Shown piece after piece: positions 1 to 64,000 of a DNA stretch of 64,000 nucleotides. The stretch spans positions 62,001-126,000 of the forward strand of contig CAJFQM010000001.1 of NCBI GenBank assembly GCA_904419075.1, read 5' to 3'. The stretch comes from an uncultured Clostridia bacterium. GTDB taxonomy: Bacteria; Bacillota; Clostridia; Christensenellales; Borkfalkiaceae. The translations under genes were made by a program, and so were the position numbers. Every line of letters begins with the position of its first letter. Position 1 is the stretch's first letter. Under the pieces are notes generated by a model. That model was not told the origin of the DNA. It worked only from the letters and a program-made list of their open reading frames with translations, and made no database searches.

Positions 1-1
1 C

Positions 2-403
2 GATACCGTGCATATTGTCGTCCGTAACGAGCGGATGTCGGACGTGACCTGTCAGAAAAAGGTTCCGCCTACCGCGCTTTGCGGGGATATTGCGAAAGCC
101 GCGTTCGAGCTGTTTAGTAAAAATTTTTCTTTGGGTACGAAGGTGCATATGCTGGGCGTGAGCGTTTCCGGCTTCGATTATCACATAGAACAGCTTTCTC
201 TGTGCGGGGAAATCGGCAGGGATTACGGAAAGAGCGAGAGAGCGGAAAAGGCGGTGGCGAAAATCAGGGAAAAATACGGTTACGGAAAGCTGCAACGGGG
301 AATCATGCTGGAAGACGAACGGCTTTCCTCGTTGGATATCCGCGGGAAAAAGCTGGAAACGCCCGATGGCGGACAGGATAAAAACGGCAGGAGAGGAAAA
401 TAA
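2..403 (+). CDS. dinB: DNA polymerase IV (DinB), C-terminal part, cut by left edge
   Basis: The frame is open from base 2, so the gene begins outside the window. The visible 133 residues match the little-finger (C-terminal) domain of Y-family polymerases: a beta-rich stretch with LGVSVSGF, a short QLSLCG segment, and the closing KAVAKIREKYGYGKLQRG signature typical of Firmicute DinB. The catalytic palm and fingers are not visible. DinB carries out error-prone translesion synthesis. The tail after the signature (about 35 residues, ending rich in Gly, Lys and Arg) is poorly conserved in the family. A weak hairpin follows the stop. Identification rests on the C-terminal motif only, but that motif is distinctive. 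Confidence 0.82.
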   Translation, partial: DTVHIVVRNERMSDVTCQKKVPPTALCGDIAKAAFELFSKNFSLGTKVHMLGVSVSGFDYHIEQLSLCGEIGRDYGKSERAEKAVAKIREKYGYGKLQRGIMLEDERLSSLDIRGKKLETPDGGQDKNGRRGK

Positions 404-405
404 AG

Positions 406-441
406 AAAACACCGGTTCTTCCGCATATCCCGCCGTGTTTT
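406..441 (+). terminator. Possible terminator after dinB
   Basis: An imperfect inverted repeat has arms AAAACAC-C-GG and CC-GTGTTTT around a 17-base loop. The T-run forms part of the stem. The fold is weak, but it sits just after the dinB stop. Confidence 0.35.
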
Positions 442-588
442 GACGAATACTGTATTTATCGGCGGGAATACTTTGTGTGTTTTTCGCTTTTATATATAAG
501 GGGAGCTTCGGAAAGAGATTTTCGGTGCTCTCTTTTTACGTGCGAAAATCGTGTTATCGGAAACAAATAAGCGGCATATATATAGAGC

Positions 589-1584
589 ATGAAAAAGAGA
601 CAAATAGTTCAATCCACGATATGTTTTGCGCTGGCGGGGATTTTATGTGCGCTGTCGCTGATTTTCGCCGTGCCGGCCCTGACGGCGGAATCGACGGATT
701 CCCCGTCCCGCGCGGGAATCGTAAGGCTGTGGAATATCGATACTTTCGAGGGAGGGAAGGGATCTCGGACTGCTTTTTTGAATCGCGTTTCCGCCGCGTA
801 TGAAAAGAAACACGAGGGCGTCTATATCATGGTTTCCTCCTATACGGCGGAAGGGGCCGCCGCGGCTTTGAAAGAGGGGAATTTCCCCGATATGATCTCT
901 TTCGGAATAGGGTTTTCGGAAGCCGCGGAAAAATGCAGAAAGATAAATTCCCGTTCTTTTGCGGGCGGTCTTGTCGGAAATGAATGCCGCGCAGTGCCTT
1001 GGTGCCGCGGCGGGTATGCGCTGTTTTCCTTGGAAAATAATTTCGACGCCGCAGATGCCGCAAATACGGTCGTTTCGTCGGGCGGAAACAATCTGCCGCT
1101 CGTCGCCGCGGCGTTATATCCTTTTGAGGGAATTCCCGTCGTGGAAGATTCGACATCTGCTTACGTGCGTTTTCTGAGCGGGAAATATAAATATCTCCTG
1201 GGTACTCAACGGGATATCTGCCGTTTTGCTTCGCGCGGCGTAAACGTCTATTGCCGTCCCGTGAACGAATTTTCCGACCTCTATCAATATATCGGAGTAC
1301 TGACGGACGACGAGGCTTTGAAGGGTATCTGCGAGGATTATATCGACGCGCTTTTAAGCGGGGAAACGCAGAAAAAATTGACGGAGATCGGGATGCTGAG
1401 CCCGTATTTCGATATTTATTCTGCGGATAATTCCGCGGCGGACGAAATGGAAAAGGCCGGTATTCGTTATACATTGAACGTCTTTACCTCGGACAGCGGA
1501 ATGACAGACGTTGAGACGGCGGCAAGAGAAACCCTGACGGGAGGAAATGCGGAAGTTTTGAAAAATTTTCTGAAAGCGATTTGA
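589..1584 (+). CDS. Extracellular solute-binding-like protein (family 1 type), secreted
   Basis: A protein of 331 residues. The N-terminus has a basic start (MKKRQ), a hydrophobic core over residues 10-30 and a likely signal peptidase site near PALTA-ES. There is no good lipobox, so it looks secreted or N-terminally anchored rather than a lipoprotein. The body (VRLWNIDTFEGGKGSRTAF, then AYEKKHEGVYIMV and FPDMISFG) resembles sugar-type ABC transporter binding proteins, which open with a WxxDTFEGG-like segment and have a 'PDMI' strand. At 331 residues it is shorter than typical family 1 binding proteins (about 400-450). No permease or ATPase genes lie beside it, so it may act as an orphan binding protein or a sensor. 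Substrate unknown. The start has only a weak ribosome site. Confidence 0.6.
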   Translation: MKKRQIVQSTICFALAGILCALSLIFAVPALTAESTDSPSRAGIVRLWNIDTFEGGKGSRTAFLNRVSAAYEKKHEGVYIMVSSYTAEGAAAALKEGNFPDMISFGIGFSEAAEKCRKINSRSFAGGLVGNECRAVPWCRGGYALFSLENNFDAADAANTVVSSGGNNLPLVAAALYPFEGIPVVEDSTSAYVRFLSGKYKYLLGTQRDICRFASRGVNVYCRPVNEFSDLYQYIGVLTDDEALKGICEDYIDALLSGETQKKLTEIGMLSPYFDIYSADNSAADEMEKAGIRYTLNVFTSDSGMTDVETAARETLTGGNAEVLKNFLKAI

Positions 1585-1589
1585 AACAC

Positions 1590-1618
1590 TTTCAAAAAAC
1601 AAAAAAATATGCTAAAAT
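1590..1618 (+). promoter_or_regulatory. Possible promoter for murB
   Basis: TTTCAA at 1590-1595, a 17-base spacer, and TAAAAT at 1613-1618 with an upstream TGC (extended -10). It is followed by the ribosome site that serves the TTG start of murB. Confidence 0.35.
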
Positions 1619-1633
1619 AAAGGAGAGAAAAAT

Positions 1634-2524
1634 TTGATTGATTGGATGCGTTTGCTTGCCGAAGATTGTTCGGGAATTTTGCACGAATCGCCCTTCTCTT
1701 TTTCTGAAAATTGTACGATTGGCTGCGGAGGCAGTGCCCGCGCGGCATTTTTTCCCGCCAATATCGCGGAATTGCTTTTGCTGGTGGATTTTTTCAAGCG
1801 GGAAGGCGTAAAATTTGTCGTCCTCGGCAACATGAGCAATGTTCTCCCCGCCGACGGAATGTTCGAAGGCGCGCTCATTTTTACCAAGAGGCTCAAATCG
1901 GTGGGAATAGGCCAGACGGTATTCGCTTTGGCGGGCGTCAGGGCAAAGGCGTTTTTGGACTCTTGCGAGCGCCACGGAAAGGGCGGTGCGGAATTTCTCG
2001 CGGGGATTCCCTGTACGATCGGCGGGGCGGTATTCATGAACGCGGGCGCGGGCGGAAAACATATCGAAGATATTCTCGAAAGCGCCCTCGTGTACCGCGA
2101 AGGCAGGATACGGGTAGTTCCGAAGGCGGAGTGCGGCTATTCCTATAAACAGAGCCTGTTTATGAAAGACGGAAGCATTATTTTGGGCGCGTCTTTCTGC
2201 CTTTCGGATACCGACAGCGAGAGCGTGTCGGAGGCGCGGGCAAAATATATGTCGGCGCGCAAAAAACTTCCCGACGGCAGAAGCATGGGCTGCGTATTCA
2301 AAAATCCGCCCGACATATCCGCGGGAAAGCTCATAGAGGGCGCGGGACTGAAAGGCTTGCAGGTGGGCGGAGCGGTCATTTCCGAGGAACACGCCAATTT
2401 TATTCTCAACGTGGGCGGAGCCACTTCGTCGGATGTTCGGGCGCTCGTTAATCTCATAAAAAACGCGGTATTTTCGCAATACGGCATAGCCCTCGAAGAA
2501 GAAATACGATACATAGATAACTGA
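1634..2524 (+). CDS. murB: UDP-N-acetylenolpyruvoylglucosamine reductase (MurB)
   Basis: A cytoplasmic FAD enzyme that reduces UDP-GlcNAc-enolpyruvate to UDP-MurNAc with NADPH, for peptidoglycan synthesis. Visible family motifs: the FAD-site segment LGNMSNVLPADG (usually LGNGSNLL), AGIPCTIGGAVFMNAGA, CGYSYKQSLF, and SEEHANFILNVGGATSSDV near the end. The 296-residue length fits the short (type II) enzymes. I chose the TTG at 1634 because an AAAGGAGAG ribosome site ends about six bases upstream; the next in-frame ATG (1646) is only four codons on. Oddity: the catalytic Ser of the GSVFKNP motif is Cys here (GCVFKNP, Cys220). A PHP-domain gene follows after 35 bases. Confidence 0.92.
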   Translation: MIDWMRLLAEDCSGILHESPFSFSENCTIGCGGSARAAFFPANIAELLLLVDFFKREGVKFVVLGNMSNVLPADGMFEGALIFTKRLKSVGIGQTVFALAGVRAKAFLDSCERHGKGGAEFLAGIPCTIGGAVFMNAGAGGKHIEDILESALVYREGRIRVVPKAECGYSYKQSLFMKDGSIILGASFCLSDTDSESVSEARAKYMSARKKLPDGRSMGCVFKNPPDISAGKLIEGAGLKGLQVGGAVISEEHANFILNVGGATSSDVRALVNLIKNAVFSQYGIALEEEIRYIDN

Positions 2525-2559
2525 CGGACGGGAGTACATAACAATATAGAGGATTACAC

Positions 2560-3333
2560 ATGATTTTAACGGCGGATTATCATACGCACACGCCCTATTC
2601 CCACGGCAAAGGCACCGTAACGGAAAATGCGGCGCGGGCCAAGGAATTGGGGCTAAAACAAATAGGTATTACCGACCACGGATTTTCTCATCTGGCCTTT
2701 GGCCTCAAACGAAAAAAAGTCCCTTCTTTGAAACGGGACTGTATGGAAGCGTCAAAGGCGCTGGGAATAGATGTGTTGGTCGGAATGGAAGCGAATATCC
2801 GCGGCGAAAGCGGGCTTTCGGATTTGACGGAAGCGGATTACGACGATTTCGACCTCTTTATCTGCGGGAAGCACGTCCTCATCGCTTATGAGACTTTCGG
2901 AGATTGGTGGCATTATTTCGGCGGAAATTTTACCGTGGACAAATTCGGCCGCAAACCTCCCGAATCTTTGATAAAGCGCAATACCCGCGCTTATATCAAC
3001 ATGATAAAGAGAAATCCCGTGGATATCGTCAGCCACCTTTGTTACCTTTGTCCCGCGGACGCGGCGGAGGTTGCAAAGTGCGCGGCGGATTACGGTACGT
3101 ATATCGAGCTCAATTCCAAAAAGACGCACCTGACCGACGAAGAGCTTTATAGGGTCGCCGAAACGGGCGTGCGGTTCGTAATCGATTCGGACGCGCATTC
3201 CGTGGACAGGGTGGGCGATACGCGGCTGGTCGAAGAACAGCTTCAAAGAGTGAGCGTTCCGCTCGAACGGATAGACAATATCGACGGGCGGCTCCCGACT
3301 TTTCGTTTCAGGCAGTTCAAGGAACACGGATAG
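2560..3333 (+). CDS. PHP-domain metal-dependent hydrolase (YcdX-like)
   Basis: 257 residues with a complete PHP fold: the HTHTPYSHG metal motif at residues 8-16, ITDHG near residue 38, a long middle section, then SHLCYLCP, and IDSDAHS near residue 210, which supplies the last metal ligands. This architecture is that of small PHP phosphatases/phosphoesterases; the physiological substrate is unknown. In many Clostridia this gene stands between murB and the rapZ-yvcK-whiA group. Here murB and whiA are both next to it, but rapZ and yvcK are absent. It starts at ATG 2560 after an AGAGGA-like site and probably shares the murB transcript. Confidence 0.82.
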   Translation: MILTADYHTHTPYSHGKGTVTENAARAKELGLKQIGITDHGFSHLAFGLKRKKVPSLKRDCMEASKALGIDVLVGMEANIRGESGLSDLTEADYDDFDLFICGKHVLIAYETFGDWWHYFGGNFTVDKFGRKPPESLIKRNTRAYINMIKRNPVDIVSHLCYLCPADAAEVAKCAADYGTYIELNSKKTHLTDEELYRVAETGVRFVIDSDAHSVDRVGDTRLVEEQLQRVSVPLERIDNIDGRLPTFRFRQFKEHG

Positions 3334-3411
3334 CCGATTTTTAGAAATTTTAGAGTAAACAGACCTTTAAGAAACGCAACAGGCGTTCAAAGATACGGAT
3401 AAAGACAGGAA

Positions 3412-4353
3412 ATGAATTTTACTTCGGATGTCAAAAGGGAAATCATATCTCGCGGGATATCGGGCGGAGCGGCAGGAAGGGCGGCTCTGTCCGCTTTCGT
3501 GCGTACGAGCGGTCTCCTCTCGGTGAAAGAGGGCGTACCGACCTTCTCCATTATAAGCGAAACGGAAAACGTTGCGGAATTTTTTATCGCGCTTTTCGAA
3601 CGCGAGTTTCAACAGGAACTCTCCGTGGCCCGCGCTTCCGTGGACAGAATGAGCGGACGGGGAAAGCTCGTGTTGGAGCTTTCAAGCGAAAATGCCGCCG
3701 AGATCCTGTATGCCTTGGGACTCGTGAAGCGGAACGGAGAATTTTCCAAGGGAATCCGAAAGAAAACGGTTTCGGATCGAGAATGTGTTCTCGCTTATAT
3801 AAAAGGAGCCTTTTTGGGCGGCGGGAGCTGTATTCTTCCTTCGGACGAAGGCAGGACAGGGTATCATCTTGAATTTGTATTTCCCGAACAAAAGCCGGCG
3901 GAAGATTTTCGGAACCTTTTGGACGGAGAGGAACTTCTCGCAAAAACGGTCAGAAGGAACGGGGCGTCGGTCGTCTATGTCAAGAGCAAGGAGACGATTT
4001 CCGATTTTCTTTCCGTCGTGGGTGCGGAAAACGCTTTGAAAAAGTTTTCGCTTTTGGTGGAAAAGCGCGACGAATCCAATCGGAACAATCGGGCGGCGAA
4101 TTGTTTTTCGGGGAACGCGGATAAAACGGCGACCGCTGCCGTAAGGCAGGTGATGGCGATTCGTGCCATAGAAGAAAACATCGGGCTCTGTTCTTTGGAG
4201 GAGGAGATGAGAGAAACCGCGAAGGCAAGGCTCGATTATCCCGCGCTTTCCCTGAAAGAGTTGGCGGAAAAACTGAACGTGAGTAAAAGCTGTCTCAACC
4301 ATCGGCTGAGAAGGATAGAAGAAATTTCCCGCGAATGCGGGCGGAACGACTGA
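3412..4353 (+). CDS. whiA: DNA-binding protein WhiA
   Basis: 313 residues, the usual WhiA size. The N-terminal half matches the LAGLIDADG-homing-endonuclease-like fold of WhiA (opening SDVKREIISR, then GRAALSAFVRTSG, and AYIKGAFLGGGSC at about residue 126, which is the degenerate LAGLIDADG motif). The C-terminus is a helix-turn-helix: LSLKELAEKLNVSKSCLNHRLRR. WhiA affects cell division, chromosome segregation and, in actinomycetes, sporulation; in Firmicutes its exact targets differ. Its stop lies 32 bases before the dnaE start, so the two are probably co-transcribed. Confidence 0.93.
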   Translation: MNFTSDVKREIISRGISGGAAGRAALSAFVRTSGLLSVKEGVPTFSIISETENVAEFFIALFEREFQQELSVARASVDRMSGRGKLVLELSSENAAEILYALGLVKRNGEFSKGIRKKTVSDRECVLAYIKGAFLGGGSCILPSDEGRTGYHLEFVFPEQKPAEDFRNLLDGEELLAKTVRRNGASVVYVKSKETISDFLSVVGAENALKKFSLLVEKRDESNRNNRAANCFSGNADKTATAAVRQVMAIRAIEENIGLCSLEEEMRETAKARLDYPALSLKELAEKLNVSKSCLNHRLRRIEEISRECGRND

Positions 4354-4385
4354 AAAAAGGAATACGGAGAAACAACGAAGGAATT

Positions 4386-7300
4386 ATGACGGATTTTGTA
4401 CATTTGCATTTGCATACGGAATACAGCCTGCTGGACGGAGCGGCGAAGGTGGACGACCTCGTCGATTATCTCGTCAAAAACAATATCGACTGCTGTGCCG
4501 TCACCGATCACGGCAATATGTACGCATCTCTCTATTTTGCGGAGGAATGTGTCAAAAAGGGAATCAAATACATCATCGGCTGTGAGTTGTATGCTACGGA
4601 CGATTATCTCGACAAGCGCCCCGGAACAAAGACGGAGCATATCATCGTGCTCGCCAAGAACAAGACGGGGTATAAAAACATAGTAAAGCTCGACTCCCTT
4701 TCCTATATCGACGGTTTTTACGGTAAGCCGAGGATAGACTATAAGCTCCTCAAAGAGCATCACGAAGGCGTCATCTGTCTTTCCGCCTGTCTCGCGGGGC
4801 GCATGCCCCAGCTGCTTTTGCAGGGCGACTATGACGGGGCAAAGGCTTGGGCGCAGGAGATGAAGGACGTATTCGGCGAAGATTTCTATATCGAAATCCA
4901 GGATCACGGAATTGCGGAGGAAAAACAGGTCATTCCCCAGCTCATTCAAATCGCGCGGGAGCTCGATATTCAGCTTGTCGCGACCAACGACGTACACTAT
5001 ATCCATAAAGAGGATTGGGAAGCGCAGGATATCCTGCTCTGTATACAGACGAAAAAGACGCTCGCAGACCCTAAGCGTATGAAATTCGAAACGCACGAAT
5101 TCTATATGAAGACGGGCGACGAAATGGCAGAACTGTTCGATTATGTACCCGAGGCGATTTCCAATACCCGCGTCATTGCAAATAAGATCGAAGAGCCCGT
5201 TTTCGACTTAAAGCCTAACGGCACGCCCATCCGCGATACGTCGTTGATTCCGCTGTATAAGCCGGACGACGGTTCGACGTCTCCCGACTATCTTACGAGG
5301 CTGACGTGGGAGGGAATTCCGAAACGGTATAAAGAGGTGACCGACACCATCAAACAGCGCGTGGAGTACGAACTCGGTATCATCATTAAAATGGGGTTCG
5401 CGGATTACTTTTTGATTGTTTGGGACTATATCAACTGGTCGCGCCTGCACGATATTCCCGTGGGGCCGGGGCGCGGCTCGGGCGTCGGGAGCATCGTCGC
5501 CTATTCTATCGGAATTACCGACGTAGATCCTTTGAGATACGAATTGATTTTCGAGCGATTCCTCAATCCGGATCGCGTTTCCATGCCCGACTTTGACGTG
5601 GACTTCTGCACCAAGCGGCGGTATGAAACGATTGAATATGTCCGCGAGAAATACCACCCCGAAAACGTGGCGCAAATCGTCACTTTCGGTACGCTGGCTT
5701 CGCGGGCCGTCATCAAGGACGTCGGGCGCGTCATGGGGATCCCCTATTCCGAAACGGATAAGGTGGCGAAGCTCATGGACGGAAAGTCCACGATTCGGGA
5801 ACTTTTGGGCTTGAACATCGAAAAAATCGAAAAGAAGCTTGCCGACCCGAACCTTCCCGAAGATAAACGCTCGGATACGGAAAAGACGCTCGCGGAGCAA
5901 AAGAAAAAGAAGAATCCCGAATTTATCGAAGTATACGAAAATAACGAGGAGCTTCATCGGGTTATCGATATGGGCCTCAAATTGGAGGGCATGCCGAAAA
6001 ATACTTCCGAGCACGCCGCCGGCGTCGTCATTTGCAATAAAGTGCTTTCCGATAATGTTCCGCTTGCGAGAAACGGCGACGATATCGTCACGCAGTTCGA
6101 CATGAAAGAGGTTGAGGCCGTCGGCATGCTGAAAATGGACTTCCTCGCCCTCACCACTTTGACGGACATCAAAAATACGCTTACGTATATTAAAGAGGGG
6201 CTGGGAATCGATATCGATTTCAACGAAATCGGAAACGATGTGCCCGAAGCCTATCAGCTGATTTCGTCGGGGGATACGGACGCGGTGTTCCAACTCGAAC
6301 AAGGCGGCATGAAAAAGTTCATGAAAGAGTTGCAGCCCAATTGTCTCGAAGACCTCATCGCGGGAATTTCGCTTTACCGCCCGGGCCCCATGGATTTCAT
6401 TCCCACTTATATCCGCAATAAGAATCATCCCGAAAAAATCGTATATGACACTCCGCTTCTGGAACCCATTCTTAAAAATTCCTACGGCGTCATTATTTAT
6501 CAGGAACAGGTCATGCAGATTTTCCAGAAACTCGCGGGCTACTCCCTGGGACAAGCAGACCTCGTCCGCCGCGCCATGGCGAAAAAGCATAAGGACGAGC
6601 TGATGGCGCAGAAGGATAAATTTATTTACGGCGATATCGACAAGGGCGGAAATATCACGGGATGTGCCGCGCAGGGGATTCCCGCGGACGTAGCCGCGAA
6701 AATTTTCGCGGACATGGAGAGCTTTGCTTCCTACGCATTCAATAAATCGCACGCCGCCGCTTATGCCGTCGTCGCTTATCGGACGGCGTATCTCAAATAT
6801 TTTTATCCCAAAGAATTTCTTGCGGGTATCCTGAACGACCGTATCGACAAAATCGAGGAAATTTCCAAGTATATCGCATACATGAAGGAAAAGAATATCG
6901 AGGTTCTTCCGCCCGATATCAATAAATCCAAAGATATTTTCTCCGTTCAGGGGAACGGACTCCGCTTCGGTCTCGGCGCGCTTCGCGGCGTGGGACAGGC
7001 GCCCATCGAGGACGTCATAAAGGAACGCAACGCGCACGGCGAATTCAAGGATTTTTCCGATTTCGTGCTCCGCTGTGCAAAATATGTCAATAAACGCATC
7101 GTCGAAAGTCTCATTTATGCGGGCGCGTTCGATTGTTTCGGTCGTCCCCGCGCGCAGTTTGCGGCGGTGTACGACGAGGCGATCACCCGCGTCAACGCCA
7201 TGGATAAACAGAAGGCGGGAGCGCAGATTTCCCTGTTCGGGGACATCATCGAAGAACAGGGCTTGGAAATCGACTATCCCGATATTCCGGAATACGAGCC

Positions 7301-8012
7301 GACGGAACGCCTTTCCAAAGAAAAATCCGTGCTCGGCGTCTACGTCAGCGGACACCCCTTTGAAAAATACGTCGCGTATTTCAAGGATAAGACGTTTAAC
7401 TGTTCCATGCTCACGGATTATGTCGAGGACGAGGAAACGGGCGGAAAGACGTACTCGGAACTTTCGGACGGACAACAGGTGACGATGGGCGGCATGATTG
7501 CGGGGATAAAAAAGTTACAGACGCGGTCAGGCTCGTTTATGGCGTTCGTGACGGTGGAAGATATGTACGGCACCGTCGAGTGCGTTTGTTTCCCCAATGT
7601 ATACGATCGCGTCAGAAGTTTTCTCGCGATAGATGCGGTTGTGTCTTTGAGCGGAAAAATAGACATCAACGAAGAAAAAGCGCCTACGATTATCGTGGAC
7701 AGAATGACGGAGTTCAAATTGGAAGAATCCTCTGTGCCCGTCTCTGCGCCCAAGGAAAAAAATAAGTCGGAAGAAGCTCCGAAAAGAGAAAAGCCGGCCG
7801 CGCCGAAAAAACTGTGGCTGAATATCTCTCAGTTGGAGCAGGAGGATGTGGACGAACTCATGGAAACGCTCTGTTTTTACGAGGGAGAAACTTCCGTCTG
7901 TTTCGTAAAAGAGGGGAAAAAGTTCCTTTGTTCGCAGAAAGTCAATCCGAATCGGGCGCTCATGGCGGAGCTTTCCAGCTTCTTAAGAGAAGATTGTATA
8001 AAACTTGTTTGA
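4386..8012 (+). CDS. dnaE: DNA polymerase III subunit alpha (DnaE)
   Basis: Replicative polymerase subunit, 1208 residues. Domains in order: N-terminal PHP (FVHLHLHTEYSLLDGA at residues 4-19, ATNDVHY near 206), polymerase palm (PGRGSGVGSIVAYSIG near 360; the catalytic aspartates in MPDFDVDFC near 400), fingers (YRPGPMDFIPTYIRNK, YQEQVMQIFQKLAGYS, RRAMAKK), a tandem HhH region, and a C-terminal OB fold (GGMIAGIKKLQTRSGSFMAF near 1038). It ends with a Lys/Glu-rich linker and a short C-terminal domain. The ATG at 4386 is chosen over in-frame upstream codons because the PHP motif begins at once after it and a GAAGGA site precedes it. Confidence 0.96.
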   Translation: MTDFVHLHLHTEYSLLDGAAKVDDLVDYLVKNNIDCCAVTDHGNMYASLYFAEECVKKGIKYIIGCELYATDDYLDKRPGTKTEHIIVLAKNKTGYKNIVKLDSLSYIDGFYGKPRIDYKLLKEHHEGVICLSACLAGRMPQLLLQGDYDGAKAWAQEMKDVFGEDFYIEIQDHGIAEEKQVIPQLIQIARELDIQLVATNDVHYIHKEDWEAQDILLCIQTKKTLADPKRMKFETHEFYMKTGDEMAELFDYVPEAISNTRVIANKIEEPVFDLKPNGTPIRDTSLIPLYKPDDGSTSPDYLTRLTWEGIPKRYKEVTDTIKQRVEYELGIIIKMGFADYFLIVWDYINWSRLHDIPVGPGRGSGVGSIVAYSIGITDVDPLRYELIFERFLNPDRVSMPDFDVDFCTKRRYETIEYVREKYHPENVAQIVTFGTLASRAVIKDVGRVMGIPYSETDKVAKLMDGKSTIRELLGLNIEKIEKKLADPNLPEDKRSDTEKTLAEQKKKKNPEFIEVYENNEELHRVIDMGLKLEGMPKNTSEHAAGVVICNKVLSDNVPLARNGDDIVTQFDMKEVEAVGMLKMDFLALTTLTDIKNTLTYIKEGLGIDIDFNEIGNDVPEAYQLISSGDTDAVFQLEQGGMKKFMKELQPNCLEDLIAGISLYRPGPMDFIPTYIRNKNHPEKIVYDTPLLEPILKNSYGVIIYQEQVMQIFQKLAGYSLGQADLVRRAMAKKHKDELMAQKDKFIYGDIDKGGNITGCAAQGIPADVAAKIFADMESFASYAFNKSHAAAYAVVAYRTAYLKYFYPKEFLAGILNDRIDKIEEISKYIAYMKEKNIEVLPPDINKSKDIFSVQGNGLRFGLGALRGVGQAPIEDVIKERNAHGEFKDFSDFVLRCAKYVNKRIVESLIYAGAFDCFGRPRAQFAAVYDEAITRVNAMDKQKAGAQISLFGDIIEEQGLEIDYPDIPEYEPTERLSKEKSVLGVYVSGHPFEKYVAYFKDKTFNCSMLTDYVEDEETGGKTYSELSDGQQVTMGGMIAGIKKLQTRSGSFMAFVTVEDMYGTVECVCFPNVYDRVRSFLAIDAVVSLSGKIDINEEKAPTIIVDRMTEFKLEESSVPVSAPKEKNKSEEAPKREKPAAPKKLWLNISQLEQEDVDELMETLCFYEGETSVCFVKEGKKFLCSQKVNPNRALMAELSSFLREDCIKLV

Positions 8013-8040
8013 AAATTTTCCGAAAAGGCGTTCAAAAGAG

Positions 8041-8069
8041 TTTGTTTTTTCGTAAAGTTTTGTTATAAT
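8041..8069 (+). promoter_or_regulatory. Promoter for pfkA
   Basis: TTTGTT at 8041-8046, a 17-base spacer, and a perfect TATAAT at 8064-8069. It leaves a leader of about 120 bases before pfkA, in which I recognise no riboswitch. Confidence 0.6.
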
Positions 8070-8195
8070 ATATCGGAATAGTAAAGTTGTACGGAAAAAG
8101 AGGGAAAATCGACGGGCGCGGAAAGGCGCGAAAGATACCTTTCAAAAATCGAAAAGAATAATTTTTATCAATTTACTCTGACGGAGGATAACAAA

Positions 8196-9158
8196 ATGAA
8201 ACGTATCGGTCTTTTGACGAGCGGCGGCGATGCTCCCGGCATGAACGCGGCAATCCGCGCGGTGGTCAGAACGGCAATTTATTACGGCATGGAAGTTTAC
8301 GGAATCCAAAGAGGTTATTCCGGTCTTTTGGAAGATGACATCATTCCCATGGAAATGCGCAGCGTTTCCGATATCGTCCAGCGCGGCGGTACCATGCTGA
8401 GAACGGCAAGATGTCTCGAATTGCTCACCAAAGAAGGACGGCAAAAAGCCGCCAAGACTTTGGAGAGCAGAGGTATTGAAGGTCTCGTAGTCATCGGCGG
8501 TGACGGTTCTTTCCGCGGCGCAAAGGATTTGAGCGACGAATACGGTGTATTGACGATCGGAATCCCCGGAACTATCGACAACGATTTACAGTATACCGAT
8601 TATACGCTCGGTTTCGATACCGCGGTGAATACTTGTCTCGACATCATCAATAAGCTCCGCGACACAATGACTTCTCACGAGCGTATTTCCGTCGTCGAGG
8701 TTATGGGCAGACACTGTGGCGATATCGCGCTTTACAGCGGAATTGCTTCGGGCGCGGAGATTATCGTCGTGCCCGAAATAGCTTTCGATATGGACGACAT
8801 TGTCATGCGCATCAACCGTTCGCGTGCGAGCGGGAAACATTCCAACATCATCGTGGTGGCCGAAGGGGTCATGAGCGCGGAACAGTTTGCCAAACAGTTG
8901 CAGGAGGTGACGACTTATTCCGTTCGTCCCACCTGTATCGGACATGTTCAGCGCGGAGGCTCTCCTTCCATGGCAGACAGAATGTTGGCGGCGCAGTTCG
9001 GTAATAAGGCGGTTCGTCTCCTCAATGAGGGGATCGGAAACCGCGTGGTCGGCATCCATAAAAATGAAATCATCGATATGGATATCATAGAAGCGGTATC
9101 CATGAAAAAGACCTTCAATTACGAATTGTACGAGACTCTTCAAATGATCTCCATGTAA
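8196..9158 (+). CDS. pfkA: ATP-dependent 6-phosphofructokinase
   Basis: Catalyses fructose 6-phosphate + ATP to fructose 1,6-bisphosphate, the committed step of glycolysis. 320 residues, the standard bacterial PfkA length. Motifs: GLLTSGGDAPGMNAAIRA at the N-terminus (ATP site), GGDGSFRGA, the catalytic GTIDND at about residues 125-130, VEVMGRHCGD near 168, and GHVQRGGSPS near 247. GGDGS with Gly after GGD is the ATP-type signature rather than the pyrophosphate-type. A clear ribosome site (GGAGG) precedes the ATG. It has its own promoter and is closed by a strong terminator. Confidence 0.97.
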   Translation: MKRIGLLTSGGDAPGMNAAIRAVVRTAIYYGMEVYGIQRGYSGLLEDDIIPMEMRSVSDIVQRGGTMLRTARCLELLTKEGRQKAAKTLESRGIEGLVVIGGDGSFRGAKDLSDEYGVLTIGIPGTIDNDLQYTDYTLGFDTAVNTCLDIINKLRDTMTSHERISVVEVMGRHCGDIALYSGIASGAEIIVVPEIAFDMDDIVMRINRSRASGKHSNIIVVAEGVMSAEQFAKQLQEVTTYSVRPTCIGHVQRGGSPSMADRMLAAQFGNKAVRLLNEGIGNRVVGIHKNEIIDMDIIEAVSMKKTFNYELYETLQMISM

Positions 9159-9168
9159 ATCGGACGAC

Positions 9169-9203
9169 AGCCGCTTTTTTCCAAGAAAAAAGCGGCTCTT
9201 TTA
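9169..9203 (+). terminator. Rho-independent terminator after pfkA
   Basis: Perfect 12-base arms AGCCGCTTTTTT and AAAAAAGCGGCT around a short loop, followed by CTTTT. Confidence 0.85.
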
Positions 9204-9249
9204 CGACAAAAAAAATTTAAAATTTCAGAAAAATTTTTTTGTTTGGGTA

Positions 9250-9278
9250 TTGAAATTTTCTCTGTTTTATTGTATAAT
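9250..9278 (+). promoter_or_regulatory. Promoter for the PfkB-family kinase
   Basis: TTGAAA at 9250-9255, a 17-base spacer, and TATAAT at 9273-9278. Confidence 0.7.
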
Positions 9279-9328
9279 AAATAGGGTTTGGCGATAAGAT
9301 ATTTTTATCGTCGGAAAGGAGTCTCTTT

Positions 9329-10255
9329 ATGATTTTAACCGTTTGTTTGAGTCCTTGCACGGATATCACAATAGAACTTGATTCTCTTAATATCGGCAAG
9401 ACGAATATCGTCAAAAATAAGACGCTTTCCTTTACGGGAAAAGCCTTGAACGTAGCAATCGGAGTCGCTCGTCTGGGCGGAGAGCCGTATGCGACGGGAC
9501 TGATGTACAACGAAAACGGATATATGTTTGAAAATGCCCTCGATAAAGAAGGCGTTCCGTTTACTTTTGTATGGAATAAGGGACGCGTCAGAGAGAATTA
9601 TAAATTTATCGATAATAAATCTATGCTCACGGAAGTGAACGATGTCGGAGAAGAAGTGGGCGAAGGCAAGACGGGGGAACTTCTCGGCATGGTGCAAATG
9701 CTTTCGGGACGGAGTAACGTCACCGTCATTTCGGGAAGTCTTCCGCGCGGCGTTCCTGCGGAATATTATGAGAGTCTGTTTCGCGCCGTCGATCCGAAAT
9801 CACTCAAAATCGTGGACGCGGAAGGCGATCGGCTCTTTTCGGCATTGAAAGCGGGCGTGGATCTTGCAAAACCTAATCTCGACGAGCTGCAAAATACTTT
9901 GGGACGGGAAATCAGGGATAAACAGGATTTGCTTTCCGGTTGCAGGGAACTCATTGACCGCGGAGCGAAAACCGTACTTTTGTCGCTCGGAAAGGACGGA
10001 GCGATTATTACGGACGGATCGCATCATTATTATTGTAAGAGTATCAACGTCGCCGTCAATTCTACGGTAGGCGCGGGGGACGGTATGATTGCCGCGGCCG
10101 CGATGATGATGGAGCAGGGGGCTCCGCTTTCCGAGGTTTTGCGGGCGGGGGTTGCGGCGGGTACCGCTACCGTCACGACGGTGGGAAAGATTTCCTTTAC
10201 CCGAGAAAAATACGAAGAGGTATTGAGTAATCTTCACGTAACAGAAATTTTCTAA
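9329..10255 (+). CDS. fruK: 1-phosphofructokinase family (PfkB superfamily)
   Basis: 308 residues of the ribokinase/PfkB fold. The start MILTVCLSPCTDITIEL and the following GKALNVAIGVARLGG are typical of the 1-phosphofructokinase / tagatose-6-phosphate kinase branch. The anion-hole and base motif NSTVGAGDGMIAA lies at about residues 243-255, with the catalytic Asp in GAGD. ISGSLPRGVP and LAKPNLDEL are also diagnostic. The likely reaction is fructose 1-phosphate + ATP to fructose 1,6-bisphosphate; tagatose 6-phosphate cannot be excluded. There is no fructose PTS gene next to it, which is unusual for fruK. It starts at ATG 9329 after GGAAAGGAG. Confidence 0.8.
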   Translation: MILTVCLSPCTDITIELDSLNIGKTNIVKNKTLSFTGKALNVAIGVARLGGEPYATGLMYNENGYMFENALDKEGVPFTFVWNKGRVRENYKFIDNKSMLTEVNDVGEEVGEGKTGELLGMVQMLSGRSNVTVISGSLPRGVPAEYYESLFRAVDPKSLKIVDAEGDRLFSALKAGVDLAKPNLDELQNTLGREIRDKQDLLSGCRELIDRGAKTVLLSLGKDGAIITDGSHHYYCKSINVAVNSTVGAGDGMIAAAAMMMEQGAPLSEVLRAGVAAGTATVTTVGKISFTREKYEEVLSNLHVTEIF

Positions 10256-10317
10256 AAAAAATTTTTATTTCGTCTTTCTTTGTGTATATCATGGGTACCG
10301 CCTGCATATAATATAAT

Positions 10318-10575
10318 ATTGTTACAAAGGCAAAATCAATTTGGCAGCAGGGAAAAGGGAAAGGCGAATCGAGGAAAATCGATATACTTTTCCGAAAACA
10401 AAGACGAAAGCCGGAAAAGGCCCGTAGACAGAATTCTTTGCGTCCGCTGGGGAAAATATGCTTTTGAGAAAACGGTTAATGGCGCTTTGCAACTTTTTGG
10501 TTGCAAAGTCGCATAACTGAGAGAAAAATAACCAGATAATTATGCCGCGGCGGAAAATTCCGACCGCGGTTTCTT
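10318..10575 (+). ncRNA. Candidate structured non-coding RNA, class unknown
   Basis: Overlapping TATAAT boxes (10307-10312 and 10312-10317) are followed by about 250 bases with no coding frame and two strong hairpins. The first has 9-bp arms CTTTGCAAC (10485-10493) and GTTGCAAAG (10500-10508), extended by GCG/CGC. The second (10545-10569) has CCGCGG-CGGAA / TTCCG-CCGCGG arms followed by TTTCTT and could be the terminator. I tried and failed to match it to 6S, SRP RNA, tmRNA, T-box or known riboswitches. The 5' boundary is a guess; there is no good -35 box. Confidence 0.3.
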
Positions 10576-10640
10576 ATGCATTTCATTTCGAATTATGAAT
10601 AAAAAAATAAAAAATTATAAATTTTTTTTGCGAGAAAATG

Positions 10641-10669
10641 TTGAAAAAATTGTCGAAATTGATTATAAT
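10641..10669 (+). promoter_or_regulatory. Promoter for the small Cys-rich protein
   Basis: TTGAAA at 10641-10646, a 17-base spacer, and TATAAT at 10664-10669. It leaves a leader of about 115 bases. Confidence 0.65.
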
Positions 10670-10789
10670 ATAGGGGAAATAGAAAATCGCTGTCTGAAAG
10701 CATCGTGAAGAAAACAAAATCAGTGCTTTCTTCGGTCTGATGGGAATAATTTGTATCTTTTAATAAAGATACGAAAGGAGAGGAAGAGT

Positions 10790-10984
10790 ATGGATTTCAA
10801 AGCGGAACAGGAAAAATTGGATAAAATCAAATGGGATGACAGTATGCGGGAAGGTCACGATAAGTGCGGTACATACGATTTTTGTATAAGCTGTAAAAAG
10901 GAACCTTTATATCCTTGCGCGCGTGCCGAGCACAGATTTGAAGCGGGATATATCCGAATCGCAATTTTGCGGCCGAAGGATTAA
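10790..10984 (+). CDS. Small Cys-rich protein, unknown function
   Basis: 64 residues. I do not recognise it. The ATG at 10790 is preceded by a strong AAAGGAGAGG site, and a good promoter lies upstream, so it is very likely translated. The N-terminal third is a charged helix (KAEQEKLDKIKWDDSM). The middle holds four cysteines and two histidines (HDKCGTYDFCISCKKEP, then YPCARAEHRF) spaced like a small zinc site: C-x6-C-x2-C-x8-C. It could be a zinc-binding protein or a small redox peptide. The next gene (an ABC exporter) has its own promoter, so it need not be related. Confidence 0.65.
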   Translation: MDFKAEQEKLDKIKWDDSMREGHDKCGTYDFCISCKKEPLYPCARAEHRFEAGYIRIAILRPKD

Positions 10985-11140
10985 TTGTTTTTTGATAAAG
11001 AAAAATTTGGATTTTTTTCTTTGAAAGGGGGATATTGCGCCTTTTTGGAAGAAAAAAGTCCTTTATTTTTAGAAAAAATAGTTATAACGGCGTCAATTGT
11101 GAAAGAAAAATGAGGTTATTGGGAAAAATACGGATAACCA

Positions 11141-11169
11141 TTGCTTTTTTGGGAGGATTGTTGTATAAT
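11141..11169 (+). promoter_or_regulatory. Promoter for the ABC exporter operon
   Basis: TTGCTT at 11141-11146, a 17-base spacer, and TATAAT at 11164-11169. Confidence 0.65.
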
Positions 11170-11215
11170 ATAAAAAACAGTAGTGTTGGAAGAAAAAAGG
11201 AAGGCGAGAAGACTT

Positions 11216-11911
11216 ATGAGCAATATTGAAGTTCGCAATTTGAAAAAAGTATACGGCAGCGAGCAAAATTCCGTAGTAGCGCTGAACGATGTCTCGTTTT
11301 TTCTGGAAACGGGGGAATTCGTAGTAATTCTCGGTCCGTCGGGCAGCGGAAAGAGCACTTTGCTCAATATTTTGGGTGGTATGGACAACGCGACGGAAGG
11401 AAGTGTCATGATCGCGGGGAAGGATATTGTCCGTTTCAGTGAAAAACAGCTGGTGAATTATCGGAGAAAGGATATCGGGTTCGTCTTTCAGTTTTATAAT
11501 CTCATGCAAAATCTGACGGCAGTCGAAAACGTCGCTCTCTCGGAGAGTGAAGACGGAATGGACGCCGCCGAAGCGTTGAAATTGGTGGGCTTGGAAAGCA
11601 GAAAAAATAATTTTCCCGCCCAACTTTCCGGCGGAGAGCAGCAGCGCGTCGCAATTGCACGTGCCGTGGTAAAAAATCCTAAATTGCTTCTTTGTGACGA
11701 ACCCACAGGCGCTTTGGACAGTGCTACGGGAAAAAATATCGTCGGTTTGCTTTTGTCTCTCGCAAAAAAGAAAGACAAAACCATCATAGTGGTTACACAC
11801 AATGCCAAATTGGCCGAAGTCGCGGACAGAGTCATTCGTTTGTCGGACGGACACATTGTCAGCGACGAACATGTTGAGGCGCCTAAGTCGCCGGAGGAGA
11901 TAAACTGGTGA
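11216..11911 (+). CDS. ABC transporter ATP-binding protein (MacB/LolD type)
   Basis: 231 residues. Walker A GPSGSGKST near residue 37, the Q-loop in FVFQFYNLMQNLTAVENV, the signature LSGGEQQRVAIARA near residue 138, Walker B LLLCDEPTGALD and the H-loop VVTHN. The LNDVSF opening and the NLMQNLTAVENV and EPTGALDS motifs place it in the MacB/LolD/FtsE-like group that pairs with FtsX-type permeases, which export peptides or antibiotics or work as mechanotransmission machines. The start at 11216 is taken because the family motif begins directly after it and a GAAGGCGAG site precedes it. Its TGA overlaps the GTG start of the permease by four bases, implying coupled translation. Confidence 0.9.
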   Translation: MSNIEVRNLKKVYGSEQNSVVALNDVSFFLETGEFVVILGPSGSGKSTLLNILGGMDNATEGSVMIAGKDIVRFSEKQLVNYRRKDIGFVFQFYNLMQNLTAVENVALSESEDGMDAAEALKLVGLESRKNNFPAQLSGGEQQRVAIARAVVKNPKLLLCDEPTGALDSATGKNIVGLLLSLAKKKDKTIIVVTHNAKLAEVADRVIRLSDGHIVSDEHVEAPKSPEEINW

Positions 11912-14283
11912 TAAAAGCTGGATTGATACTCCGGCGTCTCGCCGCGCGGGAAATGAAACGAAATCGTCTGCAATTCCTCTCGATGATTATCATCACGATG
12001 CTTGCGGTTACGCTGTTTTGCGGATTCGTTTCCAATACGAGAACGCTGGAAAAAGCGGTAAACGAATATTACGAAGAAACAAACCTCTGCGATCTTTGTG
12101 TGCAGATGGGAACGATAGGCGAGGAAGAGAAGGCGTATTTTTCCGAACTTGACGCCGAGGTGGGGTATCGTGTTTATGCGGAGGGCACTTTGGACGGAAA
12201 GAGTGCAAAGCTGTATATCGGAGATACTTCAATTTCGCGTCCGAAAATCGTCAAGGGCGAATCCGGGGTGACTTTGGAACAACGCACCGCGGAATTGAGC
12301 GGTATCGATATCGGCTCTCCCGTTACGGTAAGTATTAGCGTGCCGGTGGGCGGAACTTCATTTCATTTGGAGCTGAAAGCGACTGTGACGGGATATATGA
12401 ATTTCCCCGAAACGACAGTTTCCTCCTCTTCCATTGCCGTATATGTTTCCGAAGAGAAATTTTCTGAAATTATCAAACAAGAGTTGTCTTTGGACATCTC
12501 CGCCGCCGATTTTTATAATCAGGTCATGATAAAATCCGATGCTCCCGAAACTTTGAAATCGGAAATAGAGGAACATTTTTCAGGTAACGAAAATCTTATT
12601 TTCATTTACGACAGAAACAGCTTGGAAGCGCCCGTCCTTCTCGACGGGGAAATTTCTCAAAGCCGTAAAATGTTGTACGTCTTTCCCGTAATATTCCTCT
12701 TGGTATCGGTGTTTGTCATTCTTACGACGGTTAATCGCCTGATTTTGGAAGAACGGACGGAAATCGGAACTCTCAAAGGTTTGGGGTTCGGCAAGGGTGA
12801 AATTCTCAGGCATTACGCAAGTTTCGGCGGATTGTTGTGTCTGATAGGCGGTGCGATAGGCGCTTTGATCGGACCGTTTATTGTTCCCAACGTGATGAAG
12901 GTCAAATATCAGCTCGTTTACAATCTGCCTATTCCTTTTATGCCCGTTTTCGATATTCCGATGACGATTCTGGCGGTCGGTTCCGTTGCTCTTTTGGCTA
13001 CGATCATCAGTATTCTCGTCTGTAAGAACGTCGTTCGGGAAAACCCTGCCGCCTGTATGCGTCCCATGGTTCCCAAGGATAATATTTTCCTCCATCTCAG
13101 CAAGAAACGGGACACGCGGACAAAGGCGGAAAGCGGAAAAAATAATTCAGCTAAAGAAAAAAAAGAAATCCGCGAAAGTCCGTCTCCGAAAAAGAAGGGC
13201 AAAAACGACGGAATTTTATCTTTGAAAATGGCGGCTCGGAATATCGCCATCAAACCCGTTCGCGCGGCGATGACGGTTATCGGAATCACCGGATGTGTGG
13301 CGCTTTTGATGTGTGCCTTAGGAATCGGGGATACGATAGACCATAGCTTGCAGACAGAATTTTACGGGCAGTTCACCTATGATATCGCCACGCCCTATAT
13401 TTCTGAGGATTTTTCAGAAAAAATGGACGAATTGAAGGAATCGGGTGAAATAGAAACTTACGAGACCTATAAGGTCTATTATATGAACGCTTCCGGGGCG
13501 AGCAAGGGCAAGGACATCAAGGTTTATAATTTTTCGGAAAATATGACGATGACCACCATTGATACGCGCAACGGGAACGTGGTGATGTCTAAATCCGTCG
13601 CGGATTCTCTGGACTTGAAGGAGGGGGATTCCTTTACGCTGAAATCGGGAACGAACACTTTTGAATTTACGTTGAACGAAATCGTGAATACCGCGATAAC
13701 CAAAGGCGTATTCCTGCATACCGATCAATTCGGGGACGACATCTACGGCACGTCTTCCGCGTGGATAAAAGCGGATAACGTCACCGAGGCACTTCTCGAT
13801 AAAATCGACGATGCGAGCGGCACTGCTCAGGCCAGCGGCGTACAGGAATTATGGGACAATGTAGAGGAAAAAGCCTCGTCTATTGACGCAATGAAATATA
13901 CGCTCATGGTGTTTGCCGTTCTTTTGTCTGTAGTCGTCTTATACAATCTTTCGCTTCTCAATATCAACGAACGGACGCGCGACATCGCCACCCTGAAAGT
14001 ATTGGGCTTTACCCGCGGGAGAATATCTCTCATTTTGTTGTTTGAAATTATGCTTTTGACTTTGGGCGGAACGGTGTTCGGGCTTCTTCTCGGCTATCCT
14101 TTGACGTATCTCGTGCTCAGTATAAATACGGTAGAAGTAATGAGCTTCCTTTATTACGTGAGCCCTTTGTCGTATGTCATTTCCGCGGTTGTCGCGCTTC
14201 TTACTTCGCTGGTCATCAATCTGTTCTTTGTGGGCAGTTCCGACAAGATCAATATGATAGAAGCCTTAAAAAGCGTGGAATAA
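11908..14283 (+). CDS. FtsX-like ABC transporter permease
   Basis: 791 residues, starting at GTG 11908 and overlapping the ATPase gene. One helix near residues 14-38 leads into a large outer domain (MacB periplasmic-core-like, about 40-250). The first FtsX domain (about 255-385) carries three helices and LEERTEIGTLKGLGFGKGEI. A very basic cytoplasmic linker follows (about 390-432, rich in Lys). The second half repeats the plan: helix IKPVRAAMTVIGITGCVALLM, an outer domain, then a second FtsX domain with NERTRDIATLKVLGFTRGRI and three closing helices. This duplicated form is common in Firmicutes for exporters of antimicrobial peptides or lipids. No two-component system lies beside it. Confidence 0.88.
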   Translation: MIKAGLILRRLAAREMKRNRLQFLSMIIITMLAVTLFCGFVSNTRTLEKAVNEYYEETNLCDLCVQMGTIGEEEKAYFSELDAEVGYRVYAEGTLDGKSAKLYIGDTSISRPKIVKGESGVTLEQRTAELSGIDIGSPVTVSISVPVGGTSFHLELKATVTGYMNFPETTVSSSSIAVYVSEEKFSEIIKQELSLDISAADFYNQVMIKSDAPETLKSEIEEHFSGNENLIFIYDRNSLEAPVLLDGEISQSRKMLYVFPVIFLLVSVFVILTTVNRLILEERTEIGTLKGLGFGKGEILRHYASFGGLLCLIGGAIGALIGPFIVPNVMKVKYQLVYNLPIPFMPVFDIPMTILAVGSVALLATIISILVCKNVVRENPAACMRPMVPKDNIFLHLSKKRDTRTKAESGKNNSAKEKKEIRESPSPKKKGKNDGILSLKMAARNIAIKPVRAAMTVIGITGCVALLMCALGIGDTIDHSLQTEFYGQFTYDIATPYISEDFSEKMDELKESGEIETYETYKVYYMNASGASKGKDIKVYNFSENMTMTTIDTRNGNVVMSKSVADSLDLKEGDSFTLKSGTNTFEFTLNEIVNTAITKGVFLHTDQFGDDIYGTSSAWIKADNVTEALLDKIDDASGTAQASGVQELWDNVEEKASSIDAMKYTLMVFAVLLSVVVLYNLSLLNINERTRDIATLKVLGFTRGRISLILLFEIMLLTLGGTVFGLLLGYPLTYLVLSINTVEVMSFLYYVSPLSYVISAVVALLTSLVINLFFVGSSDKINMIEALKSVE

Positions 14284-14355
14284 TTTTTTCGAATACGTGT
14301 TACTTTTTTCTGTGAGATGTGTATACTATAATTAAATAAAAAAGTGAGGCAATTT

Positions 14356-14841
14356 ATGAAAGTTTCAGAGAAAATTATTTCTGCTATTTTAACGCTCGTT
14401 CTCGGGATTTTATTTATCGTATTGAAAGGTCAGGTCGTCAGCATCGGAATGACGATTTTAGGCGTGCTTTTGATTGTGCTCGGTATCATGAACCTGACGA
14501 CGAAACTTGTTGCGCCCGGAGTAGTAAAAATCGTCGTCGGTGCGCTCATCATTCTGTTTGGTTGGGTTTTGGTAAGTGCAGCTTTATATATTTTGGCTGC
14601 TTTACTGCTTATTTTCGGAATTTTACAGCTCTATGCGCAAATAAAACTCAATGCAAAGGGTGCGAGAATTATCGATACAATATTTTCTTATGCCGTTCCC
14701 GTAATTTGTATAGTCATTGCCTTTTTCCTGTTTTTCAACCAAGGCGGGACGGTCGATTGGGTGTTCATCGTGGCGGGAATATTTACGATAATAGAAGGAA
14801 TTTTAATGTTAGCTAACGGTTTACGAAAGAATGAAAAATGA
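14356..14841 (+). CDS. Small multi-pass membrane protein (DUF308/HdeD-like)
   Basis: 161 residues, nearly all hydrophobic: about six short membrane helices, with the paired-glycine pattern (LVLGILFIVL, MTILGVLLIVLGIMNL, VVGALIILFGWVL, IFGILQL, VAGIFTIIEGILML) that is typical of DUF308/HdeD proteins. Its function is unknown; E. coli HdeD is linked to acid resistance. I chose the ATG at 14356 because GTGAGGC, which would be the start of a longer frame, looks like its ribosome site. It is followed by a strong terminator. Confidence 0.7.
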   Translation: MKVSEKIISAILTLVLGILFIVLKGQVVSIGMTILGVLLIVLGIMNLTTKLVAPGVVKIVVGALIILFGWVLVSAALYILAALLLIFGILQLYAQIKLNAKGARIIDTIFSYAVPVICIVIAFFLFFNQGGTVDWVFIVAGIFTIIEGILMLANGLRKNEK

Positions 14842-14842
14842 G

Positions 14843-14880
14843 AAAAACACCCTTCCGAAATTTTTCGGAAGGGTGTTTTT
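14843..14880 (+). terminator. Rho-independent terminator after the DUF308-like gene
   Basis: Perfect 18-base arms running from AAAAACACCC to GGGTGTTTTT around a very tight turn. The T-tract runs directly into the -35 box of the next promoter. Confidence 0.9.
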
Positions 14881-14882
14881 CT

Positions 14883-14911
14883 TTGACAAAAGGCGGGAAA
14901 TCGGGTATACT
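14883..14911 (+). promoter_or_regulatory. Near-consensus promoter for the ABC-F gene
   Basis: TTGACA at 14883-14888, exactly 17 bases, then TATACT at 14906-14911. The -35 starts three bases after the preceding terminator. Confidence 0.85.
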
Positions 14912-14963
14912 GTTTCCGTTGCACCTTTTACGGCGCAGAGATTTGACAAAAGGACTCAGACAA

Positions 14964-16508
14964 ATGATTTTAAGCGTGACCGACCTTACGCACGGTTTCG
15001 GAGACCGTGCCATTTTTCAAGACGTCTCTTTCCGTATGCTGAAAGGAGAGCATATTGGGCTTGTAGGGGCAAATGGCGAAGGAAAATCCACCTTTATGAA
15101 TATTATCACGGGTACCCTGAAACCGGACGAGGGAAAAGTGGAATGGTCAAAAAACGTGCGCGTGGGATATCTCGATCAACATACCTCTCTCAAAAAGGGC
15201 ATGACAGTGGGCGACGTACTCCGTTCGGCTTATGACCACCTCTTTGAGACGGAAAACTATATAAATTCCCTCTATGAAAAAATGGGGGAGGAAAACGCGG
15301 ATATTGAAGCGTTGATGGAAGAAGTCGGGACGTTACAGGATTATCTTACAAATAACGATTTTTATCAAATCGACATAAAGGTGAACGAGGTCGCCCGCGC
15401 ATTCGAGCTGACGAGCCTCGGTCTCGACAGGGAGGTTTCCCAGCTTTCGGGAGGACAGAGGACGAAGGTTTTGCTGGCAAAATTGCTCCTCGAAAAGCCG
15501 GACATTCTGCTTCTGGATGAACCGACCAATTACCTCGACGCCAATCATATCGAGTGGCTGAAAAATTATCTGATAAATTACGAAAATGCATTTGTTCTCA
15601 TTTCGCACGATATTCCCTTTCTCAACGCCGTCGTCAATCTCGTCTATCACGTGGAAAATTGCCGCCTGACGAGATACGTGGGCAACTACGATAAATTTCT
15701 TTCGGAATATGAAGTGAGAAAGCAGCACCTCGAAGCGGCTTTCGAGCGTCAGCAGAAAGAAATCGCCGCACTGAAAGATTTTGTCGCCAGAAACAAAGCT
15801 CGCGTATCCACGCGGAACATGGCTATGTCCAGACAGAAGCGTCTGGATAATATGGAAATCATCGAGCTGGCATCGGAAAAACCCAAGCCCGAATTTTCCT
15901 TCAAGGAAGCCCGTGCGAGCGGGCGAATCGTATTTGAAACGCAAGACCTCGTCCTCGGTTACGGAACTCCGCTGTCCCGTCCGATAACCAAAAGGCTGGA
16001 AAGAGGACAAAAGGTGGCTGTCGTGGGAACGAACGGAATCGGCAAAACGACGTTTCTCAAAAGCGTCCTCGGCCTGATTCCCCCCTGTTCGGGCAGAGCA
16101 GAACTCGGCAGTTATCTCGAAACGGGCTATTTCGAGCAGGAGATTCCGCCGAGCGACAATACCTGTCTCGAAGAACTCTGGCAATATTTTCCCTCCATGT
16201 CCAATGGGGAGGTTCGGGCCATGCTCGCAAAATGCGGACTGACCGCCAAGCATATCGAAAGCAAGGTGCGCGTTCTTTCGGGGGGAGAACAGGCAAAAGT
16301 GCGATTGTGCCGCCTGATGAACACGCCCAGTAACGTGCTCCTTTTGGACGAACCGACAAACCATCTCGATTCCGACGCCAAGGTGGAACTCCGCCGAGCC
16401 CTGCAAGCGTATCGCGGCGCCGTCCTTTTGGTTTGCCACGAACCCGAATTTTATGAAGGAATCGTAGGGGAAATATGGAATATCGAAGAATATTCTCTGC
16501 TGTTTTGA
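14964..16508 (+). CDS. ABC-F family ATPase (ribosome-associated)
   Basis: 514 residues with two ABC domains and no membrane helices. Domain 1: Walker A GANGEGKST (about residue 36), signature LSGGQRTKVLLAKLLL, Walker B LLLDEPTNYLD and the switch ISHD. Between the domains there is a basic, helical linker (about 245-310; EYEVRKQHLEAAFERQQKEI and KARVSTRNMAMSRQKR), the P-site tRNA interaction motif of ABC-F proteins. Domain 2: GTNGIGKTTFLKS, LSGGEQAKVRLCRLM, LLLDEPTNHLD, VCHEPEF. Such proteins relieve stalled ribosomes or give resistance to ribosome-targeting drugs; size and linker are closest to the YkpA/YbiT-like group, but I cannot assign a subgroup with confidence. Start at ATG 14964 after AAAGGA. 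Confidence 0.9.
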   Translation: MILSVTDLTHGFGDRAIFQDVSFRMLKGEHIGLVGANGEGKSTFMNIITGTLKPDEGKVEWSKNVRVGYLDQHTSLKKGMTVGDVLRSAYDHLFETENYINSLYEKMGEENADIEALMEEVGTLQDYLTNNDFYQIDIKVNEVARAFELTSLGLDREVSQLSGGQRTKVLLAKLLLEKPDILLLDEPTNYLDANHIEWLKNYLINYENAFVLISHDIPFLNAVVNLVYHVENCRLTRYVGNYDKFLSEYEVRKQHLEAAFERQQKEIAALKDFVARNKARVSTRNMAMSRQKRLDNMEIIELASEKPKPEFSFKEARASGRIVFETQDLVLGYGTPLSRPITKRLERGQKVAVVGTNGIGKTTFLKSVLGLIPPCSGRAELGSYLETGYFEQEIPPSDNTCLEELWQYFPSMSNGEVRAMLAKCGLTAKHIESKVRVLSGGEQAKVRLCRLMNTPSNVLLLDEPTNHLDSDAKVELRRALQAYRGAVLLVCHEPEFYEGIVGEIWNIEEYSLLF

Positions 16509-16518
16509 GAACAGAGTG

Positions 16519-16550
16519 CCGCGGCTGAAAGTATTTTCAGTCGCGGTTTT
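16519..16550 (+). terminator. Terminator after the ABC-F gene
   Basis: CCGCGGCTGAAA paired with TTTCAGTCGCGG around a short loop, followed by TTTT. Confidence 0.8.
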
Positions 16551-16715
16551 CTATAATTAACCGTGGTTTTTCGAGCGGATATTTACACTTGTGCAAATAT
16601 GGCAAAGTGTGTGTAACTTTTTCAATTTTTGTGTTTTTTGTGAACGCGGAAAAGGGAAGAAAAAGGGGAAAAATATAAAATTTTTATCTTATTTGTAATT
16701 AAGCAGTCCAAGTTG

Positions 16716-16744
16716 TTGAGATTCGGAAGAAAATATGATATAAT
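16716..16744 (+). promoter_or_regulatory. Promoter for the dehydrogenase-fumarase-Hdr operon
   Basis: TTGAGA at 16716-16721, a 17-base spacer, and TATAAT at 16739-16744. No other promoter of this quality is seen until the end of the 12-gene unit at 28313. Confidence 0.6.
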
Positions 16745-16823
16745 ATACTCTGTTTGGAGTGGGCGCGTCAGGGCGTTCAATGATACAGAGAAAAAAATTT
16801 TTAACATACGGAGAATATAAGGT

Positions 16824-17774
16824 ATGAACAACAAAGTTACTATTATCGGTGCAGGTTCGGTAGGTGCTACTATTGCGTACACTCTGGTGGTAGACAGCTC
16901 GGTTTCGGAAATCGTTCTGATTGATGTCAACCGCGATAAAGCGCTCGGCGAGGCTATGGACATCAAGCAGGCGACGCCCTTCCTTTCCCCCACGAAAGTA
17001 TACGAAGGTTCTTACGAGGACGCGGCGGGTTCCGATATCGTCATCGTTACGTCGGGAATAGGCAGAAAGCCCGGTCAGTCGCGTATCGATTTGACACAGA
17101 CGAATGTCAACATTATCAAGAGCATCGCCCCCGAAATCGTCAGGCATGCTCCCGATGCCATTTATGTCATTGTCGCAAATCCTGTGGACGTGCTCACCTA
17201 CGTATTTGGAAAAGTTACGGGACTTCCCAAGGGAAAGGTACTCGGTTCGGGTACCATTCTCGACACCATTCGTTTAAGAACCCGCCTTTCCGAGCTGTAT
17301 TCCATCAATCAGAAACAAGTGCATGCCTATGTTCTCGGCGAGCACGGCGACAGCTCGTTCGTCGCATGGTCCACCGCCGACATCACGGGAATCCCTTTGA
17401 ACGATTACGACGACGCCCTGACGAATAAGACCGTCCTTCCCATTACTCCCTATGAGAGAGAAGACGTGGAGGAATATGTCAAAAAATCGGGCGGAAAAAT
17501 TATTGCGGGCAAGGGCGCTACCTTCTACGGAATTGCCGCTTCCGTATGCCATATCGTCAAATGTATCTATTCGGGCGCGGATACCGTCATGACGCTGTCC
17601 ACGCTTCTCGAAGGCGAATACGGAATTTCCGACGTATGCCTGAGCACTCTTTGCGTGTTGGGCAATAACGGTATTCAGACTACTTTGACTCCGAAGATGT
17701 CGGACGACGAACTTGCAAAACTCAACCACAGTGCCGAGGTGCTGAAAGGCGTCATCGCTCAGTTGGATATTTAA
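16824..17774 (+). CDS. L-lactate/malate dehydrogenase family protein with malate-type Arg
   Basis: An NAD-dependent 2-hydroxyacid dehydrogenase, 316 residues. NAD site [15 protein letters not shown] (residues 7-21) with Asp34 selecting NAD. Catalytic residues: Asp147 and Arg150 in LDTIRLR, His174 in LGEHGD, and the substrate Arg87. Most of the protein looks like bacterial LDH ([16 protein letters not shown]). However, the substrate-selecting position, normally Gln in LDH, is Arg81 ([10 protein letters not shown]), the malate dehydrogenase residue. Swapping that Gln for Arg is known to turn Bacillus LDH into an MDH. I therefore infer oxaloacetate/malate as likely substrates. Context agrees: fumC starts 17 bases downstream and a fumarate reductase-like pair lies in the same operon. 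LDH activity is not excluded. Confidence 0.8.
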
Positions 17775-17791
17775 GCGGCGGAGATACGGAC

Positions 17792-19168
17792 ATGGAATAT
17801 CGGATAGAAAAAGATACGATGGGGGAAATGAAGGTCCCCGCGGATAAATATTGGGCGGCGCAGACGGAACGCAGCCACGAAAATTTCCAAATCGGCACGG
17901 AGGTGATGCCGAGGGAAATCACGCATGCGTTCGGTATCCTCAAAAAAGCCGCCGCTCTCGCAAACTATAAACTCGGAAAATTGTCCGAGGAAAAGAAAGA
18001 CGTCATTTGCGCGGCGGCAGACGAGGTGATTTCCGGGAAGCTCAACGAGCATTTCCCCCTCGTCGTGTGGCAGACGGGGAGCGGAACGCAGTCGAACATG
18101 AACGCCAATGAAGTCATTGCCAATCGCGGCAACGAAATGGCGGGGAAAAAGCTCCTGCACCCCAACGACGACATCAATAAGAGCCAAAGCTCCAACGATA
18201 CTTTCCCGACGGCGATGCACATCGCGGCGGTCATTGCGATAGAGGATAAATTATTCCCCGCGATGGACAAACTCATTTCGACGTTCCGCCGTCTGGAAGA
18301 AGAAAACGAGGGAATCGTAAAGAGCGGCAGAACGCATTTGCAGGACGCCGTTCCCATCGCCTTTTCACAGGAAATCAGCGGTTGGAGAAATATGATAGAA
18401 AAGACGAAGGCGCAGCTTTCCCTTGCGCTGTCGGGCTTGAAGGAACTCGCTCTCGGCGGTACTGCCGTGGGAACGGGACTCAACGCGCCCAAGGGCTTTG
18501 CGGAGGAAGTCGCCGCGGAGGTCAGCGCCTTGACGGGAAAGGCGTTCGTCACGGCGGCAAATAAATATCATGCGCTCACGTCCAAGGACGAGCTGGTGTT
18601 CGCGCACGGCGCGTTGAAAGCGCTCGCCTGCAATCTCATGAAGATTGCCAACGACGTTCGCTGGCTGGCTTCGGGCCCCCGCGACGGGCTGGGCGAGATT
18701 TTCATTCCCGAAAACGAGCCGGGTTCTTCGATTATGCCCGGGAAAGTCAATCCCACGCAGTGCGAATCGATGACGATGGTCGCCGTGCAGGTCATGGCGA
18801 ACGACGTCGCCGTCGGCATGGGCGCTTCGCAGGGGAATTTTGAACTCAACGTATTTATGCCCGTCATCATCTATAATTTCCTACAATCGGCGAGACTGCT
18901 CGCGGACGGAATTACGTCTTTCGAGAAAAATTGCGTCACGGGAATCCGCGCTAACAAGGAAAAGATGAAACACAACCTCTATAATTCGCTCATGCTGGTC
19001 ACGGCGCTCAATCCGTATATCGGATATGAGAACGCGGCAAAGACGGCGAAAAAGGCGTATAAGGAAAATATTTCCCTGAAAGAGGCTTGTGTGGCGCTCG
19101 GTTTCCTCACGGAAGAAAAATTCGACGAAGTATTCCGCCCCGAGGAAATGGCATATCCGCAGAAATAA
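17792..19168 (+). CDS. fumC: Class II fumarate hydratase (FumC)
   Basis: Interconverts malate and fumarate without an iron-sulfur cluster. 458 residues, the standard length. Motifs: [25 protein letters not shown] near residues 93-109, [19 protein letters not shown], the [11 protein letters not shown] segment, and the superfamily signature [15 protein letters not shown] near residue 310. The [14 protein letters not shown] and PTQCE segments fit fumarase better than aspartase or argininosuccinate lyase. It lies in an operon between the LDH/MDH-type gene and the hdr genes, so it can supply fumarate to the reductase encoded further on. Confidence 0.93.
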
Positions 19169-19198
19169 GCGCGGAATCTTATCTAAAAAGGTAACGAT

Positions 19199-19978
19199 AT
19201 GAAAATTTGTTATTATCCCGGCTGTACGCTGAAAACCAAGGCGAAAGATTTGGACGTTTACGCCCGCCTTTCCGCCGAAGCGCTCGGCGTAGAGATGGAA
19301 GAAATAGAAAATTGGCAGTGTTGCGGCGCGGTCTATCCCATGGCGAGAGACGAGATCGCAACAAAGCTCTCCGCCGTGCGTGCGCTCGACTATGCGAAGC
19401 ACCGCGGAGGGAGACTGCTCACCCTCTGTTCCGCTTGCCATAACGTCATCAAGCGCACTAACGAGGATATGCGCTCGGACGAAAATATTTCTTTCAAAGC
19501 CAATAACTATCTGAAATTGGAAGAACCCTACCGCGGCGAAACGCAGGTTCTGCACTATCTCGAAATGTTGAAAGACGTAGTGGGCTTCGAGAATATTAAA
19601 AAGAAGGTCGTCAATCCCGTCAATAGAAAAATCGGCGCGTATTACGGCTGTCTTTTGCTCCGCCCGAGTGGAGTAATGGCTTTCGATAATCCCGAAAATC
19701 CCACGATTATCGAAGATTTTATCCGCGCCATCGGCGGAACGCCCGTCGTCTATCCTTTCCGCAATGAATGTTGCGGCGCGTATGTGGCTCTCAAAAATCC
19801 GAAGCTTCCCGAAGAAAGGAGCAGAAAGGTCTTGTCGAGCGCGAAGGAAAAGGGCGCGGAGGAAGTGATTACCGCCTGCCCGCTCTGCTTGTATAATCTG
19901 AAAGAGAAGGGCGGGAATATTTTGCCCGTGAGATACTTCACGGAGCTTCTTGCCGAAGCGCTGGGGGTGAAAGCATGA
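19199..19978 (+). CDS. hdrB: Heterodisulfide reductase subunit B-like (two CCG domains)
   Basis: 259 residues. It carries two cysteine-rich CCG domains: YYPGCT / WQCCGAVYP / CSACH in the first half and YYGCLLLRPS / NECCGAYVA / CPLC in the second. In methanogen HdrB these bind two non-cubane [4Fe-4S] clusters that reduce a disulfide. Here no coenzyme M or B is expected, so the terminal acceptor is open; the operon suggests that electrons pass to, or with, the fumarate reductase-like subunits. In methanogen TfrB a CCG domain is fused to the FeS subunit of thiol:fumarate reductase, a useful precedent. The gene overlaps hdrC by four bases (ATGA). Confidence 0.88.
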   Translation: MKICYYPGCTLKTKAKDLDVYARLSAEALGVEMEEIENWQCCGAVYPMARDEIATKLSAVRALDYAKHRGGRLLTLCSACHNVIKRTNEDMRSDENISFKANNYLKLEEPYRGETQVLHYLEMLKDVVGFENIKKKVVNPVNRKIGAYYGCLLLRPSGVMAFDNPENPTIIEDFIRAIGGTPVVYPFRNECCGAYVALKNPKLPEERSRKVLSSAKEKGAEEVITACPLCLYNLKEKGGNILPVRYFTELLAEALGVKA

Positions 19979-20361
19979 CGAGAGAAGAACAAAAAGAAAA
20001 TCTCCTCCGTTTGAGCGGAACGGACGTCAGAAAATGCATGAAGTGCGGGAAGTGCTCCGGTCGCTGTCCCGCGTTCAAGGAAATGGATATAAAGCCCCAC
20101 CAATTCGTTTCCCTGCTCGTCAAGGGCAAGGTAGAGGAACTTTTGAAAAGCGAAGCGATATGGAGCTGCCTTTCCTGCATGGCGTGCGTAGAGAGATGTC
20201 CGCGCGGCGTAGCGCCGGCTGCCGTCATCGAAGCGGTACGGGATACGGTGGTGCGCATGCAGAACGGAAACGGAATCAAGGCGGAGGAGATTCCTCCCAT
20301 CGTAGACGAGCTCATTCCTCAACAACTGCTCGTCAGCGCGTATAGAAAATACAACAAATGA
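19975..20361 (+). CDS. hdrC: Heterodisulfide reductase subunit C-like ferredoxin protein
   Basis: 128 residues, with two [4Fe-4S] motifs: CMKCGKCSGRCP (about residues 21-32) and CLSCMACVERCP (about 64-75), followed by a helical tail. HdrC links the flavin subunit HdrA to the active-site subunit HdrB. There is no membrane segment, so the complex is soluble. It begins inside the end of hdrB and is followed after 26 bases by hdrA. Confidence 0.88.
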   Translation: MTREEQKENLLRLSGTDVRKCMKCGKCSGRCPAFKEMDIKPHQFVSLLVKGKVEELLKSEAIWSCLSCMACVERCPRGVAPAAVIEAVRDTVVRMQNGNGIKAEEIPPIVDELIPQQLLVSAYRKYNK

Positions 20362-20387
20362 TTTCAAGGTAAAGAGAGTTATATAAA

Positions 20388-22379
20388 ATGCAAAGAATAG
20401 GTGTTTTTATTTGTTGGTGCGGCAGTAATATCGCGGCAACGGTAGACGTGGAAAGAGTGGCCGAAGTCATTAAGTCCGAGCCGGGCGTCGTCTTTTCGGC
20501 AAACTATCAGTACATGTGCTCCGAGAACGGTCAGCAGCTCATTAAAAATGCAATCAAGGAACATCACCTGACGGGCATCGTCGTCGGGTCCTGCTCGCCC
20601 AGAATGCACGAGGCTACCTTCCGTAAGACCGCAGAAGCCGCGGGACTCAATCCCTATATGGTGGAAATCGCCAATATCCGCGAGCATTGCTCCTGGATAC
20701 ATAAGGACAGGGAGGAAGCGACCGAAAAGGCAATCATCCTCGTCCGCACGGCGATTGCGAAGGTAAATTTGGACGCTCCCTTGCAGGCGGGAGAAAGCCC
20801 CGTCGTTAAGCGCGCGCTCGTTATCGGCGGCGGCATCGCGGGAATTCAGGCAGCGCTCGACATCGCGGAAGCGGGCTTCGAGGTGGATATTGTAGAAAAG
20901 AACGCCACGATCGGCGGCCGTATGGCGCAGCTCGATAAGACGTTCCCCACGCTCGATTGTTCGGCTTGTATTTTGACGCCGAAAATGGTGGACTGTGCCC
21001 AGAGCGATAAAATCGATATCCTGTCCTACTCCGAAGTGGAGGAGGTCAAGGGCTTCGTCGGCAATTTTTCGGTAAAAATCCGTAAAAAAGCCAGATATGT
21101 AGATGAAAAGAAATGTACGGGCTGTAAGGTTTGTATGGAGAAATGTCCCTCCAAGAAGGGATTCAACGAGTTCAATATGAACCTCAATAACCGTACGGCT
21201 ATTTATATTCCGTTTGCGCAGGCGGTTCCTAACGTGGCGGTCATCGATCCTCAGCAATGTATTAAGCTCAAAACGGGCAAATGCGGAATCTGTCAGAAAT
21301 TCTGCGGCGCCGGCGCTATCGATTATACGATGAAGGACGAATTTATCGAACGTCAATACGGCGCCATCGTCGTGGCGACGGGCTTTAAGCCCATTTCCCT
21401 CGATGCGTTCAACGAGTACGGTTATGCCGAGAATAAAGACGTCATCACGTCTTTGGAGCTCGAAAGACTGATGAACGCGGCGGGCCCTACGAACGGCGTT
21501 CTCCTGCGCCCCTCCGACGGAACGCATCCGAAGGTCATTACCTTTATTCAGTGCGTCGGTTCGCGCGATACTTCCGGCTGCGGGAAGCCTTATTGCTCGA
21601 AAATCTGCTGTATGTATACCGCGAAGCATGCCATGCTCATCCGTGAAAAGTATCCCGATACAGAGGTGCATGTATTCTATATCGACGTACGTACGCCCGG
21701 AAAGAATTATGACGAATTCTACCGCCGCGCGGTCGAACAGTACGGCGTGGATTACATAAAGGGCATGGTCGGAAAAGTCTATAACGAGAACGGGAAACTC
21801 ATGGTTCAGGGTTCCAACCTCATCGATAACGAACAGGTGACGATTCCTTCCGACCTCGTCGTTCTCGCCGCGGCGATCGAGCCCGAACCTTCCGTCAGGA
21901 AGATAGCAACGCTTTTGACTGCAAGTATCGATACGAATAACTTCCTCACCGAAGCGCATCCCAAACTCCGTCCCGTGGAAAGCCCCACGGCTGGCGTATA
22001 TCTCGCGGGTGTCTGCCAAGGACCCAAGGACATCCCCGAAACGGTGTCCCAGGCTTCCGCATGCGCCGCGAAGGTCATCGGATTGCTCGTCAAGGATCAC
22101 TTAAAGACGAATCCCTGCGTCGCTCAGCCCGACGAGACGATGTGTAACGGGTGCAGCCAATGTGCCAATGTCTGTGCGTACGGCGCCATTACCTACGTCG
22201 ATAAGGAATTCCGCCTCGGCGGAGGAAAGACGGAAATCAGAAGGGTGGCTTCCGTCAATCCCGCAGTTTGTCAGGGCTGCGGAGCCTGCACGGTCACCTG
22301 TCCTTCGGGTGCTATGGATCTTAAAGGATTCAGCTCCAAACAAATCATGTCGGAGGTGGAAGCGATATGCAAGATGTAA
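20388..22379 (+). CDS. hdrA: Heterodisulfide reductase subunit A (electron-bifurcating flavoprotein)
   Basis: 663 residues. The N-terminal domain (about 1-130; IGVFICWCGSN and VGSCSPRMHEATF) matches the HdrA iron-sulfur N-domain. A Rossmann FAD site ALVIGGGIAGIQAALD is near residue 142, with the HdrA-specific GGRMAQLDKTFPTLDCSAC just after. An inserted ferredoxin domain carries CTGCKVCMEKCP, and further Cys lie in the IKLKTGKCGICQKFC region. The C-terminus has two more clusters (CNGCSQCANVCAYGAI and CQGCGACTVTCPSGA). In methanogens HdrA-FAD is the bifurcation site, splitting electron pairs between ferredoxin and a high-potential acceptor. The end overlaps the MvhD-like gene by 13 bases. Confidence 0.92.
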   Translation: MQRIGVFICWCGSNIAATVDVERVAEVIKSEPGVVFSANYQYMCSENGQQLIKNAIKEHHLTGIVVGSCSPRMHEATFRKTAEAAGLNPYMVEIANIREHCSWIHKDREEATEKAIILVRTAIAKVNLDAPLQAGESPVVKRALVIGGGIAGIQAALDIAEAGFEVDIVEKNATIGGRMAQLDKTFPTLDCSACILTPKMVDCAQSDKIDILSYSEVEEVKGFVGNFSVKIRKKARYVDEKKCTGCKVCMEKCPSKKGFNEFNMNLNNRTAIYIPFAQAVPNVAVIDPQQCIKLKTGKCGICQKFCGAGAIDYTMKDEFIERQYGAIVVATGFKPISLDAFNEYGYAENKDVITSLELERLMNAAGPTNGVLLRPSDGTHPKVITFIQCVGSRDTSGCGKPYCSKICCMYTAKHAMLIREKYPDTEVHVFYIDVRTPGKNYDEFYRRAVEQYGVDYIKGMVGKVYNENGKLMVQGSNLIDNEQVTIPSDLVVLAAAIEPEPSVRKIATLLTASIDTNNFLTEAHPKLRPVESPTAGVYLAGVCQGPKDIPETVSQASACAAKVIGLLVKDHLKTNPCVAQPDETMCNGCSQCANVCAYGAITYVDKEFRLGGGKTEIRRVASVNPAVCQGCGACTVTCPSGAMDLKGFSSKQIMSEVEAICKM

Positions 22380-22831
22380 CGACGGAAAAGAAAGAATATG
22401 TCCCCAACATCGTGGCGTTCTGCTGTAACTGGTGCTCTTACGCGGGGGCGGATCTCGCGGGTTCCAGCCGTCTGAGTTATCCCGCCAACGTCAAAATTAT
22501 CCGCGTTCCCTGCTCCTGCCGCGTAAATCCCATGTTCGTCCTGAAAGCGTTCCAGCGGGGCGCCGACGGCGTGATTCTCTGCGGTTGTCATCCCGGAGAC
22601 TGCCATTACGTGACGGGCAATTATTATACCAGAAGAAGAATGGCGCTGTTGTTCAGTTTTCTGAACTATCTCGGAATCGAAAAAGAGCGCACGCGCGTGG
22701 AATGGGTTTCCGCCGCGGAAGGCGCAAGATTTTCCGCTGTCATGAACGATTTCGTAAAGACGGTGGCGGCGCTCGGAGAAAACAAGCGCCTGACCGATTT
22801 GAGGTGCAAGGAGGACAAGAACGATGCGTGA
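22367..22831 (+). CDS. flxD: MvhD/FlxD-like iron-sulfur protein
   Basis: 154 residues. It has the MvhD signature: FCCNWCSYAGADLAG near the N-terminus, then IRVPCSCRVNP, and GVILCGCHPGDCHY, which together bind a [2Fe-2S] cluster. MvhD links a hydrogenase to HdrA in methanogens, and FlxD links the NADH-oxidising Flx subunits to HdrA in bacteria with FlxABCD-HdrABC. No hydrogenase genes are present here and an NAD(P)H-flavin subunit is, so the FlxD role fits. It overlaps its neighbours on both sides (13 bases with hdrA, 8 bases with the next gene). Confidence 0.87.
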   Translation: MQDVTTEKKEYVPNIVAFCCNWCSYAGADLAGSSRLSYPANVKIIRVPCSCRVNPMFVLKAFQRGADGVILCGCHPGDCHYVTGNYYTRRRMALLFSFLNYLGIEKERTRVEWVSAAEGARFSAVMNDFVKTVAALGENKRLTDLRCKEDKNDA

Positions 22832-23810
22832 CGTCGAACTGAAAATGAAAGAACGCGCCGCCGAGCTTTTGAAGAGCGGCGAGGTCGCGCGCGTAATCGG
22901 CTGGAAGAAGGGCGAGTTTTATTTCGACCCGGAACCCTCCGTTTTTGAAACGGAAGCGGAGCTTGAAAACTTTGTCTATAACGGTTTTTGCGGGGCGAAT
23001 TTATCCAAGTATCTCATTGCCGCGAGCAAAAAGCCCGGCAAGACGGCGGTATTTTTGAAGCCCTGCGACACATATAGCTTTAACGAGCTCGTAAAGGAGC
23101 ATCGCGTCGTTCGGGAAAATATCCATGTGGTGGCAATCGAATGTCAGGGCAAGCTGGATATTTCCAAAATCAAAAAGCTGGGCGCGGACGCCGTGACGGA
23201 AGTGGAAGAGCTGGGCGAGAAAGTAAAGGTATCCTCTCTTTACGGAGATATGGAATTCGCGAAAGAGGAAGTGCTCCTCGAAAAGTGCCTTTGCTGTAAA
23301 GGGAAGGAACATAAAGCAGCGGACGAGACGATTATTCTTCACGAGATGCCCGAGACGAAAAACGACCGTTTTTCGGGCGTCGAGAAGCTGGAAGCGATGA
23401 CTCCCGACGAAAGGTTTGCTTTTTGGAAGGGTGAACTTTCCAAATGTATCCGCTGCAACGCCTGCCGCAACGTTTGTCCCGCATGTTCCTGTGTGAAATG
23501 CGTATTCGACAACCCTAATTCGGGAATTGCGGCGAAAGCGAACGATACGGAGTTTGAAGAACAGATGTTCCATATAATCCGTGCGTTCCACGTGGCGGGA
23601 CGGTGTACCGACTGCGGAGAATGCAGCCGTGTCTGCCCGCAGAATATCCCCCTGCACCTTCTGAACAGAAAATTTATAAAGGATATCGATACTTTGTACG
23701 GTGAATTCCAAGCGGGGGACGTACCCGAGGGAAAGACGCCGCTCACCGATTATCGGACGGAAGATACCGAGCCGGGTAAGGTCTTTGACGCGGAGGGAAA
23801 GCATGCTTAA
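22824..23810 (+). CDS. Flx-type iron-sulfur protein (FlxB/FlxC-like)
   Basis: 328 residues. The N-terminal half (AVFLKPCDTYSFNELVKE, then VAIECQGKLD) resembles the FrhB/hydrogenase-beta type domain. A CLCCKG motif lies near residue 155. The C-terminal half is a ferredoxin domain with CIRCNACRNVCPACSC and CTDCGECSRVCPQN. It lies between the FlxD-like gene and a second similar protein, as expected for FlxB and FlxC in FlxABCD-HdrABC clusters; I cannot say which of the two letters applies. The likely role is electron transfer from the NADH-oxidising subunit towards HdrA. No membrane helices. It overlaps the next gene by eight bases. Confidence 0.78.
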   Translation: MRDVELKMKERAAELLKSGEVARVIGWKKGEFYFDPEPSVFETEAELENFVYNGFCGANLSKYLIAASKKPGKTAVFLKPCDTYSFNELVKEHRVVRENIHVVAIECQGKLDISKIKKLGADAVTEVEELGEKVKVSSLYGDMEFAKEEVLLEKCLCCKGKEHKAADETIILHEMPETKNDRFSGVEKLEAMTPDERFAFWKGELSKCIRCNACRNVCPACSCVKCVFDNPNSGIAAKANDTEFEEQMFHIIRAFHVAGRCTDCGECSRVCPQNIPLHLLNRKFIKDIDTLYGEFQAGDVPEGKTPLTDYRTEDTEPGKVFDAEGKHA

Positions 23811-24831
23811 AATCAGCAAGGAAAAATTAAACGGATTATATAGCAAAATCTCCGCCTCCATGCCTCTGTATATGCCCTTGAAAAAGGCAGGCGAAGCCAA
23901 CTACGGGCTTTGGGCGGACGGAGAGGAGAGCGCTCTCGGCGTTCTCAAAACGGTGAAATCGCCCAAAGATCTTTTCTTCCCGCAGAGCGAGACGATGATG
24001 AAGTTCAAAACGGAAGGGAAAAGCATTGAAATTTTAGACGTCAGAGAAGAACAGAAGCCGTTCGTTCTCTTCGGCGTCAAAGCGTGCGATTTCAAGGCGT
24101 TCGATGTTCTCGACCGGGTATTTCTCGCCGAGCCTGTCGATACGTATTATCAGTCCAGACGGAGCGCGGGAATCATCGTGACGCTGGCTTGTTCCCGTCC
24201 CGAAGAAAGTTGTTTTTGCAAAGTGTTCGGAATCGACGCGGCAGAGCCTGCCGGCGACGTCACGACGTGGCTGGACGAAAAATATCTCTATTGGCGTGCG
24301 AATACCGAGAAGGGAAATGCCCTTACGGAAAGCGTAAAGGAACTTTTTGAAAACGGCGGGGAGAAGGAAGTCTCTGCTCAGCAGAAAAAGACGCGCGAGA
24401 TTATCGAGAAACTTCCTTTCTCTCATTTGGATTTATCCCGTTTCAAGCCCGAAAATCTCAACGAGCTTTTCGATGCTTCCGAATGGGAAAGTCTTTCCGA
24501 AGCCTGTCTCGGTTGCGGAGCCTGTACCTTCGTATGTCCGACCTGCCAGTGCTTCGATATCCGCGATTTCAAGACAAACGAGGGCGTTATCCGTTATCGT
24601 TGTTGGGATTCCTGCATGTATTCCGACTTTACGCAAATGGCGGCGGCAAACAGCCGTACGACGCAGTTGCAGAGGTATCGCCAGAGATTTATGCATAAGC
24701 TCGTCTATTATCCTTCCCAGCATGAAGGATTGTATTCCTGCGTCGGATGCGGGCGTTGCGTCAATAAGTGTCCTCAGCATCTCAACATCATTAAAGTTGT
24801 AAAAACGTTGGGAGGTAAAGCGCATGATTAA
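23803..24831 (+). CDS. Flx-type iron-sulfur protein (AsrA-like)
   Basis: 342 residues from the ATG at 23803, which lies behind a GGAGGG site and overlaps the previous stop; longer in-frame starts lack a ribosome site. It is built like anaerobic sulfite reductase A / hydrogenase-type FeS subunits: an N-terminal domain with FVLFGVKACDFKAFDVLDRVF, then SCFCKVFG, and a C-terminal two-cluster ferredoxin domain CLGCGACTFVCPTCQC and CVGCGRCVNKCPQH. In AsrAB and soluble NAD-linked hydrogenases this subunit accepts electrons from a partner flavin subunit, which is the next gene here (eight-base overlap). Confidence 0.78.
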   Translation: MLKISKEKLNGLYSKISASMPLYMPLKKAGEANYGLWADGEESALGVLKTVKSPKDLFFPQSETMMKFKTEGKSIEILDVREEQKPFVLFGVKACDFKAFDVLDRVFLAEPVDTYYQSRRSAGIIVTLACSRPEESCFCKVFGIDAAEPAGDVTTWLDEKYLYWRANTEKGNALTESVKELFENGGEKEVSAQQKKTREIIEKLPFSHLDLSRFKPENLNELFDASEWESLSEACLGCGACTFVCPTCQCFDIRDFKTNEGVIRYRCWDSCMYSDFTQMAAANSRTTQLQRYRQRFMHKLVYYPSQHEGLYSCVGCGRCVNKCPQHLNIIKVVKTLGGKAHD

Positions 24832-25651
24832 TGAAAATCTCATTCCGAAAATCGGTGTAATCACGGATATTCGAAAGGATACGCCCGACGTCAAGACCTT
24901 CCGCGTCGTCGGGACGGACGGCAAAAAGCTGTTCGAACATTTGCCCGGTCAGTGTGCGATGGTTTCCGTCCCCGGCGTCGGAGAGTGTATGTTTTCCATC
25001 ACTTCTTCGCCCACGAACGAGGAATTCATGGAATTTTCCATCAAAAAATGTGGTTGCGTCACGGAAGTCATTCATTCCCTCGAAGTGGGGCAGCAGATTA
25101 CCGTACGCGGCCCCTACGGCAGAAATTTCCCCGTCGAGGAGGATTTCAAGGGGAAAGACATGCTGTTTATCGCGGGCGGTATCGGTCTTGCGCCTTTGAG
25201 AAGCGTCATCAACTATATCAGGCATTACCGTAAAAATTACGGGAAAGTCGTCGTGGTTTACGGCGCTCGGAGTAAAGATGACCTCGTAGATATTGAGGAG
25301 ATACGCACCGAATGGGAAAAGGAGCCCGATTTTGAAGTATATCTCACCATAGACCGTCCGCAGGAAGGTTGGAACGGACATGTCGGTTTTGTGCCCGCTT
25401 ACGTCAAGGAATTGGGTCTCGATCCGAACATGACGGCGGTTCTTTGCGGACCTCCCATCATGATTAAATTCACTCTGGCAGGGCTTTTGGAGCTCGGGTT
25501 CGACAAATCCCGGGTGTATACGACGCTGGAACTTCGTATGAAGTGCGGTATCGGCAAATGCGGCAGATGTAACGTCGGAGACAAATTCGTCTGTAAGGAC
25601 GGACCCGTATTCCGCATGGATGAGCTGGACGAACTGCCCGACGAGTATTGA
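24824..25651 (+). CDS. flxA: NAD(P)H:acceptor oxidoreductase FAD subunit (FlxA/AsrB-like)
   Basis: 275 residues, a ferredoxin-NADP-reductase-type protein. The FAD domain (about 1-105) has FEHLPGQCAMVSVPG and MFSITSSP (the FAD-stacking RxYS-like segment, here FSIT). The NAD domain has FIAGGIGLAPLRSVINYI near residue 113 and VLCGPPIMIKFT near 206. The C-terminus carries four Cys (KCGIGKCGRCNVG and VCKDGPVF) that bind a [2Fe-2S] cluster, as in AsrB and dihydroorotate dehydrogenase B electron-transfer subunits. It is the only subunit of the cluster with a nicotinamide site and is thus the likely NADH entry point. Confidence 0.85.
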   Translation: MINENLIPKIGVITDIRKDTPDVKTFRVVGTDGKKLFEHLPGQCAMVSVPGVGECMFSITSSPTNEEFMEFSIKKCGCVTEVIHSLEVGQQITVRGPYGRNFPVEEDFKGKDMLFIAGGIGLAPLRSVINYIRHYRKNYGKVVVVYGARSKDDLVDIEEIRTEWEKEPDFEVYLTIDRPQEGWNGHVGFVPAYVKELGLDPNMTAVLCGPPIMIKFTLAGLLELGFDKSRVYTTLELRMKCGIGKCGRCNVGDKFVCKDGPVFRMDELDELPDEY

Positions 25652-25666
25652 GCGAAGGAGAATATC

Positions 25667-26341
25667 ATGGAAAATTTGGTAAACGTTTATCTTTTCGGGA
25701 AAAGATATCAGGTTCCCGAAAGTCTGACGATTATGAAAGCGATGGAATATGCGGGGTATCAGCTCGTTCGCGGCTGCGGTTGCAGAAACGGCTTCTGCGG
25801 TGCGTGCGCGACCATTTACCGCATTAAAGGTCAGCAGGAACTCAAAACCTGCCTTGCCTGTCAGACGCAGGTAGAGGAAGGAATGTACGTGGCGACGCTG
25901 CCTTTCTTTCCGCTGGTAAAGCAAGTTTATGACATCGAAAAGATAAAGCCCACGCAGCAGATTATGATGCAGCTGTATCCCGAAATCTATTCTTGTATCG
26001 GCTGTAACGCCTGTACAAAGAGCTGTACGCAAGGTCTGAACGTCATGCAGTACATTGCCTACGCGCAGCGCGGCGAATACGAAAAATGCGCGGAGGAGAG
26101 CTTCGACTGCGTTATGTGCGGAGTATGTTCTTCGCGTTGCCCCGCGGGAATTTCTCACCCGCAGGTCGCGGAACTCGCAAGACGGCTCACGGGAAAATAC
26201 CTCGCGCCGAAGAGCGAACATCTCGAAAAGCGGGTAGAAGAAATCAAAGAAGGAAAATTCGAATCCCTTCTCGAAAATCTCATGCAAAAGCCCGTTGAAG
26301 AAATGAAAGAACTTTATAATCACAGAGAGATAGAAAAATAA
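25667..26341 (+). CDS. Fumarate reductase/succinate dehydrogenase-type iron-sulfur subunit
   Basis: 224 residues. The N-terminal domain is a plant-type [2Fe-2S] ferredoxin (GCGCRNGFCGACAT at about residues 37-50, then CLAC). The C-terminal domain is an alpha-helical ferredoxin with CIGCNACTKSCTQG and CVMCGVCSSRCPAG. The cluster set differs from classical FrdB in having two CxxCxxCxxxC motifs with no clear [3Fe-4S] signature. It resembles the N-terminal part of TfrB (thiol:fumarate reductase) without the CCG domain, which is encoded separately upstream as hdrB. There is no membrane anchor gene (SdhC/FrdC/D) in the operon, so the complex should be cytoplasmic. Confidence 0.82.
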   Translation: MENLVNVYLFGKRYQVPESLTIMKAMEYAGYQLVRGCGCRNGFCGACATIYRIKGQQELKTCLACQTQVEEGMYVATLPFFPLVKQVYDIEKIKPTQQIMMQLYPEIYSCIGCNACTKSCTQGLNVMQYIAYAQRGEYEKCAEESFDCVMCGVCSSRCPAGISHPQVAELARRLTGKYLAPKSEHLEKRVEEIKEGKFESLLENLMQKPVEEMKELYNHREIEK

Positions 26342-26351
26342 GGAGAAGCGT

Positions 26352-27956
26352 ATGTATCAGTACACCGAAGAACAATTAGTGTCCATGAAAAAGGTGGAAG
26401 CGACGCGCGCTTCCCGTTTCGGTGCGGAAATCCGGAGAATGACGGCGGAAGAAAAGGACGAGGTTCTCGCTTCCTTCCACCCCGATTACATCACTTCCGC
26501 ATACGAAGAACTCAAAGTCGGTCCCAATAAGGGCGGCAAGGTTTTGCACGAACTTGCGGCGCTCTTGGAGGGACGTTCCCGCGTGCTCGATATGAATATC
26601 GATCTTTCCGCGCCCGATTACGACGTAGACGTTTTAATTATCGGCGGCGGCGGTGCGGGCGCTTCGGCGGCAATTGAAGCGGATAACTGCGGAGCAAACG
26701 TAATGATAGCTACCAAGCTCCGTTTGGGCGATGCGAATACGGCAATGGCTGAGGGCGGCATTCAGGCTGCGGATAAGGAAAACGACAGCCCCGCAATCCA
26801 TTATCTGGACGCGTTCGGGGGCGGACATTTCAAGAATAAGCCCGAGCTTCTCTATAAGCTCGTCAACGAAGCTCCCGAGGCCATTCAATGGCTGAATAAC
26901 CTCGGCGTCATGTTCGATAAAGCTCCCGACGGAACGATGATTACGACGCACGGCGGCGGTACTTCCCGCAAGAGAATGCACGCCTGCCGCGACTATTCGG
27001 GTTCCGAAATCATGCGCGTTCTGCGCGACGAGGTCTTAAATCGCGGCATCACGGTAGTGGATTTTACTTCTGCGATCGAGCTTATCAAGGATACGGACGG
27101 AAAGGTTGCCGGTGCCGTGCTTCTGAATATGGAAACGAAGGAAATTCTCGTTGCCCGCGCAAAGACGGTGATTATCGCGACGGGCGGAGCGGGCAGACTG
27201 CATTATCAGGGTTTCCCTACTTCGAATCACTACGGCGCGACGGCAGACGGGCTCGTGCTCGCCTATCGCGCGGGGGCAAAATTGCTCTATCCCGAGACGT
27301 TGCAATATCATCCCACCGGCGCGGCTTGTCCTACGCAGATTTACGGTGCACTCGTCACCGAGAAGGTGCGTTCGCTCGGCGCTCAGCTCGTCAATAAGGA
27401 CGGCGTGGCGTTCGTCAATCCTTTGGAAACGCGCGACGTTACGGCTTCCGCGATTATCCGCGAATGTAAAAAGAATGGCGGCGGAATTGCCACGACGGAC
27501 GGAGAAGGCGTCTGGCTGGATACGCCTCTCATCGAAATGGTCAACGGCGAAGGGACGATCGAAAAGCGTATTCCCGCAATGATGAGAATGTTCGGAAAAT
27601 ACGGTATCGATATCCGCAAGGAGCCCATTCTCGTTTATCCGACTTTGCATTACCAGAACGGCGGAATCGATATTTCCGCAAACGGAATGTCGGGAGTGGA
27701 AAATCTCTATGTCGCGGGAGAAGCGGTCGGAGGAATTCACGGCACAAACCGCTTGATGGGAAATTCGTTGCTCGATATCATCGTATTCGGCCGTAATGCC
27801 GGTCGTCAAGCCGGCGAAAAGTGCAAGTCGGTGACGCTCAAATCTTTGACGTTGGATTTTGTCAAAGATTATGAAAAAGAGCTGAAAGCTGCTGGAATTA
27901 GTTCCGAAATGCCTTCGCCTCGTCTGTTGCCCGATTACAGAAGAAAGGATAATTGA
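26352..27956 (+). CDS. Fumarate reductase-type FAD flavoprotein, soluble
   Basis: 534 residues. FAD site VLIIGGGGAGASAAIEA near residue 98, NTAMAEGGIQAA, the active-site region LQYHPTGAACP, the catalytic Arg segment ETRDVTASAIIRE, HYQNGGIDI, and VAGEAVGGIHGTNRLMGN near the end; these belong to the SdhA/FrdA/aspartate oxidase family. Two things are odd. About 95 residues precede the FAD domain, where classical FrdA has about 10. The C-terminal helical domain that follows the last FAD motif in SdhA is largely missing. With the neighbouring FeS gene and fumC, fumarate reduction to succinate is the best guess. Covalent FAD attachment cannot be judged. Confidence 0.82.
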   Translation: MYQYTEEQLVSMKKVEATRASRFGAEIRRMTAEEKDEVLASFHPDYITSAYEELKVGPNKGGKVLHELAALLEGRSRVLDMNIDLSAPDYDVDVLIIGGGGAGASAAIEADNCGANVMIATKLRLGDANTAMAEGGIQAADKENDSPAIHYLDAFGGGHFKNKPELLYKLVNEAPEAIQWLNNLGVMFDKAPDGTMITTHGGGTSRKRMHACRDYSGSEIMRVLRDEVLNRGITVVDFTSAIELIKDTDGKVAGAVLLNMETKEILVARAKTVIIATGGAGRLHYQGFPTSNHYGATADGLVLAYRAGAKLLYPETLQYHPTGAACPTQIYGALVTEKVRSLGAQLVNKDGVAFVNPLETRDVTASAIIRECKKNGGGIATTDGEGVWLDTPLIEMVNGEGTIEKRIPAMMRMFGKYGIDIRKEPILVYPTLHYQNGGIDISANGMSGVENLYVAGEAVGGIHGTNRLMGNSLLDIIVFGRNAGRQAGEKCKSVTLKSLTLDFVKDYEKELKAAGISSEMPSPRLLPDYRRKDN

Positions 27957-27968
27957 CGGGAGGAAATC

Positions 27969-28313
27969 ATGGAAACTTTTGCAACAGTTTTTGAAATCGT
28001 TATGGTGCTCTGTTTCGGAGCATCCTGGCCCTTCAATATTGTTCGCGCGTATAAGGCAAGAACGACGAAGGGAACGAGCCTGCAATTTACGATTTTAATC
28101 GGCATCGGATATGTGGGCGGAATTTTAAGTAAGATTTTTGCCTGGGCAAACAGCATGCAAGCGGGAGTCGCCTATTGGGATTGGCTGAAGATTTTGGCGT
28201 TTGTTTTCTATATCATAAATCTTTGCATGATTTTAACGGCACTTGCGATTTATTTCCGCAATAAAAAATTGGATTCGAAAAGAGCGGCTGAATCCGCTCG
28301 GGAACAGGCTTAA
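27969..28313 (+). CDS. PQ-loop (SemiSWEET-like) membrane protein
   Basis: 114 residues with three membrane helices: ATVFEIVMVLCFGASWPFNIV, a central IGYVGGILSKIFAWA helix and a long C-terminal helix ILAFVFYIINLCMILTALAI. The WPFNIVRAYKARTTKGTSL segment is a PQ-loop-type turn with the KGTSL ending. Such proteins transport small solutes as dimers (SemiSWEETs carry sugars), but substrates are often unknown. It follows the flavoprotein gene after 12 bases behind a GGAGG site and closes the operon, so it may serve the same pathway; a role in succinate or fumarate transport would be speculation. Confidence 0.72.
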   Translation: METFATVFEIVMVLCFGASWPFNIVRAYKARTTKGTSLQFTILIGIGYVGGILSKIFAWANSMQAGVAYWDWLKILAFVFYIINLCMILTALAIYFRNKKLDSKRAAESAREQA

Positions 28314-28315
28314 AA

Positions 28316-28358
28316 AAATAAAGAAGCACTTCAAAGTATCGGAAGTGCTTCTTTATTT
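28316..28358 (+). terminator. Terminator closing the Hdr/fumarate reductase operon
   Basis: Perfect 17-base arms from AAATAAAGAAGC to GCTTCTTTATTT around a short loop; works in either direction. Confidence 0.88.
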
Positions 28359-28370
28359 CATAAAAATTGA

Positions 28371-28586
28371 CAGATCGGCAAACTACACGACTTTGTAGAG
28401 ACAGTATCCGTCAAGCCCGTGGATACGACAGGAGCGGGCAACGCATTTTATGGTACTGCTTTAGCGGAATTAGACGGTAAAAAGTTAGAGAAATTGTCCG
28501 AAGAAGAACTAAGAAGTATTCTTTCTCAGGCAAATATAGCGGGTGCAGCCGTCACGCAACATAAAGGAGCGCTCGCTTTGAGATAA
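28371..28586 (+). pseudogene. PfkB-family sugar kinase, C-terminal remnant
   Basis: The frame 28371-28586 has no start codon, is preceded by a stop at 28368, and reads as the last 71 residues of a ribokinase/fructokinase. Its core is VKPVDTTGAGNAFYGTALA, followed by a helical stretch ending IAGAAVTQHKGALALR. The catalytic GAGD has become GAGN. The first three quarters of the gene are gone. It lies straight after the operon terminator and just before tRNA-Ser, next to a second decayed gene. It looks like a deletion scar, not an expressed protein. Confidence 0.78.
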
Positions 28587-28633
28587 CATATTTGAAAAGC
28601 GCAGGAAAACCTTTGAAAACAGCATAAAAAGAG

Positions 28634-28662
28634 TTGCTTTTTTTGCTCGGATAGTATATAAT
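28634..28662 (+). promoter_or_regulatory. Promoter for tRNA-Ser
   Basis: TTGCTT at 28634-28639, a 17-base spacer, and TATAAT at 28657-28662, ten bases before the mature tRNA end. Confidence 0.75.
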
Positions 28663-28671
28663 ACTAACGAT

Positions 28672-28761
28672 GCAGAGATGGCGGAGCGGTCGAACGCGCA
28701 CGATTCGAAATCGTGTTATGCAGGAATGTATACAAGGGTTCAAATCCCTTTCTCTGCGCCA
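28672..28761 (+). tRNA. tRNA-Ser (anticodon CGA)
   Basis: 90 bases with a seven-base acceptor pairing GCAGAGA/TCTCTGC, G discriminator and encoded CCA. The anticodon arm CACGA-TTCGAAA-TCGTG gives CGA, which reads UCG serine codons. A long variable arm and the T-arm GGGTTCAAATCCC are as expected for class II serine tRNA. Confidence 0.95.
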
Positions 28762-28767
28762 GCAAAC

Positions 28768-28803
28768 AAAAGGGTTTCCGCCGTTTTACGGAAGCCCTTT
28801 TTC
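28768..28803 (+). terminator. Terminator after tRNA-Ser
   Basis: AAAGGG-T-TTCCG pairs with CGGAA-G-CCCTTT, followed by TTC and further T; a clear hairpin with T-tract. Confidence 0.8.
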
Positions 28804-28888
28804 GTGCCGTTTTTAGGTTATACGATTTTTTCATAGATTGGATTTTAGTGCTTAATGAATAAGTAATAAATGAGATAAGGAGAAAAGC

Positions 28889-29254
28889 ATGAGCAAAATT
28901 GCAAGATACGATGTAAATAAAGATTGAGCGGATAGCGGAATTGTAAAAGCGGGTGATTACTGTTTTTTTGAATTATTGCGTCGGGAATGTCGGAAAGTCT
29001 GTCGAAGAAGAGATAAACGGTGTGTTTGACGAAATGGAAAAAAGATTACGACTGGTAGGGCTCACTTTGGAAAATATTATTCAGATGGACTGCCTGTTCA
29101 GAGATATTTGGAATATTCCCGTTATGGAGAAAGTCATAAAGGGGAGATTCCACGGTAATATCCGGCACGTAAATCCATACAAACAGAGTTTGCGCATATG
29201 GGAGGCGTAAAGGGATTATTTTTTCAAGTGGACGCGATTGCGTATTGCGGGTGA
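28889..29254 (+). pseudogene. RidA/YjgF-family protein, broken by one stop and two frameshifts
   Basis: Reading across three frames gives a full RidA-like sequence: MSKIARYDVNKD, then a TGA (28925-28927) where family members have Trp, then ADSGIVKAGDYC. A one-base gain in the T-run at 28963-28969 shifts to FLNYCVGNVGKSVEEEING. LVGLTLENIIQMDCLFRDIW follows, and a one-base loss near 29158 shifts to YPARKSIQTEFAHMGG, ending FQVDAIAYCG. A good AAGGAGA ribosome site is kept. RidA proteins deaminate reactive enamine/imine intermediates. Two lesions are in homopolymers and could be assembly errors, but the stop is a substitution. TGA ends normal genes here, so recoding is unlikely. Confidence 0.85.
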
Positions 29255-29303
29255 TTTTTTTTCGAAGCAACTTTATTCTTTTGAAAATAATATAATTTAT
29301 AGG

Positions 29304-29338
29304 CAAAAAAAGCAGACTATAAGGCCTGCTTTTTCTGC
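29304..29338. terminator. Bidirectional terminator
   Basis: AAAAAGCAG pairs with CTGCTTTTT between the broken RidA gene and the convergent collagen-like gene; T-runs on both strands. Confidence 0.7.
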
Positions 29339-29342
29339 TTAA

Positions 29343-29945
29343 TTATGATGGAATATCACCAAGACGAAATATAGTCAAAGAGGTGACAGAATAATTAAAA
29401 GTATCTCCTGAGGAAACAATAGATAGAGTAGAAGGTACGGAAGATACGTTTACAATTCCCGAAAGACATTGCACTTCATCGTCCGTTGCAGCGGTAAAAG
29501 TACTCGTTACCTCTGAACCCAGCACGTTTGCCCCGTTGAGTCTGAGAAACAAAAAATTTGCGGACGGAAGAGTAATGCCCAATCCAGGCGTCGCTGTCCC
29601 TTTATAAAACACATAATATACTCCCGATTGCGTAATTATGAAATCGGAAGTATTCATCTCATGGATGATAGCAGTTCCATTTTGAGTTCCGTTTCTGTCA
29701 AATACCAAAGGGGAGCCGTTTGTGACAGGCGCAGTGGGGGTTGAATAAGCCGTTATCGATTCTACGTTTACCGACGTTCCGGCTGGCCCCTGCGGTCCTG
29801 CCGGACCCCGTGCTCCCGTCGGTCCTTGGGGACCCGCTGGACCTGGCGGTCCTATTTCTCCTCGAGGACCAATTCTTTCGTTTATGATAATTGTTTCCTT
29901 ATGGTAGCAGGAAGGGATACATTGATTGTTATAAAATTCACTCAT
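29343..29945 (-). CDS. Collagen-like protein with BclA-type C-terminal domain
   Basis: 200 residues on the minus strand. A short N-terminus ([20 protein letters not shown]) precedes eleven Gly-X-Y triplets at about residues 26-57 ([20 protein letters not shown] begins the run). A C-terminal beta-rich domain of about 140 residues ([19 protein letters not shown]... GVYYVFYKG... [12 protein letters not shown]) resembles the jelly-roll trimerisation domain of exosporium collagen-like glycoproteins such as BclA. There is no signal peptide, which fits deposition on spores from inside the mother cell. A promoter with sigma-K-like elements lies upstream, and sigK itself is in this window. Spore-surface location is inferred, not shown. 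Confidence 0.78.
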
Positions 29946-29999
29946 TTATACCTCGGATAAATTTCAATTAATAGTAGGTTGCCAAAAAACGATTTATTA

Positions 30000-30029
30000 T
30001 ATAATATGAAAAAATAAATATATTTTGTT
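30000..30029 (-). promoter_or_regulatory. Sigma-K-like promoter of the collagen-like gene
   Basis: On the minus strand, AACA at 30029-30026, a 17-base spacer, then CATATTATA at 30008-30000. This fits the sigma-K consensus (mACm, about 16 bases, CATAnnnTA). Because the region is AT-rich, a chance match is possible. Confidence 0.4.
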
Positions 30030-30311
30030 AGCGAGTAAAATAGGTTATTATAAGAAAAATTTATTTTGAATCTTTCGCTATATATTAGAAAAATAGTTCT
30101 TAAATGATAATAGAGAAAAGAGTAGTAAGATTTAGAAGTTGTTTATAGTTATTTGTCTTTTCGAAGTCTTTCGAATCTACGAAACAAATTATCAAAATTT
30201 ACAATATGTTAATAAATATAATTGAAAGAAAGTATGAAAATGAAATAGAATTTATTTTATTTAGTGGTTATCGAAACAGGATAAAAAATTTTACAAAAAA
30301 TATTTGAATTG

Positions 30312-30340
30312 TTTACAAATACGAAGAATCGTGATATAAT
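30312..30340 (+). promoter_or_regulatory. Strong promoter placed directly at a start codon
   Basis: TTTACA at 30312-30317, exactly 17 bases, then TATAAT at 30335-30340. The ATG of the next gene starts six bases later, at the expected transcription start. Confidence 0.75.
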
Positions 30341-30346
30341 AGAAAC

Positions 30347-33300
30347 ATGTATATAGCAGATTTACACATTCATTCAAAATATTCCAGGGCAACCAGTAAA
30401 AACGGAGATATTCCCAATCTCGATTTATGGGCGAGAAGAAAGGGAATAGGGATGGTAGGTACGGGTGACTTTACTCATCCCGCATGGCGGGAAGAAATGG
30501 CGGAAGCGCTGGAACCTGCGGAAGAAGGGTTGTACCGTATAAAAGAAGAAAAAAAATTAAAAGATTTTTGTAATTTTCCTATAACTCCCCGGTTTGTAAT
30601 TTCAGGTGAAATCAGTTGTATTTATAAACAGGACGGAAAAGTAAGAAAAGTACATAATGTCATTCTTTTGCCTTCTCTCGATGCGGCGGAACGGCTTTCT
30701 CTGAAATTGGAAACAATAGGGAATATTCGTTCGGACGGTCGGCCGATTTTGGGATTATCTTCCAAAGATTTGCTTGCGATTACATTGGAAGTATGTCCGG
30801 AGGCTGTTTTTATTCCGGCGCATATTTGGACTCCGCATTTTTCTCTTTTCGGTGCATTTTCAGGCTTTGACAGTTTAGAGGAATGTTTCGGGGATTTATC
30901 GGGACAGATTCACGCTTTGGAAACGGGGCTTTCTTCCGATCCTCCCATGAACAGACGAGTGGCCTTGCTTGACGGCTATACGATGATTTCCAATTCTGAT
31001 GCGCATTCTCCGGCTAAATTGGGCAGAGAAAGCAATTTAATTGATGCGGATTTGTCGTATCCGGCTCTGAAACATGCTTTGGAAACAGGAGAGGGCTTTG
31101 GCGGGACGATTGAGTTTTTCCCCGAGGAAGGGAAATATCATCTTGACGGCCATAGAGCCTGTCATCTTCGTCTTACTCCGGAAGAGACGAAAAGATACGG
31201 CGGAAAATGTCCCGTATGCGGGAAAAAGATCACCATAGGGGTTCTAAATCGTCTGGAACAACTTGCTGTCAGAGACGAAAATTATGCGCCTGAAAAGTCG
31301 AAACCCTTCGAGCATCTTATGCCTTTGCCGGAAGTGATAGCTGCCTCGTTGGGAATATCGGCGGAAGGAGATAAAGCCGAACGCGCTTATAGAAAACTTC
31401 TTTTGAATCTCGGCTCCGAAGCAGAAATCCTTCGTCGCGTATCTCTGAGCGATATTTCCTCGGCGGGAGGCGAACGTATTGCCGAAGGAATTGCGCGGTT
31501 GCGCAGCGGTAAAGTAATAAAAACGGCGGGATATGACGGTGAATACGGAAAAATTTCCCTGTTTACGCCCGAAGAGCTTAGGACAACAAGGGGGCAAATG
31601 TCTTTTTTGGATGAAATTCCCGTAAAAATACCCGAGGAAATCAAACCGAAAAAAACAGATGTAAAAAGCGAACCCATCGGACAAAAAGAAGAAAAAGAAT
31701 CCGCTTCGGAGGACAAGCAGCGCGAAATTAATTCCGCACAGTTTGAGGCCGCGGACAGCCGTGCGCGAGTCACGGCCGTAATAGCGGGCCCTGGAACGGG
31801 GAAAACGTTCACTTTGGTGGAACGTATTGTTCGGTTGGTCGAAAGCGGCGTAAAACCGGAAGAGATCACGGCTGTAACTTTTACCGTCCGTGCGGCGGCT
31901 GAAATGCGTCAGCGGCTCTCAGCGAGACTGAAACGGGCCGCAAAAAAGATTACGGTCGGAACGTTTCATTCCATTTGTTTTTCCTTTTTGAAAGAAGATT
32001 TTGCTCTCGCAAGCCGTTCGTTTTCGTTGAAACTTGCGTCCGAAATCATTGCTGAATTCGGAGTAAAACTTTCTCCTCAAAAATTTCTCAACAATGTTTC
32101 CGCTTTCAAAAACGGAAAAAAAGTCGAAGCGACGGCGGCGATTGAAGAGTATAATAACCGACTGAAACAATCCGGAAGTTTGGATTTCGATGACCTCATT
32201 TTTGAGACACTTGCTCGGAAGATTACGGGAAAACAGTTTCGATATCTGCATGTAGATGAATTTCAGGACGTCAATCCCGCGCAATATGAATTAATACGTC
32301 AATGGATCGGAGAAGAGGGACGTTTATTTGCAATCGGCGATCCCGATCAGGCAATTTATTCTTTCCGTGGTGCCGCTTCCGATTGTTTTTCCCGATTGAC
32401 GGCGGACTATCCCGAAACGGCGGTTGTGCGATTGACACAAAATTATCGTTCAACTCCGGAAATTTTAGGCGGAGCATTACACGTTATCTCTCATAATCCG
32501 GGAAAAAGGATTCTTTCAGCTGCTCATTCGTCGGGTACGCCTGTACGTTTGGTCGATTGTGCATCCGAGCTTTCGGAAGGGATCTTTATAGCAAAAGAAA
32601 TCGCCCGAATGACGGGCGGCCTCGATATGCTGGGGAAAGGCCGGGAGGAAAGACTTCGTTCTTTCGGCGATATTGCCGTTTTAGCCCGTACGCATCGACA
32701 GATTTCCCTCATTGAGCGCTGTTTGCGGCGTGACGATATTCCGTGTATTACTTCGGGAAAGACCGAATTTTTGGAATCTCCCGTAGTTTGCGGAACACTG
32801 GCTTTTTTCGAGGCTCTCATTTCTCCCGACAAAACTTCGGGACTATCGGCTGAGGAATTTTTGGGAGGCAGAGAAAATTTTGAACGGGCGAAAGAAAAAT
32901 TTACTCCTCTTGCAGGCGGTCGTCCGAGAAAAGTACTCTCTCAATGGAAAGAGTATATGCATATCGATTCTGCGGATTTTGAGGCTTTGATAAGGGCAGC
33001 TCACTATGCGGAAATGTCCGAATTTCTTGAAGCCATGCGTTTGGGGGAGGAAGGGGATATCCTTCTTTCAGACGGAAAAGGGGCAGACACTGTGGCCGGA
33101 GCCGTTCGGCTTACGACGTTGCATGGTTCAAAGGGTTTGGAATTCCCCGTCGTATTTTTGTGCGGGCTGACACAGAAGATTTTACCGTTTGTTTCGGGAA
33201 ATGAAACGAACGAGGAAGAGGAACGCCGTCTTTTTTATGTGGGAATGACCCGTGCGGTCGAAGAACTTATTCTTACCGCTTATGGCGAGCCGTCGCCCTT

Positions 33301-33379
33301 CCTCGACGAATTGTCGTCTGAAACGCGACGGGAAAGAGCTTTGGAAAAGAAAATGGCGCAACAGCTTTCACTCTTTTGA
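30347..33379 (+). CDS. PHP domain-UvrD-type helicase fusion
   Basis: 1010 residues. N-terminal half: a PHP-type domain (YIADLHIHSKYSRATS at residues 2-17, MVGTGDFTHP, IPAHIWTPHFSLFG, ISNSDAHSPAKLGRE), a CPVCGKKI zinc-type motif near 289, and a helix-hairpin-helix-like region (GEYGKIS follows). A charged linker (about 430-465) joins a superfamily 1 helicase: Walker A AGPGTGKTFTL near 478, VTFTVRAAAEMRQRL, LDFDDLIFE, the DEFQDVNPAQ Walker B, FAIGDPDQAIYSFRGA, QNYRSTPEIL, LTTLHGSKGLEFPVVF and FYVGMTRA. It probably acts in DNA repair, with the PHP part as a nuclease or phosphoesterase. It has no ribosome site and begins at the predicted transcription start. Confidence 0.88.
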   Translation: MYIADLHIHSKYSRATSKNGDIPNLDLWARRKGIGMVGTGDFTHPAWREEMAEALEPAEEGLYRIKEEKKLKDFCNFPITPRFVISGEISCIYKQDGKVRKVHNVILLPSLDAAERLSLKLETIGNIRSDGRPILGLSSKDLLAITLEVCPEAVFIPAHIWTPHFSLFGAFSGFDSLEECFGDLSGQIHALETGLSSDPPMNRRVALLDGYTMISNSDAHSPAKLGRESNLIDADLSYPALKHALETGEGFGGTIEFFPEEGKYHLDGHRACHLRLTPEETKRYGGKCPVCGKKITIGVLNRLEQLAVRDENYAPEKSKPFEHLMPLPEVIAASLGISAEGDKAERAYRKLLLNLGSEAEILRRVSLSDISSAGGERIAEGIARLRSGKVIKTAGYDGEYGKISLFTPEELRTTRGQMSFLDEIPVKIPEEIKPKKTDVKSEPIGQKEEKESASEDKQREINSAQFEAADSRARVTAVIAGPGTGKTFTLVERIVRLVESGVKPEEITAVTFTVRAAAEMRQRLSARLKRAAKKITVGTFHSICFSFLKEDFALASRSFSLKLASEIIAEFGVKLSPQKFLNNVSAFKNGKKVEATAAIEEYNNRLKQSGSLDFDDLIFETLARKITGKQFRYLHVDEFQDVNPAQYELIRQWIGEEGRLFAIGDPDQAIYSFRGAASDCFSRLTADYPETAVVRLTQNYRSTPEILGGALHVISHNPGKRILSAAHSSGTPVRLVDCASELSEGIFIAKEIARMTGGLDMLGKGREERLRSFGDIAVLARTHRQISLIERCLRRDDIPCITSGKTEFLESPVVCGTLAFFEALISPDKTSGLSAEEFLGGRENFERAKEKFTPLAGGRPRKVLSQWKEYMHIDSADFEALIRAAHYAEMSEFLEAMRLGEEGDILLSDGKGADTVAGAVRLTTLHGSKGLEFPVVFLCGLTQKILPFVSGNETNEEEERRLFYVGMTRAVEELILTAYGEPSPFLDELSSETRRERALEKKMAQQLSLF

Positions 33380-33381
33380 TT

Positions 33382-33418
33382 AAAAAGCGCTCCGAATTAT
33401 TTTCGGAGCGCTTTTTTT
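33382..33418. terminator. Bidirectional terminator between convergent genes
   Basis: Arms AAAAAGCGCTCCGAA and TTCGGAGCGCTTTTT with T-runs on both strands, between the PHP-UvrD gene and pyk. Confidence 0.88.
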
Positions 33419-34823
33419 AGATATTTTCTACATTTATCAGACTGGAATTTCCGCTTTTACCGTTCGGAGTGCCGCCCGTAATGACAATGGTATCTCCTTT
33501 TTTGACCATGCCGCTTTTCAAAGCCGCTAATTTTGCAAAATAGAAAAGAATATCCACGGAGGAATATTCGTCCGCCATAGCGGGTTGAACGCCCCAGCTG
33601 AGAGCGAGCTGACGATAGGCGCGTTCGTCCGTCGTCAAGCCGATGATGGGAATGAGAGGGCGGAAGCGGGAAACCATTCTCGCTGTGGCACCCGTGCGAG
33701 TGCAAACCACGATGGCTTTAGCCTTCAAATCCTTTGCCAAAGTACAGGCGGAATGAGAAAGCGCTTCGGAAGAACTCTTGATGGCATAATTATCTATTGT
33801 CTGAATATACTCTACGTTATCTTCGGCGCGTTCTACAATTTTTGCCATTGCCGCGACGGATTCGACGGGAAAAGCGCCGGCGGCAGTTTCGCCCGAAAGC
33901 ATGACGGCGGAGGTACCGTCGTATACGGCGTTTGCCACATCGGAAATTTCGGCCCGTGTCGGACGAGGATTGTGAATCATCGATTCCAGCATTTCCGTTG
34001 CCGTAATTACGCGTTTGCCGTAAATACGGCAATTGCTGATCATACTTTTCTGAATATCGGGGAGCTCCTCATAGGGAATCTCTACTCCGAGATCGCCGCG
34101 GGCGACCATAATTCCGTCCGATACTTTCATGATCTCTTCCAAGTGTTTCACGCCCGCCCGATTTTCGATCTTTGCGATGATATCGATGTGATTTCCGCCG
34201 TGTTCATTCAGGAAATTTCTGACATCTAAAACGTCCTGTGCCTTTGAAACGAAAGAAAGTGCAACAAAATCCACGCCTTGTTCGATCCCGAAAAGCAAGT
34301 CGTCTTTATCCTGTTCGGAAAGGAACGTCAAATGCAATTCCTTATCGGGGAAAAACATAGATTTACGGTTAGAGAGTTCTCCTCCGACCTCGACGGTACA
34401 AATAACGTCGGTTGCCGAAGTTTCTTTTACTCTGAATACGATAAGTCCGTTATTGAGTAAAATTTTATCTCCGGGGCGCATTTCTTTTGCGAGGTCGGAA
34501 TAAGATACGCCGACTCTGGTTTCGTCTCCTACGATATCCTCAGAGGTAAAGCGAAAGATGGACCCTTCTTTTAAGGAAACTTTTCCGTTTTTGAAGGTCT
34601 TTATTCTGAATTCCGGACCTTTCGTGTCCAACATAATGGGAAGCGGAATCTTTTTTTCGTTCCTCACTTCCTTCACCGTTTGAATTTTCTTTGCGTGATC
34701 CGCATGCGTACCGTGGGAAAAATTCAGCCGAACCACGTTCATTCCCGCGTCTGCCATGGCAGAAATAATTTCTTTTGTGTCGCTTGAAGGCCCCAAAGTA
34801 CAAACAATTTTTGTCTTTTTCAT
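33417..34823 (-). CDS. pyk: Pyruvate kinase
   Basis: 468 residues. Converts phosphoenolpyruvate + ADP to pyruvate + ATP. Motifs: TKIVCTLGPSSD at the start, MNVVRLNFSHG (substrate Arg), MLDTKGPEFR, IIAKIENRAGV with the catalytic Lys, DGIMVARGDLGVE (metal site), ATEMLESMIHNPRPTRAE, and ANAVYDGTSAVMLSGETA. The C-terminal domain (VVCTRTGATARMVSRFRP, KKGDTIVITGG) is complete, but there is no extra PEP-utiliser domain of the kind found in Bacillus. It lies alone on the minus strand, sharing a terminator with the convergent helicase gene. Confidence 0.96.
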   Translation of the reverse strand: MKKTKIVCTLGPSSDTKEIISAMADAGMNVVRLNFSHGTHADHAKKIQTVKEVRNEKKIPLPIMLDTKGPEFRIKTFKNGKVSLKEGSIFRFTSEDIVGDETRVGVSYSDLAKEMRPGDKILLNNGLIVFRVKETSATDVICTVEVGGELSNRKSMFFPDKELHLTFLSEQDKDDLLFGIEQGVDFVALSFVSKAQDVLDVRNFLNEHGGNHIDIIAKIENRAGVKHLEEIMKVSDGIMVARGDLGVEIPYEELPDIQKSMISNCRIYGKRVITATEMLESMIHNPRPTRAEISDVANAVYDGTSAVMLSGETAAGAFPVESVAAMAKIVERAEDNVEYIQTIDNYAIKSSSEALSHSACTLAKDLKAKAIVVCTRTGATARMVSRFRPLIPIIGLTTDERAYRQLALSWGVQPAMADEYSSVDILFYFAKLAALKSGMVKKGDTIVITGGTPNGKSGNSSLINVENI

Positions 34824-34903
34824 ATTCGATTTATCCTTAAAAAAATTTCTATCTATATTTTACTATTTTTTGGCTGAAAAAGCAATACTTTTTTCGCAAG
34901 ATA

Positions 34904-34912
34904 TGCTATAAT
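34904..34912 (+). promoter_or_regulatory. Extended -10 promoter of rnpB
   Basis: TGCTATAAT at 34904-34912, placing the start near 34919-34921, which matches the 5' end of the RNA. The -35 region is poor. Confidence 0.6.
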
Positions 34913-34920
34913 ATATTAGG

Positions 34921-35269
34921 ATTTGAGTTTGTTATACGGTCGCGGGGTCTTTAAGACCATGAGGAAAGTCCGAGCAGCACAGGACAGGGTGCCTGATAAC
35001 GTCAGGTGAAGGCGACTTTAAGGAAAGTGCAACAGAAATAAACCGCAGGGCGTTGTCCCTGTAAGGATGGAAAGGCGAGGTAAGAGCTCACCGATACTGC
35101 GGTAACGCGGTATGCCATGTAAACCCCACCCGCTGCAAGATTGGGTATCCGCCAAATAGGGCTGTCCGTCCGGCGGAATACCGTGAATATCGCTTGAGCT
35201 TGTCGGCGACGGCAAGTCTAGATAGATGACCGTACACGACAGAACTCGGCTTACAGACAGACTCAAATC
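34921..35269 (+). ncRNA. rnpB: RNase P RNA
   Basis: The catalytic RNA that trims tRNA 5' ends. It has the universal core elements: GAGGAAAGTCCGAGC near the 5' end, ACAGAAATAAACCGC (CR-type element), a GGTAAGAGCTCACCG hairpin, CAAATAGGG, and ACAGAACTCGGCTTACAGAC near the 3' end. The ends pair to each other (ATTTGAGT with ACTCAAAT). Its 349-base length is normal. A promoter lies just upstream and a terminator just downstream. Confidence 0.96.
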
Positions 35270-35276
35270 TTTGTTT

Positions 35277-35310
35277 TGAAAAAAACCGGCCGAAAGGACC
35301 GGTTTTTTTG
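35277..35310 (+). terminator. Terminator after rnpB
   Basis: AAAAAACCGG and CCGGTTTTTT arms around CCGAAAGGA, followed by more T. Confidence 0.85.
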
Positions 35311-35375
35311 TTTTTTAAGTAAAAAAGAGATAAGTTCCACAAAATAAGTTTCACAAAAGCCGTATCGGAGGGATT

Positions 35376-35936
35376 ATGGAGATAAAAAAGTATTTGGAAA
35401 TCTTACACATATTCGAAAAACTGAAAAACAACACGAGGCATTCGTATACTTCTTCCGGCCGAAAGGAAAGTGTGGCGGAACATTCCCACCGCCTCGCAGT
35501 CATGGCCTATTTCGTAAAAGATGAGTTTCCGAACGTCAATATCGACAGAGTCATTTTAATGTGTCTTTTTCATGATATAGGAGAATCTTTTACGGGAGAT
35601 ATTCCCTGTTTTGAAAAGACGCCGCAAGACGAAGAAATTGAAAACGGAAAGATTAAAAAATTTTTGCGGGAACTTCCCAATCCGTATCGGGACGAATTAA
35701 CCGATCTGTTTTCCGAAATGGAAGCCCTGCAAACTTGCGAATCGAAACTTTATAAATCTTTGGATAAAATAGAAGCTGTCATTCAACACAATGAAGCGGA
35801 TATTTCTACATGGCTGCCTTTGGAATACGGGCTTCAATTATCTCATGGAGAAAAAGAATGCAGTTTTTCGACTTTTACTCGGCTTTTGAAAGAAGAATGT
35901 AATCGGATTACTCGGGAAAAAATCAATAATCAATAA
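35376..35936 (+). CDS. HD-domain phosphohydrolase (YfbR/HDDC2-like)
   Basis: 186 residues. It has the full active-site set of 5'-deoxynucleotidase YfbR-like proteins: Arg21 (TRHSY), His36 (VAEHSHR), His66-Asp67 (FHDIGE) and Asp129 (LDKIEAV). It probably removes phosphate from deoxynucleoside monophosphates, although related proteins differ in substrate. A GGAGGG ribosome site precedes the ATG. A 39-base perfect palindrome begins at the last base of its stop codon. Confidence 0.82.
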   Translation: MEIKKYLEILHIFEKLKNNTRHSYTSSGRKESVAEHSHRLAVMAYFVKDEFPNVNIDRVILMCLFHDIGESFTGDIPCFEKTPQDEEIENGKIKKFLRELPNPYRDELTDLFSEMEALQTCESKLYKSLDKIEAVIQHNEADISTWLPLEYGLQLSHGEKECSFSTFTRLLKEECNRITREKINNQ

Positions 35937-36042
35937 TACTATGACAGACATAATTATTATGTCTGTCATAGTATATGGAAATGTGTGAAAAAATTCTCGA
36001 AAATATACTTTGTCTGTCATAGTAATTATGTGTGGCATAGTA
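35936..36042. repeat. 39-bp perfect palindrome plus two repeated half-sites
   Basis: 35936-35974 is a perfect palindrome (19-base arms around a T at 35955) with the core TATGTCTGTCATAGTA. The same 16-mer, with one change, recurs directly at 36009-36024 and, with two changes, at 36027-36042, 18 bases apart. It has no T-run, so it is unlikely to be a terminator. It looks like a multi-site operator or a small repeat family. It lies between an HD-domain gene and sigK. Confidence 0.85.
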
Positions 36043-36111
36043 AAATGAGCGAAATAAAAAAATGTGCAGGAATCGCGAAAAAAGTTTTGAAAAAAGGCGA
36101 ATTTTGTCGGT

Positions 36112-36139
36112 ATAGTACAAACAATCCCCGACATACGAT
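36112..36139 (+). promoter_or_regulatory. Sigma-E-like promoter of sigK
   Basis: ATA at 36112-36114, a 17-base spacer, then CATACGAT at 36132-36139, close to the sigma-E consensus (ATA, 16-18 bases, CATACAnT). In Bacillus sigK is sigma-E dependent. The leader (about 70 bases) holds a GC-rich hairpin CGCCCCGC/GCGGGGCG at 36166-36188 without a T-run. Confidence 0.5.
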
Positions 36140-36218
36140 AAAGTAACTCTATTTTAGGGCAGAAACGCCCCGCGGGGAGAGCGGGGCGATGTTTTGCTCT
36201 TTTTAAGGCGGTAGGCGT

Positions 36219-36920
36219 ATGTTTCTGGATTTTTTATGGGCGATTCTCGGAAAAATCGTGTTTTTTACGGGGGCGATCGGCGGGAAAAATTCTTTTCCCA
36301 AGCCGTTGCCCAAAGAGGAGGAAGAAAAATATCTGGCTTTGGCGAGACGGGGCGACAAAGAGGCGAAAGATGTGCTCATCAGGCATAATATGAGGCTGGT
36401 GGCGCACATCGTAAAAAAATATACCGGAGCGGCGGAAACCGACGATTTGATTTCCGTAGGCAGCATAGGTCTCATCAAGGCAATTAATACTTATGAACCG
36501 GGGCACGGAACGGCTCTTGCGACATATACTGCGCGTTGTATCGAGAATGAGATTCTGATGCTGATTCGTACAAATAAGAAGCATAAAAACAATTTGTCTC
36601 TTTCCGATCCCGTCGGGACGGATAAAGACGGAAATGAGTTGACTTTGATGGATTTACTTTTTGAAAAGGAAGATTGCGTATTTGAGAAAGTAGAGAGATC
36701 GGTGCAGCGGGAAAAACTTTTGAGGCAGGTGAAGCTCATTTTGAGCGAACGGGAGTATACGGTATTATGTCTGAGATATGCTTTGAAGGGCGGAGTACCT
36801 CTGCCGCAAAGGGAAGTGGCAAAGATGCTCAGGATTTCCAGATCGTATATTTCGAGAATCGAAAAGAGGGCGATAGAGAAACTGCGCGTTCGGCTTCATT
36901 CGGACGACTTTTTCGAGTGA
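36219..36920 (+). CDS. sigK: RNA polymerase sporulation sigma factor, pro-sigma-K
   Basis: 233 residues. A hydrophobic N-terminus of about 22 residues (MFLDFLWAILGKIVFFTGAI) is the membrane-bound pro-sequence, removed by SpoIVFB in Bacillus. KNSFPKPLPKEEEEKYLALA follows, matching the sigma-K opening, then region 2 (NMRLVAHIVKKY, DLISVGSIGLIKAINTY, ATYTARCIENEILM) and region 4 (LPQREVAKMLRISRSYISRIEKRA). Sigma-K drives late mother-cell genes for coat and crust. The frame is intact, with no skin-type insertion. It marks the organism as having at least part of the sporulation programme. The ATG has a GGCGGTAGG site. Confidence 0.92.
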   Translation: MFLDFLWAILGKIVFFTGAIGGKNSFPKPLPKEEEEKYLALARRGDKEAKDVLIRHNMRLVAHIVKKYTGAAETDDLISVGSIGLIKAINTYEPGHGTALATYTARCIENEILMLIRTNKKHKNNLSLSDPVGTDKDGNELTLMDLLFEKEDCVFEKVERSVQREKLLRQVKLILSEREYTVLCLRYALKGGVPLPQREVAKMLRISRSYISRIEKRAIEKLRVRLHSDDFFE

Positions 36921-36967
36921 ACGAAAGAAAAAGGAACCTTTTCAGGCTCCTTTTTCTTTCGGTTTTT
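36921..36967. terminator. Bidirectional terminator after sigK
   Basis: CGAAAGAAAAAGGA pairs with CTCCTTTTTCTTTCG, running into GGTTTTTT. It also covers the end of the convergent YwaF-like gene. Confidence 0.75.
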
Positions 36968-37742
36968 TACATGGAATTTTTTTTCTGAGCTTTAAATAAA
37001 TTGCGAAGAAGATGGCGGCGCAAACGGTCAGAGCGAGAGTGTAAACCACGGTATTGACCTGCCAGCCGAACTTTTTTACGATATCTCGGCTGATGACAAG
37101 CTGACTCGGCTTGGGACCGATATAAAACATATTGACGTCGGGGCCGGGAAGGTCATAGCAAAGGAGATTGATTCCGAAAGCGATGAGGCAACATGAAAGA
37201 TATACGATTGCAGCGGGGAAGAAATCTTTAAACGATTTTCCGGCTCTGCCCGTAAAAAACAGATAGAGGCCGAGAAAAATCAGTAACATATGCCATGTAA
37301 AAGAGTGCAGAGTCAAAGCCCAGTAATTGAGACACATGCTTTCGGGGGAAAAATAGGATACAAATCCTCCCATGAAGCCGAAAGAAGCGATGAAAGTGTA
37401 GAAGGCTTGCTTTAATTTGGAAGGTCTGAGCCAAGGAATTATGAGGCAGAGATACATGGGGATGCTGCAAAGCTGGAAGGGAAACCTGTCGAAGCGATAA
37501 CTTCCGTGTTCGATATAAAACGTATAGAAAAGTTGCTTGTAAATTTCGGCGATGAGAAGAAAAAGACCGATTCCGAACAAAAGATATTTATTGGTCTTTT
37601 CTTTTGTATTGCGCAATAAAAAAGCCGTCGTAAAGGACAGTGTGAGACCGATTCCCCAAAAGAGCAGGTGGAAACTTCCATAGGCTTTCGGCGGAGTCAT
37701 TTCCTTTGCGGTCCATTCTAAAAAACGCATCAAAATTTCCAT
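36942..37742 (-). CDS. YwaF/TP0381-type integral membrane protein
   Basis: 266 residues with about seven membrane helices. The central FQLCSIPMYLCLIIPWLRP and the LTLHSFTWHMLLIFLGLYL segment, with its conserved His, are typical of the YwaF family, whose function is unknown. The C-terminus is basic (KLRKKIPCKKPKEKGA). A possible minus-strand promoter lies upstream (TTGTAT, 17 bases, TATAAT; plus-strand positions 37806 down to 37778). Confidence 0.75.
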   Translation of the reverse strand: MEILMRFLEWTAKEMTPPKAYGSFHLLFWGIGLTLSFTTAFLLRNTKEKTNKYLLFGIGLFLLIAEIYKQLFYTFYIEHGSYRFDRFPFQLCSIPMYLCLIIPWLRPSKLKQAFYTFIASFGFMGGFVSYFSPESMCLNYWALTLHSFTWHMLLIFLGLYLFFTGRAGKSFKDFFPAAIVYLSCCLIAFGINLLCYDLPGPDVNMFYIGPKPSQLVISRDIVKKFGWQVNTVVYTLALTVCAAIFFAIYLKLRKKIPCKKPKEKGA

Positions 37743-38050
37743 AATATTACCATATATGTTCGTATCCTCATAATTACATTATATCACGGAAAGCGTAAAA
37801 ATACAAGAATTTGGGATAAGTTTGTTCGGGTTACTCCGTGTAAAACGCTGTCCGTTAAAAAGTTTACGGCTTTGAGAAAAAAATTAAACGACAGAATCTG
37901 CCTGAAAGGTAAAAATTTTTATAAAAAGGGAAAAAAGTCCGTGTTTGCTGTTGAATTTTTCCGAAGAATGTGCTATACTGTATAAGGTTTTAATCCGTAA
38001 CAGAGACAGAACTTATATTTCGGAAACAAAATTTTTTGGAGGAATTCACA
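37743..38050. other. 308-base divergent gap with two promoters
   Basis: It contains the minus-strand promoter of the YwaF-like gene (37778-37806) and the plus-strand promoter of the NifU-like gene (37951-37979). Between them (about 37810-37945) I see nothing recognisable. Confidence 0.6.
37951..37979 (+). promoter_or_regulatory. Promoter for the NifU-like/GGGtGRT pair
   Basis: TTGAAT at 37951-37956, a 17-base spacer, and TATACT at 37974-37979 with TGC before it. It leaves a leader of about 65 bases. Confidence 0.7.
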
Positions 38051-38761
38051 ATGACAATATCACAAGATGTTGCACAGATGTTCTGCGTTGCCAAAGGCGC
38101 GGGCGTTGCTCGTCATGAAAATTCCGCGATTCCCGAAGAGGGCAAGTGGATTCATGCGAAGGAAATCAAAGACATCAGCGGTCTTACGCACGGCGTGGGC
38201 TGGTGCGCTCCCCAGCAGGGTGCCTGCAAATTGACTCTTAACATCAAACAGGGCATTATTCAGGAAGCGTTGGTAGAAACCATCGGCTGTTCGGGGATGA
38301 CTCATTCGGCTGCAATGGCCGCCGAAATTCTTCCCGGCAAGACGCCCTTGGAAGCTCTGAATACCGATCTTGTATGCGACGCCATCAATACGGCGATGAG
38401 GGAACTCTTTTTGCAGATCGTATACGGACGTTCGCAGTCTGCTTTCTCTGACGACGGACTTCCTGTCGGCGCGGGTCTCGAAGACCTCGGAAAAGGACAT
38501 CGTTCGCAGGTCGGTACGATGTATTCCACCTTGCAGAAGGGCGTCAGATATTTGGAAATGGCAGAGGGCTATGTCACCCGTCTCGCGCTGGACGCAAACA
38601 GCGAAGTTATCGGTTACGAATTTGTTTCTCTCGGAAAAATGACCGATTTCATTAAGAAGGGAATGGAACCCAACGAGGCGTATAAGAAGGCGATGGGGCA
38701 CTATGGCAGATTTACCGCCGAGCAGGGTGCCGTGAAATTCATCGACCCTCGCGAAGAGTAA
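38051..38761 (+). CDS. NifU-like iron-sulfur scaffold protein, partner of GGGtGRT
   Basis: 236 residues. Conserved Cys in GVGWCAPQQGACKLTL and ETIGCSGMTHSAAMAAEI resemble the NifU/IscU N-terminal scaffold, but the protein is longer and has its own C-terminal half (HRSQVGTMYSTLQKGVRYLEMAEGYV). It always seems to travel with a GGGtGRT protein in Clostridia, as here, 17 bases apart. The exact function is not established; Fe-S assembly is inferred from the scaffold resemblance. I take the ATG at 38051 because a GGAGGA site stands just ahead of it; the earlier in-frame ATG at 38036 would swallow that site. Confidence 0.78.
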   Translation: MTISQDVAQMFCVAKGAGVARHENSAIPEEGKWIHAKEIKDISGLTHGVGWCAPQQGACKLTLNIKQGIIQEALVETIGCSGMTHSAAMAAEILPGKTPLEALNTDLVCDAINTAMRELFLQIVYGRSQSAFSDDGLPVGAGLEDLGKGHRSQVGTMYSTLQKGVRYLEMAEGYVTRLALDANSEVIGYEFVSLGKMTDFIKKGMEPNEAYKKAMGHYGRFTAEQGAVKFIDPREE

Positions 38762-38778
38762 TCAAGGAGGACAAGCTA

Positions 38779-39780
38779 ATGTCATTATTTGAAGGTTATG
38801 AAAGAAGAATCGATAAAATCAACGGCGTTTTGAAAGAATACGGTATTTCTTCTATCGAAGAATGTAAAGATATCTGCCTCGCCAAGGGCGTCGATTGCGA
38901 TAAAATCGTAAGAGGAACCCAGCCGATTTGTTTTGAAAACGCTGTTTGGGCTTATACGGTCGGTGCGGCAATCGCGATCAAAAAAGGCTGCAAGAAGGCT
39001 GCCGATGCCGCTGCCGCCATCGGTATCGGTTTACAGGCTTTCTGTATTCCCGGTTCCGTCGCGCAGAACAGACAGGTGGGACTCGGCCACGGCAATTTGG
39101 GTTCGATGTTGCTTTCCGAGGAAACGGAGTGTTTCTGCTTCTTGGCCGGGCATGAATCCTTTGCTGCCGCGGAAGGAGCTATTTCTATCGCTCAGAACGC
39201 AAATAAAGTCAGAAAAAATCCGTTAAGAGTTATTCTGAACGGACTCGGCAAAGACGCGGCTTATATTATTTCCAGAATCAACGGGTTTACCTATGTAGAG
39301 ACCGAATTCGACCATTCTACCGAAACCGTAAAAGTGGTTTACGAAAAGGCGTTTTCCGACGGTCCCCGCGCAAAAGTAAAATGCTACGGTGCAGACGATG
39401 TTCCCGAAGGCGTGGCGATCATGCGTCTCGAAAAAGTCGGCGTTTCCATTACGGGTAACTCAACGAATCCCACGAGATTCCAGCATCCCGTTGCAGGTAC
39501 GTATAAGAAATGGTGCAATGAAAACGGCGTCAAGTATTTCTCCGTCGCTTCGGGTGGCGGTACGGGAAGAACGCTGCATCCCGATAATATGGCGGCCGGT
39601 CCCGCTTCTTACGGCATGACGGATACGATGGGCAGAATGCACTCGGATGCACAGTTTGCGGGATCTTCTTCCGTTCCCGCCCATGTGGAAATGATGGGGT
39701 TGATCGGCATGGGCAACAACCCGATGGTCGGTGCTACCGTCGCTTGTGCGGTCGCCGTCGAAGAAGGAATGAAGAAATAA
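38779..39780 (+). CDS. GGGtGRT family protein, unknown function
   Basis: 333 residues. The family motif SGGGTGRTLHPDNMAAGPAS is near residue 258, followed by SYGMTDTMGRMHSDAQFAG. Two alanine/glycine-rich stretches (AAAIGIGLQAFCIPGS and HGNLGSMLLSEETECFCFL) may be buried helices. There is no signal peptide. Cysteines at several places, and its constant pairing with the NifU-like gene, point to a metal or Fe-S role, but the activity is unknown. The AAGGAGG site is strong. It probably ends the transcript at the terminator after 39799. Confidence 0.85.
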   Translation: MSLFEGYERRIDKINGVLKEYGISSIEECKDICLAKGVDCDKIVRGTQPICFENAVWAYTVGAAIAIKKGCKKAADAAAAIGIGLQAFCIPGSVAQNRQVGLGHGNLGSMLLSEETECFCFLAGHESFAAAEGAISIAQNANKVRKNPLRVILNGLGKDAAYIISRINGFTYVETEFDHSTETVKVVYEKAFSDGPRAKVKCYGADDVPEGVAIMRLEKVGVSITGNSTNPTRFQHPVAGTYKKWCNENGVKYFSVASGGGTGRTLHPDNMAAGPASYGMTDTMGRMHSDAQFAGSSSVPAHVEMMGLIGMGNNPMVGATVACAVAVEEGMKK

Positions 39781-39798
39781 TGTGTTTTTGAAACACGC

Positions 39799-39835
39799 AA
39801 AAAGAGGTTTCCTGAAACGGGAAACCTCTTTTCTG
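39799..39835 (+). terminator. Terminator after the GGGtGRT gene
   Basis: AAAAAGAGGTTTCC pairs with GGAAACCTCTTTT around a seven-base loop. Confidence 0.85.
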
Positions 39836-39840
39836 TTTTT

Positions 39841-39885
39841 GAAAAATCCCGAATTTTTGCTTCTTGCAAAAATTCGGGATAAACC
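39841..39885 (-). terminator. Terminator for the minus-strand zinc-ribbon gene
   Basis: Perfect 15-base arms ATCCCGAATTTTTGC / GCAAAAATTCGGGAT around TTCTT, followed on the minus strand by TTTTT. Confidence 0.8.
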
Positions 39886-39895
39886 TTAACTTTCG

Positions 39896-40411
39896 TTATA
39901 ATTTTTTACCGCAGTAATTACAAAAAGAACTGTCAAAATCAATTTCCTGACCGCAGAAGGGGCAAACTTTTATAAAACTCTTACCGCAATTTTTACAGAA
40001 TCTACTGCCTTTTTTGTTGAATTTTCCGCATGAAGGACAGCAGAATTCATTATCGTCGGAAATTCCTTCTTTAATCGCAGAAGAAATATCTTGTACCGCG
40101 GGGGAGATTTCTTTTCCGGCCTCGTTTATAACAGGAACGGACTCATTTTTGAGGTATCGGCCGATTTCTCTTTTAAAGGCGAAAGAAGTAATGCCGAGTC
40201 CCACGGCAAACATGGGAAGTCCGATGAAACAGCACCAAAAGAGGGAAGGAAGTTTCCCGCTTTTGAAAGAGGAGAAGAAGCTGATAAAACCTATGACGGT
40301 AAAAATAAATCCAACGGTCAAAACGGAAATACCGATGATCGTCAATTTACGTTTTGTTTGATTATGCTTGCGTTCCGAATCGGTCTGTGTCTGATTTTCC
40401 TGATTGTTCAT
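39896..40411 (-). CDS. Membrane protein with C-terminal double zinc ribbon
   Basis: 171 residues. A hydrophilic N-terminus (about 20 residues) is followed by two helices (KLTIIGISVLTVGFIFTVIG and LFWCCFIGLPMFAVGLGITS), a linker, and two zinc ribbons: CCPSCGKFNKKGSRFCKNCG and VCPFCGQEIDFDSSFCNYCG. The two CxxC pairs in each ribbon are complete. Such proteins are common in Firmicutes without known function. The zinc ribbons should face the cytoplasm, since the helices number two. It is downstream of tRNA-Val on the same strand, but a terminator separates them. Confidence 0.72.
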   Translation of the reverse strand: MNNQENQTQTDSERKHNQTKRKLTIIGISVLTVGFIFTVIGFISFFSSFKSGKLPSLFWCCFIGLPMFAVGLGITSFAFKREIGRYLKNESVPVINEAGKEISPAVQDISSAIKEGISDDNEFCCPSCGKFNKKGSRFCKNCGKSFIKVCPFCGQEIDFDSSFCNYCGKKL

Positions 40412-40446
40412 CTTTTTCTCTCAAATAAATTTTTACGAAAAAAAAT

Positions 40447-40480
40447 GCAAAAGCCCCGAAACATCTTCGGGACTTTTGTA
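40447..40480 (-). terminator. Terminator after tRNA-Val
   Basis: On the minus strand, AAAAGTCCCGAA pairs with TTCGGGGCTTTT, followed by a T-rich tail. Confidence 0.7.
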
Positions 40481-40485
40481 AGAAA

Positions 40486-40562
<77 letters not shown>

Positions 40563-40688
40563 GAAATCTTACTTTGTTATTATAACAAATAAATCTGTTT
40601 CAGTCAACTGATTTTCGGGAAATTTCCCTATTTTTTCGGAAAATAATTTTCGAAACTATCCTTGAAAAGTTTTTCTGATTTTCTCAGG

Positions 40689-40717
40689 TTGACTTTTTCC
40701 GTCAAAACGGCTATAAT
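40689..40717 (+). promoter_or_regulatory. Promoter for the ZIP transporter
   Basis: TTGACT at 40689-40694, a 17-base spacer, and TATAAT at 40712-40717. Confidence 0.8.
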
Positions 40718-40749
40718 GATGAATATAAATTTGTATTGACGGAGGGAAT

Positions 40750-41532
40750 ATGACAGGTACGATTGTCCTGGGAATTTTATTGCCGTTTGTAGGAACGTCG
40801 CTCGGTGCGGCGATGGTGTTTTTTCTCAAAAAAGAAATCAATTCCAAAATACAGAAATTATTGCTGGGTTTTGCTTCCGGCATCATGATTGCCGCATCTG
40901 TCTGGTCGCTTATTTTGCCTTCCGTAGAATTGGCAAAAGAAAGGGGAACGATAGAATGGCTTCCCGCAGCAGTCGGATTCGTTTTGGGTATGCTGACGTT
41001 ATTGATTCTCGACTCGGTCGTTCCTCACCAGCATATCGATTCCGAGATCCCCGAGGGATGTAAATCGTCGCTCGGAAAATCGAAATTGCTGTTTTTGTCT
41101 GTAACTTTGCACAATGTCCCGGAGGGAATGGCTGTCGGAGCGGTTTTTGCAGGATTGCTTGCCGCGGGGCAGGAGATTTCCGTCGCGGCAGCGCTTTCGC
41201 TGTCCATAGGAATTGCTCTTCAAAATTTTCCCGAAGGAGCCATTGTTTCCATGCCGTTGAAAGCGGCGGGAAACGGAAAGGGCAAGTCCTTTCTGTACGG
41301 AATGTTTTCGGGAATAGTCGAACCCGTTGCTGCTTTGATTACAGTTCTCTTTTCGGGAATCATCCTTCCTGTTCTTCCTTATCTTCTCTCGTTTGCGGCG
41401 GGAGCTATGATTTATGTCGTGGTGGAAGAACTTATACCCGAATCACAGAGCGGTTCTCATTCAAATATTGCTACGGTTGGAGTAATGTTGGGATTTGTCG
41501 TTATGATGATCATGGATATGGCATTAGGCTGA
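40750..41532 (+). CDS. ZIP family metal transporter (GufA-like)
   Basis: 260 residues with eight membrane helices. The two metal-site helices carry LHNVPEGMAVG and ALQNFPEGAIVS; the second has Gln in place of His, as in the GufA branch of the ZIP family. A His/Glu-containing loop (PHQHIDSEIPEG) sits between helices 3 and 4. It probably imports zinc or another divalent metal. It starts at ATG 40750 after a GGAGGG site. Confidence 0.85.
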   Translation: MTGTIVLGILLPFVGTSLGAAMVFFLKKEINSKIQKLLLGFASGIMIAASVWSLILPSVELAKERGTIEWLPAAVGFVLGMLTLLILDSVVPHQHIDSEIPEGCKSSLGKSKLLFLSVTLHNVPEGMAVGAVFAGLLAAGQEISVAAALSLSIGIALQNFPEGAIVSMPLKAAGNGKGKSFLYGMFSGIVEPVAALITVLFSGIILPVLPYLLSFAAGAMIYVVVEELIPESQSGSHSNIATVGVMLGFVVMMIMDMALG

Positions 41533-41572
41533 TTATCGGTGAGAGAAAATTTTTGAAAAGGTTGGTTGCGTT

Positions 41573-42055
41573 ATGAACAGGGATATTACGAATTCTTTTT
41601 CGATAGACGATACCGATTTGCAGATTCTTTCTTTGCTGCAAAAGAATGCCCGGGTTTCTATCAAACATATTGCGGAACAGACGTTTCTTTCTCCTACCGC
41701 AATTTCTGCGAGAATAGAGAAATTGGAAAAGGGAGGTTATATCGAGGGATATTATGCGCATATCAATGCTCAGGCTTTTGGATTTAATATCAAGGCTTTT
41801 ATTAATCTGGAAGTGGAACCTGTCCAAAAAAAGGAATTTTATCCCTATATCCGTTCCTGTCCGAACGTCGTGGAATGTAATTGCGTGACGGGGGATTATG
41901 CGATGCTGATCGAGGTTCTTTTCCGCACGACGGCGGAATTGGATCACTTCATTGGAGAACTTCAACATTTTGGCAAGACGAAAACGCAGATCGTGTTTTC
42001 GACCTCCGTCGAGCACAGAGATGCCTTTTTGGACGATAATTCTCGGAGGCCTTGA
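41573..42055 (+). CDS. Lrp/AsnC family transcriptional regulator
   Basis: 160 residues. N-terminal helix-turn-helix (DLQILSLLQKNARVSIKHIA then LSPTAISARIEKLEKGGYI) and C-terminal RAM domain (AFINLEVEP, VECNCVTGDYAMLIEV). Lrp/AsnC proteins form octamers and respond to amino acids. Its position 40 bases after the ZIP gene suggests either co-transcription or chance. Target unknown. Confidence 0.9.
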   Translation: MNRDITNSFSIDDTDLQILSLLQKNARVSIKHIAEQTFLSPTAISARIEKLEKGGYIEGYYAHINAQAFGFNIKAFINLEVEPVQKKEFYPYIRSCPNVVECNCVTGDYAMLIEVLFRTTAELDHFIGELQHFGKTKTQIVFSTSVEHRDAFLDDNSRRP

Positions 42056-42135
42056 AAATAAAGGAAAAAATGCTCTTCAAACAGTCTGTTGTTTTTTCTT
42101 TTATTTTCACGTGAAACAAAAAACAGGAGAAAAAG

Positions 42136-42618
42136 ATGACGGAAAAGCATAAACGATACGAAGCGTGTGTCCGAGAATATCTCAGGCGATATCTCGGTCA
42201 TGAAGCGGTAGAGCAAATGAAAAAATATATTCAGCACGGAGACGTAAGCACATATGAACATTGTTTGAACGTGGCGTGTTACAGCTTATATCTTGCGCGC
42301 AGCTGGCATTGGAGAGTCCATGAAGAAGAATTGGTCATAGGGGCGTTTTTACATGATTTCTATTTATATGATTGGCATATTCGCAAGCGTAAAGGAAGGT
42401 TGCACGGATTTTGTCATTCGGCGCTTGCCGCGAAAAATGCCCGAGAAATCTTCGGGGTGAGCGATAAGGTCTATTACATTATCCGTACACATATGTATCC
42501 GTTGACCCCTATGTGGATGCCGCGGTCGAAGGAGGGCTGGCTGGTCTGCTTGGCGGATAAATATTGCGCAACGCATGAGACGGTGAAAAAGAGTAATAAT
42601 TCCGTTTCTCAAAATTAA
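42136..42618 (+). CDS. HD-domain protein
   Basis: 160 residues. His42 (STYEHCLNVA), His73-Asp74 (GAFLHDFYLYDW) and a late Asp (LADKYC) give an HD-type metal site. The spacing and the HGFCHSALAA segment resemble small HD hydrolases of Firmicutes. Substrate unknown. A strong ribosome site (CAGGAG) precedes the ATG. A perfect palindromic terminator follows the stop. Confidence 0.75.
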   Translation: MTEKHKRYEACVREYLRRYLGHEAVEQMKKYIQHGDVSTYEHCLNVACYSLYLARSWHWRVHEEELVIGAFLHDFYLYDWHIRKRKGRLHGFCHSALAAKNAREIFGVSDKVYYIIRTHMYPLTPMWMPRSKEGWLVCLADKYCATHETVKKSNNSVSQN

Positions 42619-42650
42619 AACCTCCCGACAGAATTCTGTCGGGAGGTTTT
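42617..42650. terminator. Bidirectional perfect-palindrome terminator
   Basis: A 34-base perfect palindrome: AAAACCTCCCGACAGAA and its exact complement, T-rich on both strands, between two convergent genes. Confidence 0.88.
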
Positions 42651-42654
42651 GGCT

Positions 42655-45600
42655 TTATTGATTTTGCGGAGCGGAATTTTTGGAGTTCAAAGTAAATAAA
42701 TAATAGAACACCGCAAAAAACACCAGATTGAGGAGATACAAAACGGGCAGAATCACGTAAGTGAGCAACTCCGTCGGCTGTTTAAGATCTGCTTTAAGAT
42801 AGACCGCGATCATCGTTGTCGCAATGACCCCGATCACGAAAAGAATCGATGCGTTGAGCAGATAAGAGGGATGCTTGCTTCTGCGTGCCTGCTGGCGATA
42901 ACCGCAGGCATATAAAATCGTACAGGTCAGAAATGCAACGAAGCCGATGGCGAACCCGATGGCGGGATAAAGCCCGGAAATGTCGAGTTTATCTCTCATG
43001 AAGAAAATTACCAGACTTTCCGCAATGACGATGCAGAACATGATGAGCGCGGCTTTGAATAAAGTGAGTCCCTTGTTAAATACGGGAGAAAAATTGTTAT
43101 CCGCCGCCTTGCTTTTGGCACCCATGCTTCCGGCCGTTTTTATCCGAATACCGTCCGCCTTCGCGCGTTGTCTTAGGTCTCCGAAGTCTATTTTTGAAGC
43201 TGTGTCTTCGGAGGGGAAAGACGGGTTGGGAGACGGTTCCGCCGGTCTGAATTCGGAGGTTCCGTACCCGTTGTTCGGATATCCGGCAGGGGGAGCGGCG
43301 TACGGAACGGAATATCCGTAAGCCGTTTCCGCGGCCGCATAACGACGGGAATTAAATTCTCTGCGCGCGGCGTTCAAGGCGTTTTCTCTGTTTTCGAGAT
43401 CAAGTTCCCGATCTTTGAGTTCGGAGATCTGTTTATCGATTGCCGCCGATTTTTCCTGCAATTCCGCGAGCGCTTCGATATGCTTTTTTTCTTGCTCCAA
43501 ACGCGCTTTTTCGTCTTCCGAACGCTGTTTTTCCATTTCGGATTTTTTTTCGTTCAATTCGGCCTGTTGCTTTTCAAATTCCGATTTTTCGACCTCCAAT
43601 TGTTGTTTCAGAACCTGAAAGGAATTTTTTTCTTCCGTAAACCGAGCCAAATTTTCATTGAACTGTTTTACCTGAGCATTATAAGAACTCAGACGATCCG
43701 CAAAGTCGAACTGTTGAGCGGCGAGTGTATTTTTCTGCGTCATGAATTCCAATTGCTGCTGGTTGTAGATGGCTTGGCGCGATGCCATATCTTTCTGCTG
43801 TTGACGAAGGGCGGCCGATTCGTTTTGAAGTTGCTCTCCCGCGCGCACCAATTCGGCGTGGCGAGCCGCAAGCTCTTCCTGTTGACGCTGTATATCGGCG
43901 GAAGAAGTATCTGTCTGCGTTTTTTGTGTTTCGATGGCCCGAAGCCGCTCTTCCATCTGATATTCTTTTTCCGTCAGCTCGTAATTTCTTCGCTCGATTT
44001 CCGTCTGCTTTTCGGCAAATTGTTTCCGGGCATCCTCGAACGCCGATTTTTCCGCTTCAAAGGATTCTTGCTCCGAAAGCAGAACTTTTTCTTTTTCGTT
44101 CAATTCCGACTGAGCTTGTCCCAATTGAAGACGTTCCGCTTCCAATGCTTCCTTTTCGGAAACAAAGGAATCTTTTTCTTCCTCCCAGCGGCTGCGAAGG
44201 GCTTCGTATTCTTCTCGTTCGAGTTGCAAAGCAGATTCTTTCTCCGCGAGTGCCGCTTCCCGCGTTTCCAATTCGGAAAGGGTGGTGGAGACGTTTTCTT
44301 CCGAAGATTTCATGGAATCGGACAACTCGGCGATTTTTTGTTCGCGTGCGGATAAATCCGCTTCTTTTTCTTGAAGCTGTGTTTTAAGGCTTTCAAGCTC
44401 GGCCGTTTTTTCGGCAATGTCTCGCCTGGAAACTTCCAACGCTTCTTTCTGTTCGTCGAGCTGAGCTTGCTGCGCCCGAAGTTCGACCGATCGGTTATAG
44501 TGCTCCGCGGTTTTGTTTTCGAGATCTGCCTTTAACAGATTCATTGCTTCTTCGTGGGAAGAAAGCGCTTTTCTCAAAGCTGAGATATCTGATTTTTTCT
44601 CTTCGAGCTCCGCTTTGATCTGAGAAAGCTCTTCGCTTTCTTCACGGCGGCTTTCCAATTCGGATTTCCTTGCTTCGAGCTGAACTTTCTGTTCTTCCAG
44701 CTTTTCCTGCTCGGAACGAATGAGGGAAAGGAGGTTATAATTTTCCGAGGTCTTTTCGTCGAGTTCGTTTCTCAAAGAATCGAGAGAAAGAGTTTTTTCT
44801 TCTATCTGTTCCCTTTGAGCACGAATTTCCGCTTCGGCTTCTTCGATTTCCCTTTGTTTTTCTTCCAGCCGCCTTTCCGATTCTTCGAGGGCTGCGGTGC
44901 GGGCGGACAGCTCGTTTTGCTTTTCCTCGGCGGAAGATTGAACGGAAGTGATCGCTTCTTCTCTTTCCGCCAACGCTTTCTGAGATTCTTCGAGTTCGAG
45001 CCGTTTTTCGTCGAGTTCCTTTTGAAGAGTTACGAGCGCGTTTTGTTTTCCCGCCAGTTCTTCCTGCAAAATACGGAGTTCGGATTGTTTTTCCTCCAAT
45101 TCGTCCGCCTGGGAAACGGTAGAGGCTTTGACTTCGTCGAGCTCGCTGATTTTATCGTCCAATTCTGTTTTTTGCGTCTCGACGGTGATTTTCAGATTTT
45201 CGATTTCCGTACGCTGCCTTTCCAATTCGGCCTTCGCTTCCCGTATCTGTCGTTCTTTTTCGTCGAGCTCGATTTCTTTGGCGTCGATTTCCCCCTGTTT
45301 TTCGCTCAGAGTGCGTTGCTTTTCTTCTAACTCTTCTTTCTGCGCGCGAATTTTTTCTTTCAATTCGTTGAAATCGGATTTTTGCGTGCTTAAAGAGGAA
45401 CTTTGCACGGAAAGGAGGGAACGCTCGCGCTGCAATTCGTTTTTCAAATTATTCAGCGCGTTTCTTTCGTCCTCCAAAGCGGATTCCCGAGCGGAAAGCA
45501 TCTTTTTGATATCGATCAGCTCCTTTTGTTTTTCCGTAATGAAAGAAAAATCGTAATGAGCATTGCCGTCGGAAATCAAACTGTCGATAATCGTGCGGGA

Positions 45601-45975
45601 ATATTCCCATTCGGAAAGATTTCTTTCCGTGATCTCCTTGCCCTTATCCGTAAGTCGGAAATATTTACGTCTGCCGCCGTTGGAGAAATCGCCGTAATAG
45701 GATTCGACGTAATGGAGCGATTCGAGACGTTTTAAGGCGCTGTAAAGAGTGGGCTGTTTCAATGTATACAGTCCGCCGCTCTTTTTTTCTATTTCGTTTA
45801 TAATGTCATATCCGTATTTGTCCCCGTCGTACAGACTTCTTAAAATAATCGTATTGATATGTCCGCGGATTAAATCGGAACTGATCGTGATTCCCTGTTC
45901 TTCGGCGCCTCCCGTCAAAGAAAATTCTTCGTCGGGAATCTCGTCTTTAAGCGGGGTTTTTTCCTGCTGAGCCAT
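42655..45975 (-). CDS. PadR-type DNA-binding domain on a long coiled coil with four membrane helices
   Basis: 1106 residues. Residues about 33-115 form a PadR winged helix (RGHINTIILRSLYDGDKYGY, LYTLKQPTLYSALKRLESLH, GGRRKYFRLTDKGKE). From about 145 to 880 runs an almost unbroken Glu/Lys/Gln/Leu heptad coiled coil of about 735 residues. A Tyr/Pro/Gly-rich linker (about 886-930) and a basic segment follow. The end has four membrane helices (about 975-993, 1002-1026, 1038-1060, 1070-1094) and a short polar tail. With four helices both ends stay in the cytoplasm, so the PadR head can reach DNA. PadR proteins normally have about 110-190 residues. No prophage or division genes are near. I infer a membrane-tethered regulator or chromosome-membrane linker. 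The start ATG has an AAGGAGG site. Confidence 0.9.
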   Translation of the reverse strand: MAQQEKTPLKDEIPDEEFSLTGGAEEQGITISSDLIRGHINTIILRSLYDGDKYGYDIINEIEKKSGGLYTLKQPTLYSALKRLESLHYVESYYGDFSNGGRRKYFRLTDKGKEITERNLSEWEYSRTIIDSLISDGNAHYDFSFITEKQKELIDIKKMLSARESALEDERNALNNLKNELQRERSLLSVQSSSLSTQKSDFNELKEKIRAQKEELEEKQRTLSEKQGEIDAKEIELDEKERQIREAKAELERQRTEIENLKITVETQKTELDDKISELDEVKASTVSQADELEEKQSELRILQEELAGKQNALVTLQKELDEKRLELEESQKALAEREEAITSVQSSAEEKQNELSARTAALEESERRLEEKQREIEEAEAEIRAQREQIEEKTLSLDSLRNELDEKTSENYNLLSLIRSEQEKLEEQKVQLEARKSELESRREESEELSQIKAELEEKKSDISALRKALSSHEEAMNLLKADLENKTAEHYNRSVELRAQQAQLDEQKEALEVSRRDIAEKTAELESLKTQLQEKEADLSAREQKIAELSDSMKSSEENVSTTLSELETREAALAEKESALQLEREEYEALRSRWEEEKDSFVSEKEALEAERLQLGQAQSELNEKEKVLLSEQESFEAEKSAFEDARKQFAEKQTEIERRNYELTEKEYQMEERLRAIETQKTQTDTSSADIQRQQEELAARHAELVRAGEQLQNESAALRQQQKDMASRQAIYNQQQLEFMTQKNTLAAQQFDFADRLSSYNAQVKQFNENLARFTEEKNSFQVLKQQLEVEKSEFEKQQAELNEKKSEMEKQRSEDEKARLEQEKKHIEALAELQEKSAAIDKQISELKDRELDLENRENALNAARREFNSRRYAAAETAYGYSVPYAAPPAGYPNNGYGTSEFRPAEPSPNPSFPSEDTASKIDFGDLRQRAKADGIRIKTAGSMGAKSKAADNNFSPVFNKGLTLFKAALIMFCIVIAESLVIFFMRDKLDISGLYPAIGFAIGFVAFLTCTILYACGYRQQARRSKHPSYLLNASILFVIGVIATTMIAVYLKADLKQPTELLTYVILPVLYLLNLVFFAVFYYLFTLNSKNSAPQNQ

Positions 45976-46050
45976 TGTTTCCTCCTTTGTAAGTGTGCGT
46001 GACAGAGTATTGGTTTATTTGAAATTATATAATAATATCTTACATAGAGT

Positions 46051-46080
46051 ATTATACAACATATATATGTATTAAGTCAA
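46051..46080 (-). promoter_or_regulatory. Promoter with palindromic operator for the PadR-coil gene
   Basis: On the minus strand, TTGACT at 46080-46075, an 18-base spacer, and TATAAT at 46056-46051. The spacer contains the perfect palindrome ACATATATATGT (46059-46070), and the -10 is overlapped by GTATTATAC (46049-46057). Both could be sites for autorepression by the PadR domain. Confidence 0.6.
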
Positions 46081-46189
46081 CGAAAATCCGTAAAAAACTT
46101 TTGCTTTTTGAGAATTTTTTGCCATGAAAATACGATTTTATTGCGGAAAATATCGTAAGAACGGATTTTTTGTTTTTTGTGTCTGTTCG

Positions 46190-46218
46190 TTGACTTTTTT
46201 TGCCTTGCGGTGTATAAT
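46190..46218 (+). promoter_or_regulatory. Strong promoter placed directly at a start codon
   Basis: TTGACT at 46190-46195, exactly 17 bases, then TATAAT at 46213-46218. The ATG of the thioesterase gene is at 46225, six bases on, at the expected transcription start. Confidence 0.8.
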
Positions 46219-46224
46219 ATTCCC

Positions 46225-46971
46225 ATGGAATTATATGAACATATTAAGACATTCGATGTAAAATATTGCGATACGGATTTCAAGGACGAACTGAAACCTT
46301 CGGCGGTTTTGGCGTATCTTGAAGAGGTTGCCTGTTCCAGTGCGGACGAGCTGGGGTTCGGTTACGAATTTATTAAGCCGAGAGGATATGCGTTCATGCT
46401 GACGAATATCCGTTGCGAATTTTTGAAACCCGTTCCTTTGGGCGAGCATATAGTCGTCAAGACTTGGCCGACGCCTCCTTCTTATGTGGTGTTCGGCAGA
46501 GAGTACCGGATCTTGTCTCCCGAAGGGGACGTTTACATGAACGCCACCTCTCGCTGGTGCATGGCGGATATCAAAAGCGGAAAACTCCTTCAATCGAAAT
46601 TGCTGGAAAATCAGGATTATTCGACTTATAATCCTACGCGCGCGCTGGATGTCAATCGGTGGAAGTTTCCTGTTTTCAAACCGGAAGAAGGGGAGCTTCG
46701 TTTCGAGATGACCGTCGCCAATTCGGAATATGATCATAATATGCATGTCAATAATACTCGGTACGCCGATTATTGTTTCAACTGTTTTTCGGTGTCGGAA
46801 CTTGCGTCTCGAAAACTCAAAGGATTTGCCCTCAGCTATTCGAGACAGTGCCGCGAGGGAGACAAACTTCGCTTTTATCGCAAGCCTGCGGAAGAAGGCG
46901 CTTTTCTCGTTCAGGGCTTTAACGAAAAGAACGAAGTGGTCGTTCAGTCCGAAATTCTTTTTTTCAATTAG
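46225..46971 (+). CDS. Acyl-ACP thioesterase
   Basis: 248 residues with two hot-dog folds. First half: FDVKYCDTDFKDELKPSAVLAYL, RGYAFMLTNIRCEFLKP, VVKTWPTP and NATSRWCMADIKSGK. Second half: the DHNMHVNNTRYADYCFN segment that carries the catalytic Asn/His of FatA-type thioesterases, and LSYSRQCREGD. It releases free fatty acids from ACP. The ATG at 46225 is chosen because the motif begins soon after. It lies exactly at the expected transcription start, with no ribosome site, so the transcript appears leaderless. The gene is divergent from the PadR-coil gene, sharing a 249-base upstream region. Confidence 0.85.
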   Translation: MELYEHIKTFDVKYCDTDFKDELKPSAVLAYLEEVACSSADELGFGYEFIKPRGYAFMLTNIRCEFLKPVPLGEHIVVKTWPTPPSYVVFGREYRILSPEGDVYMNATSRWCMADIKSGKLLQSKLLENQDYSTYNPTRALDVNRWKFPVFKPEEGELRFEMTVANSEYDHNMHVNNTRYADYCFNCFSVSELASRKLKGFALSYSRQCREGDKLRFYRKPAEEGAFLVQGFNEKNEVVVQSEILFFN

Positions 46972-47085
46972 TCGGGTTTCAGAAAGAATATATTCATTTA
47001 TTCAGTATAAGCATTGAGAAATGTATAAAATATTCTATAATCGGCAAAATAATTTATAAAAAATCAAAAAACAGGTAAAATTTGC

Positions 47086-47114
47086 TTGACGGGAAGAAAT
47101 TCGGATAGTATAAT
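47086..47114 (+). promoter_or_regulatory. Promoter for argG
   Basis: TTGACG at 47086-47091, a 17-base spacer, and TATAAT at 47109-47114. Confidence 0.8.
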
Positions 47115-47172
47115 AAATCGCGATAAATCAAATGCGGCCGTTTGAAACGGTCGCGGTCATGGAGATAAACTT

Positions 47173-48402
47173 ATGGAAAAGAAAGAAACCTTTAAGAAAA
47201 TCGTTCTTGCGTACTCTGGCGGACTCGATACGTCCATCATCATTCCTTGGCTGAAAGAGAATTACGGGAATCCCGAAATCATCGCGGTTTCCGCGGACGT
47301 CGGACAGGAATCGGAATTGGAAGGGCTGGAAGAAAAGGCAATTAAAACGGGCGCTTCCAAATTGTACATAGAAGATTTGAAGAAAGAATTTATCGAAGAT
47401 TATATTTATCCTACCGTTCAGGCCGGGGCAAAATATGAAGATAAATATCTTCTCGGCACTTCTTTTGCGCGCCCCGTCATTGCGAAAAGACTTGTGGAGA
47501 TTGCCAAGAAAGAAGGCGCGGATGCAATTTGTCACGGCTGTACGGGAAAGGGAAACGATCAGGTTCGCTTTGAGCTGACCATTAAGGCTTTTGCGCCCGA
47601 AATGAAGATTATCGCGCCTTGGAGAATTTGGAACATCAAGAGCCGCGAGGAAGAAATCGCTTATGCGGAGGCACACGATATTCCTTTGAAGATCACGCGC
47701 GAAACCAATTATTCCAAAGATAAAAATCTTTGGCATCTTTCGCACGAAGGCCTTGACCTCGAAGATCCCGCAAACGAACCCGATTACGATAAAATTTGCG
47801 AGCTCGGGGTATCGCCTTGGGCTGCTCCCGATAAACCTACGTATATTACCATTCATTTTGAAAAGGGTATTCCTACGGCTATCGACGGAAAGAAGATGGA
47901 CAGCGTTTCGCTTATCGAGAAGTTGAATAAAGTCGGCGGGGAAAACGGCGTAGGACTCTGCGATATGGTGGAAAATCGTTTGGTGGGTATGAAATCCCGC
48001 GGCGTATATGAAACTCCGGGCGGAACGATTCTTTATACGGCTCACGAATTGCTCGAATCCATCTGTCTCGATAAGGCGACGATGCATTATAAACAGATGA
48101 TCGCCTTGAAATTCGGAGAAATCGTCTATGACGGTCAATGGTTTACGCCTTTGAGAGAGGCTTTGAGCGCTTTTGTTACCGAAACGCAGAAGACGGTTAC
48201 GGGAGACGTGAAACTGAAAATTTATAAGGGCAACGTCATGAATGCGGGAATCTCCTCGCCTCATTCCCTTTACAGCGAAGCGATTGCCACGTTCGACGAC
48301 GACGGCGGCGCTTATCACCAGAACGATGCGGAAGGGTTCATCAATCTTTTCGGTCTGCCCATTAAAGTAAAGGCGCTTCTCGACGCGAAAAAGTTGAAGT
48401 AA
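47173..48402 (+). CDS. argG: Argininosuccinate synthase
   Basis: 409 residues. Joins citrulline and aspartate with ATP, the penultimate step of arginine synthesis. N-terminal PP-loop ATPase motif [18 protein letters not shown] (residues about 11-28), [30 protein letters not shown], and [11 protein letters not shown]. Full length. A promoter lies upstream, and argC follows 83 bases later, so it probably starts the arginine cluster. argH, the next enzyme, is not within the window. Confidence 0.96.
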
Positions 48403-48485
48403 GGCAAATCGGATTATCAATCGGGCGCATTTGTTTTTTGCGCCCGAACGCTTTATGCGCACGAATACGCAAACGGTTAAAAATT

Positions 48486-49412
48486 ATGTATAAAGTATTT
48501 ATCGACGGACGGGAAGGCACTACGGGCCTGCAAATATATGACAGACTTTCCGTCCGCAATGATATCGAGCTTATCGTTCTCCCCGAAGAATTGCGCAAAG
48601 ATACGGGCGCGAGAAAAGACTGCATCAATCGTGCGGACATTGTCTTTTTATGTCTGCCCGATGCGGCGGCGAAAGAAGCGGTGACGCTTTGTGAAAATCC
48701 CGAAACAAAAATCATCGACGCATCTACCGCTCATCGCACGGTTCCGGGCTGGGCTTACGGCTTTCCGGAGCTGTCTTATGATTTCCGTAAATCCGTCGAG
48801 CGGGAAAAAAGAATCGCGAATCCGGGATGTCATGCCAGCGGATTCATTTCTTTGGTTTATCCGCTGGTACATTCGGGGATCGTCAATTCGGACTATCCTT
48901 TTGTCGCGCATTCCGTAACGGGATACAGCGGCGGGGGAAAGAAAATGATCGCCGAATACGAAGCCTCGGATCGGGATAAAGAGCTGGACAGCCCGCGCCA
49001 ATACGGCTTGACTTTGAAGCATAAACATTTGCCCGAAATGACAAAAGTATGCGGATTATCCCGTACGCCCGTATTCAATCCCATTGTTTCCGATTATTAT
49101 TGCGGCATGTGCGTTACGGTGCCGCTGTTTGCGGACTTGATGAATGTGTCCATGACGCCGAAAAAGCTGCAGGAGTTTTATAAGGACTATTATGCCGGCG
49201 CAAAATTTATCGGTATAGACGAAAAAGAACATTCTTTTTTAGGTGCAAATAATTTTGCGGGAAGCAATCGCATGGAAATCTTTATCGGCGGAAACGAAGA
49301 ACGATTGCTGCTCTGTTCGAGATTCGATAATCTCGGCAAAGGAGCTTCCGGCGCGGCGGTGCAAAATATGAATATAGCGCTCGGTTTGGAAGAAGATGCG
49401 TTTTTGAAATAG
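48486..49412 (+). CDS. argC: N-acetyl-gamma-glutamyl-phosphate reductase (type 2)
   Basis: 308 residues, the short type 2 form (type 1 is about 345). Opens with YKVFIDGREGTTGLQIYDRL, the NADP site, then IDASTAHRTVPGWAYGFPEL, the catalytic Cys in RIANPGCHASGF, and GYSGGGKKMI. It reduces N-acetylglutamyl phosphate to the semialdehyde. I start at ATG 48486 because the family sequence begins there; the longer in-frame ATG gives 16 unconserved residues. There is no clear ribosome site before 48486, which is unusual here. Confidence 0.93.
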   Translation: MYKVFIDGREGTTGLQIYDRLSVRNDIELIVLPEELRKDTGARKDCINRADIVFLCLPDAAAKEAVTLCENPETKIIDASTAHRTVPGWAYGFPELSYDFRKSVEREKRIANPGCHASGFISLVYPLVHSGIVNSDYPFVAHSVTGYSGGGKKMIAEYEASDRDKELDSPRQYGLTLKHKHLPEMTKVCGLSRTPVFNPIVSDYYCGMCVTVPLFADLMNVSMTPKKLQEFYKDYYAGAKFIGIDEKEHSFLGANNFAGSNRMEIFIGGNEERLLLCSRFDNLGKGASGAAVQNMNIALGLEEDAFLK

Positions 49413-49434
49413 AAAAATTAAGGAAGAACCAATC

Positions 49435-50682
49435 ATGAGAAAAAACGGAGTCAATAGAGAAATGAAGCCTGTCGCAGGCGGAGTATGTGCGCCGAAAGGA
49501 TTTTCGGCCAACGGAATTCATTGCGGAATCCGTAGAAATAAATCGAAGAAAGATCTGGCGCTGATCGTTTGTGAAAAACGTTCGGCTACGGCGTGTGTTT
49601 ATACCAAAAATCTCGTAAAAGGCGCTCCCATTCTCGTTACGCAAAAGCACGTGGCGGACGGTTATGCCCGTGCGGTCATCGTCAACAGCGGAAACGCAAA
49701 TACCTGTAATGCGGACGGCGTGGAAATTGCCGAAGGAATGTGTTCGCTGGTTGAGAAATATTGCGGAATTTCGGCTTCCGATACGGTAGTGGCCTCGACG
49801 GGCGTCATCGGTCAGAAACTGTCTCTCGACCCGATTGCGGGCGGAATGAAAACTCTTGCAGAGGGACTCGGTTCGTCGCCGGAATGCAGCCATGCGGCAG
49901 CGGAAGCCATTATGACGACCGATACGGTCAGTAAAGAGATTTCGTTTGAATTTGAACTCGGGGATATCAAATGTCGGATCGGGGCCATTTGTAAAGGCGT
50001 AGGTATGCTTTGCCCGAATATGGCGACAATGCTCATGTTTATAACGACCGACGTGAATATTACTCCCGAAATGTTGCAGAAGGCTCTTTCCGCCGATGTA
50101 AAAGATTCTTTGAATATGGTCAGTGTCGACAGAGATACTTCCACGAACGATACGCTGTGCCTCATGGCCAGCGGCTTGGCGGGGAATGCGCTCATCGACC
50201 GTGCGGATACCGATTACAAAAAATTCTGTCGCGCACTCCATGCCGTTACGACCGAAATGTGCAGAAAAATCGCTGCAGACGGAGAGGGCGCGACGAAACT
50301 GATAGAATGTAAAGTAACGGGCGCCAAATCCAAGCAAGTTGCCCGTACGGTAGCGAAATCGGTCGTGTGTTCCAACCTTTTGAAGGCGGCTATGTTCGGA
50401 GCCGATGCCAACTGGGGTCGGGTTTTATGTGCAATCGGATATTCCGGAGCTGAGATAGATATCGACAAAATAGAGGTTGCATTTTCCTCAAAAGCCGGAA
50501 AAATCGTTGTCTGCGAGGAAGGAAGGGGAATCGATTTTTCCGAAGAAACCGCAAAAAAGATTCTGACGGAAAAGGAAATAGATATTCTTATAGACTTGCA
50601 TGGCGGCAATTATACCTCAACGGCTTGGGGCTGCGATTTGACTTACGATTACGTACGGATCAACGGGGATTACAGAAGCTGA
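49435..50682 (+). CDS. argJ: Bifunctional glutamate N-acetyltransferase/amino-acid acetyltransferase
   Basis: 415 residues. Recycles the acetyl group from N-acetylornithine to glutamate and can also use acetyl-CoA. The self-cleavage site is PNMATML, with the new N-terminal nucleophile Thr198 after Ala197. Other motifs: GVCAPKGF, VNSGNANTCN, STGVIGQKL, and SVDRDTSTNDTL. Full length, 22 bases after argC. The set argC-argJ-argB-argD-argF is the cyclic arginine pathway. Confidence 0.95.
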   Translation: MRKNGVNREMKPVAGGVCAPKGFSANGIHCGIRRNKSKKDLALIVCEKRSATACVYTKNLVKGAPILVTQKHVADGYARAVIVNSGNANTCNADGVEIAEGMCSLVEKYCGISASDTVVASTGVIGQKLSLDPIAGGMKTLAEGLGSSPECSHAAAEAIMTTDTVSKEISFEFELGDIKCRIGAICKGVGMLCPNMATMLMFITTDVNITPEMLQKALSADVKDSLNMVSVDRDTSTNDTLCLMASGLAGNALIDRADTDYKKFCRALHAVTTEMCRKIAADGEGATKLIECKVTGAKSKQVARTVAKSVVCSNLLKAAMFGADANWGRVLCAIGYSGAEIDIDKIEVAFSSKAGKIVVCEEGRGIDFSEETAKKILTEKEIDILIDLHGGNYTSTAWGCDLTYDYVRINGDYRS

Positions 50683-50720
50683 AAAATCCTTTTTCGAGAA
50701 GCGAAAATCCCTGAGAAAAG

Positions 50721-50749
50721 TTGACAAATTTTTATGGGTATGCTATAAT
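50721..50749 (+). promoter_or_regulatory. Near-consensus promoter for argB onwards
   Basis: TTGACA at 50721-50726, exactly 17 bases, and TATAAT at 50744-50749 with TGC in front. It divides the arginine cluster into argG-argC-argJ and argB to carB. Confidence 0.85.
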
Positions 50750-50772
50750 AAAAAAAATAGATTGGTGGTAAG

Positions 50773-51630
50773 ATGATTTCCAAACAGGAACAGGCAGAGT
50801 TTTTGGCGGAAGCAATGCCTTATATCAAAAAATATAACGATAAAATCCTCGTTATTAAATACGGCGGAAACGCCATGATCAATGAAGAGCTTAAAACTTC
50901 CGTCATGCGGGATCTCGTGCTTTTGCAGCTGGTGGGAATAAAGGTCGTACTCGTTCACGGCGGCGGGCCGGAAATTTCGGAAATGCTCAAACGGGTAGGG
51001 ATTGAAAGTCGGTTTGTCAACGGGCTTCGGTATACCGATGCAGAAACGGCGGAAATCGTCCGTATGGTGTTGGCCGGAAAAATCAATAAGGCATTGGTCG
51101 ATCGGTTAGAATCCTGCGGAGGAAAAGCAGTCGGACTCAGCGGAATCGACGGTCACATGCTCGGCTGCGAAAAGGAGAGCGAAGAACTCGGTTTTGTCGG
51201 AAAAATTGTGGACGTCGATATTCGGATTATAGAAGATTGCCTGAAAAGCGGTTATATTCCCGTCGTTTCCACGGTCGGTTACGACAATTTCGGCAATGTT
51301 TATAATATTAATGCCGATACCGCTGCATCCGTCATAGCGGGTGCTTTGCAGGCGGAAAGCATGATTTTGATGACGGATATCCGCGGCCTTTTGGAAGATA
51401 AAAACGACGAGAAGTCTTTGATTAAAAAAGTGTACGTATCCGATATTCCTTCCCTTATCAAGCAGGGAATTATTTCGGGAGGAATGATTCCTAAAATTGA
51501 ATGTTGCAAAGAAGCGATTCGCCGCGGGGTCAAAAAAGTATTTATCACCGACGGTCGGGTTAATCATTCCATTTTGATGGAGCTTCTTTCCGAAGAAGGA
51601 ATGGGAACAATGTTTGTAAACGGTGACTGA
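50773..51630 (+). CDS. argB: Acetylglutamate kinase
   Basis: 285 residues. Phosphorylates N-acetylglutamate. Amino-acid-kinase motifs: LVIKYGGNAM, VLVHGGGPEI, RFVNGLRYTD, GLSGIDGHML, and GGMIPKIECC near the end. The N-terminal helix (about 25 residues) ahead of the first strand is of the kind seen in arginine-inhibited enzymes, so feedback control is plausible. It starts at ATG 50773, 23 bases after its own promoter, with a short GGTGG-type site. Confidence 0.95.
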   Translation: MISKQEQAEFLAEAMPYIKKYNDKILVIKYGGNAMINEELKTSVMRDLVLLQLVGIKVVLVHGGGPEISEMLKRVGIESRFVNGLRYTDAETAEIVRMVLAGKINKALVDRLESCGGKAVGLSGIDGHMLGCEKESEELGFVGKIVDVDIRIIEDCLKSGYIPVVSTVGYDNFGNVYNINADTAASVIAGALQAESMILMTDIRGLLEDKNDEKSLIKKVYVSDIPSLIKQGIISGGMIPKIECCKEAIRRGVKKVFITDGRVNHSILMELLSEEGMGTMFVNGD

Positions 51631-51693
51631 TTTTCTTGAAATCAGTCTTATTTTTTGAAAAAACAGCATTTTTCAGAAATTTCAGGAGACAAA

Positions 51694-52869
51694 ATGAATT
51701 TTACGGAAATAGAAAGGGAAGACAAGGAATATATATCGCCCACGTATAACCGTTTCCCCATGGCGATAGAAAGCGGCGAGGGCGCGACGATTACAAGCAG
51801 CGAAGGCAAGAAATATATAGACTTTACGAGCGGGATAGGCGTCAATATCTTCGGCATGAACGACAAACTTTGGAAAGAGGCTGTAATCGCGCAGCTGAAC
51901 AAAGTACAACATGCCTGCAATCTGTATTATACGCAGCCCCAGGTGGAACTTGCACGGCTCCTGTGCGAAAAATCGGGTGCAGAGAAAGTCTTTTTCGGAA
52001 ATTCCGGGGCCGAAGCGAACGAGTGTGCGATAAAGGCGGCGAGAAAATATTCCGCAATGAAATACGGCGATAATCGCCGCTATGAAATCGTTACTTTGGA
52101 AAACAGTTTTCACGGACGGACGCTGGCAACGCTTGCCGCGACGGGACAAGACGCGTTCCATAAATATTTCGGGCCTTTTCCCGAAGGTTTCTTATATGCA
52201 AAGCCCGACTTTGAATCCGTGAAGGAAAAAATTACGGATAAGACCTGCGCGGTGATGATGGAACTCATTCAGGGAGAAAGCGGCGTACATAAACTCGATG
52301 AAAACTTTGTCAGACAAACTATTGAATATTGTCAGACAAACGATATATTGTTTATTGTGGATGAAGTACAGACGGGAAACGGCAGAACGGGGTATATGTA
52401 TTCTTATCAGGGATATGGTATTACGCCGGACATAGTAACTACGGCGAAAGGTTTGGGCGGAGGCCTGCCGATCGGCGCCTGTCTGCTTTTCGGAAAGACG
52501 GCGGGAGTATTTTCCTATGGGGATCACGGTACGACGTTCGGAGGAAATCCCGTAGCGTGTGCGGGGGGAGTCAGTATCGTCGAAAGGCTTACGAAAGATT
52601 TGTTGCTTGAAGTACAGGCAAAAGGAGATTACCTTAAAACGTTTATTTTGAAGATGAAAGGAGTAGAGGCCGTAACGGGGATGGGACTCATGCTCGGAAT
52701 AAAGGTAAACTCGGATAAGAGTGCGAGAGAGATTGCGGAAAGATGTCTCCGAAAAGGCCTGATGATTCTGACGGCGCACGACAGATTGCGTTTGCTGCCG
52801 CCCTTGAATATCACAAAGACGGAAATGAACGAAGGATTAAAAATATTAAACGAGGTATTGGCGGAATGA
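51694..52869 (+). CDS. argD: Acetylornithine aminotransferase
   Basis: 391 residues, PLP fold type I. Motifs: FTSGIGVNIFG, FFGNSGAEANECAIKAARKY, the Schiff-base Lys252 in TTAKGLGGGLPIG, IVDEVQTGNGRTG and HGTTFGGNPVACAG. Transfers the amino group from glutamate to N-acetylglutamate semialdehyde. The start at ATG 51694 follows a CAGGAG site; the earlier in-frame ATG at 51655 lacks one. The stop overlaps argF by four bases (ATGA). Confidence 0.94.
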   Translation: MNFTEIEREDKEYISPTYNRFPMAIESGEGATITSSEGKKYIDFTSGIGVNIFGMNDKLWKEAVIAQLNKVQHACNLYYTQPQVELARLLCEKSGAEKVFFGNSGAEANECAIKAARKYSAMKYGDNRRYEIVTLENSFHGRTLATLAATGQDAFHKYFGPFPEGFLYAKPDFESVKEKITDKTCAVMMELIQGESGVHKLDENFVRQTIEYCQTNDILFIVDEVQTGNGRTGYMYSYQGYGITPDIVTTAKGLGGGLPIGACLLFGKTAGVFSYGDHGTTFGGNPVACAGGVSIVERLTKDLLLEVQAKGDYLKTFILKMKGVEAVTGMGLMLGIKVNSDKSAREIAERCLRKGLMILTAHDRLRLLPPLNITKTEMNEGLKILNEVLAE

Positions 52870-53777
52870 AACATTTATTGAAGCTCGGCGATTTGACTCG
52901 CGAGGAAATTCTCGGAATTCTCAATTTGGCGGATCAGCTCAAATATGAGAGGAAAAACAACATCCACAAAGATTATTTGAAAGGGAAGAAGCTCGGAATG
53001 ATTTTTCAGAAATCCTCTACGAGAACGCGCGTTTCCTTTGAAGTGGGAATGTATGAATTGGGCGGTTATGCGCTGTTTTTGTCGGACAGAGATTTACAAT
53101 TGGGACGGGGGGAACCGGTAAAGGATACGGCACGCGTACTGTCGAGATATCTCGACGGATTGATGATCCGTACTTTTGCGCAGAGCGAGGTAGAAGAATT
53201 TGCGGAGTATGGCTCCATTCCCGTCATCAATGCGTTGACAGACTATTGCCATCCTTGTCAGGTATTGGCCGATCTCATGACGATCCGCGAATATAAAGGC
53301 GGTTTCAGCGGTTTGAAAATGTGCTTCGTCGGAGACGGAAACAATATGGCAAATTCGTTGTTGGTAGGCGCTTTGAAAACGGGAATGAAATTTTCCATCG
53401 CGTGTCCGGACGGGTATCAGCCGGACGCGGCTCTCGTCGAATGGGCCAGAAAGGAATACGGCGATAAATTCCAGATGACCGCGGACGTAAAAGAGGCCGC
53501 AAAGGGCGCGGATGTGCTCTATACGGACGTGTGGGCGTCTATGGGACAGGAGGAGGAAAAGGCTCATCGCGAGAAAGTTTTCGCGGGGTTCCAAATCAAT
53601 GCGGACGTGATGGATTGTGCGGCAAAAGACGCAATGGTTCTGCATTGCCTGCCCGCTCACCGCGGCGAAGAAATTACGGAAGATGTTCTGGAAGCGCATG
53701 CGAACGATATCTTCGACGAAGCGGAAAACAGGCTTCACGCGCAAAAAGCGGTAATGTGCAAATTGATGCGGGATTGA
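52866..53777 (+). CDS. argF: Ornithine carbamoyltransferase
   Basis: 303 residues. Makes citrulline from ornithine and carbamoyl phosphate. Carbamoyl-phosphate motif SSTRTRVSFE near residue 45, ALTDYCHPCQVLADLMT, and HCLPAHRGEE near the end for ornithine binding. It overlaps argD, so translation is coupled. Carbamoyl phosphate comes from carA and carB just downstream, which explains the gene order. Confidence 0.95.
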   Translation: MKHLLKLGDLTREEILGILNLADQLKYERKNNIHKDYLKGKKLGMIFQKSSTRTRVSFEVGMYELGGYALFLSDRDLQLGRGEPVKDTARVLSRYLDGLMIRTFAQSEVEEFAEYGSIPVINALTDYCHPCQVLADLMTIREYKGGFSGLKMCFVGDGNNMANSLLVGALKTGMKFSIACPDGYQPDAALVEWARKEYGDKFQMTADVKEAAKGADVLYTDVWASMGQEEEKAHREKVFAGFQINADVMDCAAKDAMVLHCLPAHRGEEITEDVLEAHANDIFDEAENRLHAQKAVMCKLMRD

Positions 53778-53853
53778 CTGTCTGAGCAAGACTTGAATAC
53801 AATCGGTAAACGAGAAAATCGGGGGGCGGAACGATGCGATCTCTTGCGGGGCG

Positions 53854-53881
53854 CGGGTTTACGGCAAAGAGCCGAAACCCG
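53854..53881 (+). other. Hairpin in the argF-carA gap
   Basis: CGGGTTT-A-CGGC pairs with GCCG-AAACCCG around AAAGA. There is no T-run, so it is not a typical terminator. The 158-base gap holds no other recognisable feature. Confidence 0.4.
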
Positions 53882-53935
53882 TTCGGTAAAACGCAGAGAA
53901 ATGAAGTTTGAAAAAATAAAACAAGGTAGTGGCAT

Positions 53936-55015
53936 ATGAAGAAGAATAAAGTTTATTTGACGCTGCAAAACGGTAAAGTATTCGAAGGTTTCCGTTTCGG
54001 GGCCGTCGGAGATGTCGTCGGGGAACTTGTTTTTACGACGGGCATGACGGGGTATCTCGAAACGTTGACCGATCCCAGTTACTACGGACAGATTGTGACG
54101 CAGACTTTTCCTCTTATCGGAAATTACGGAGTGATTCCCGAAGATTTCGAGAGTAAAAAGCCTTGGGTATCTGCATATATCGTCCGGGAAGTTTGCGATT
54201 ATCCTTCTAATTTTCGTTCCGAAGGAACGTTGAACGACTATCTCGAAAAATCCGGAATCGTCGGAGTCTACGGAATCGATACCCGCGAACTTACGAGAAT
54301 TGTGCGCGAGACAGGAGTCATGAATGCCTGCATTTCTTCCAAGCCGTGGAAGGATTTTGAGGCGTTAAAAAAATATCGGGTAACGAACGCCGTAAAATCG
54401 GTGACATGCAGTGAGGTAAAAGAATACGGCGATCGCGCCTCCGCGCGTCGGACGGTAGCGGTCTGGGACTTCGGCTGCAAGAAAAACATTATCCGCGAAC
54501 TTTTGAAGCGCGATTGTGCGGTTCTGAGGATTCCCGCGTTTTACACTGCCGAACAGATTTTGGCTTTGAATCCCGACGGAGTCATGCTGACGAACGGACC
54601 CGGGGATCCGGAAGAAAATACGGGAATTATTGAGGAATTGAAAAAATTGGCGGGCAAAAAACCCATTTTCGGAATTTGTCTCGGTCACCAGCTGTTTGCG
54701 CTCGCGATGGGCGGCAAGACGGCTAAGATGAAGTACGGCCATAGAGGAGCCAATCAACCCGTAAAAAATCTGGATACGGGACGGGTATATATATCCAGTC
54801 AGAATCACGGCTACGAAGTGTTGTCCTCATCGGTCAAAAAAGGAAAAGTCAGCTTTATAAACGTCAACGACAATACCTGCGAAGGCGTGGAATATGACGA
54901 TATAGGCGCATTTACCGTGCAATTCCATCCCGAAGCATGCAGCGGTCCGCAGGATGCGAATATTTTGTTCGATAAATTCATAGCGAATATGGAAAAGGAG
55001 AAGAGCCATGCCTAA
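53936..55015 (+). CDS. carA: Carbamoyl-phosphate synthase small subunit
   Basis: 359 residues. It splits glutamine and passes ammonia to CarB. N-terminal CarA domain (LTLQNGKVFEGFRFG, TGMTGYLETLTDPSYYGQ), then the class I amidotransferase domain with LTNGPGDPEEN, the catalytic Cys248 in FGICLGHQLFA, and FHPEACSGPQD. Complete. An AAGGTAG-type site precedes it. It overlaps carB by eight bases. Confidence 0.96.
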   Translation: MKKNKVYLTLQNGKVFEGFRFGAVGDVVGELVFTTGMTGYLETLTDPSYYGQIVTQTFPLIGNYGVIPEDFESKKPWVSAYIVREVCDYPSNFRSEGTLNDYLEKSGIVGVYGIDTRELTRIVRETGVMNACISSKPWKDFEALKKYRVTNAVKSVTCSEVKEYGDRASARRTVAVWDFGCKKNIIRELLKRDCAVLRIPAFYTAEQILALNPDGVMLTNGPGDPEENTGIIEELKKLAGKKPIFGICLGHQLFALAMGGKTAKMKYGHRGANQPVKNLDTGRVYISSQNHGYEVLSSSVKKGKVSFINVNDNTCEGVEYDDIGAFTVQFHPEACSGPQDANILFDKFIANMEKEKSHA

Positions 55016-58000
55016 AAGAAGCGATATTAAAAAAGTTCTCGTCATCGGTTCCGGACCCATCGTCATCGGACAGGCTGCAGAGTTCGACTATGCGGGTGCG
55101 CAGGCTTGCCGCGTACTCAAAAGCGAAGGCATAAACGTAGTGCTCTGTAACTCCAACCCCGCGACGATCATGACGGATAACGCTCTCGCGGACGAGATTT
55201 ATCTCGAACCGCTCACGGAAGAGAGCCTCAAACGAATTATTATCAAAGAAAAGCCCGACAGTCTTTTGGCTTCCCTCGGCGGTCAGACGGGGCTGACGAT
55301 GGGCTGCAAATTGGCAAAATCGGGATTCCTCGCCCGTCACGGAGTCAAGCTCATCGGTACGAAGTTGGATGCCATCGATCGTTCGGAGGACAGGGAATTG
55401 TTCAAGGAGACGATGGAAAAAATCCATCAGCCCTGCGTGCCTTCCGATATTGCCTATACGGTGGAAGAGTGTGTGGCCGTCGCTGAACGGCTCAAATATC
55501 CCGTCATCGTCCGTCCGGCCTATACTTTGGGCGGAGCAGGCGGAGGCGTCGCCTATAACGAAGAGGAACTTCGTCTCATTTCGCATAACGGGCTTATGCT
55601 TTCGCCCATTACGCAGGTGCTCATCGAAAAATATATCGGCGGCTGGAAAGAAATCGAATTCGAAGTTTTAAGGGACGGAGCGGGCAACGTTCTTACCGTG
55701 TGTTCCATGGAGAATTTTGATCCCGTCGGTATCCATACGGGCGATTCTATCGTCATTGCTCCTGCGGTGACGCTTGCGGATAAAGAATATCAGATGCTCC
55801 GCAGCGCGGCCTTGGCGATTATAACCGAACTCGGAATAGAAGGGGGGTGTAACGTTCAGTTTGCGCTCAATCCCGATTCTTTTGAATATTCCGTCATCGA
55901 AGTCAATCCCCGTGTGAGCCGTTCGTCTGCGCTCGCATCCAAGGCGACGGGGTACCCGATTGCGAAGGTTGCGACAAAGATCGCTCTCGGTTATACGCTC
56001 GACGAAATCAGAAACGATGTGACGGGCAAGACATTCGCCTGCTTCGAACCCGCAATCGATTATGTCGTCGTCAAACTTCCCAAATGGCCGTTCGATAAAT
56101 TCTTGTATGCCAAGAGAGAGCTGGGCACGAGAATGAAAGCGACGGGGGAAGTCATGGCGATCGGCACGTCTTTTGAAATGGCGATCATGAAGGCTGTGCG
56201 GGGGGCGGAGATTTCTCTGACTACCTTGAATCATAAAAAATTCCTCGATTTTACCGAGGCGGAACTTTTGGCAAAGCTGCCGGAAAAGACGGACGAGCGG
56301 TTATTCGTCGTCTACCGTGCATTAAAGAGCGGTATTTCCGAAGATACGATTTTTTCGATTACGAAAATCGACAGGTGGTTTTTGCATAAACTTAAACGTC
56401 TCGTCGATTATGAAGCCGAACTTGACGCGATCAAAAAAGCGGAAGGAAAGGTTTCGCGCGAGATCTATGAGAGGGGTAAAAAACTCGGTTATCTCGACAA
56501 GGATATCGCGGCGTTGTCGGGCAGTAAAATTCCCTATCACAGAAAGTCTGTATTCAAGATGGTCGATACGTGCGCGGCTGAATTTTCCGCGCGTACTCCG
56601 TACTTCTATTCGACCTATGACGAGGCGGATCACGACGAGGCCAAGCCCTTTGTCGCGCGGAGCAGTAAAAAGAGGATTATCGTCATCGGTTCGGGGCCGA
56701 TCCGTATCGGGCAGGGCATAGAGTTCGATTATTCGTCGGTACATTGCGTATGGACGTTAAAGGAACTCGGTTATGAAGTCATCATCATCAATAATAATCC
56801 CGAGACCGTCTCTACGGACTTCGATACCGCGGACAGGCTGTATTTCGAGTCGTTGACGGCTGAGGATGTACAAAACGTCATCGACGTGGAAAAGCCTTAC
56901 GGCGTCATCATTACATTCGGCGGGCAGACCGCCATCAATCTTTGCCGTTATTTTTCCACTCACGGAATCCGCATTCTCGGAACCTCGGCGGACAGCGTGG
57001 ATATTGCGGAGGACAGGGAACGCTTTGAAGCGTTGCTCGAAAAATATTCCATTCCCCGTCCCAAGGCGATTACCGTCATGACCAAAGAGGAAGCGCTTGC
57101 CGCGGCGGAAAAGCTGGAATATCCCGTCTTGCTCCGTCCGTCGTACGTCATCGGCGGACAGAATATGACGATTGCCTTTACGGAGGAGGACGTCTGCCGC
57201 TATATGGACGTCATTCTCTCGCAGGGGATAGAAAATCCCGTATTGTGCGATAAATATCTCATGGGAACGGAATTGGAAGTAGATGCCATTTCGGACGGAA
57301 CGGACGTTCTCATTCCCGGAATTATGCAGCATATCGAGCGTACGGGAATTCATTCGGGAGACTCCATCGCGGTGTATCCGCCGTATAATCTCGAAGATAC
57401 CATGTTGGAAAGAATTTTGGAGGTTTCGACGCAGCTGACGCTGGAACTTAAAACCAAAGGCCTCATTAATATTCAGTATCTCATCTATCGCGGGCAGCTT
57501 TACGTCATCGAAGTCAATCCCCGCGCTTCAAGAACCGTTCCTTATATTTCCAAAGTCACTGGCGTGCCGATGGTGGAACTCGCCACGAAAATTATCGTGG
57601 GAGCAAAGCTCAAAAAGCTCGGTTACGGAACGGGACTGTATCCCGCGTCTCCCTATGTCGCCGTCAAGGTTCCCGTGTTCAGCTTTGAAAAGCTCAACGA
57701 CGTCAATTCGCAGCTCGGTCCTCAGATGAAGTCCACGGGCGAAGTGCTCGGAATCGGAAAAACGATAGAAGAAGCGATGTTCAAAGGACTCGTTTCCGCG
57801 GGGTTTAAGATGTGTCATCCGTCCGAACAGCACCCCGTCGGCGTATATATGACGGTCAACGATCAGGATAAATTCGATATCGTTTCCATCGCCAAAAAGT
57901 TCGGCGATCTCGGTTGTGCGATGTATGCCACAAAAGGAACTGCAAAGGTCATTTCCGAACTCGGACTCGACGTTACGGTCGTAGACAGATTGTCGGCGAC

Positions 58001-59078
58001 GGACAGCGTCATCAAACTGATGGACGAAGGAAAAATCGACTATGTCGTATATACGGGAAAAACCGATCTTGAATCCATCAACGACTTTATCCGTTTGCAT
58101 CATCATGCAATTTTGCTCGGCATTACGGTACTTACGGCTCTCGATACGGCAAACGCGCTCGCGGATATTATCGCCAGCAAATTCACGGAAGACAACACCG
58201 AACTCGTCGACATCAATCATCTGAGAAAGGAAAAATTGCAGCTTTCGTTTACGAAAATGCAGTCCTGCGGCAACGATTATATCTATTTCGACAACCGCGA
58301 CGGGAAGATTACCTGTCCTGAGTCCATCGCCATCAATTACGTAAATATTCATTACGGAATCGGCGGAGACGGTATCGTTCTGATTGAAAATTCGGACGTG
58401 GCCGACGCGAAAATGCGCATTTTCAATAAAGACGGCACGGAAGGTCGCGTGGGCGGAAATGCCGTTCGCTGCATAGGAAAATATCTCTATGAAAAGGGAA
58501 TCGTCCGTAATCGGGAAATGAAGATTGAGACGGCGGGCGGAATCAATGCCGTAAAAGTCTATTCCTTCAACGGAAAAGTGAATTCCGCCAGCGTCAATTT
58601 AGGCAAGGCGGAACTTGCGGGAGATAAAATTCCCTGTGTTTGGAAAGAGGAGCAGATCGTCGACAAGCCCGTGAAAATCGGCGGAAAAGATTATCGGATA
58701 ACGCTCGTCAATCTCGGCAATCCTCATTGCGTCGTATTCAGTGAAAAGGTTGACGCGGTCGATGTCGCTACCGTCGGTCCGCTCTTTGAAAACTGTGAAT
58801 ATTTCCCCGAACGCATCAATGCGGAATTTATCCGCGTCGTGAATAAGGTAACGATAAAAATGCGCGTATGGGAACGAGGAAACGGGGAGACTTGGTCTTG
58901 CGGTACGGGCGCGGCGGCGGCAGTCGTGGCGGCGGTACTGAACGGATATTGCGACCGCGATACGAATATTACCGTAAAACTTCGCGGCGGAGATCTCGTC
59001 GTCAATTATCACTCGAACGGTGAAGTGGAATTGATGGGCAGCGTCAAAACCGTTTATGAAGGAAAATTTGAAATCTGA
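55008..59078 (+). CDS. carB: Carbamoyl-phosphate synthase large subunit fused to a DapF-like epimerase domain
   Basis: 1356 residues in one unbroken frame; CarB alone is about 1070. Residues 1 to about 1072 are a complete CarB: VLVIGSGPIVIGQAAEFDYAG, first ATP-grasp, the second GSGPIRIGQGIEFDYSS near 563, second ATP-grasp, and the regulatory MGS-like end (TVLTALDTANALADIIASKF). From about 1077 (LQLSFTKMQSCGNDYIYFDN) to the end is a diaminopimelate epimerase: GIGGDGIVLI, RVGGNAVRCIGKYL, NPHCVVFSE, ERGNGETWSCGTGAAA. Of the two catalytic Cys of DapF, the second is kept (Cys1298) and the first is Gly1149 (normally CGN). Carbamoyl phosphate for arginine and pyrimidines is certain; epimerase activity is open. 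A terminator follows. Confidence 0.95.
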   Translation: MPKRSDIKKVLVIGSGPIVIGQAAEFDYAGAQACRVLKSEGINVVLCNSNPATIMTDNALADEIYLEPLTEESLKRIIIKEKPDSLLASLGGQTGLTMGCKLAKSGFLARHGVKLIGTKLDAIDRSEDRELFKETMEKIHQPCVPSDIAYTVEECVAVAERLKYPVIVRPAYTLGGAGGGVAYNEEELRLISHNGLMLSPITQVLIEKYIGGWKEIEFEVLRDGAGNVLTVCSMENFDPVGIHTGDSIVIAPAVTLADKEYQMLRSAALAIITELGIEGGCNVQFALNPDSFEYSVIEVNPRVSRSSALASKATGYPIAKVATKIALGYTLDEIRNDVTGKTFACFEPAIDYVVVKLPKWPFDKFLYAKRELGTRMKATGEVMAIGTSFEMAIMKAVRGAEISLTTLNHKKFLDFTEAELLAKLPEKTDERLFVVYRALKSGISEDTIFSITKIDRWFLHKLKRLVDYEAELDAIKKAEGKVSREIYERGKKLGYLDKDIAALSGSKIPYHRKSVFKMVDTCAAEFSARTPYFYSTYDEADHDEAKPFVARSSKKRIIVIGSGPIRIGQGIEFDYSSVHCVWTLKELGYEVIIINNNPETVSTDFDTADRLYFESLTAEDVQNVIDVEKPYGVIITFGGQTAINLCRYFSTHGIRILGTSADSVDIAEDRERFEALLEKYSIPRPKAITVMTKEEALAAAEKLEYPVLLRPSYVIGGQNMTIAFTEEDVCRYMDVILSQGIENPVLCDKYLMGTELEVDAISDGTDVLIPGIMQHIERTGIHSGDSIAVYPPYNLEDTMLERILEVSTQLTLELKTKGLINIQYLIYRGQLYVIEVNPRASRTVPYISKVTGVPMVELATKIIVGAKLKKLGYGTGLYPASPYVAVKVPVFSFEKLNDVNSQLGPQMKSTGEVLGIGKTIEEAMFKGLVSAGFKMCHPSEQHPVGVYMTVNDQDKFDIVSIAKKFGDLGCAMYATKGTAKVISELGLDVTVVDRLSATDSVIKLMDEGKIDYVVYTGKTDLESINDFIRLHHHAILLGITVLTALDTANALADIIASKFTEDNTELVDINHLRKEKLQLSFTKMQSCGNDYIYFDNRDGKITCPESIAINYVNIHYGIGGDGIVLIENSDVADAKMRIFNKDGTEGRVGGNAVRCIGKYLYEKGIVRNREMKIETAGGINAVKVYSFNGKVNSASVNLGKAELAGDKIPCVWKEEQIVDKPVKIGGKDYRITLVNLGNPHCVVFSEKVDAVDVATVGPLFENCEYFPERINAEFIRVVNKVTIKMRVWERGNGETWSCGTGAAAAVVAAVLNGYCDRDTNITVKLRGGDLVVNYHSNGEVELMGSVKTVYEGKFEI

Positions 59079-59096
59079 AACAAACGGAAAAGAAAA

Positions 59097-59139
59097 GCGG
59101 TGTCTTTTGCCGATATTGTCTGAAAGACACCGCCGATTT
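59097..59139 (+). terminator. Terminator after carB
   Basis: GCGGTGTCTTT pairs perfectly with AAAGACACCGC around a 15-base loop, followed by GATTTTT. Confidence 0.75.
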
Positions 59140-59155
59140 TTCCGGGAGGTAAATT

Positions 59156-59821
59156 ATGGACGTTTTATATGAAGAGAGCGCGGTCAACGCACGCGCCGCA
59201 AAGGAAGGGAAAAAGTATAAAGTCGTAAATATAATTTCCTGGATAGCATTGGTTTTGGGCGTTATTTTTCTTATGATTTTTATTCCCAATGTCATCGCTT
59301 CTTTTTCCAAGGCAGAGCCCACGGAAGATTTTACGGCGGAACAGATTCAGGAAGCGATCATGAGCGCGCGGGGAATGGCTGTTTTCTGCGGCATGCAGAT
59401 CATTTTTTTCGGATTGATGTGGTTCCTTCTCTTCACGCTGAAAAAACGCATCAACATAAGTTTTGATTATACTTTCGTATCGGGCGAATTGAGGATAGCC
59501 AAAGTATTCAATATCAATCGGCGGAAATTTCTCTATAAAATTCAGCCCGACGAAATATTGCAGCTCGGAGACATAGAAAATAACAGTTACGACCGACTGA
59601 AAACAGATCCTTCGACGAAGGAAATTCTCGTTACACCCAACCGCGAGCCGGAGGCAGGCAAGTTTTTCATGTATATTCTGACGGCGGGAAACGCGGGAAA
59701 GAGATTATATATTTTGGAATGTCGGGAGGAGTTGCTTATCAATATTCTGAAATTCGTCAAGCGCGGGACTTTGGAATCGGATTATGTGGCGCAGGAAAAG
59801 AAGAACGCGCAAAACAGATAA
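59156..59821 (+). CDS. Small membrane protein (DUF6106-like)
   Basis: 221 residues. Two membrane helices (about 24-46, IISWIALVLGVIFLMIFIPN, and about 75-95, AVFCGMQIIFFGLMWFLLF) enclose a short loop. A C-terminal cytoplasmic domain of about 120 residues follows (DYTFVSGELRIAKVFNINRR, LQLGDIENNSYDRL, LYILECREELLINILKF). The pattern resembles the uncharacterised DUF6106 group of Clostridia. It starts at ATG 59156 behind a GGGAGGT site and lies 11 bases ahead of the cysteine desulfurase gene. Confidence 0.65.
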   Translation: MDVLYEESAVNARAAKEGKKYKVVNIISWIALVLGVIFLMIFIPNVIASFSKAEPTEDFTAEQIQEAIMSARGMAVFCGMQIIFFGLMWFLLFTLKKRINISFDYTFVSGELRIAKVFNINRRKFLYKIQPDEILQLGDIENNSYDRLKTDPSTKEILVTPNREPEAGKFFMYILTAGNAGKRLYILECREELLINILKFVKRGTLESDYVAQEKKNAQNR

Positions 59822-59832
59822 TTTTTTCGATT

Positions 59833-60978
59833 ATGATATATTTGGATAATGCCGCGACGACCAAGCCGGATCAAGAAGCTCTGTCGCGGGCGCAGGAATA
59901 CCTTACAACCAATTATTTTAATCCTTCCGGTCTGTATCGAGAAGGTTTTGCTTTGCAGAGCGAGCTGAAAAAGGCTCGCTCGGCTTTGCTTTCTCAGGTC
60001 GCGGATACGGAGAAGTTTGAGCTTATTTTCACCTCCTGCGGCACGGAGTCGGACAATCAGGCAGTTTTCGGCTACGGAAGGCGCGGAAACGTCGTGACGA
60101 CGGAAGGGGAACATTCCGCGGTTATATCTTCCGTGACGGAACTGAAAAACAGGGGTACCGCGGAGGCACGTTTTGCACCTCTTCTTCCCGACGGCAGGGT
60201 AAACGTCGAAAAACTCCTTGCTTTGGTGGACGAAAAAACTTCTTTGGTTTCCGTAATGCACGTGAACAATGAAACAGGCGGAATCAATGACATCAATGCG
60301 ATAGCCCGTGCGGTAAAGGAAAAAAATCCCCGGGCGGTTTTTCATAGCGACGGAGTACAGGCATACGGAAAAATTCCCTTTCGATTAAGCGGCGACATAG
60401 ACTTATATTCCGTGAGTGCACATAAGATCGGCGGATTGAAAGGTACGGGAGCGCTGATCAGGAAGAAAAGACTTCCTCCGCGCGTTTTCGTATACGGCGG
60501 AGGACAAGAGAACGGCGAACGGAGCGGGACGGAGAACGTATTCGGAATAAAAGTTTTTGAATTTGCGGCGGAAAAGAAATTCAGAACCTTACGTGCCGAT
60601 TTCGAACGGCTTCAAGCCTGCCGTGAAGAATTTTGGCCTCTGCTCGATAAAGATATTTTTTTAAGAATTTCGTCGGAAGCGTCTTCCCCCTATATTTTAA
60701 GCGTTTCGGCAGTCGGGCTGAGGGGAGAAATTTTATTGCATAAAGTGAACGATGAGGGACTCATTATCGGAACGGGATCAGCCTGTTCTTCCAATGTCAA
60801 ACACCGTTACAGCCGAGTGGTTCTCGCCTGCGGATATAAAGAGGCCGTGGCGGACGGAGTGCTTCGGCTGAGTTTTTCGGGTGAGACTTCGGCGGAAGAA
60901 CTTCGGGAAGCGGCGGCGATTCTCAACCGCGCGGCAAGAGACGCAAAGGAAAAAATGAACGCAGTCGGACACAGATAA
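59833..60978 (+). CDS. Cysteine desulfurase (IscS/NifS-like)
   Basis: 381 residues. PLP enzyme that takes sulfur from cysteine. IYLDNAATTKPDQEALSRA at the N-terminus, CGTESDNQAVFGY, HVNNETGGINDI, the PLP Lys in SAHKIGGLKGTGAL, and the mobile-loop Cys318 in GTGSACSSNVK. The start ATG 59833 has no strong ribosome site, but the fold begins right after it. Paired with thiI (48 bases on), it is likely the sulfur donor for tRNA 4-thiouridine, as NifZ is in Bacillus. Confidence 0.92.
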   Translation: MIYLDNAATTKPDQEALSRAQEYLTTNYFNPSGLYREGFALQSELKKARSALLSQVADTEKFELIFTSCGTESDNQAVFGYGRRGNVVTTEGEHSAVISSVTELKNRGTAEARFAPLLPDGRVNVEKLLALVDEKTSLVSVMHVNNETGGINDINAIARAVKEKNPRAVFHSDGVQAYGKIPFRLSGDIDLYSVSAHKIGGLKGTGALIRKKRLPPRVFVYGGGQENGERSGTENVFGIKVFEFAAEKKFRTLRADFERLQACREEFWPLLDKDIFLRISSEASSPYILSVSAVGLRGEILLHKVNDEGLIIGTGSACSSNVKHRYSRVVLACGYKEAVADGVLRLSFSGETSAEELREAAAILNRAARDAKEKMNAVGHR

Positions 60979-61026
60979 CTTTTTTGCGGGCGCTTTATTT
61001 CTTGATCAGTAAAGAGGAAAATCATC

Positions 61027-62181
61027 ATGAAAAAGGTCATTATTATCCGCTATGCGGAATTATATCTCAAAGGAAAGAACAGAGGCTTTTTCGAACGCGC
61101 TTTTTCGACCAATATTGAACGCGCGTTAAAGGGAATCCGTCACGAATTGCACCGTTACAGCGGACGCTATCTCGTAGAAGGCTTTGAGGAGGAAGAAACA
61201 GATTTCATCGTTTCCCGTCTCAAAAAGGTATTCGGAATTCACTCCATGAGCGTCGCATTCGAAACCGCGGCGGATATGAACGATATTTTTGAAGCGGCAA
61301 AACTCGTTTCCCGTCCGACGGGAAGTTTCAAAGTGGAATCTCACCGTGCGGATAAAAAATTCCCTTTGACCTCCATAGAAATCAGTCGGGAAATCGGCGG
61401 CAGGCTTCTTTCGTATTTCAAAACCCTGACGGTCGACGTGCATAATCCTTCCTTTTACGTATATATCGATGTCCGCGAAAACGGTACGGCGCTCGTATTC
61501 GGCTCTTTTTTCGACGGAGCCGACGGAATGCCCGTCGGTACTGCGGGAAAAGGTCTGCTTTTGATTTCGGGCGGAATAGACAGTCCCGTAGCGGGGCATA
61601 TGATGGCAAAGCGCGGCATGAAGGTGGACTGTCTCCATTTCCACAGTTATCCCTATACCAATATGCAGGCCAAAGAAAAGGTAGTAGAATTGGCTAAGGT
61701 CCTTTCGTCCTATACGGGCGGAATCAATCTCTATACGGTCAGCGTAACGCATATTCAGGAGGCGATTCATGAAAAATGCGCTCCCGAACTCATGATTACG
61801 TTATTGAGACGGTTTATGTTCCGAATAGCGGAACGTCAGGCTCTCCGCATTCGTGCACAGTGCCTGATTACAGGGGAAAGTCTCGGCCAAGTGGCCAGCC
61901 AGACAATCGAGGGAATGACGTCTTCCAATTCCGTCGTGGAACAGCTTCCCGTACTCCGTCCGCTCGTGGGGTTCGACAAGAACGAAATTATAGATCGTTC
62001 CGTAAAGATAGGAACGTACGATATTTCCATTCTTCCTTACGAGGACTGCTGTACGGTCTTTCTGCCCGATTATCCTGCCATTCGTCCCAAGTTGAAGGAC
62101 ATTTTGGAGGAAGAGAAAAAACTCGACGTGGAAGCCCTGATCGCAGAAGCTTTTTCCGGTCTCGAAAAAGAAGAATTGTAA
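61027..62181 (+). CDS. thiI: tRNA 4-thiouridine synthase ThiI
   Basis: 384 residues. N-terminal ferredoxin-like and THUMP domains (IIIRYAELYLKGKNRGFFER; VDVHNPSFYVYIDVRENG near 135), then a PP-loop ATPase domain (ISGGIDSPVAGHMMAKRGM near 180, CLITGESLGQVASQT). There is no C-terminal rhodanese domain, which is normal for Firmicute ThiI. It makes s4U8 in tRNA and may supply sulfur for thiamine. A terminator follows. Confidence 0.95.
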   Translation: MKKVIIIRYAELYLKGKNRGFFERAFSTNIERALKGIRHELHRYSGRYLVEGFEEEETDFIVSRLKKVFGIHSMSVAFETAADMNDIFEAAKLVSRPTGSFKVESHRADKKFPLTSIEISREIGGRLLSYFKTLTVDVHNPSFYVYIDVRENGTALVFGSFFDGADGMPVGTAGKGLLLISGGIDSPVAGHMMAKRGMKVDCLHFHSYPYTNMQAKEKVVELAKVLSSYTGGINLYTVSVTHIQEAIHEKCAPELMITLLRRFMFRIAERQALRIRAQCLITGESLGQVASQTIEGMTSSNSVVEQLPVLRPLVGFDKNEIIDRSVKIGTYDISILPYEDCCTVFLPDYPAIRPKLKDILEEEKKLDVEALIAEAFSGLEKEEL

Positions 62182-62199
62182 AATTAAAAATTTGATTGT

Positions 62200-62231
62200 A
62201 AAAAGCCCTCGGAAAATCCGAAGGCTTTTTC
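62200..62231. terminator. Bidirectional terminator
   Basis: AAAAAGCC-C-TCGGA pairs with TCCGA-A-GGCTTTTT, T-runs on both strands, between thiI and the convergent PBP gene. Confidence 0.82.
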
Positions 62232-62235
62232 TCTT

Positions 62236-64000
62236 TCAATAATCCCACCAATTTTTTTCTACAATATCCGGCGGAGTATCGGGTACGATCGGACGTACGT
62301 TCTCTCCTTCCTTTTTCGTCGATACGGAAGGGAGCGTGACGGGTTTGCCCTTGACTCCTTTGTAAACGGGCGTAATCGTATAGACATAAGTTTTTCCGTC
62401 CTTTATTTTTTCATCGACGAATGTTTCGATATATTTTCCGGAATAGACTGTAGTATGTGTGACAGAGTCGAAACGATCGATGAGATAATCATAATCATCG
62501 GGCGTACCTTTCGCGAAACGAATGACAATCTTTCCTTCCTTATAGGCGATGGAAGGCATCTCTATCGCAGGATTGGTAAAGCGTTCCGATTTTAGGGAAG
62601 GGAGGGCGCTTTTTTTGAACAGTTCGGAAAAGCGGCTTTCGACGGGGGAATTTTCGTCTGCAAGCATAATATTATGCGTGGAATAATACTCTGTTTTATC
62701 GAGAAAAACATTCTCTACCCCCGAAGGTTTTCGGAAATCTTCGGGGAAGTGGTCTTTGTAAAGGTATTCGTTTATTTTCAAAGCGATATTGCAGGGAATG
62801 CCTCCGCCCGTGATATCCATGGGGGAATTGTCCGCATATCCCAGCCAGACACCGACGCAGTCTTCCGTCGTATAGGACAGCGCGTAAGCGTCGTTGTTGC
62901 CGTTTTTCGTTCCCCCCGTACCCGTTTTTGCCGCAACGGGGAAAGGGAGCGTCCTCAACTTTTTGGCGGTTCCTTCTTTTGCGGCGGTCTTTAACATGTC
63001 GTCTATGAGATAAGCGGTATCTTCGGAAAATACGCGAACGGGGCGTTCTCTCCGCTTGTAAGCGGTATGTCCGTCGACGACGATTTCACGGATAAACCCC
63101 GCGGAAATATATTCTCCGCCGCAGGGAAAGACAGAATAGGCATTTGCGATCTGGTTGAGAGTAAAGCCTTCTTTCATTCCTCCGAGAGCCAAAGCGAGGG
63201 AATAATCGTCCTCGGGAATTTCCAGATCGAGTTTTTTAAGGTATTCCGCCGATCTGGCTACTCCCGTCGAATTGAGAATTTTAACGGCGGGAATGTTGAT
63301 GCTCTTGGCGAGGCTTTCCCTCACGCTGACATAGCCGCTGTAAGTGCCGCTGAAATTTTTCGGCTCATAACCCGAAAAATTTGTTTTTTCGTCGAGGATA
63401 GGGGTTGCGGGAGAAATCATATCTTCTTCGAGTGCGGGCGCATAGACGAGAAGCGGTTTTATGAGGGAACCCGGCAGTCGTTTTATTTCTCCGACCGTGG
63501 AGTAATAGGCTTTGAATCCGTGAGTCTTGTTGTCGAGAACGGTATAAATTTTATCCGTTTCGCTCGCGGAGGAAAGGGATTCGAGATAATTTTGAAGTCC
63601 CGCGTCGAGATAGGTATAAATACGGATATTTCCGCCGAGAACAAAGTCGTATTCTTCGGATAATTCTTCGAGTTCGTCGAAAACCCGATCGAAATAGCTT
63701 TTGTCGAGCGCTCCCGCCGAAGGTGCAGTCGGAAGCGGAACGGAGAGAGCCTCTTCCTTTTCTTCCTCGGTGATGTGTCCCTGCGCCAGCATGGCGGAAA
63801 GGACGGTTTTTTTCCGTCCGAGGCAATTTTCGGGGTGTTTGAAAGGGGAATAATTGTTCGGAGATTTGATGAGTCCGGCCAAAACGGCCGCTTCCGCGAG
63901 TCGAAGCTCGGAAGGCTCTTTTCCGAAATAAAATTCGGCCGCGGAGGAAAGCCCGAAGCAGTTGTGTCCGAAATAAATGGTATTGAGATACTTTTCGAGG
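62236..64000 (-). CDS. Class A penicillin-binding protein, cut by right edge
   Basis: The frame is open to the window end, so the N-terminus is missing; 587 residues are visible. The first visible residues (LEKYLNTIYFGHNCFGLSSA, then LAEAAVLAGLIKSP) are the end of the GT51 glycosyltransferase domain. The transpeptidase domain follows: GSLIKPLLVYAP (active-site Ser-x-x-Lys), LAKSINIPAVKI (SxN), and VAAKTGTGGTKN (KTGT). A C-terminal fibronectin-like region (about the last 100 residues, YIETFVDEKIKDGKTYVYTI) ends in NWWDY. It builds and cross-links peptidoglycan at the outer face of the membrane. Class A placement (PBP1a-like) is clear. Confidence 0.92.
   Translation of the reverse strand, partial: LEKYLNTIYFGHNCFGLSSAAEFYFGKEPSELRLAEAAVLAGLIKSPNNYSPFKHPENCLGRKKTVLSAMLAQGHITEEEKEEALSVPLPTAPSAGALDKSYFDRVFDELEELSEEYDFVLGGNIRIYTYLDAGLQNYLESLSSASETDKIYTVLDNKTHGFKAYYSTVGEIKRLPGSLIKPLLVYAPALEEDMISPATPILDEKTNFSGYEPKNFSGTYSGYVSVRESLAKSINIPAVKILNSTGVARSAEYLKKLDLEIPEDDYSLALALGGMKEGFTLNQIANAYSVFPCGGEYISAGFIREIVVDGHTAYKRRERPVRVFSEDTAYLIDDMLKTAAKEGTAKKLRTLPFPVAAKTGTGGTKNGNNDAYALSYTTEDCVGVWLGYADNSPMDITGGGIPCNIALKINEYLYKDHFPEDFRKPSGVENVFLDKTEYYSTHNIMLADENSPVESRFSELFKKSALPSLKSERFTNPAIEMPSIAYKEGKIVIRFAKGTPDDYDYLIDRFDSVTHTTVYSGKYIETFVDEKIKDGKTYVYTITPVYKGVKGKPVTLPSVSTKKEGENVRPIVPDTPPDIVEKNWWDY

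Follow-up and report, generated by a model that had tools for sequence, protein, structure and literature searches.

A PadR protein with a giant coiled coil and a membrane domain in Christensenellales: a candidate tether of the replication terminus region

The window analysed here, a 64,000-nucleotide stretch of DNA from an uncultured Clostridia bacterium of the order Christensenellales, exhibits one uninterrupted ORF (positions 42655..45975, minus strand, ATG start, 1106 aa) corresponding to a protein in which a PadR winged helix is followed by a heptad-phased coiled coil of 730 residues, a Pro-rich linker and four C-terminal membrane helices. The computational analysis revealed the conservation of this protein plan, a palindrome at the promoter of the gene in relatives, a clustering of the same palindrome around the replication terminus, a switch of site polarity there in several relatives, and the co-occurrence of the sites with the fusion. 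From these sequence data we propose, with a probability of roughly 0.6, that this single protein tethers the replication terminus region to the membrane, possibly acting also as a fork barrier.

The proposal bears on how the chromosome end is organised and held in bacteria lacking MatP, Tus and RTP. According to one review, a fork trap is absent in perhaps the majority of species (PMC10331603). The fusion family supplies a protein, a site and a testable prediction, in an order that is common in gut samples as judged from record titles.

Protein architecture

The ORF start is preceded by the sequence AGGAGG at positions 45981-45986. Its PadR domain (aa 44-115; 45631..45846, minus strand) matches PF03551 with an E-value of 4.2e-16 and 59.1 bits, against a curated cut-off of 27. 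Both the ORF and this match bear out the single 1106-residue protein with an N-terminal PadR winged helix described in an earlier note, which had the coordinates right and gave no strand. In the genus comparison, the region of aa 26-150 shows 75-95% mean identity in 25-residue blocks. An AF2 monomer model of the head ends in a helix (81-106) corresponding to the C-terminal dimerisation helix of the PadR fold, and its best 50 matches in the PDB are PadR-type regulators, mostly LmrR (best E-value = 5.5e-11).

The coil (aa 161-890; 43306..45495, minus strand) is proline-free and continuous. Its hydrophobic residues recur with a period of 3.50 and a power of 8.66, whereas none of 100 shuffles exceeded 1.36; for a wider span (aa 136-905) the heptad power is 8.75, against 1.07 in 300 shuffles. 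The heptad phase is thus kept along the entire coil, and the predicted rod measures about 110 nm at 0.15 nm per residue, a length identical to that given in the earlier note from a coil of about 735 residues. Within the coil lies a Q-rich island (aa 726-775; 43651..43800, minus strand) with a genus identity of 63-79%, compared with 18-38% in the preceding 125 residues and 24-28% in the following 75. A Pro/Tyr-rich linker, also anticipated in the note, occupies approximately aa 891-974 (43054..43305, minus strand) and ends in a conserved basic stretch; it includes a short helix, likewise conserved, ahead of the membrane part (about aa 931-940; 43156..43185, minus strand), identified by a DLRxRAQxDGIRL motif in the alignment and by AF2 (helix 10-19).

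Four hydrophobic helices (aa 975-993, 1006-1024, 1042-1060 and 1071-1089; together 42709..43053, minus strand) are predicted from hydropathy, with AF2 pLDDT values of about 81-94. Lysine plus arginine counts are 6 on the N-terminal side, 2, 4 and 2 in loops 1 to 3, and 1 in the C-terminal tail. These charges are compatible with the cytoplasmic location of both protein ends predicted in the earlier note. Among 11 tabulated members of the four-helix domain, none scored above the cut-off of a Pfam family, and no PDB entry matched its fold below an E-value of 0.1. An assignment to DUF1129 was considered, as 9 of 30 members match it at E<0.1 (best 4.7e-5), with scores below the cut-off in the two members for which scores are available; DUF1129, Yip1 and HAAS were all rejected, since other membrane families match equally weakly. 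Outside the order, a search of 391 genomes of the class yielded seven matches to the domain, all weak (E-values from 1.7e-4 to 8e-4).

Distribution and the variable spacer

Forty stretches from whole genomes were compared, and the fusion occupies one frame in all 22 genus loci and in 7 of the 18 other-family stretches; the remaining 11 of the latter comprise nine with a short PadR frame only (112-151 aa) and two with none. The best 80 named matches are all fusions, 78 being recognised by script and two more being single frames of 570 and 874 aa; one locus is shared between this set and the whole-genome stretches. This recurrence rules out a chance read-through or a mis-assembled fusion. The plan thus recurs across Christensenellales loci. 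A separate synthesis of PadR and coil, which the earlier note had named as a possibility that would overturn it, is not seen at the sequence level, the fusion being one open frame in the genus as well as in the named relatives. Candidatus Borkfalkia is among these relatives. In 37 of 85 loci outside the genus, the Xer-type gene that is also found near the terminus is no more than six ORFs away from the fusion.

What is conserved across the relatives is the PadR head and the membrane part. The spacer between them is a coil in the window's genus and a Pro-containing, loose-looking chain in many relatives, up to a Pro-rich one. When the longest proline-free stretch of each of 108 proteins was tested, the heptad signal exceeded all shuffles in 29, namely 23/23 of the genus and 6/11 of one sister group. 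The giant coil first noticed in the window is thus a property of its genus and of part of a sister group, not of the family, and we ruled it out as an essential, conserved part of the protein. With head and anchor kept and the spacer free to change, the relatives constitute a natural series for examining the role of length in a DNA-membrane tether.

The promoter and its palindromes

A conserved sigma70-type promoter (TTGACT ... TATAAT; 46051..46080, minus strand) was identified by a footprint of 23 genus loci. The genus footprint also revealed an operator O1 (46036..46051, minus strand), which is the imperfect palindrome TACTCTATGTAAGATA in the window and TACTTTATGTAAAGTA in relatives. A second operator O2 (45996..46011, minus strand) is degenerate in the window, with more than two mismatches to the core, and corresponds to a TGTCWGACA-type box in most relatives. 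Our first operator pattern, a 23-mer of O2 with up to three mismatches, matched 23 of 57 genomes, 13 of which have the match at the promoter of the fusion itself; it proved to be in the wrong register and was replaced by a 13-bp core.

This core, the palindrome TATGTCWGACATA, is present at the fusion promoter in three locus groups with different neighbours, being degenerate in the window itself. Within two mismatches it occurs at the promoter in 19/23 genus loci (the window gene not among them), 21/23 thioesterase-type loci and 9/11 loci of a third group, against a shuffling expectation of 0.15-0.3; 17 of the 87 non-genus loci were left out of this comparison for want of an anchor pattern, of sufficient upstream DNA or of a picked ORF. 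The palindrome tracks the fusion gene although the neighbouring genes change. In the window the divergent neighbour is an acyl-ACP thioesterase (46228..46971, plus strand; PF01643, E-value = 9.9e-13), and the thioesterase gene cluster adjoins the fusion in 22/23 genus rows. In a clade with the fusion beside an Xer-type gene, the promoter core was found in 0/23 loci. That clade has a promoter dyad of its own (half-site AACTATTCGYAAAA), which showed no excess over the reversed control in four genomes (15+26 against 31+35, 12+14 against 12+21, 25+14 against 27+19 and 19+27 against 31+24), and accordingly no terminus arrays were seen in them.

Sites around the replication terminus

The window contains an array of four such sites (35940..36039, unstranded), those at 35940 and 35958 with one mismatch and those at 36009 and 36027 with two, forming two pairs with an 18-bp spacing; sites of the window's genus are often paired in this manner. 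A single site with one mismatch (36766..36778, unstranded) lies within a sigma-factor ORF. Seven genomes of the window's own family exhibit 16, 10, 6, 7, 16, 15 and 17 sites with at most one mismatch, against 3, 1, 3, 3, 0, 1 and 0 in the reversed control; of two genomes of other families, one has 2 sites (0 in the control) and the other 1 site (2 in the control). The sites are clustered: 6/6 lie within 130 kb in G035, 7/7 within 195 kb in G229, and 11/16 within 105 kb of 2332 kb in G000, the other 5/16 being on separate, unplaced contigs. In G168 the 15 sites are distributed over eight unmapped contigs, and some sites of G154 and G100 are on contigs that have no skew switch or were not read. 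In all seven readable genomes (G000, G035, G229, G027, G154, G061 and G100) the skew maximum, which marks the terminus, falls inside the range of the sites and has an Xer-type recombinase gene at a distance of 0.3-4.1 kb; dnaA is on a different contig from the skew maximum in 6/6 of these genomes searched.

When 4096 palindromes of the same form were counted in the pooled terminus stretches, TATGTCWGACATA ranked first with 65 sites; these stretches were chosen after the sites had been seen, so that the ranking is not independent of them. Adjacent control stretches of three genomes contain none. Unlike the operators, 36 of 67 sites are located inside ORFs, 31 of these at least 50 bp from the start. 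The intergenic sites amount to 31/67, compared with 7% of the sequence, and this enrichment between genes indicates that some of them may regulate transcription. At least four matches to a 17-bp form of the site are present in 22/91 genomes with the fusion's four-helix profile and in 0/109 without it; 69/91 of the fusion-bearing genomes have fewer than four, and 12/109 genomes without a detected fusion have at least one (three in G054).

In four relatives (G229, G154, G061 and G100) the flanking sequence makes the sites polar, and this polarity switches at the skew maximum. In the pooled data, sites with the left flank divide 20 to 5 between the plus-skew and the minus side, and those with the right flank 0 to 28 (Fisher p = 2.6e-10); taken singly, the four genomes give p = 0.075, 0.001, 0.048 and 0.010, respectively. 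In a strict count, restricted to sites that carry on one side GTAC, a self-complementary sequence that GC skew cannot place, the numbers are 15 and 2 for the left flank and 0 and 22 for the right (Fisher p = 5.4e-9). A polarity was likewise sought in the window's genus (G000, G035 and G027), where none was found (left flank 9 and 8, right flank 10 and 10; p = 1.0). Tied sites, 3 in G100 and 7 in the genus, were omitted.

Possible function

In the tether that we propose, a PadR dimer would bind the 13-bp palindromes (TATGTCWGACATA) found in a terminus region of some 80-200 kb, the four-helix domain would be the membrane anchor, and the spacer would keep the head off the membrane, as a rod of about 110 nm in the window protein and as a loose Pro-containing chain in many relatives. 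The promoter copy of the site in relatives suggests that the protein sets its own level. The outcome would be a positioned terminus, for instance at the division site. We infer the binding of the head to these sites, the membrane location in vivo and the positioning of the terminus. Of the three functions suggested in the earlier note (tethering of chromosome sites, sensing of the membrane state and a structural spacer), the tether gains sequence support, since the palindrome of the promoter recurs in clusters at the replication terminus. The coil is less likely to be a signalling rod, given the loose-looking spacer with prolines in many relatives, and a spacer varying from coil to Pro-rich chain fits a tether better.

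The polar sites of G229, G154, G061 and G100, with their switch at the skew maximum, would also be expected if the protein were an RTP/Tus-like replication fork trap, only incidentally membrane-bound, whose PadR dimers stop forks that have passed the terminus. PadR dimers are like RTP in overall topology and dimer organisation (PMC3506622), and the RTP and Tus genes too have a ter site at their promoter (PMC10331603). However, the polarity is absent from the window's own genus, where sites are often 18-bp pairs, a membrane anchor and a 110-nm rod would be superfluous for a fork barrier, and the window's genome has no RTP family protein; we consider a pure fork trap unlikely. A combination of both activities may be entertained tentatively. 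A single polypeptide would then read polar terminus sites, be able to arrest or mark forks at them and, by a spacer ranging from about 160 loose residues to a 110-nm rod, hold the terminus at the membrane. On this tentative reading it would be a chromosome machine of a new class, and Christensenellales would have evolved a terminus system with no common descent with MatP, Tus or RTP.

Less probable still is a membrane-bound one-component transcription regulator that senses the membrane and represses itself and perhaps the thioesterase, the terminus sites being a local regulon. The palindromes do overlie the promoter, the thioesterase is an almost constant neighbour in the genus, nearly half of the sites are intergenic, and PadR-HAAS dyads are reported to link PadR with membrane proteins (PMC11237479). 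Yet more than half of the sites lie in ORFs, mostly well away from the start, the site polarity in relatives follows the replichore, the neighbours of the fusion vary between groups, and a loose Pro-containing spacer is unlikely to relay a conformational signal. It is very improbable that some other protein, such as a small PadR or an Xer/FtsK accessory factor, binds the terminus sites and that the fusion merely shares the operator. A small PadR of 118 aa near the G000 terminus (at 207.9 kb of contig C1) could bind the same sites, and in G029 a small PadR match (a 129-aa frame) is preceded at a short distance by a three-mismatch match to our first operator pattern. Against this, arrays of four or more sites occur, in the genomes compared, only together with the fusion profile, and the fusion query, which is not exhaustive for PadR, gave no second PadR in G027 and G035.

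Relation to known systems

The proposed tether resembles MatP/matS and RTP/Ter, yet with a PadR head and a built-in anchor. The matS site has 13 bp and 23 copies in 800 kb, and MatP interacts with ZapB (PMC3330122). As in the Ter macrodomain of E. coli and its relatives, a 13-bp site is repeated over the terminus region, here with one proposed binder; MatP links the terminus DNA to the division machinery, and the fusion may provide an analogous link. The sites of the fusion family are clustered at the terminus in seven genomes, with all sites there in G035 and G229, and with 5/16 of the G000 sites and those of G168 elsewhere or unplaced. Unlike MatP, the fusion has a PadR head joined to its anchor and spacer in one chain, the genomes counted have 6-17 sites each, and the sites are polar in relatives; no MatP family appeared in a Pfam scan of the whole protein at E-values up to 0.1.

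RTP is a small, soluble protein. The fusion differs from it in being large with predicted membrane helices, and in the non-polar sites of the window's genus. What it shares with RTP/Ter of Bacillus subtilis is a predicted winged-helix dimer, the RTP topology being that of PadR (PMC3506622), terminus sites that are polar in four relatives, and a site in its own promoter (PMC10331603). The RTP family (PF02334) exceeded the cut-off in 0/41 genomes, the match in G039, which is not the window's genome, remaining below it (E-value = 1.5e-4).

In the HAAS-PadR dyads of a phage-shock survey, PadR is similarly coupled with a membrane protein (PMC11237479). The dyads consist of two genes including a HAAS domain; the fusion is one chain, in which a Pfam scan gave no HAAS/DUF1700 match at an E-value of 0.1. 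A literature search of one open library (titles and beginnings of abstracts) returned, among the matches listed, neither a PadR-coil-membrane protein nor a membrane-anchored terminus-binding protein. With PadR-s2 regulators, such as LmrR, the fusion has in common the domain, the fold and the promoter palindrome; the 45 matched solved sequences of these regulators are 98-188 residues long, whereas in the fusion the PadR domain makes up less than one tenth of a membrane protein.

Domain architecture of the PadR fusion

The window contains a minus-strand ORF (42655-45975) encoding a protein of 1106 residues in a single frame. The earlier note had read it as a giant fusion of an N-terminal PadR winged helix, a coiled coil, a Tyr/Pro-rich linker and four C-terminal membrane helices, and all these parts were borne out. 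The PadR domain (residues 44-115) matches PF03551. The coil comprises 730 proline-free residues in one heptad phase from end to end (hydrophobic period 3.50, power 8.66 against a shuffle maximum of 1.36), followed by the Pro/Tyr-rich linker and the four helices. A structural model of the C-terminal domain (mean pLDDT 80.5) predicts a short helix plus four membrane helices, and its comparison with the PDB gave zero matches below an E-value of 0.1. The predicted structure of the PadR part is good (82.6) and matches PadR/LmrR structures.

An architecture search, which the note had proposed, reveals that the PadR-spacer-membrane plan recurs. Among 40 fetched stretches, the full fusion was identified in 22 of 22 from the window's genus and 7 of 18 from other families; the other 11 exhibit a short PadR frame (nine) or none (two). 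With the window protein as query, some match was found in 56 of 61 genomes. Within the genus, the fusion, whole or truncated by a contig end, is present in 31 of 37 genomes, and the six assemblies without it (G005, G006, G009, G010, G020, G032) have a completeness of 72-86%. All genomes are draft assemblies, map positions hold within the fetched stretches, and ORF calls are mechanical.

Within the order, 141 of 297 genomes (51 of 125 genera) match a profile of the linker and four helices (4TM), which scores this part alone. Most have a single match, and most of the matching frames are 370 to 1000 residues long, with a few short and weak ones. When 391 genomes drawn from the whole class were scored, 16 matched: nine within the order and seven, weakly, outside. 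Scanning named genomes for the PadR part yielded 482 relatives; the best 80 of these are all fusions (78 by script, two by frame reading). Record titles among the named relatives include Candidatus Borkfalkia (Christensenellales in NCBI), Candidatus Ornithoclostridium and Christensenella sp. Of 108 proteins (30 of them, query included, taken from whole genomes and 78 named; L055 and L111 are identical), 107 have all four C-terminal helices above the threshold, and the remaining protein has one helix slightly under it. A 314-aa frame in genome G016 (C23:73097-73543 and C29:19572-20018) exhibits a weak 4TM match (23% identity, E-value 9.1e-5) and is possibly a membrane-domain relative without PadR.

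Conserved ends and variable spacer

In 25-residue blocks, the genus proteins are 75-95% identical to the query in the PadR part and 46-61% in the membrane part. The spacer varies freely across groups of loci sorted by neighbour genes. Median length and proline content are 617 residues and 1% in the genus, 402 and 4% in a sister group, 339 and 8% in the non-genus thioesterase-type loci (to which both named Candidatus Borkfalkia records belong), and 173 and 7% in the group beside a putative Xer-type gene. A significant heptad signal was detected in 23 of 23 genus proteins, 6 of 11 sister-group proteins and 0 of 74 others; the non-coil spacers appear loose and polar by eye (11 proteins printed). 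Since the genus coil contains conserved islands, notably residues 726-775 (63-79%), the rod may also hold a docking site. One sister-group fusion (L148) exhibits acidic tandem repeats, e.g. DEPSYRLEDEES, N-terminal of its PadR domain.

A palindrome in the fusion promoter

Upstream of the genus fusions lie a sigma70 promoter and then two palindromes, the second of which (O2) is degenerate in the window. In thioesterase-type loci and the sister group the palindrome is TATGTCWGACATA, often followed by RTAC. Its core (up to 2 mismatches; shuffle expectation 0.15-0.3) was found in 19 of 23 promoters in the genus, 21 of 23 thioesterase-type, 9 of 11 sister-group, 2 of 13 remaining loci and 0 of 23 beside the Xer-type gene; these groups are defined by neighbour genes, with no tree, and 17 of 87 non-genus loci were unusable and left out. 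The palindrome stays with the fusion gene as neighbours differ, which points to self-regulation. In one clade (L139, L140, L147, L173) the fusion promoter carries another long dyad, about TTAACTATTCGYAAAA...TTTTGCGAATAGTTTAA, so operator specificity seems to have changed there. In the genus and many related loci the fusion has a divergent neighbour, an acyl-ACP thioesterase gene (window 46228-46971), that may share its operator. The stretches L201-L214, which surround matches of an initial operator pattern remote from known fusion genes, may show further targets.

Sites at the replication terminus

Genome-wide, sites with at most 1 mismatch outnumber the reversed pattern in seven own-family genomes: 16 vs 3 in G000 (of the window's genus), 10 vs 1 in G027, 6 vs 3 in G035, 7 vs 3 in G229, 16 vs 0 in G154, 15 vs 1 in G168 and 17 vs 0 in G100. 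Two other-family genomes gave 2 and 1 sites against 0 and 2. The sites are clustered, not evenly distributed: all six of G035 lie within 130 kb and all seven of G229 within 195 kb, while G000, a 2.33-Mb genome, has 11 of its 16 inside 105 kb. As a control, all 4096 palindromes of equal form were counted in terminus stretches picked with site positions already known; the TATGTC palindrome ranked first in three stretches, in the top ten in 7 of 7, and top of the pool with 65. It was absent from adjacent stretches of G000 (123 kb), G035 (112 kb) and G229 (174 kb).

Skew was mapped in these genomes with G061 added and G168 left out. In all seven, GC skew turns from plus to minus within the site cluster, the sense expected at a terminus, and the cumulative-skew maximum falls inside the site range. 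The coding strand flips with the skew in G000, G035, G229 and G027, and is mixed in G154; six genomes were searched for dnaA, and in each it sits on a different contig. Each of the seven also has, at 0.3-4.1 kb from the cumulative-skew maximum, a tyrosine recombinase gene that we take to be Xer-type (49-53% identity to a PF00589 reference from another family). A perfect site in G229 and a site pair in G100 are 0.1 and 0.2 kb from the maximum, respectively. In G068, of a different family, eight matches of the longer 17-bp form lie at 7-295 kb, with the fusion at 159 kb and a skew sign change between 165 and 200 kb (5-kb samples). A Xer-type gene of this kind occupies 3814-4878 of L111, and its relatives are the genes at the terminus of the seven genomes.

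Genus sites are often paired with 18-bp spacing, as in the four-site array at window 35940-36039. This array precedes by ~180 bp a sigma-factor gene (36219-36920) that is apparently of the sporulation type. A three-site array of G000 (C5:36431-36541) is on a separate contig from the terminus cluster.

Proposed tether and rival fork trap

The promoter and array copies are one motif. Of 91 genomes that match the 4TM profile, 22 contain at least four matches to the 17-bp form (one palindrome may score on both strands) and 29 at least one; for the 109 that do not match the profile, the figures are 0 and 12. This co-occurrence and the shared motif make the fusion head the natural candidate for binding the sites. 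A second small PadR, present in some genomes, may be an alternative binder. One such PadR, 118 aa long and not fused, lies close to the terminus of G000 (L001, C1:207861-208076), and in G029 an operator-like sequence is close upstream of a small PadR match. Of 67 sites, 36 are inside ORFs, 31 of those at least 50 bp past the start; such a location for about half of the sites is unusual for operators.

Judging from sequence, we propose that the fusion would act as a tether, with the PadR head on terminus DNA, the anchor in the membrane and the spacer between, so that DNA around the terminus would be kept at the envelope. In Escherichia coli, MatP binds matS and the terminus is joined to the divisome via ZapB (PMC3330122); the proposed tether would be one chain.

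A fork trap is a serious rival, or an additional function, because three lines of evidence converge on it. An AGTAY flank gives the sites polarity in the relatives G229, G154, G061 and G100: of the sites flanked on the left, 20 fall where skew is plus and 5 where it is minus, compared with 0 and 28 of those flanked on the right (Fisher 2.6e-10, allowing 2 mismatches in the core and 3 in core and flank together, and omitting 3 ties). With GTAC strictly on one side only, the counts are 15 and 2 vs 0 and 22 (5.4e-9); GTAC is self-complementary, so GC skew cannot place these sites. The bias is absent in the window's genus (G000, G035, G027; 9 and 8 vs 10 and 10, 7 ties omitted). The motif copy in the fusion promoter recalls the rtp and tus promoters, which carry ter sites (PMC10331603), and PadR dimers are described as structurally like RTP in PMC3506622. 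This likeness rests on that paper, since RTP is absent among the 50 best PDB matches listed for the PadR model.

With the one alternative motif tried, arrays were not found in four genomes of the clade beside the Xer-type gene. Outside the genus, 37 of 85 loci contain a tyrosine recombinase of the same cluster within six ORFs of the fusion, so the terminus link may be wider than the motif.
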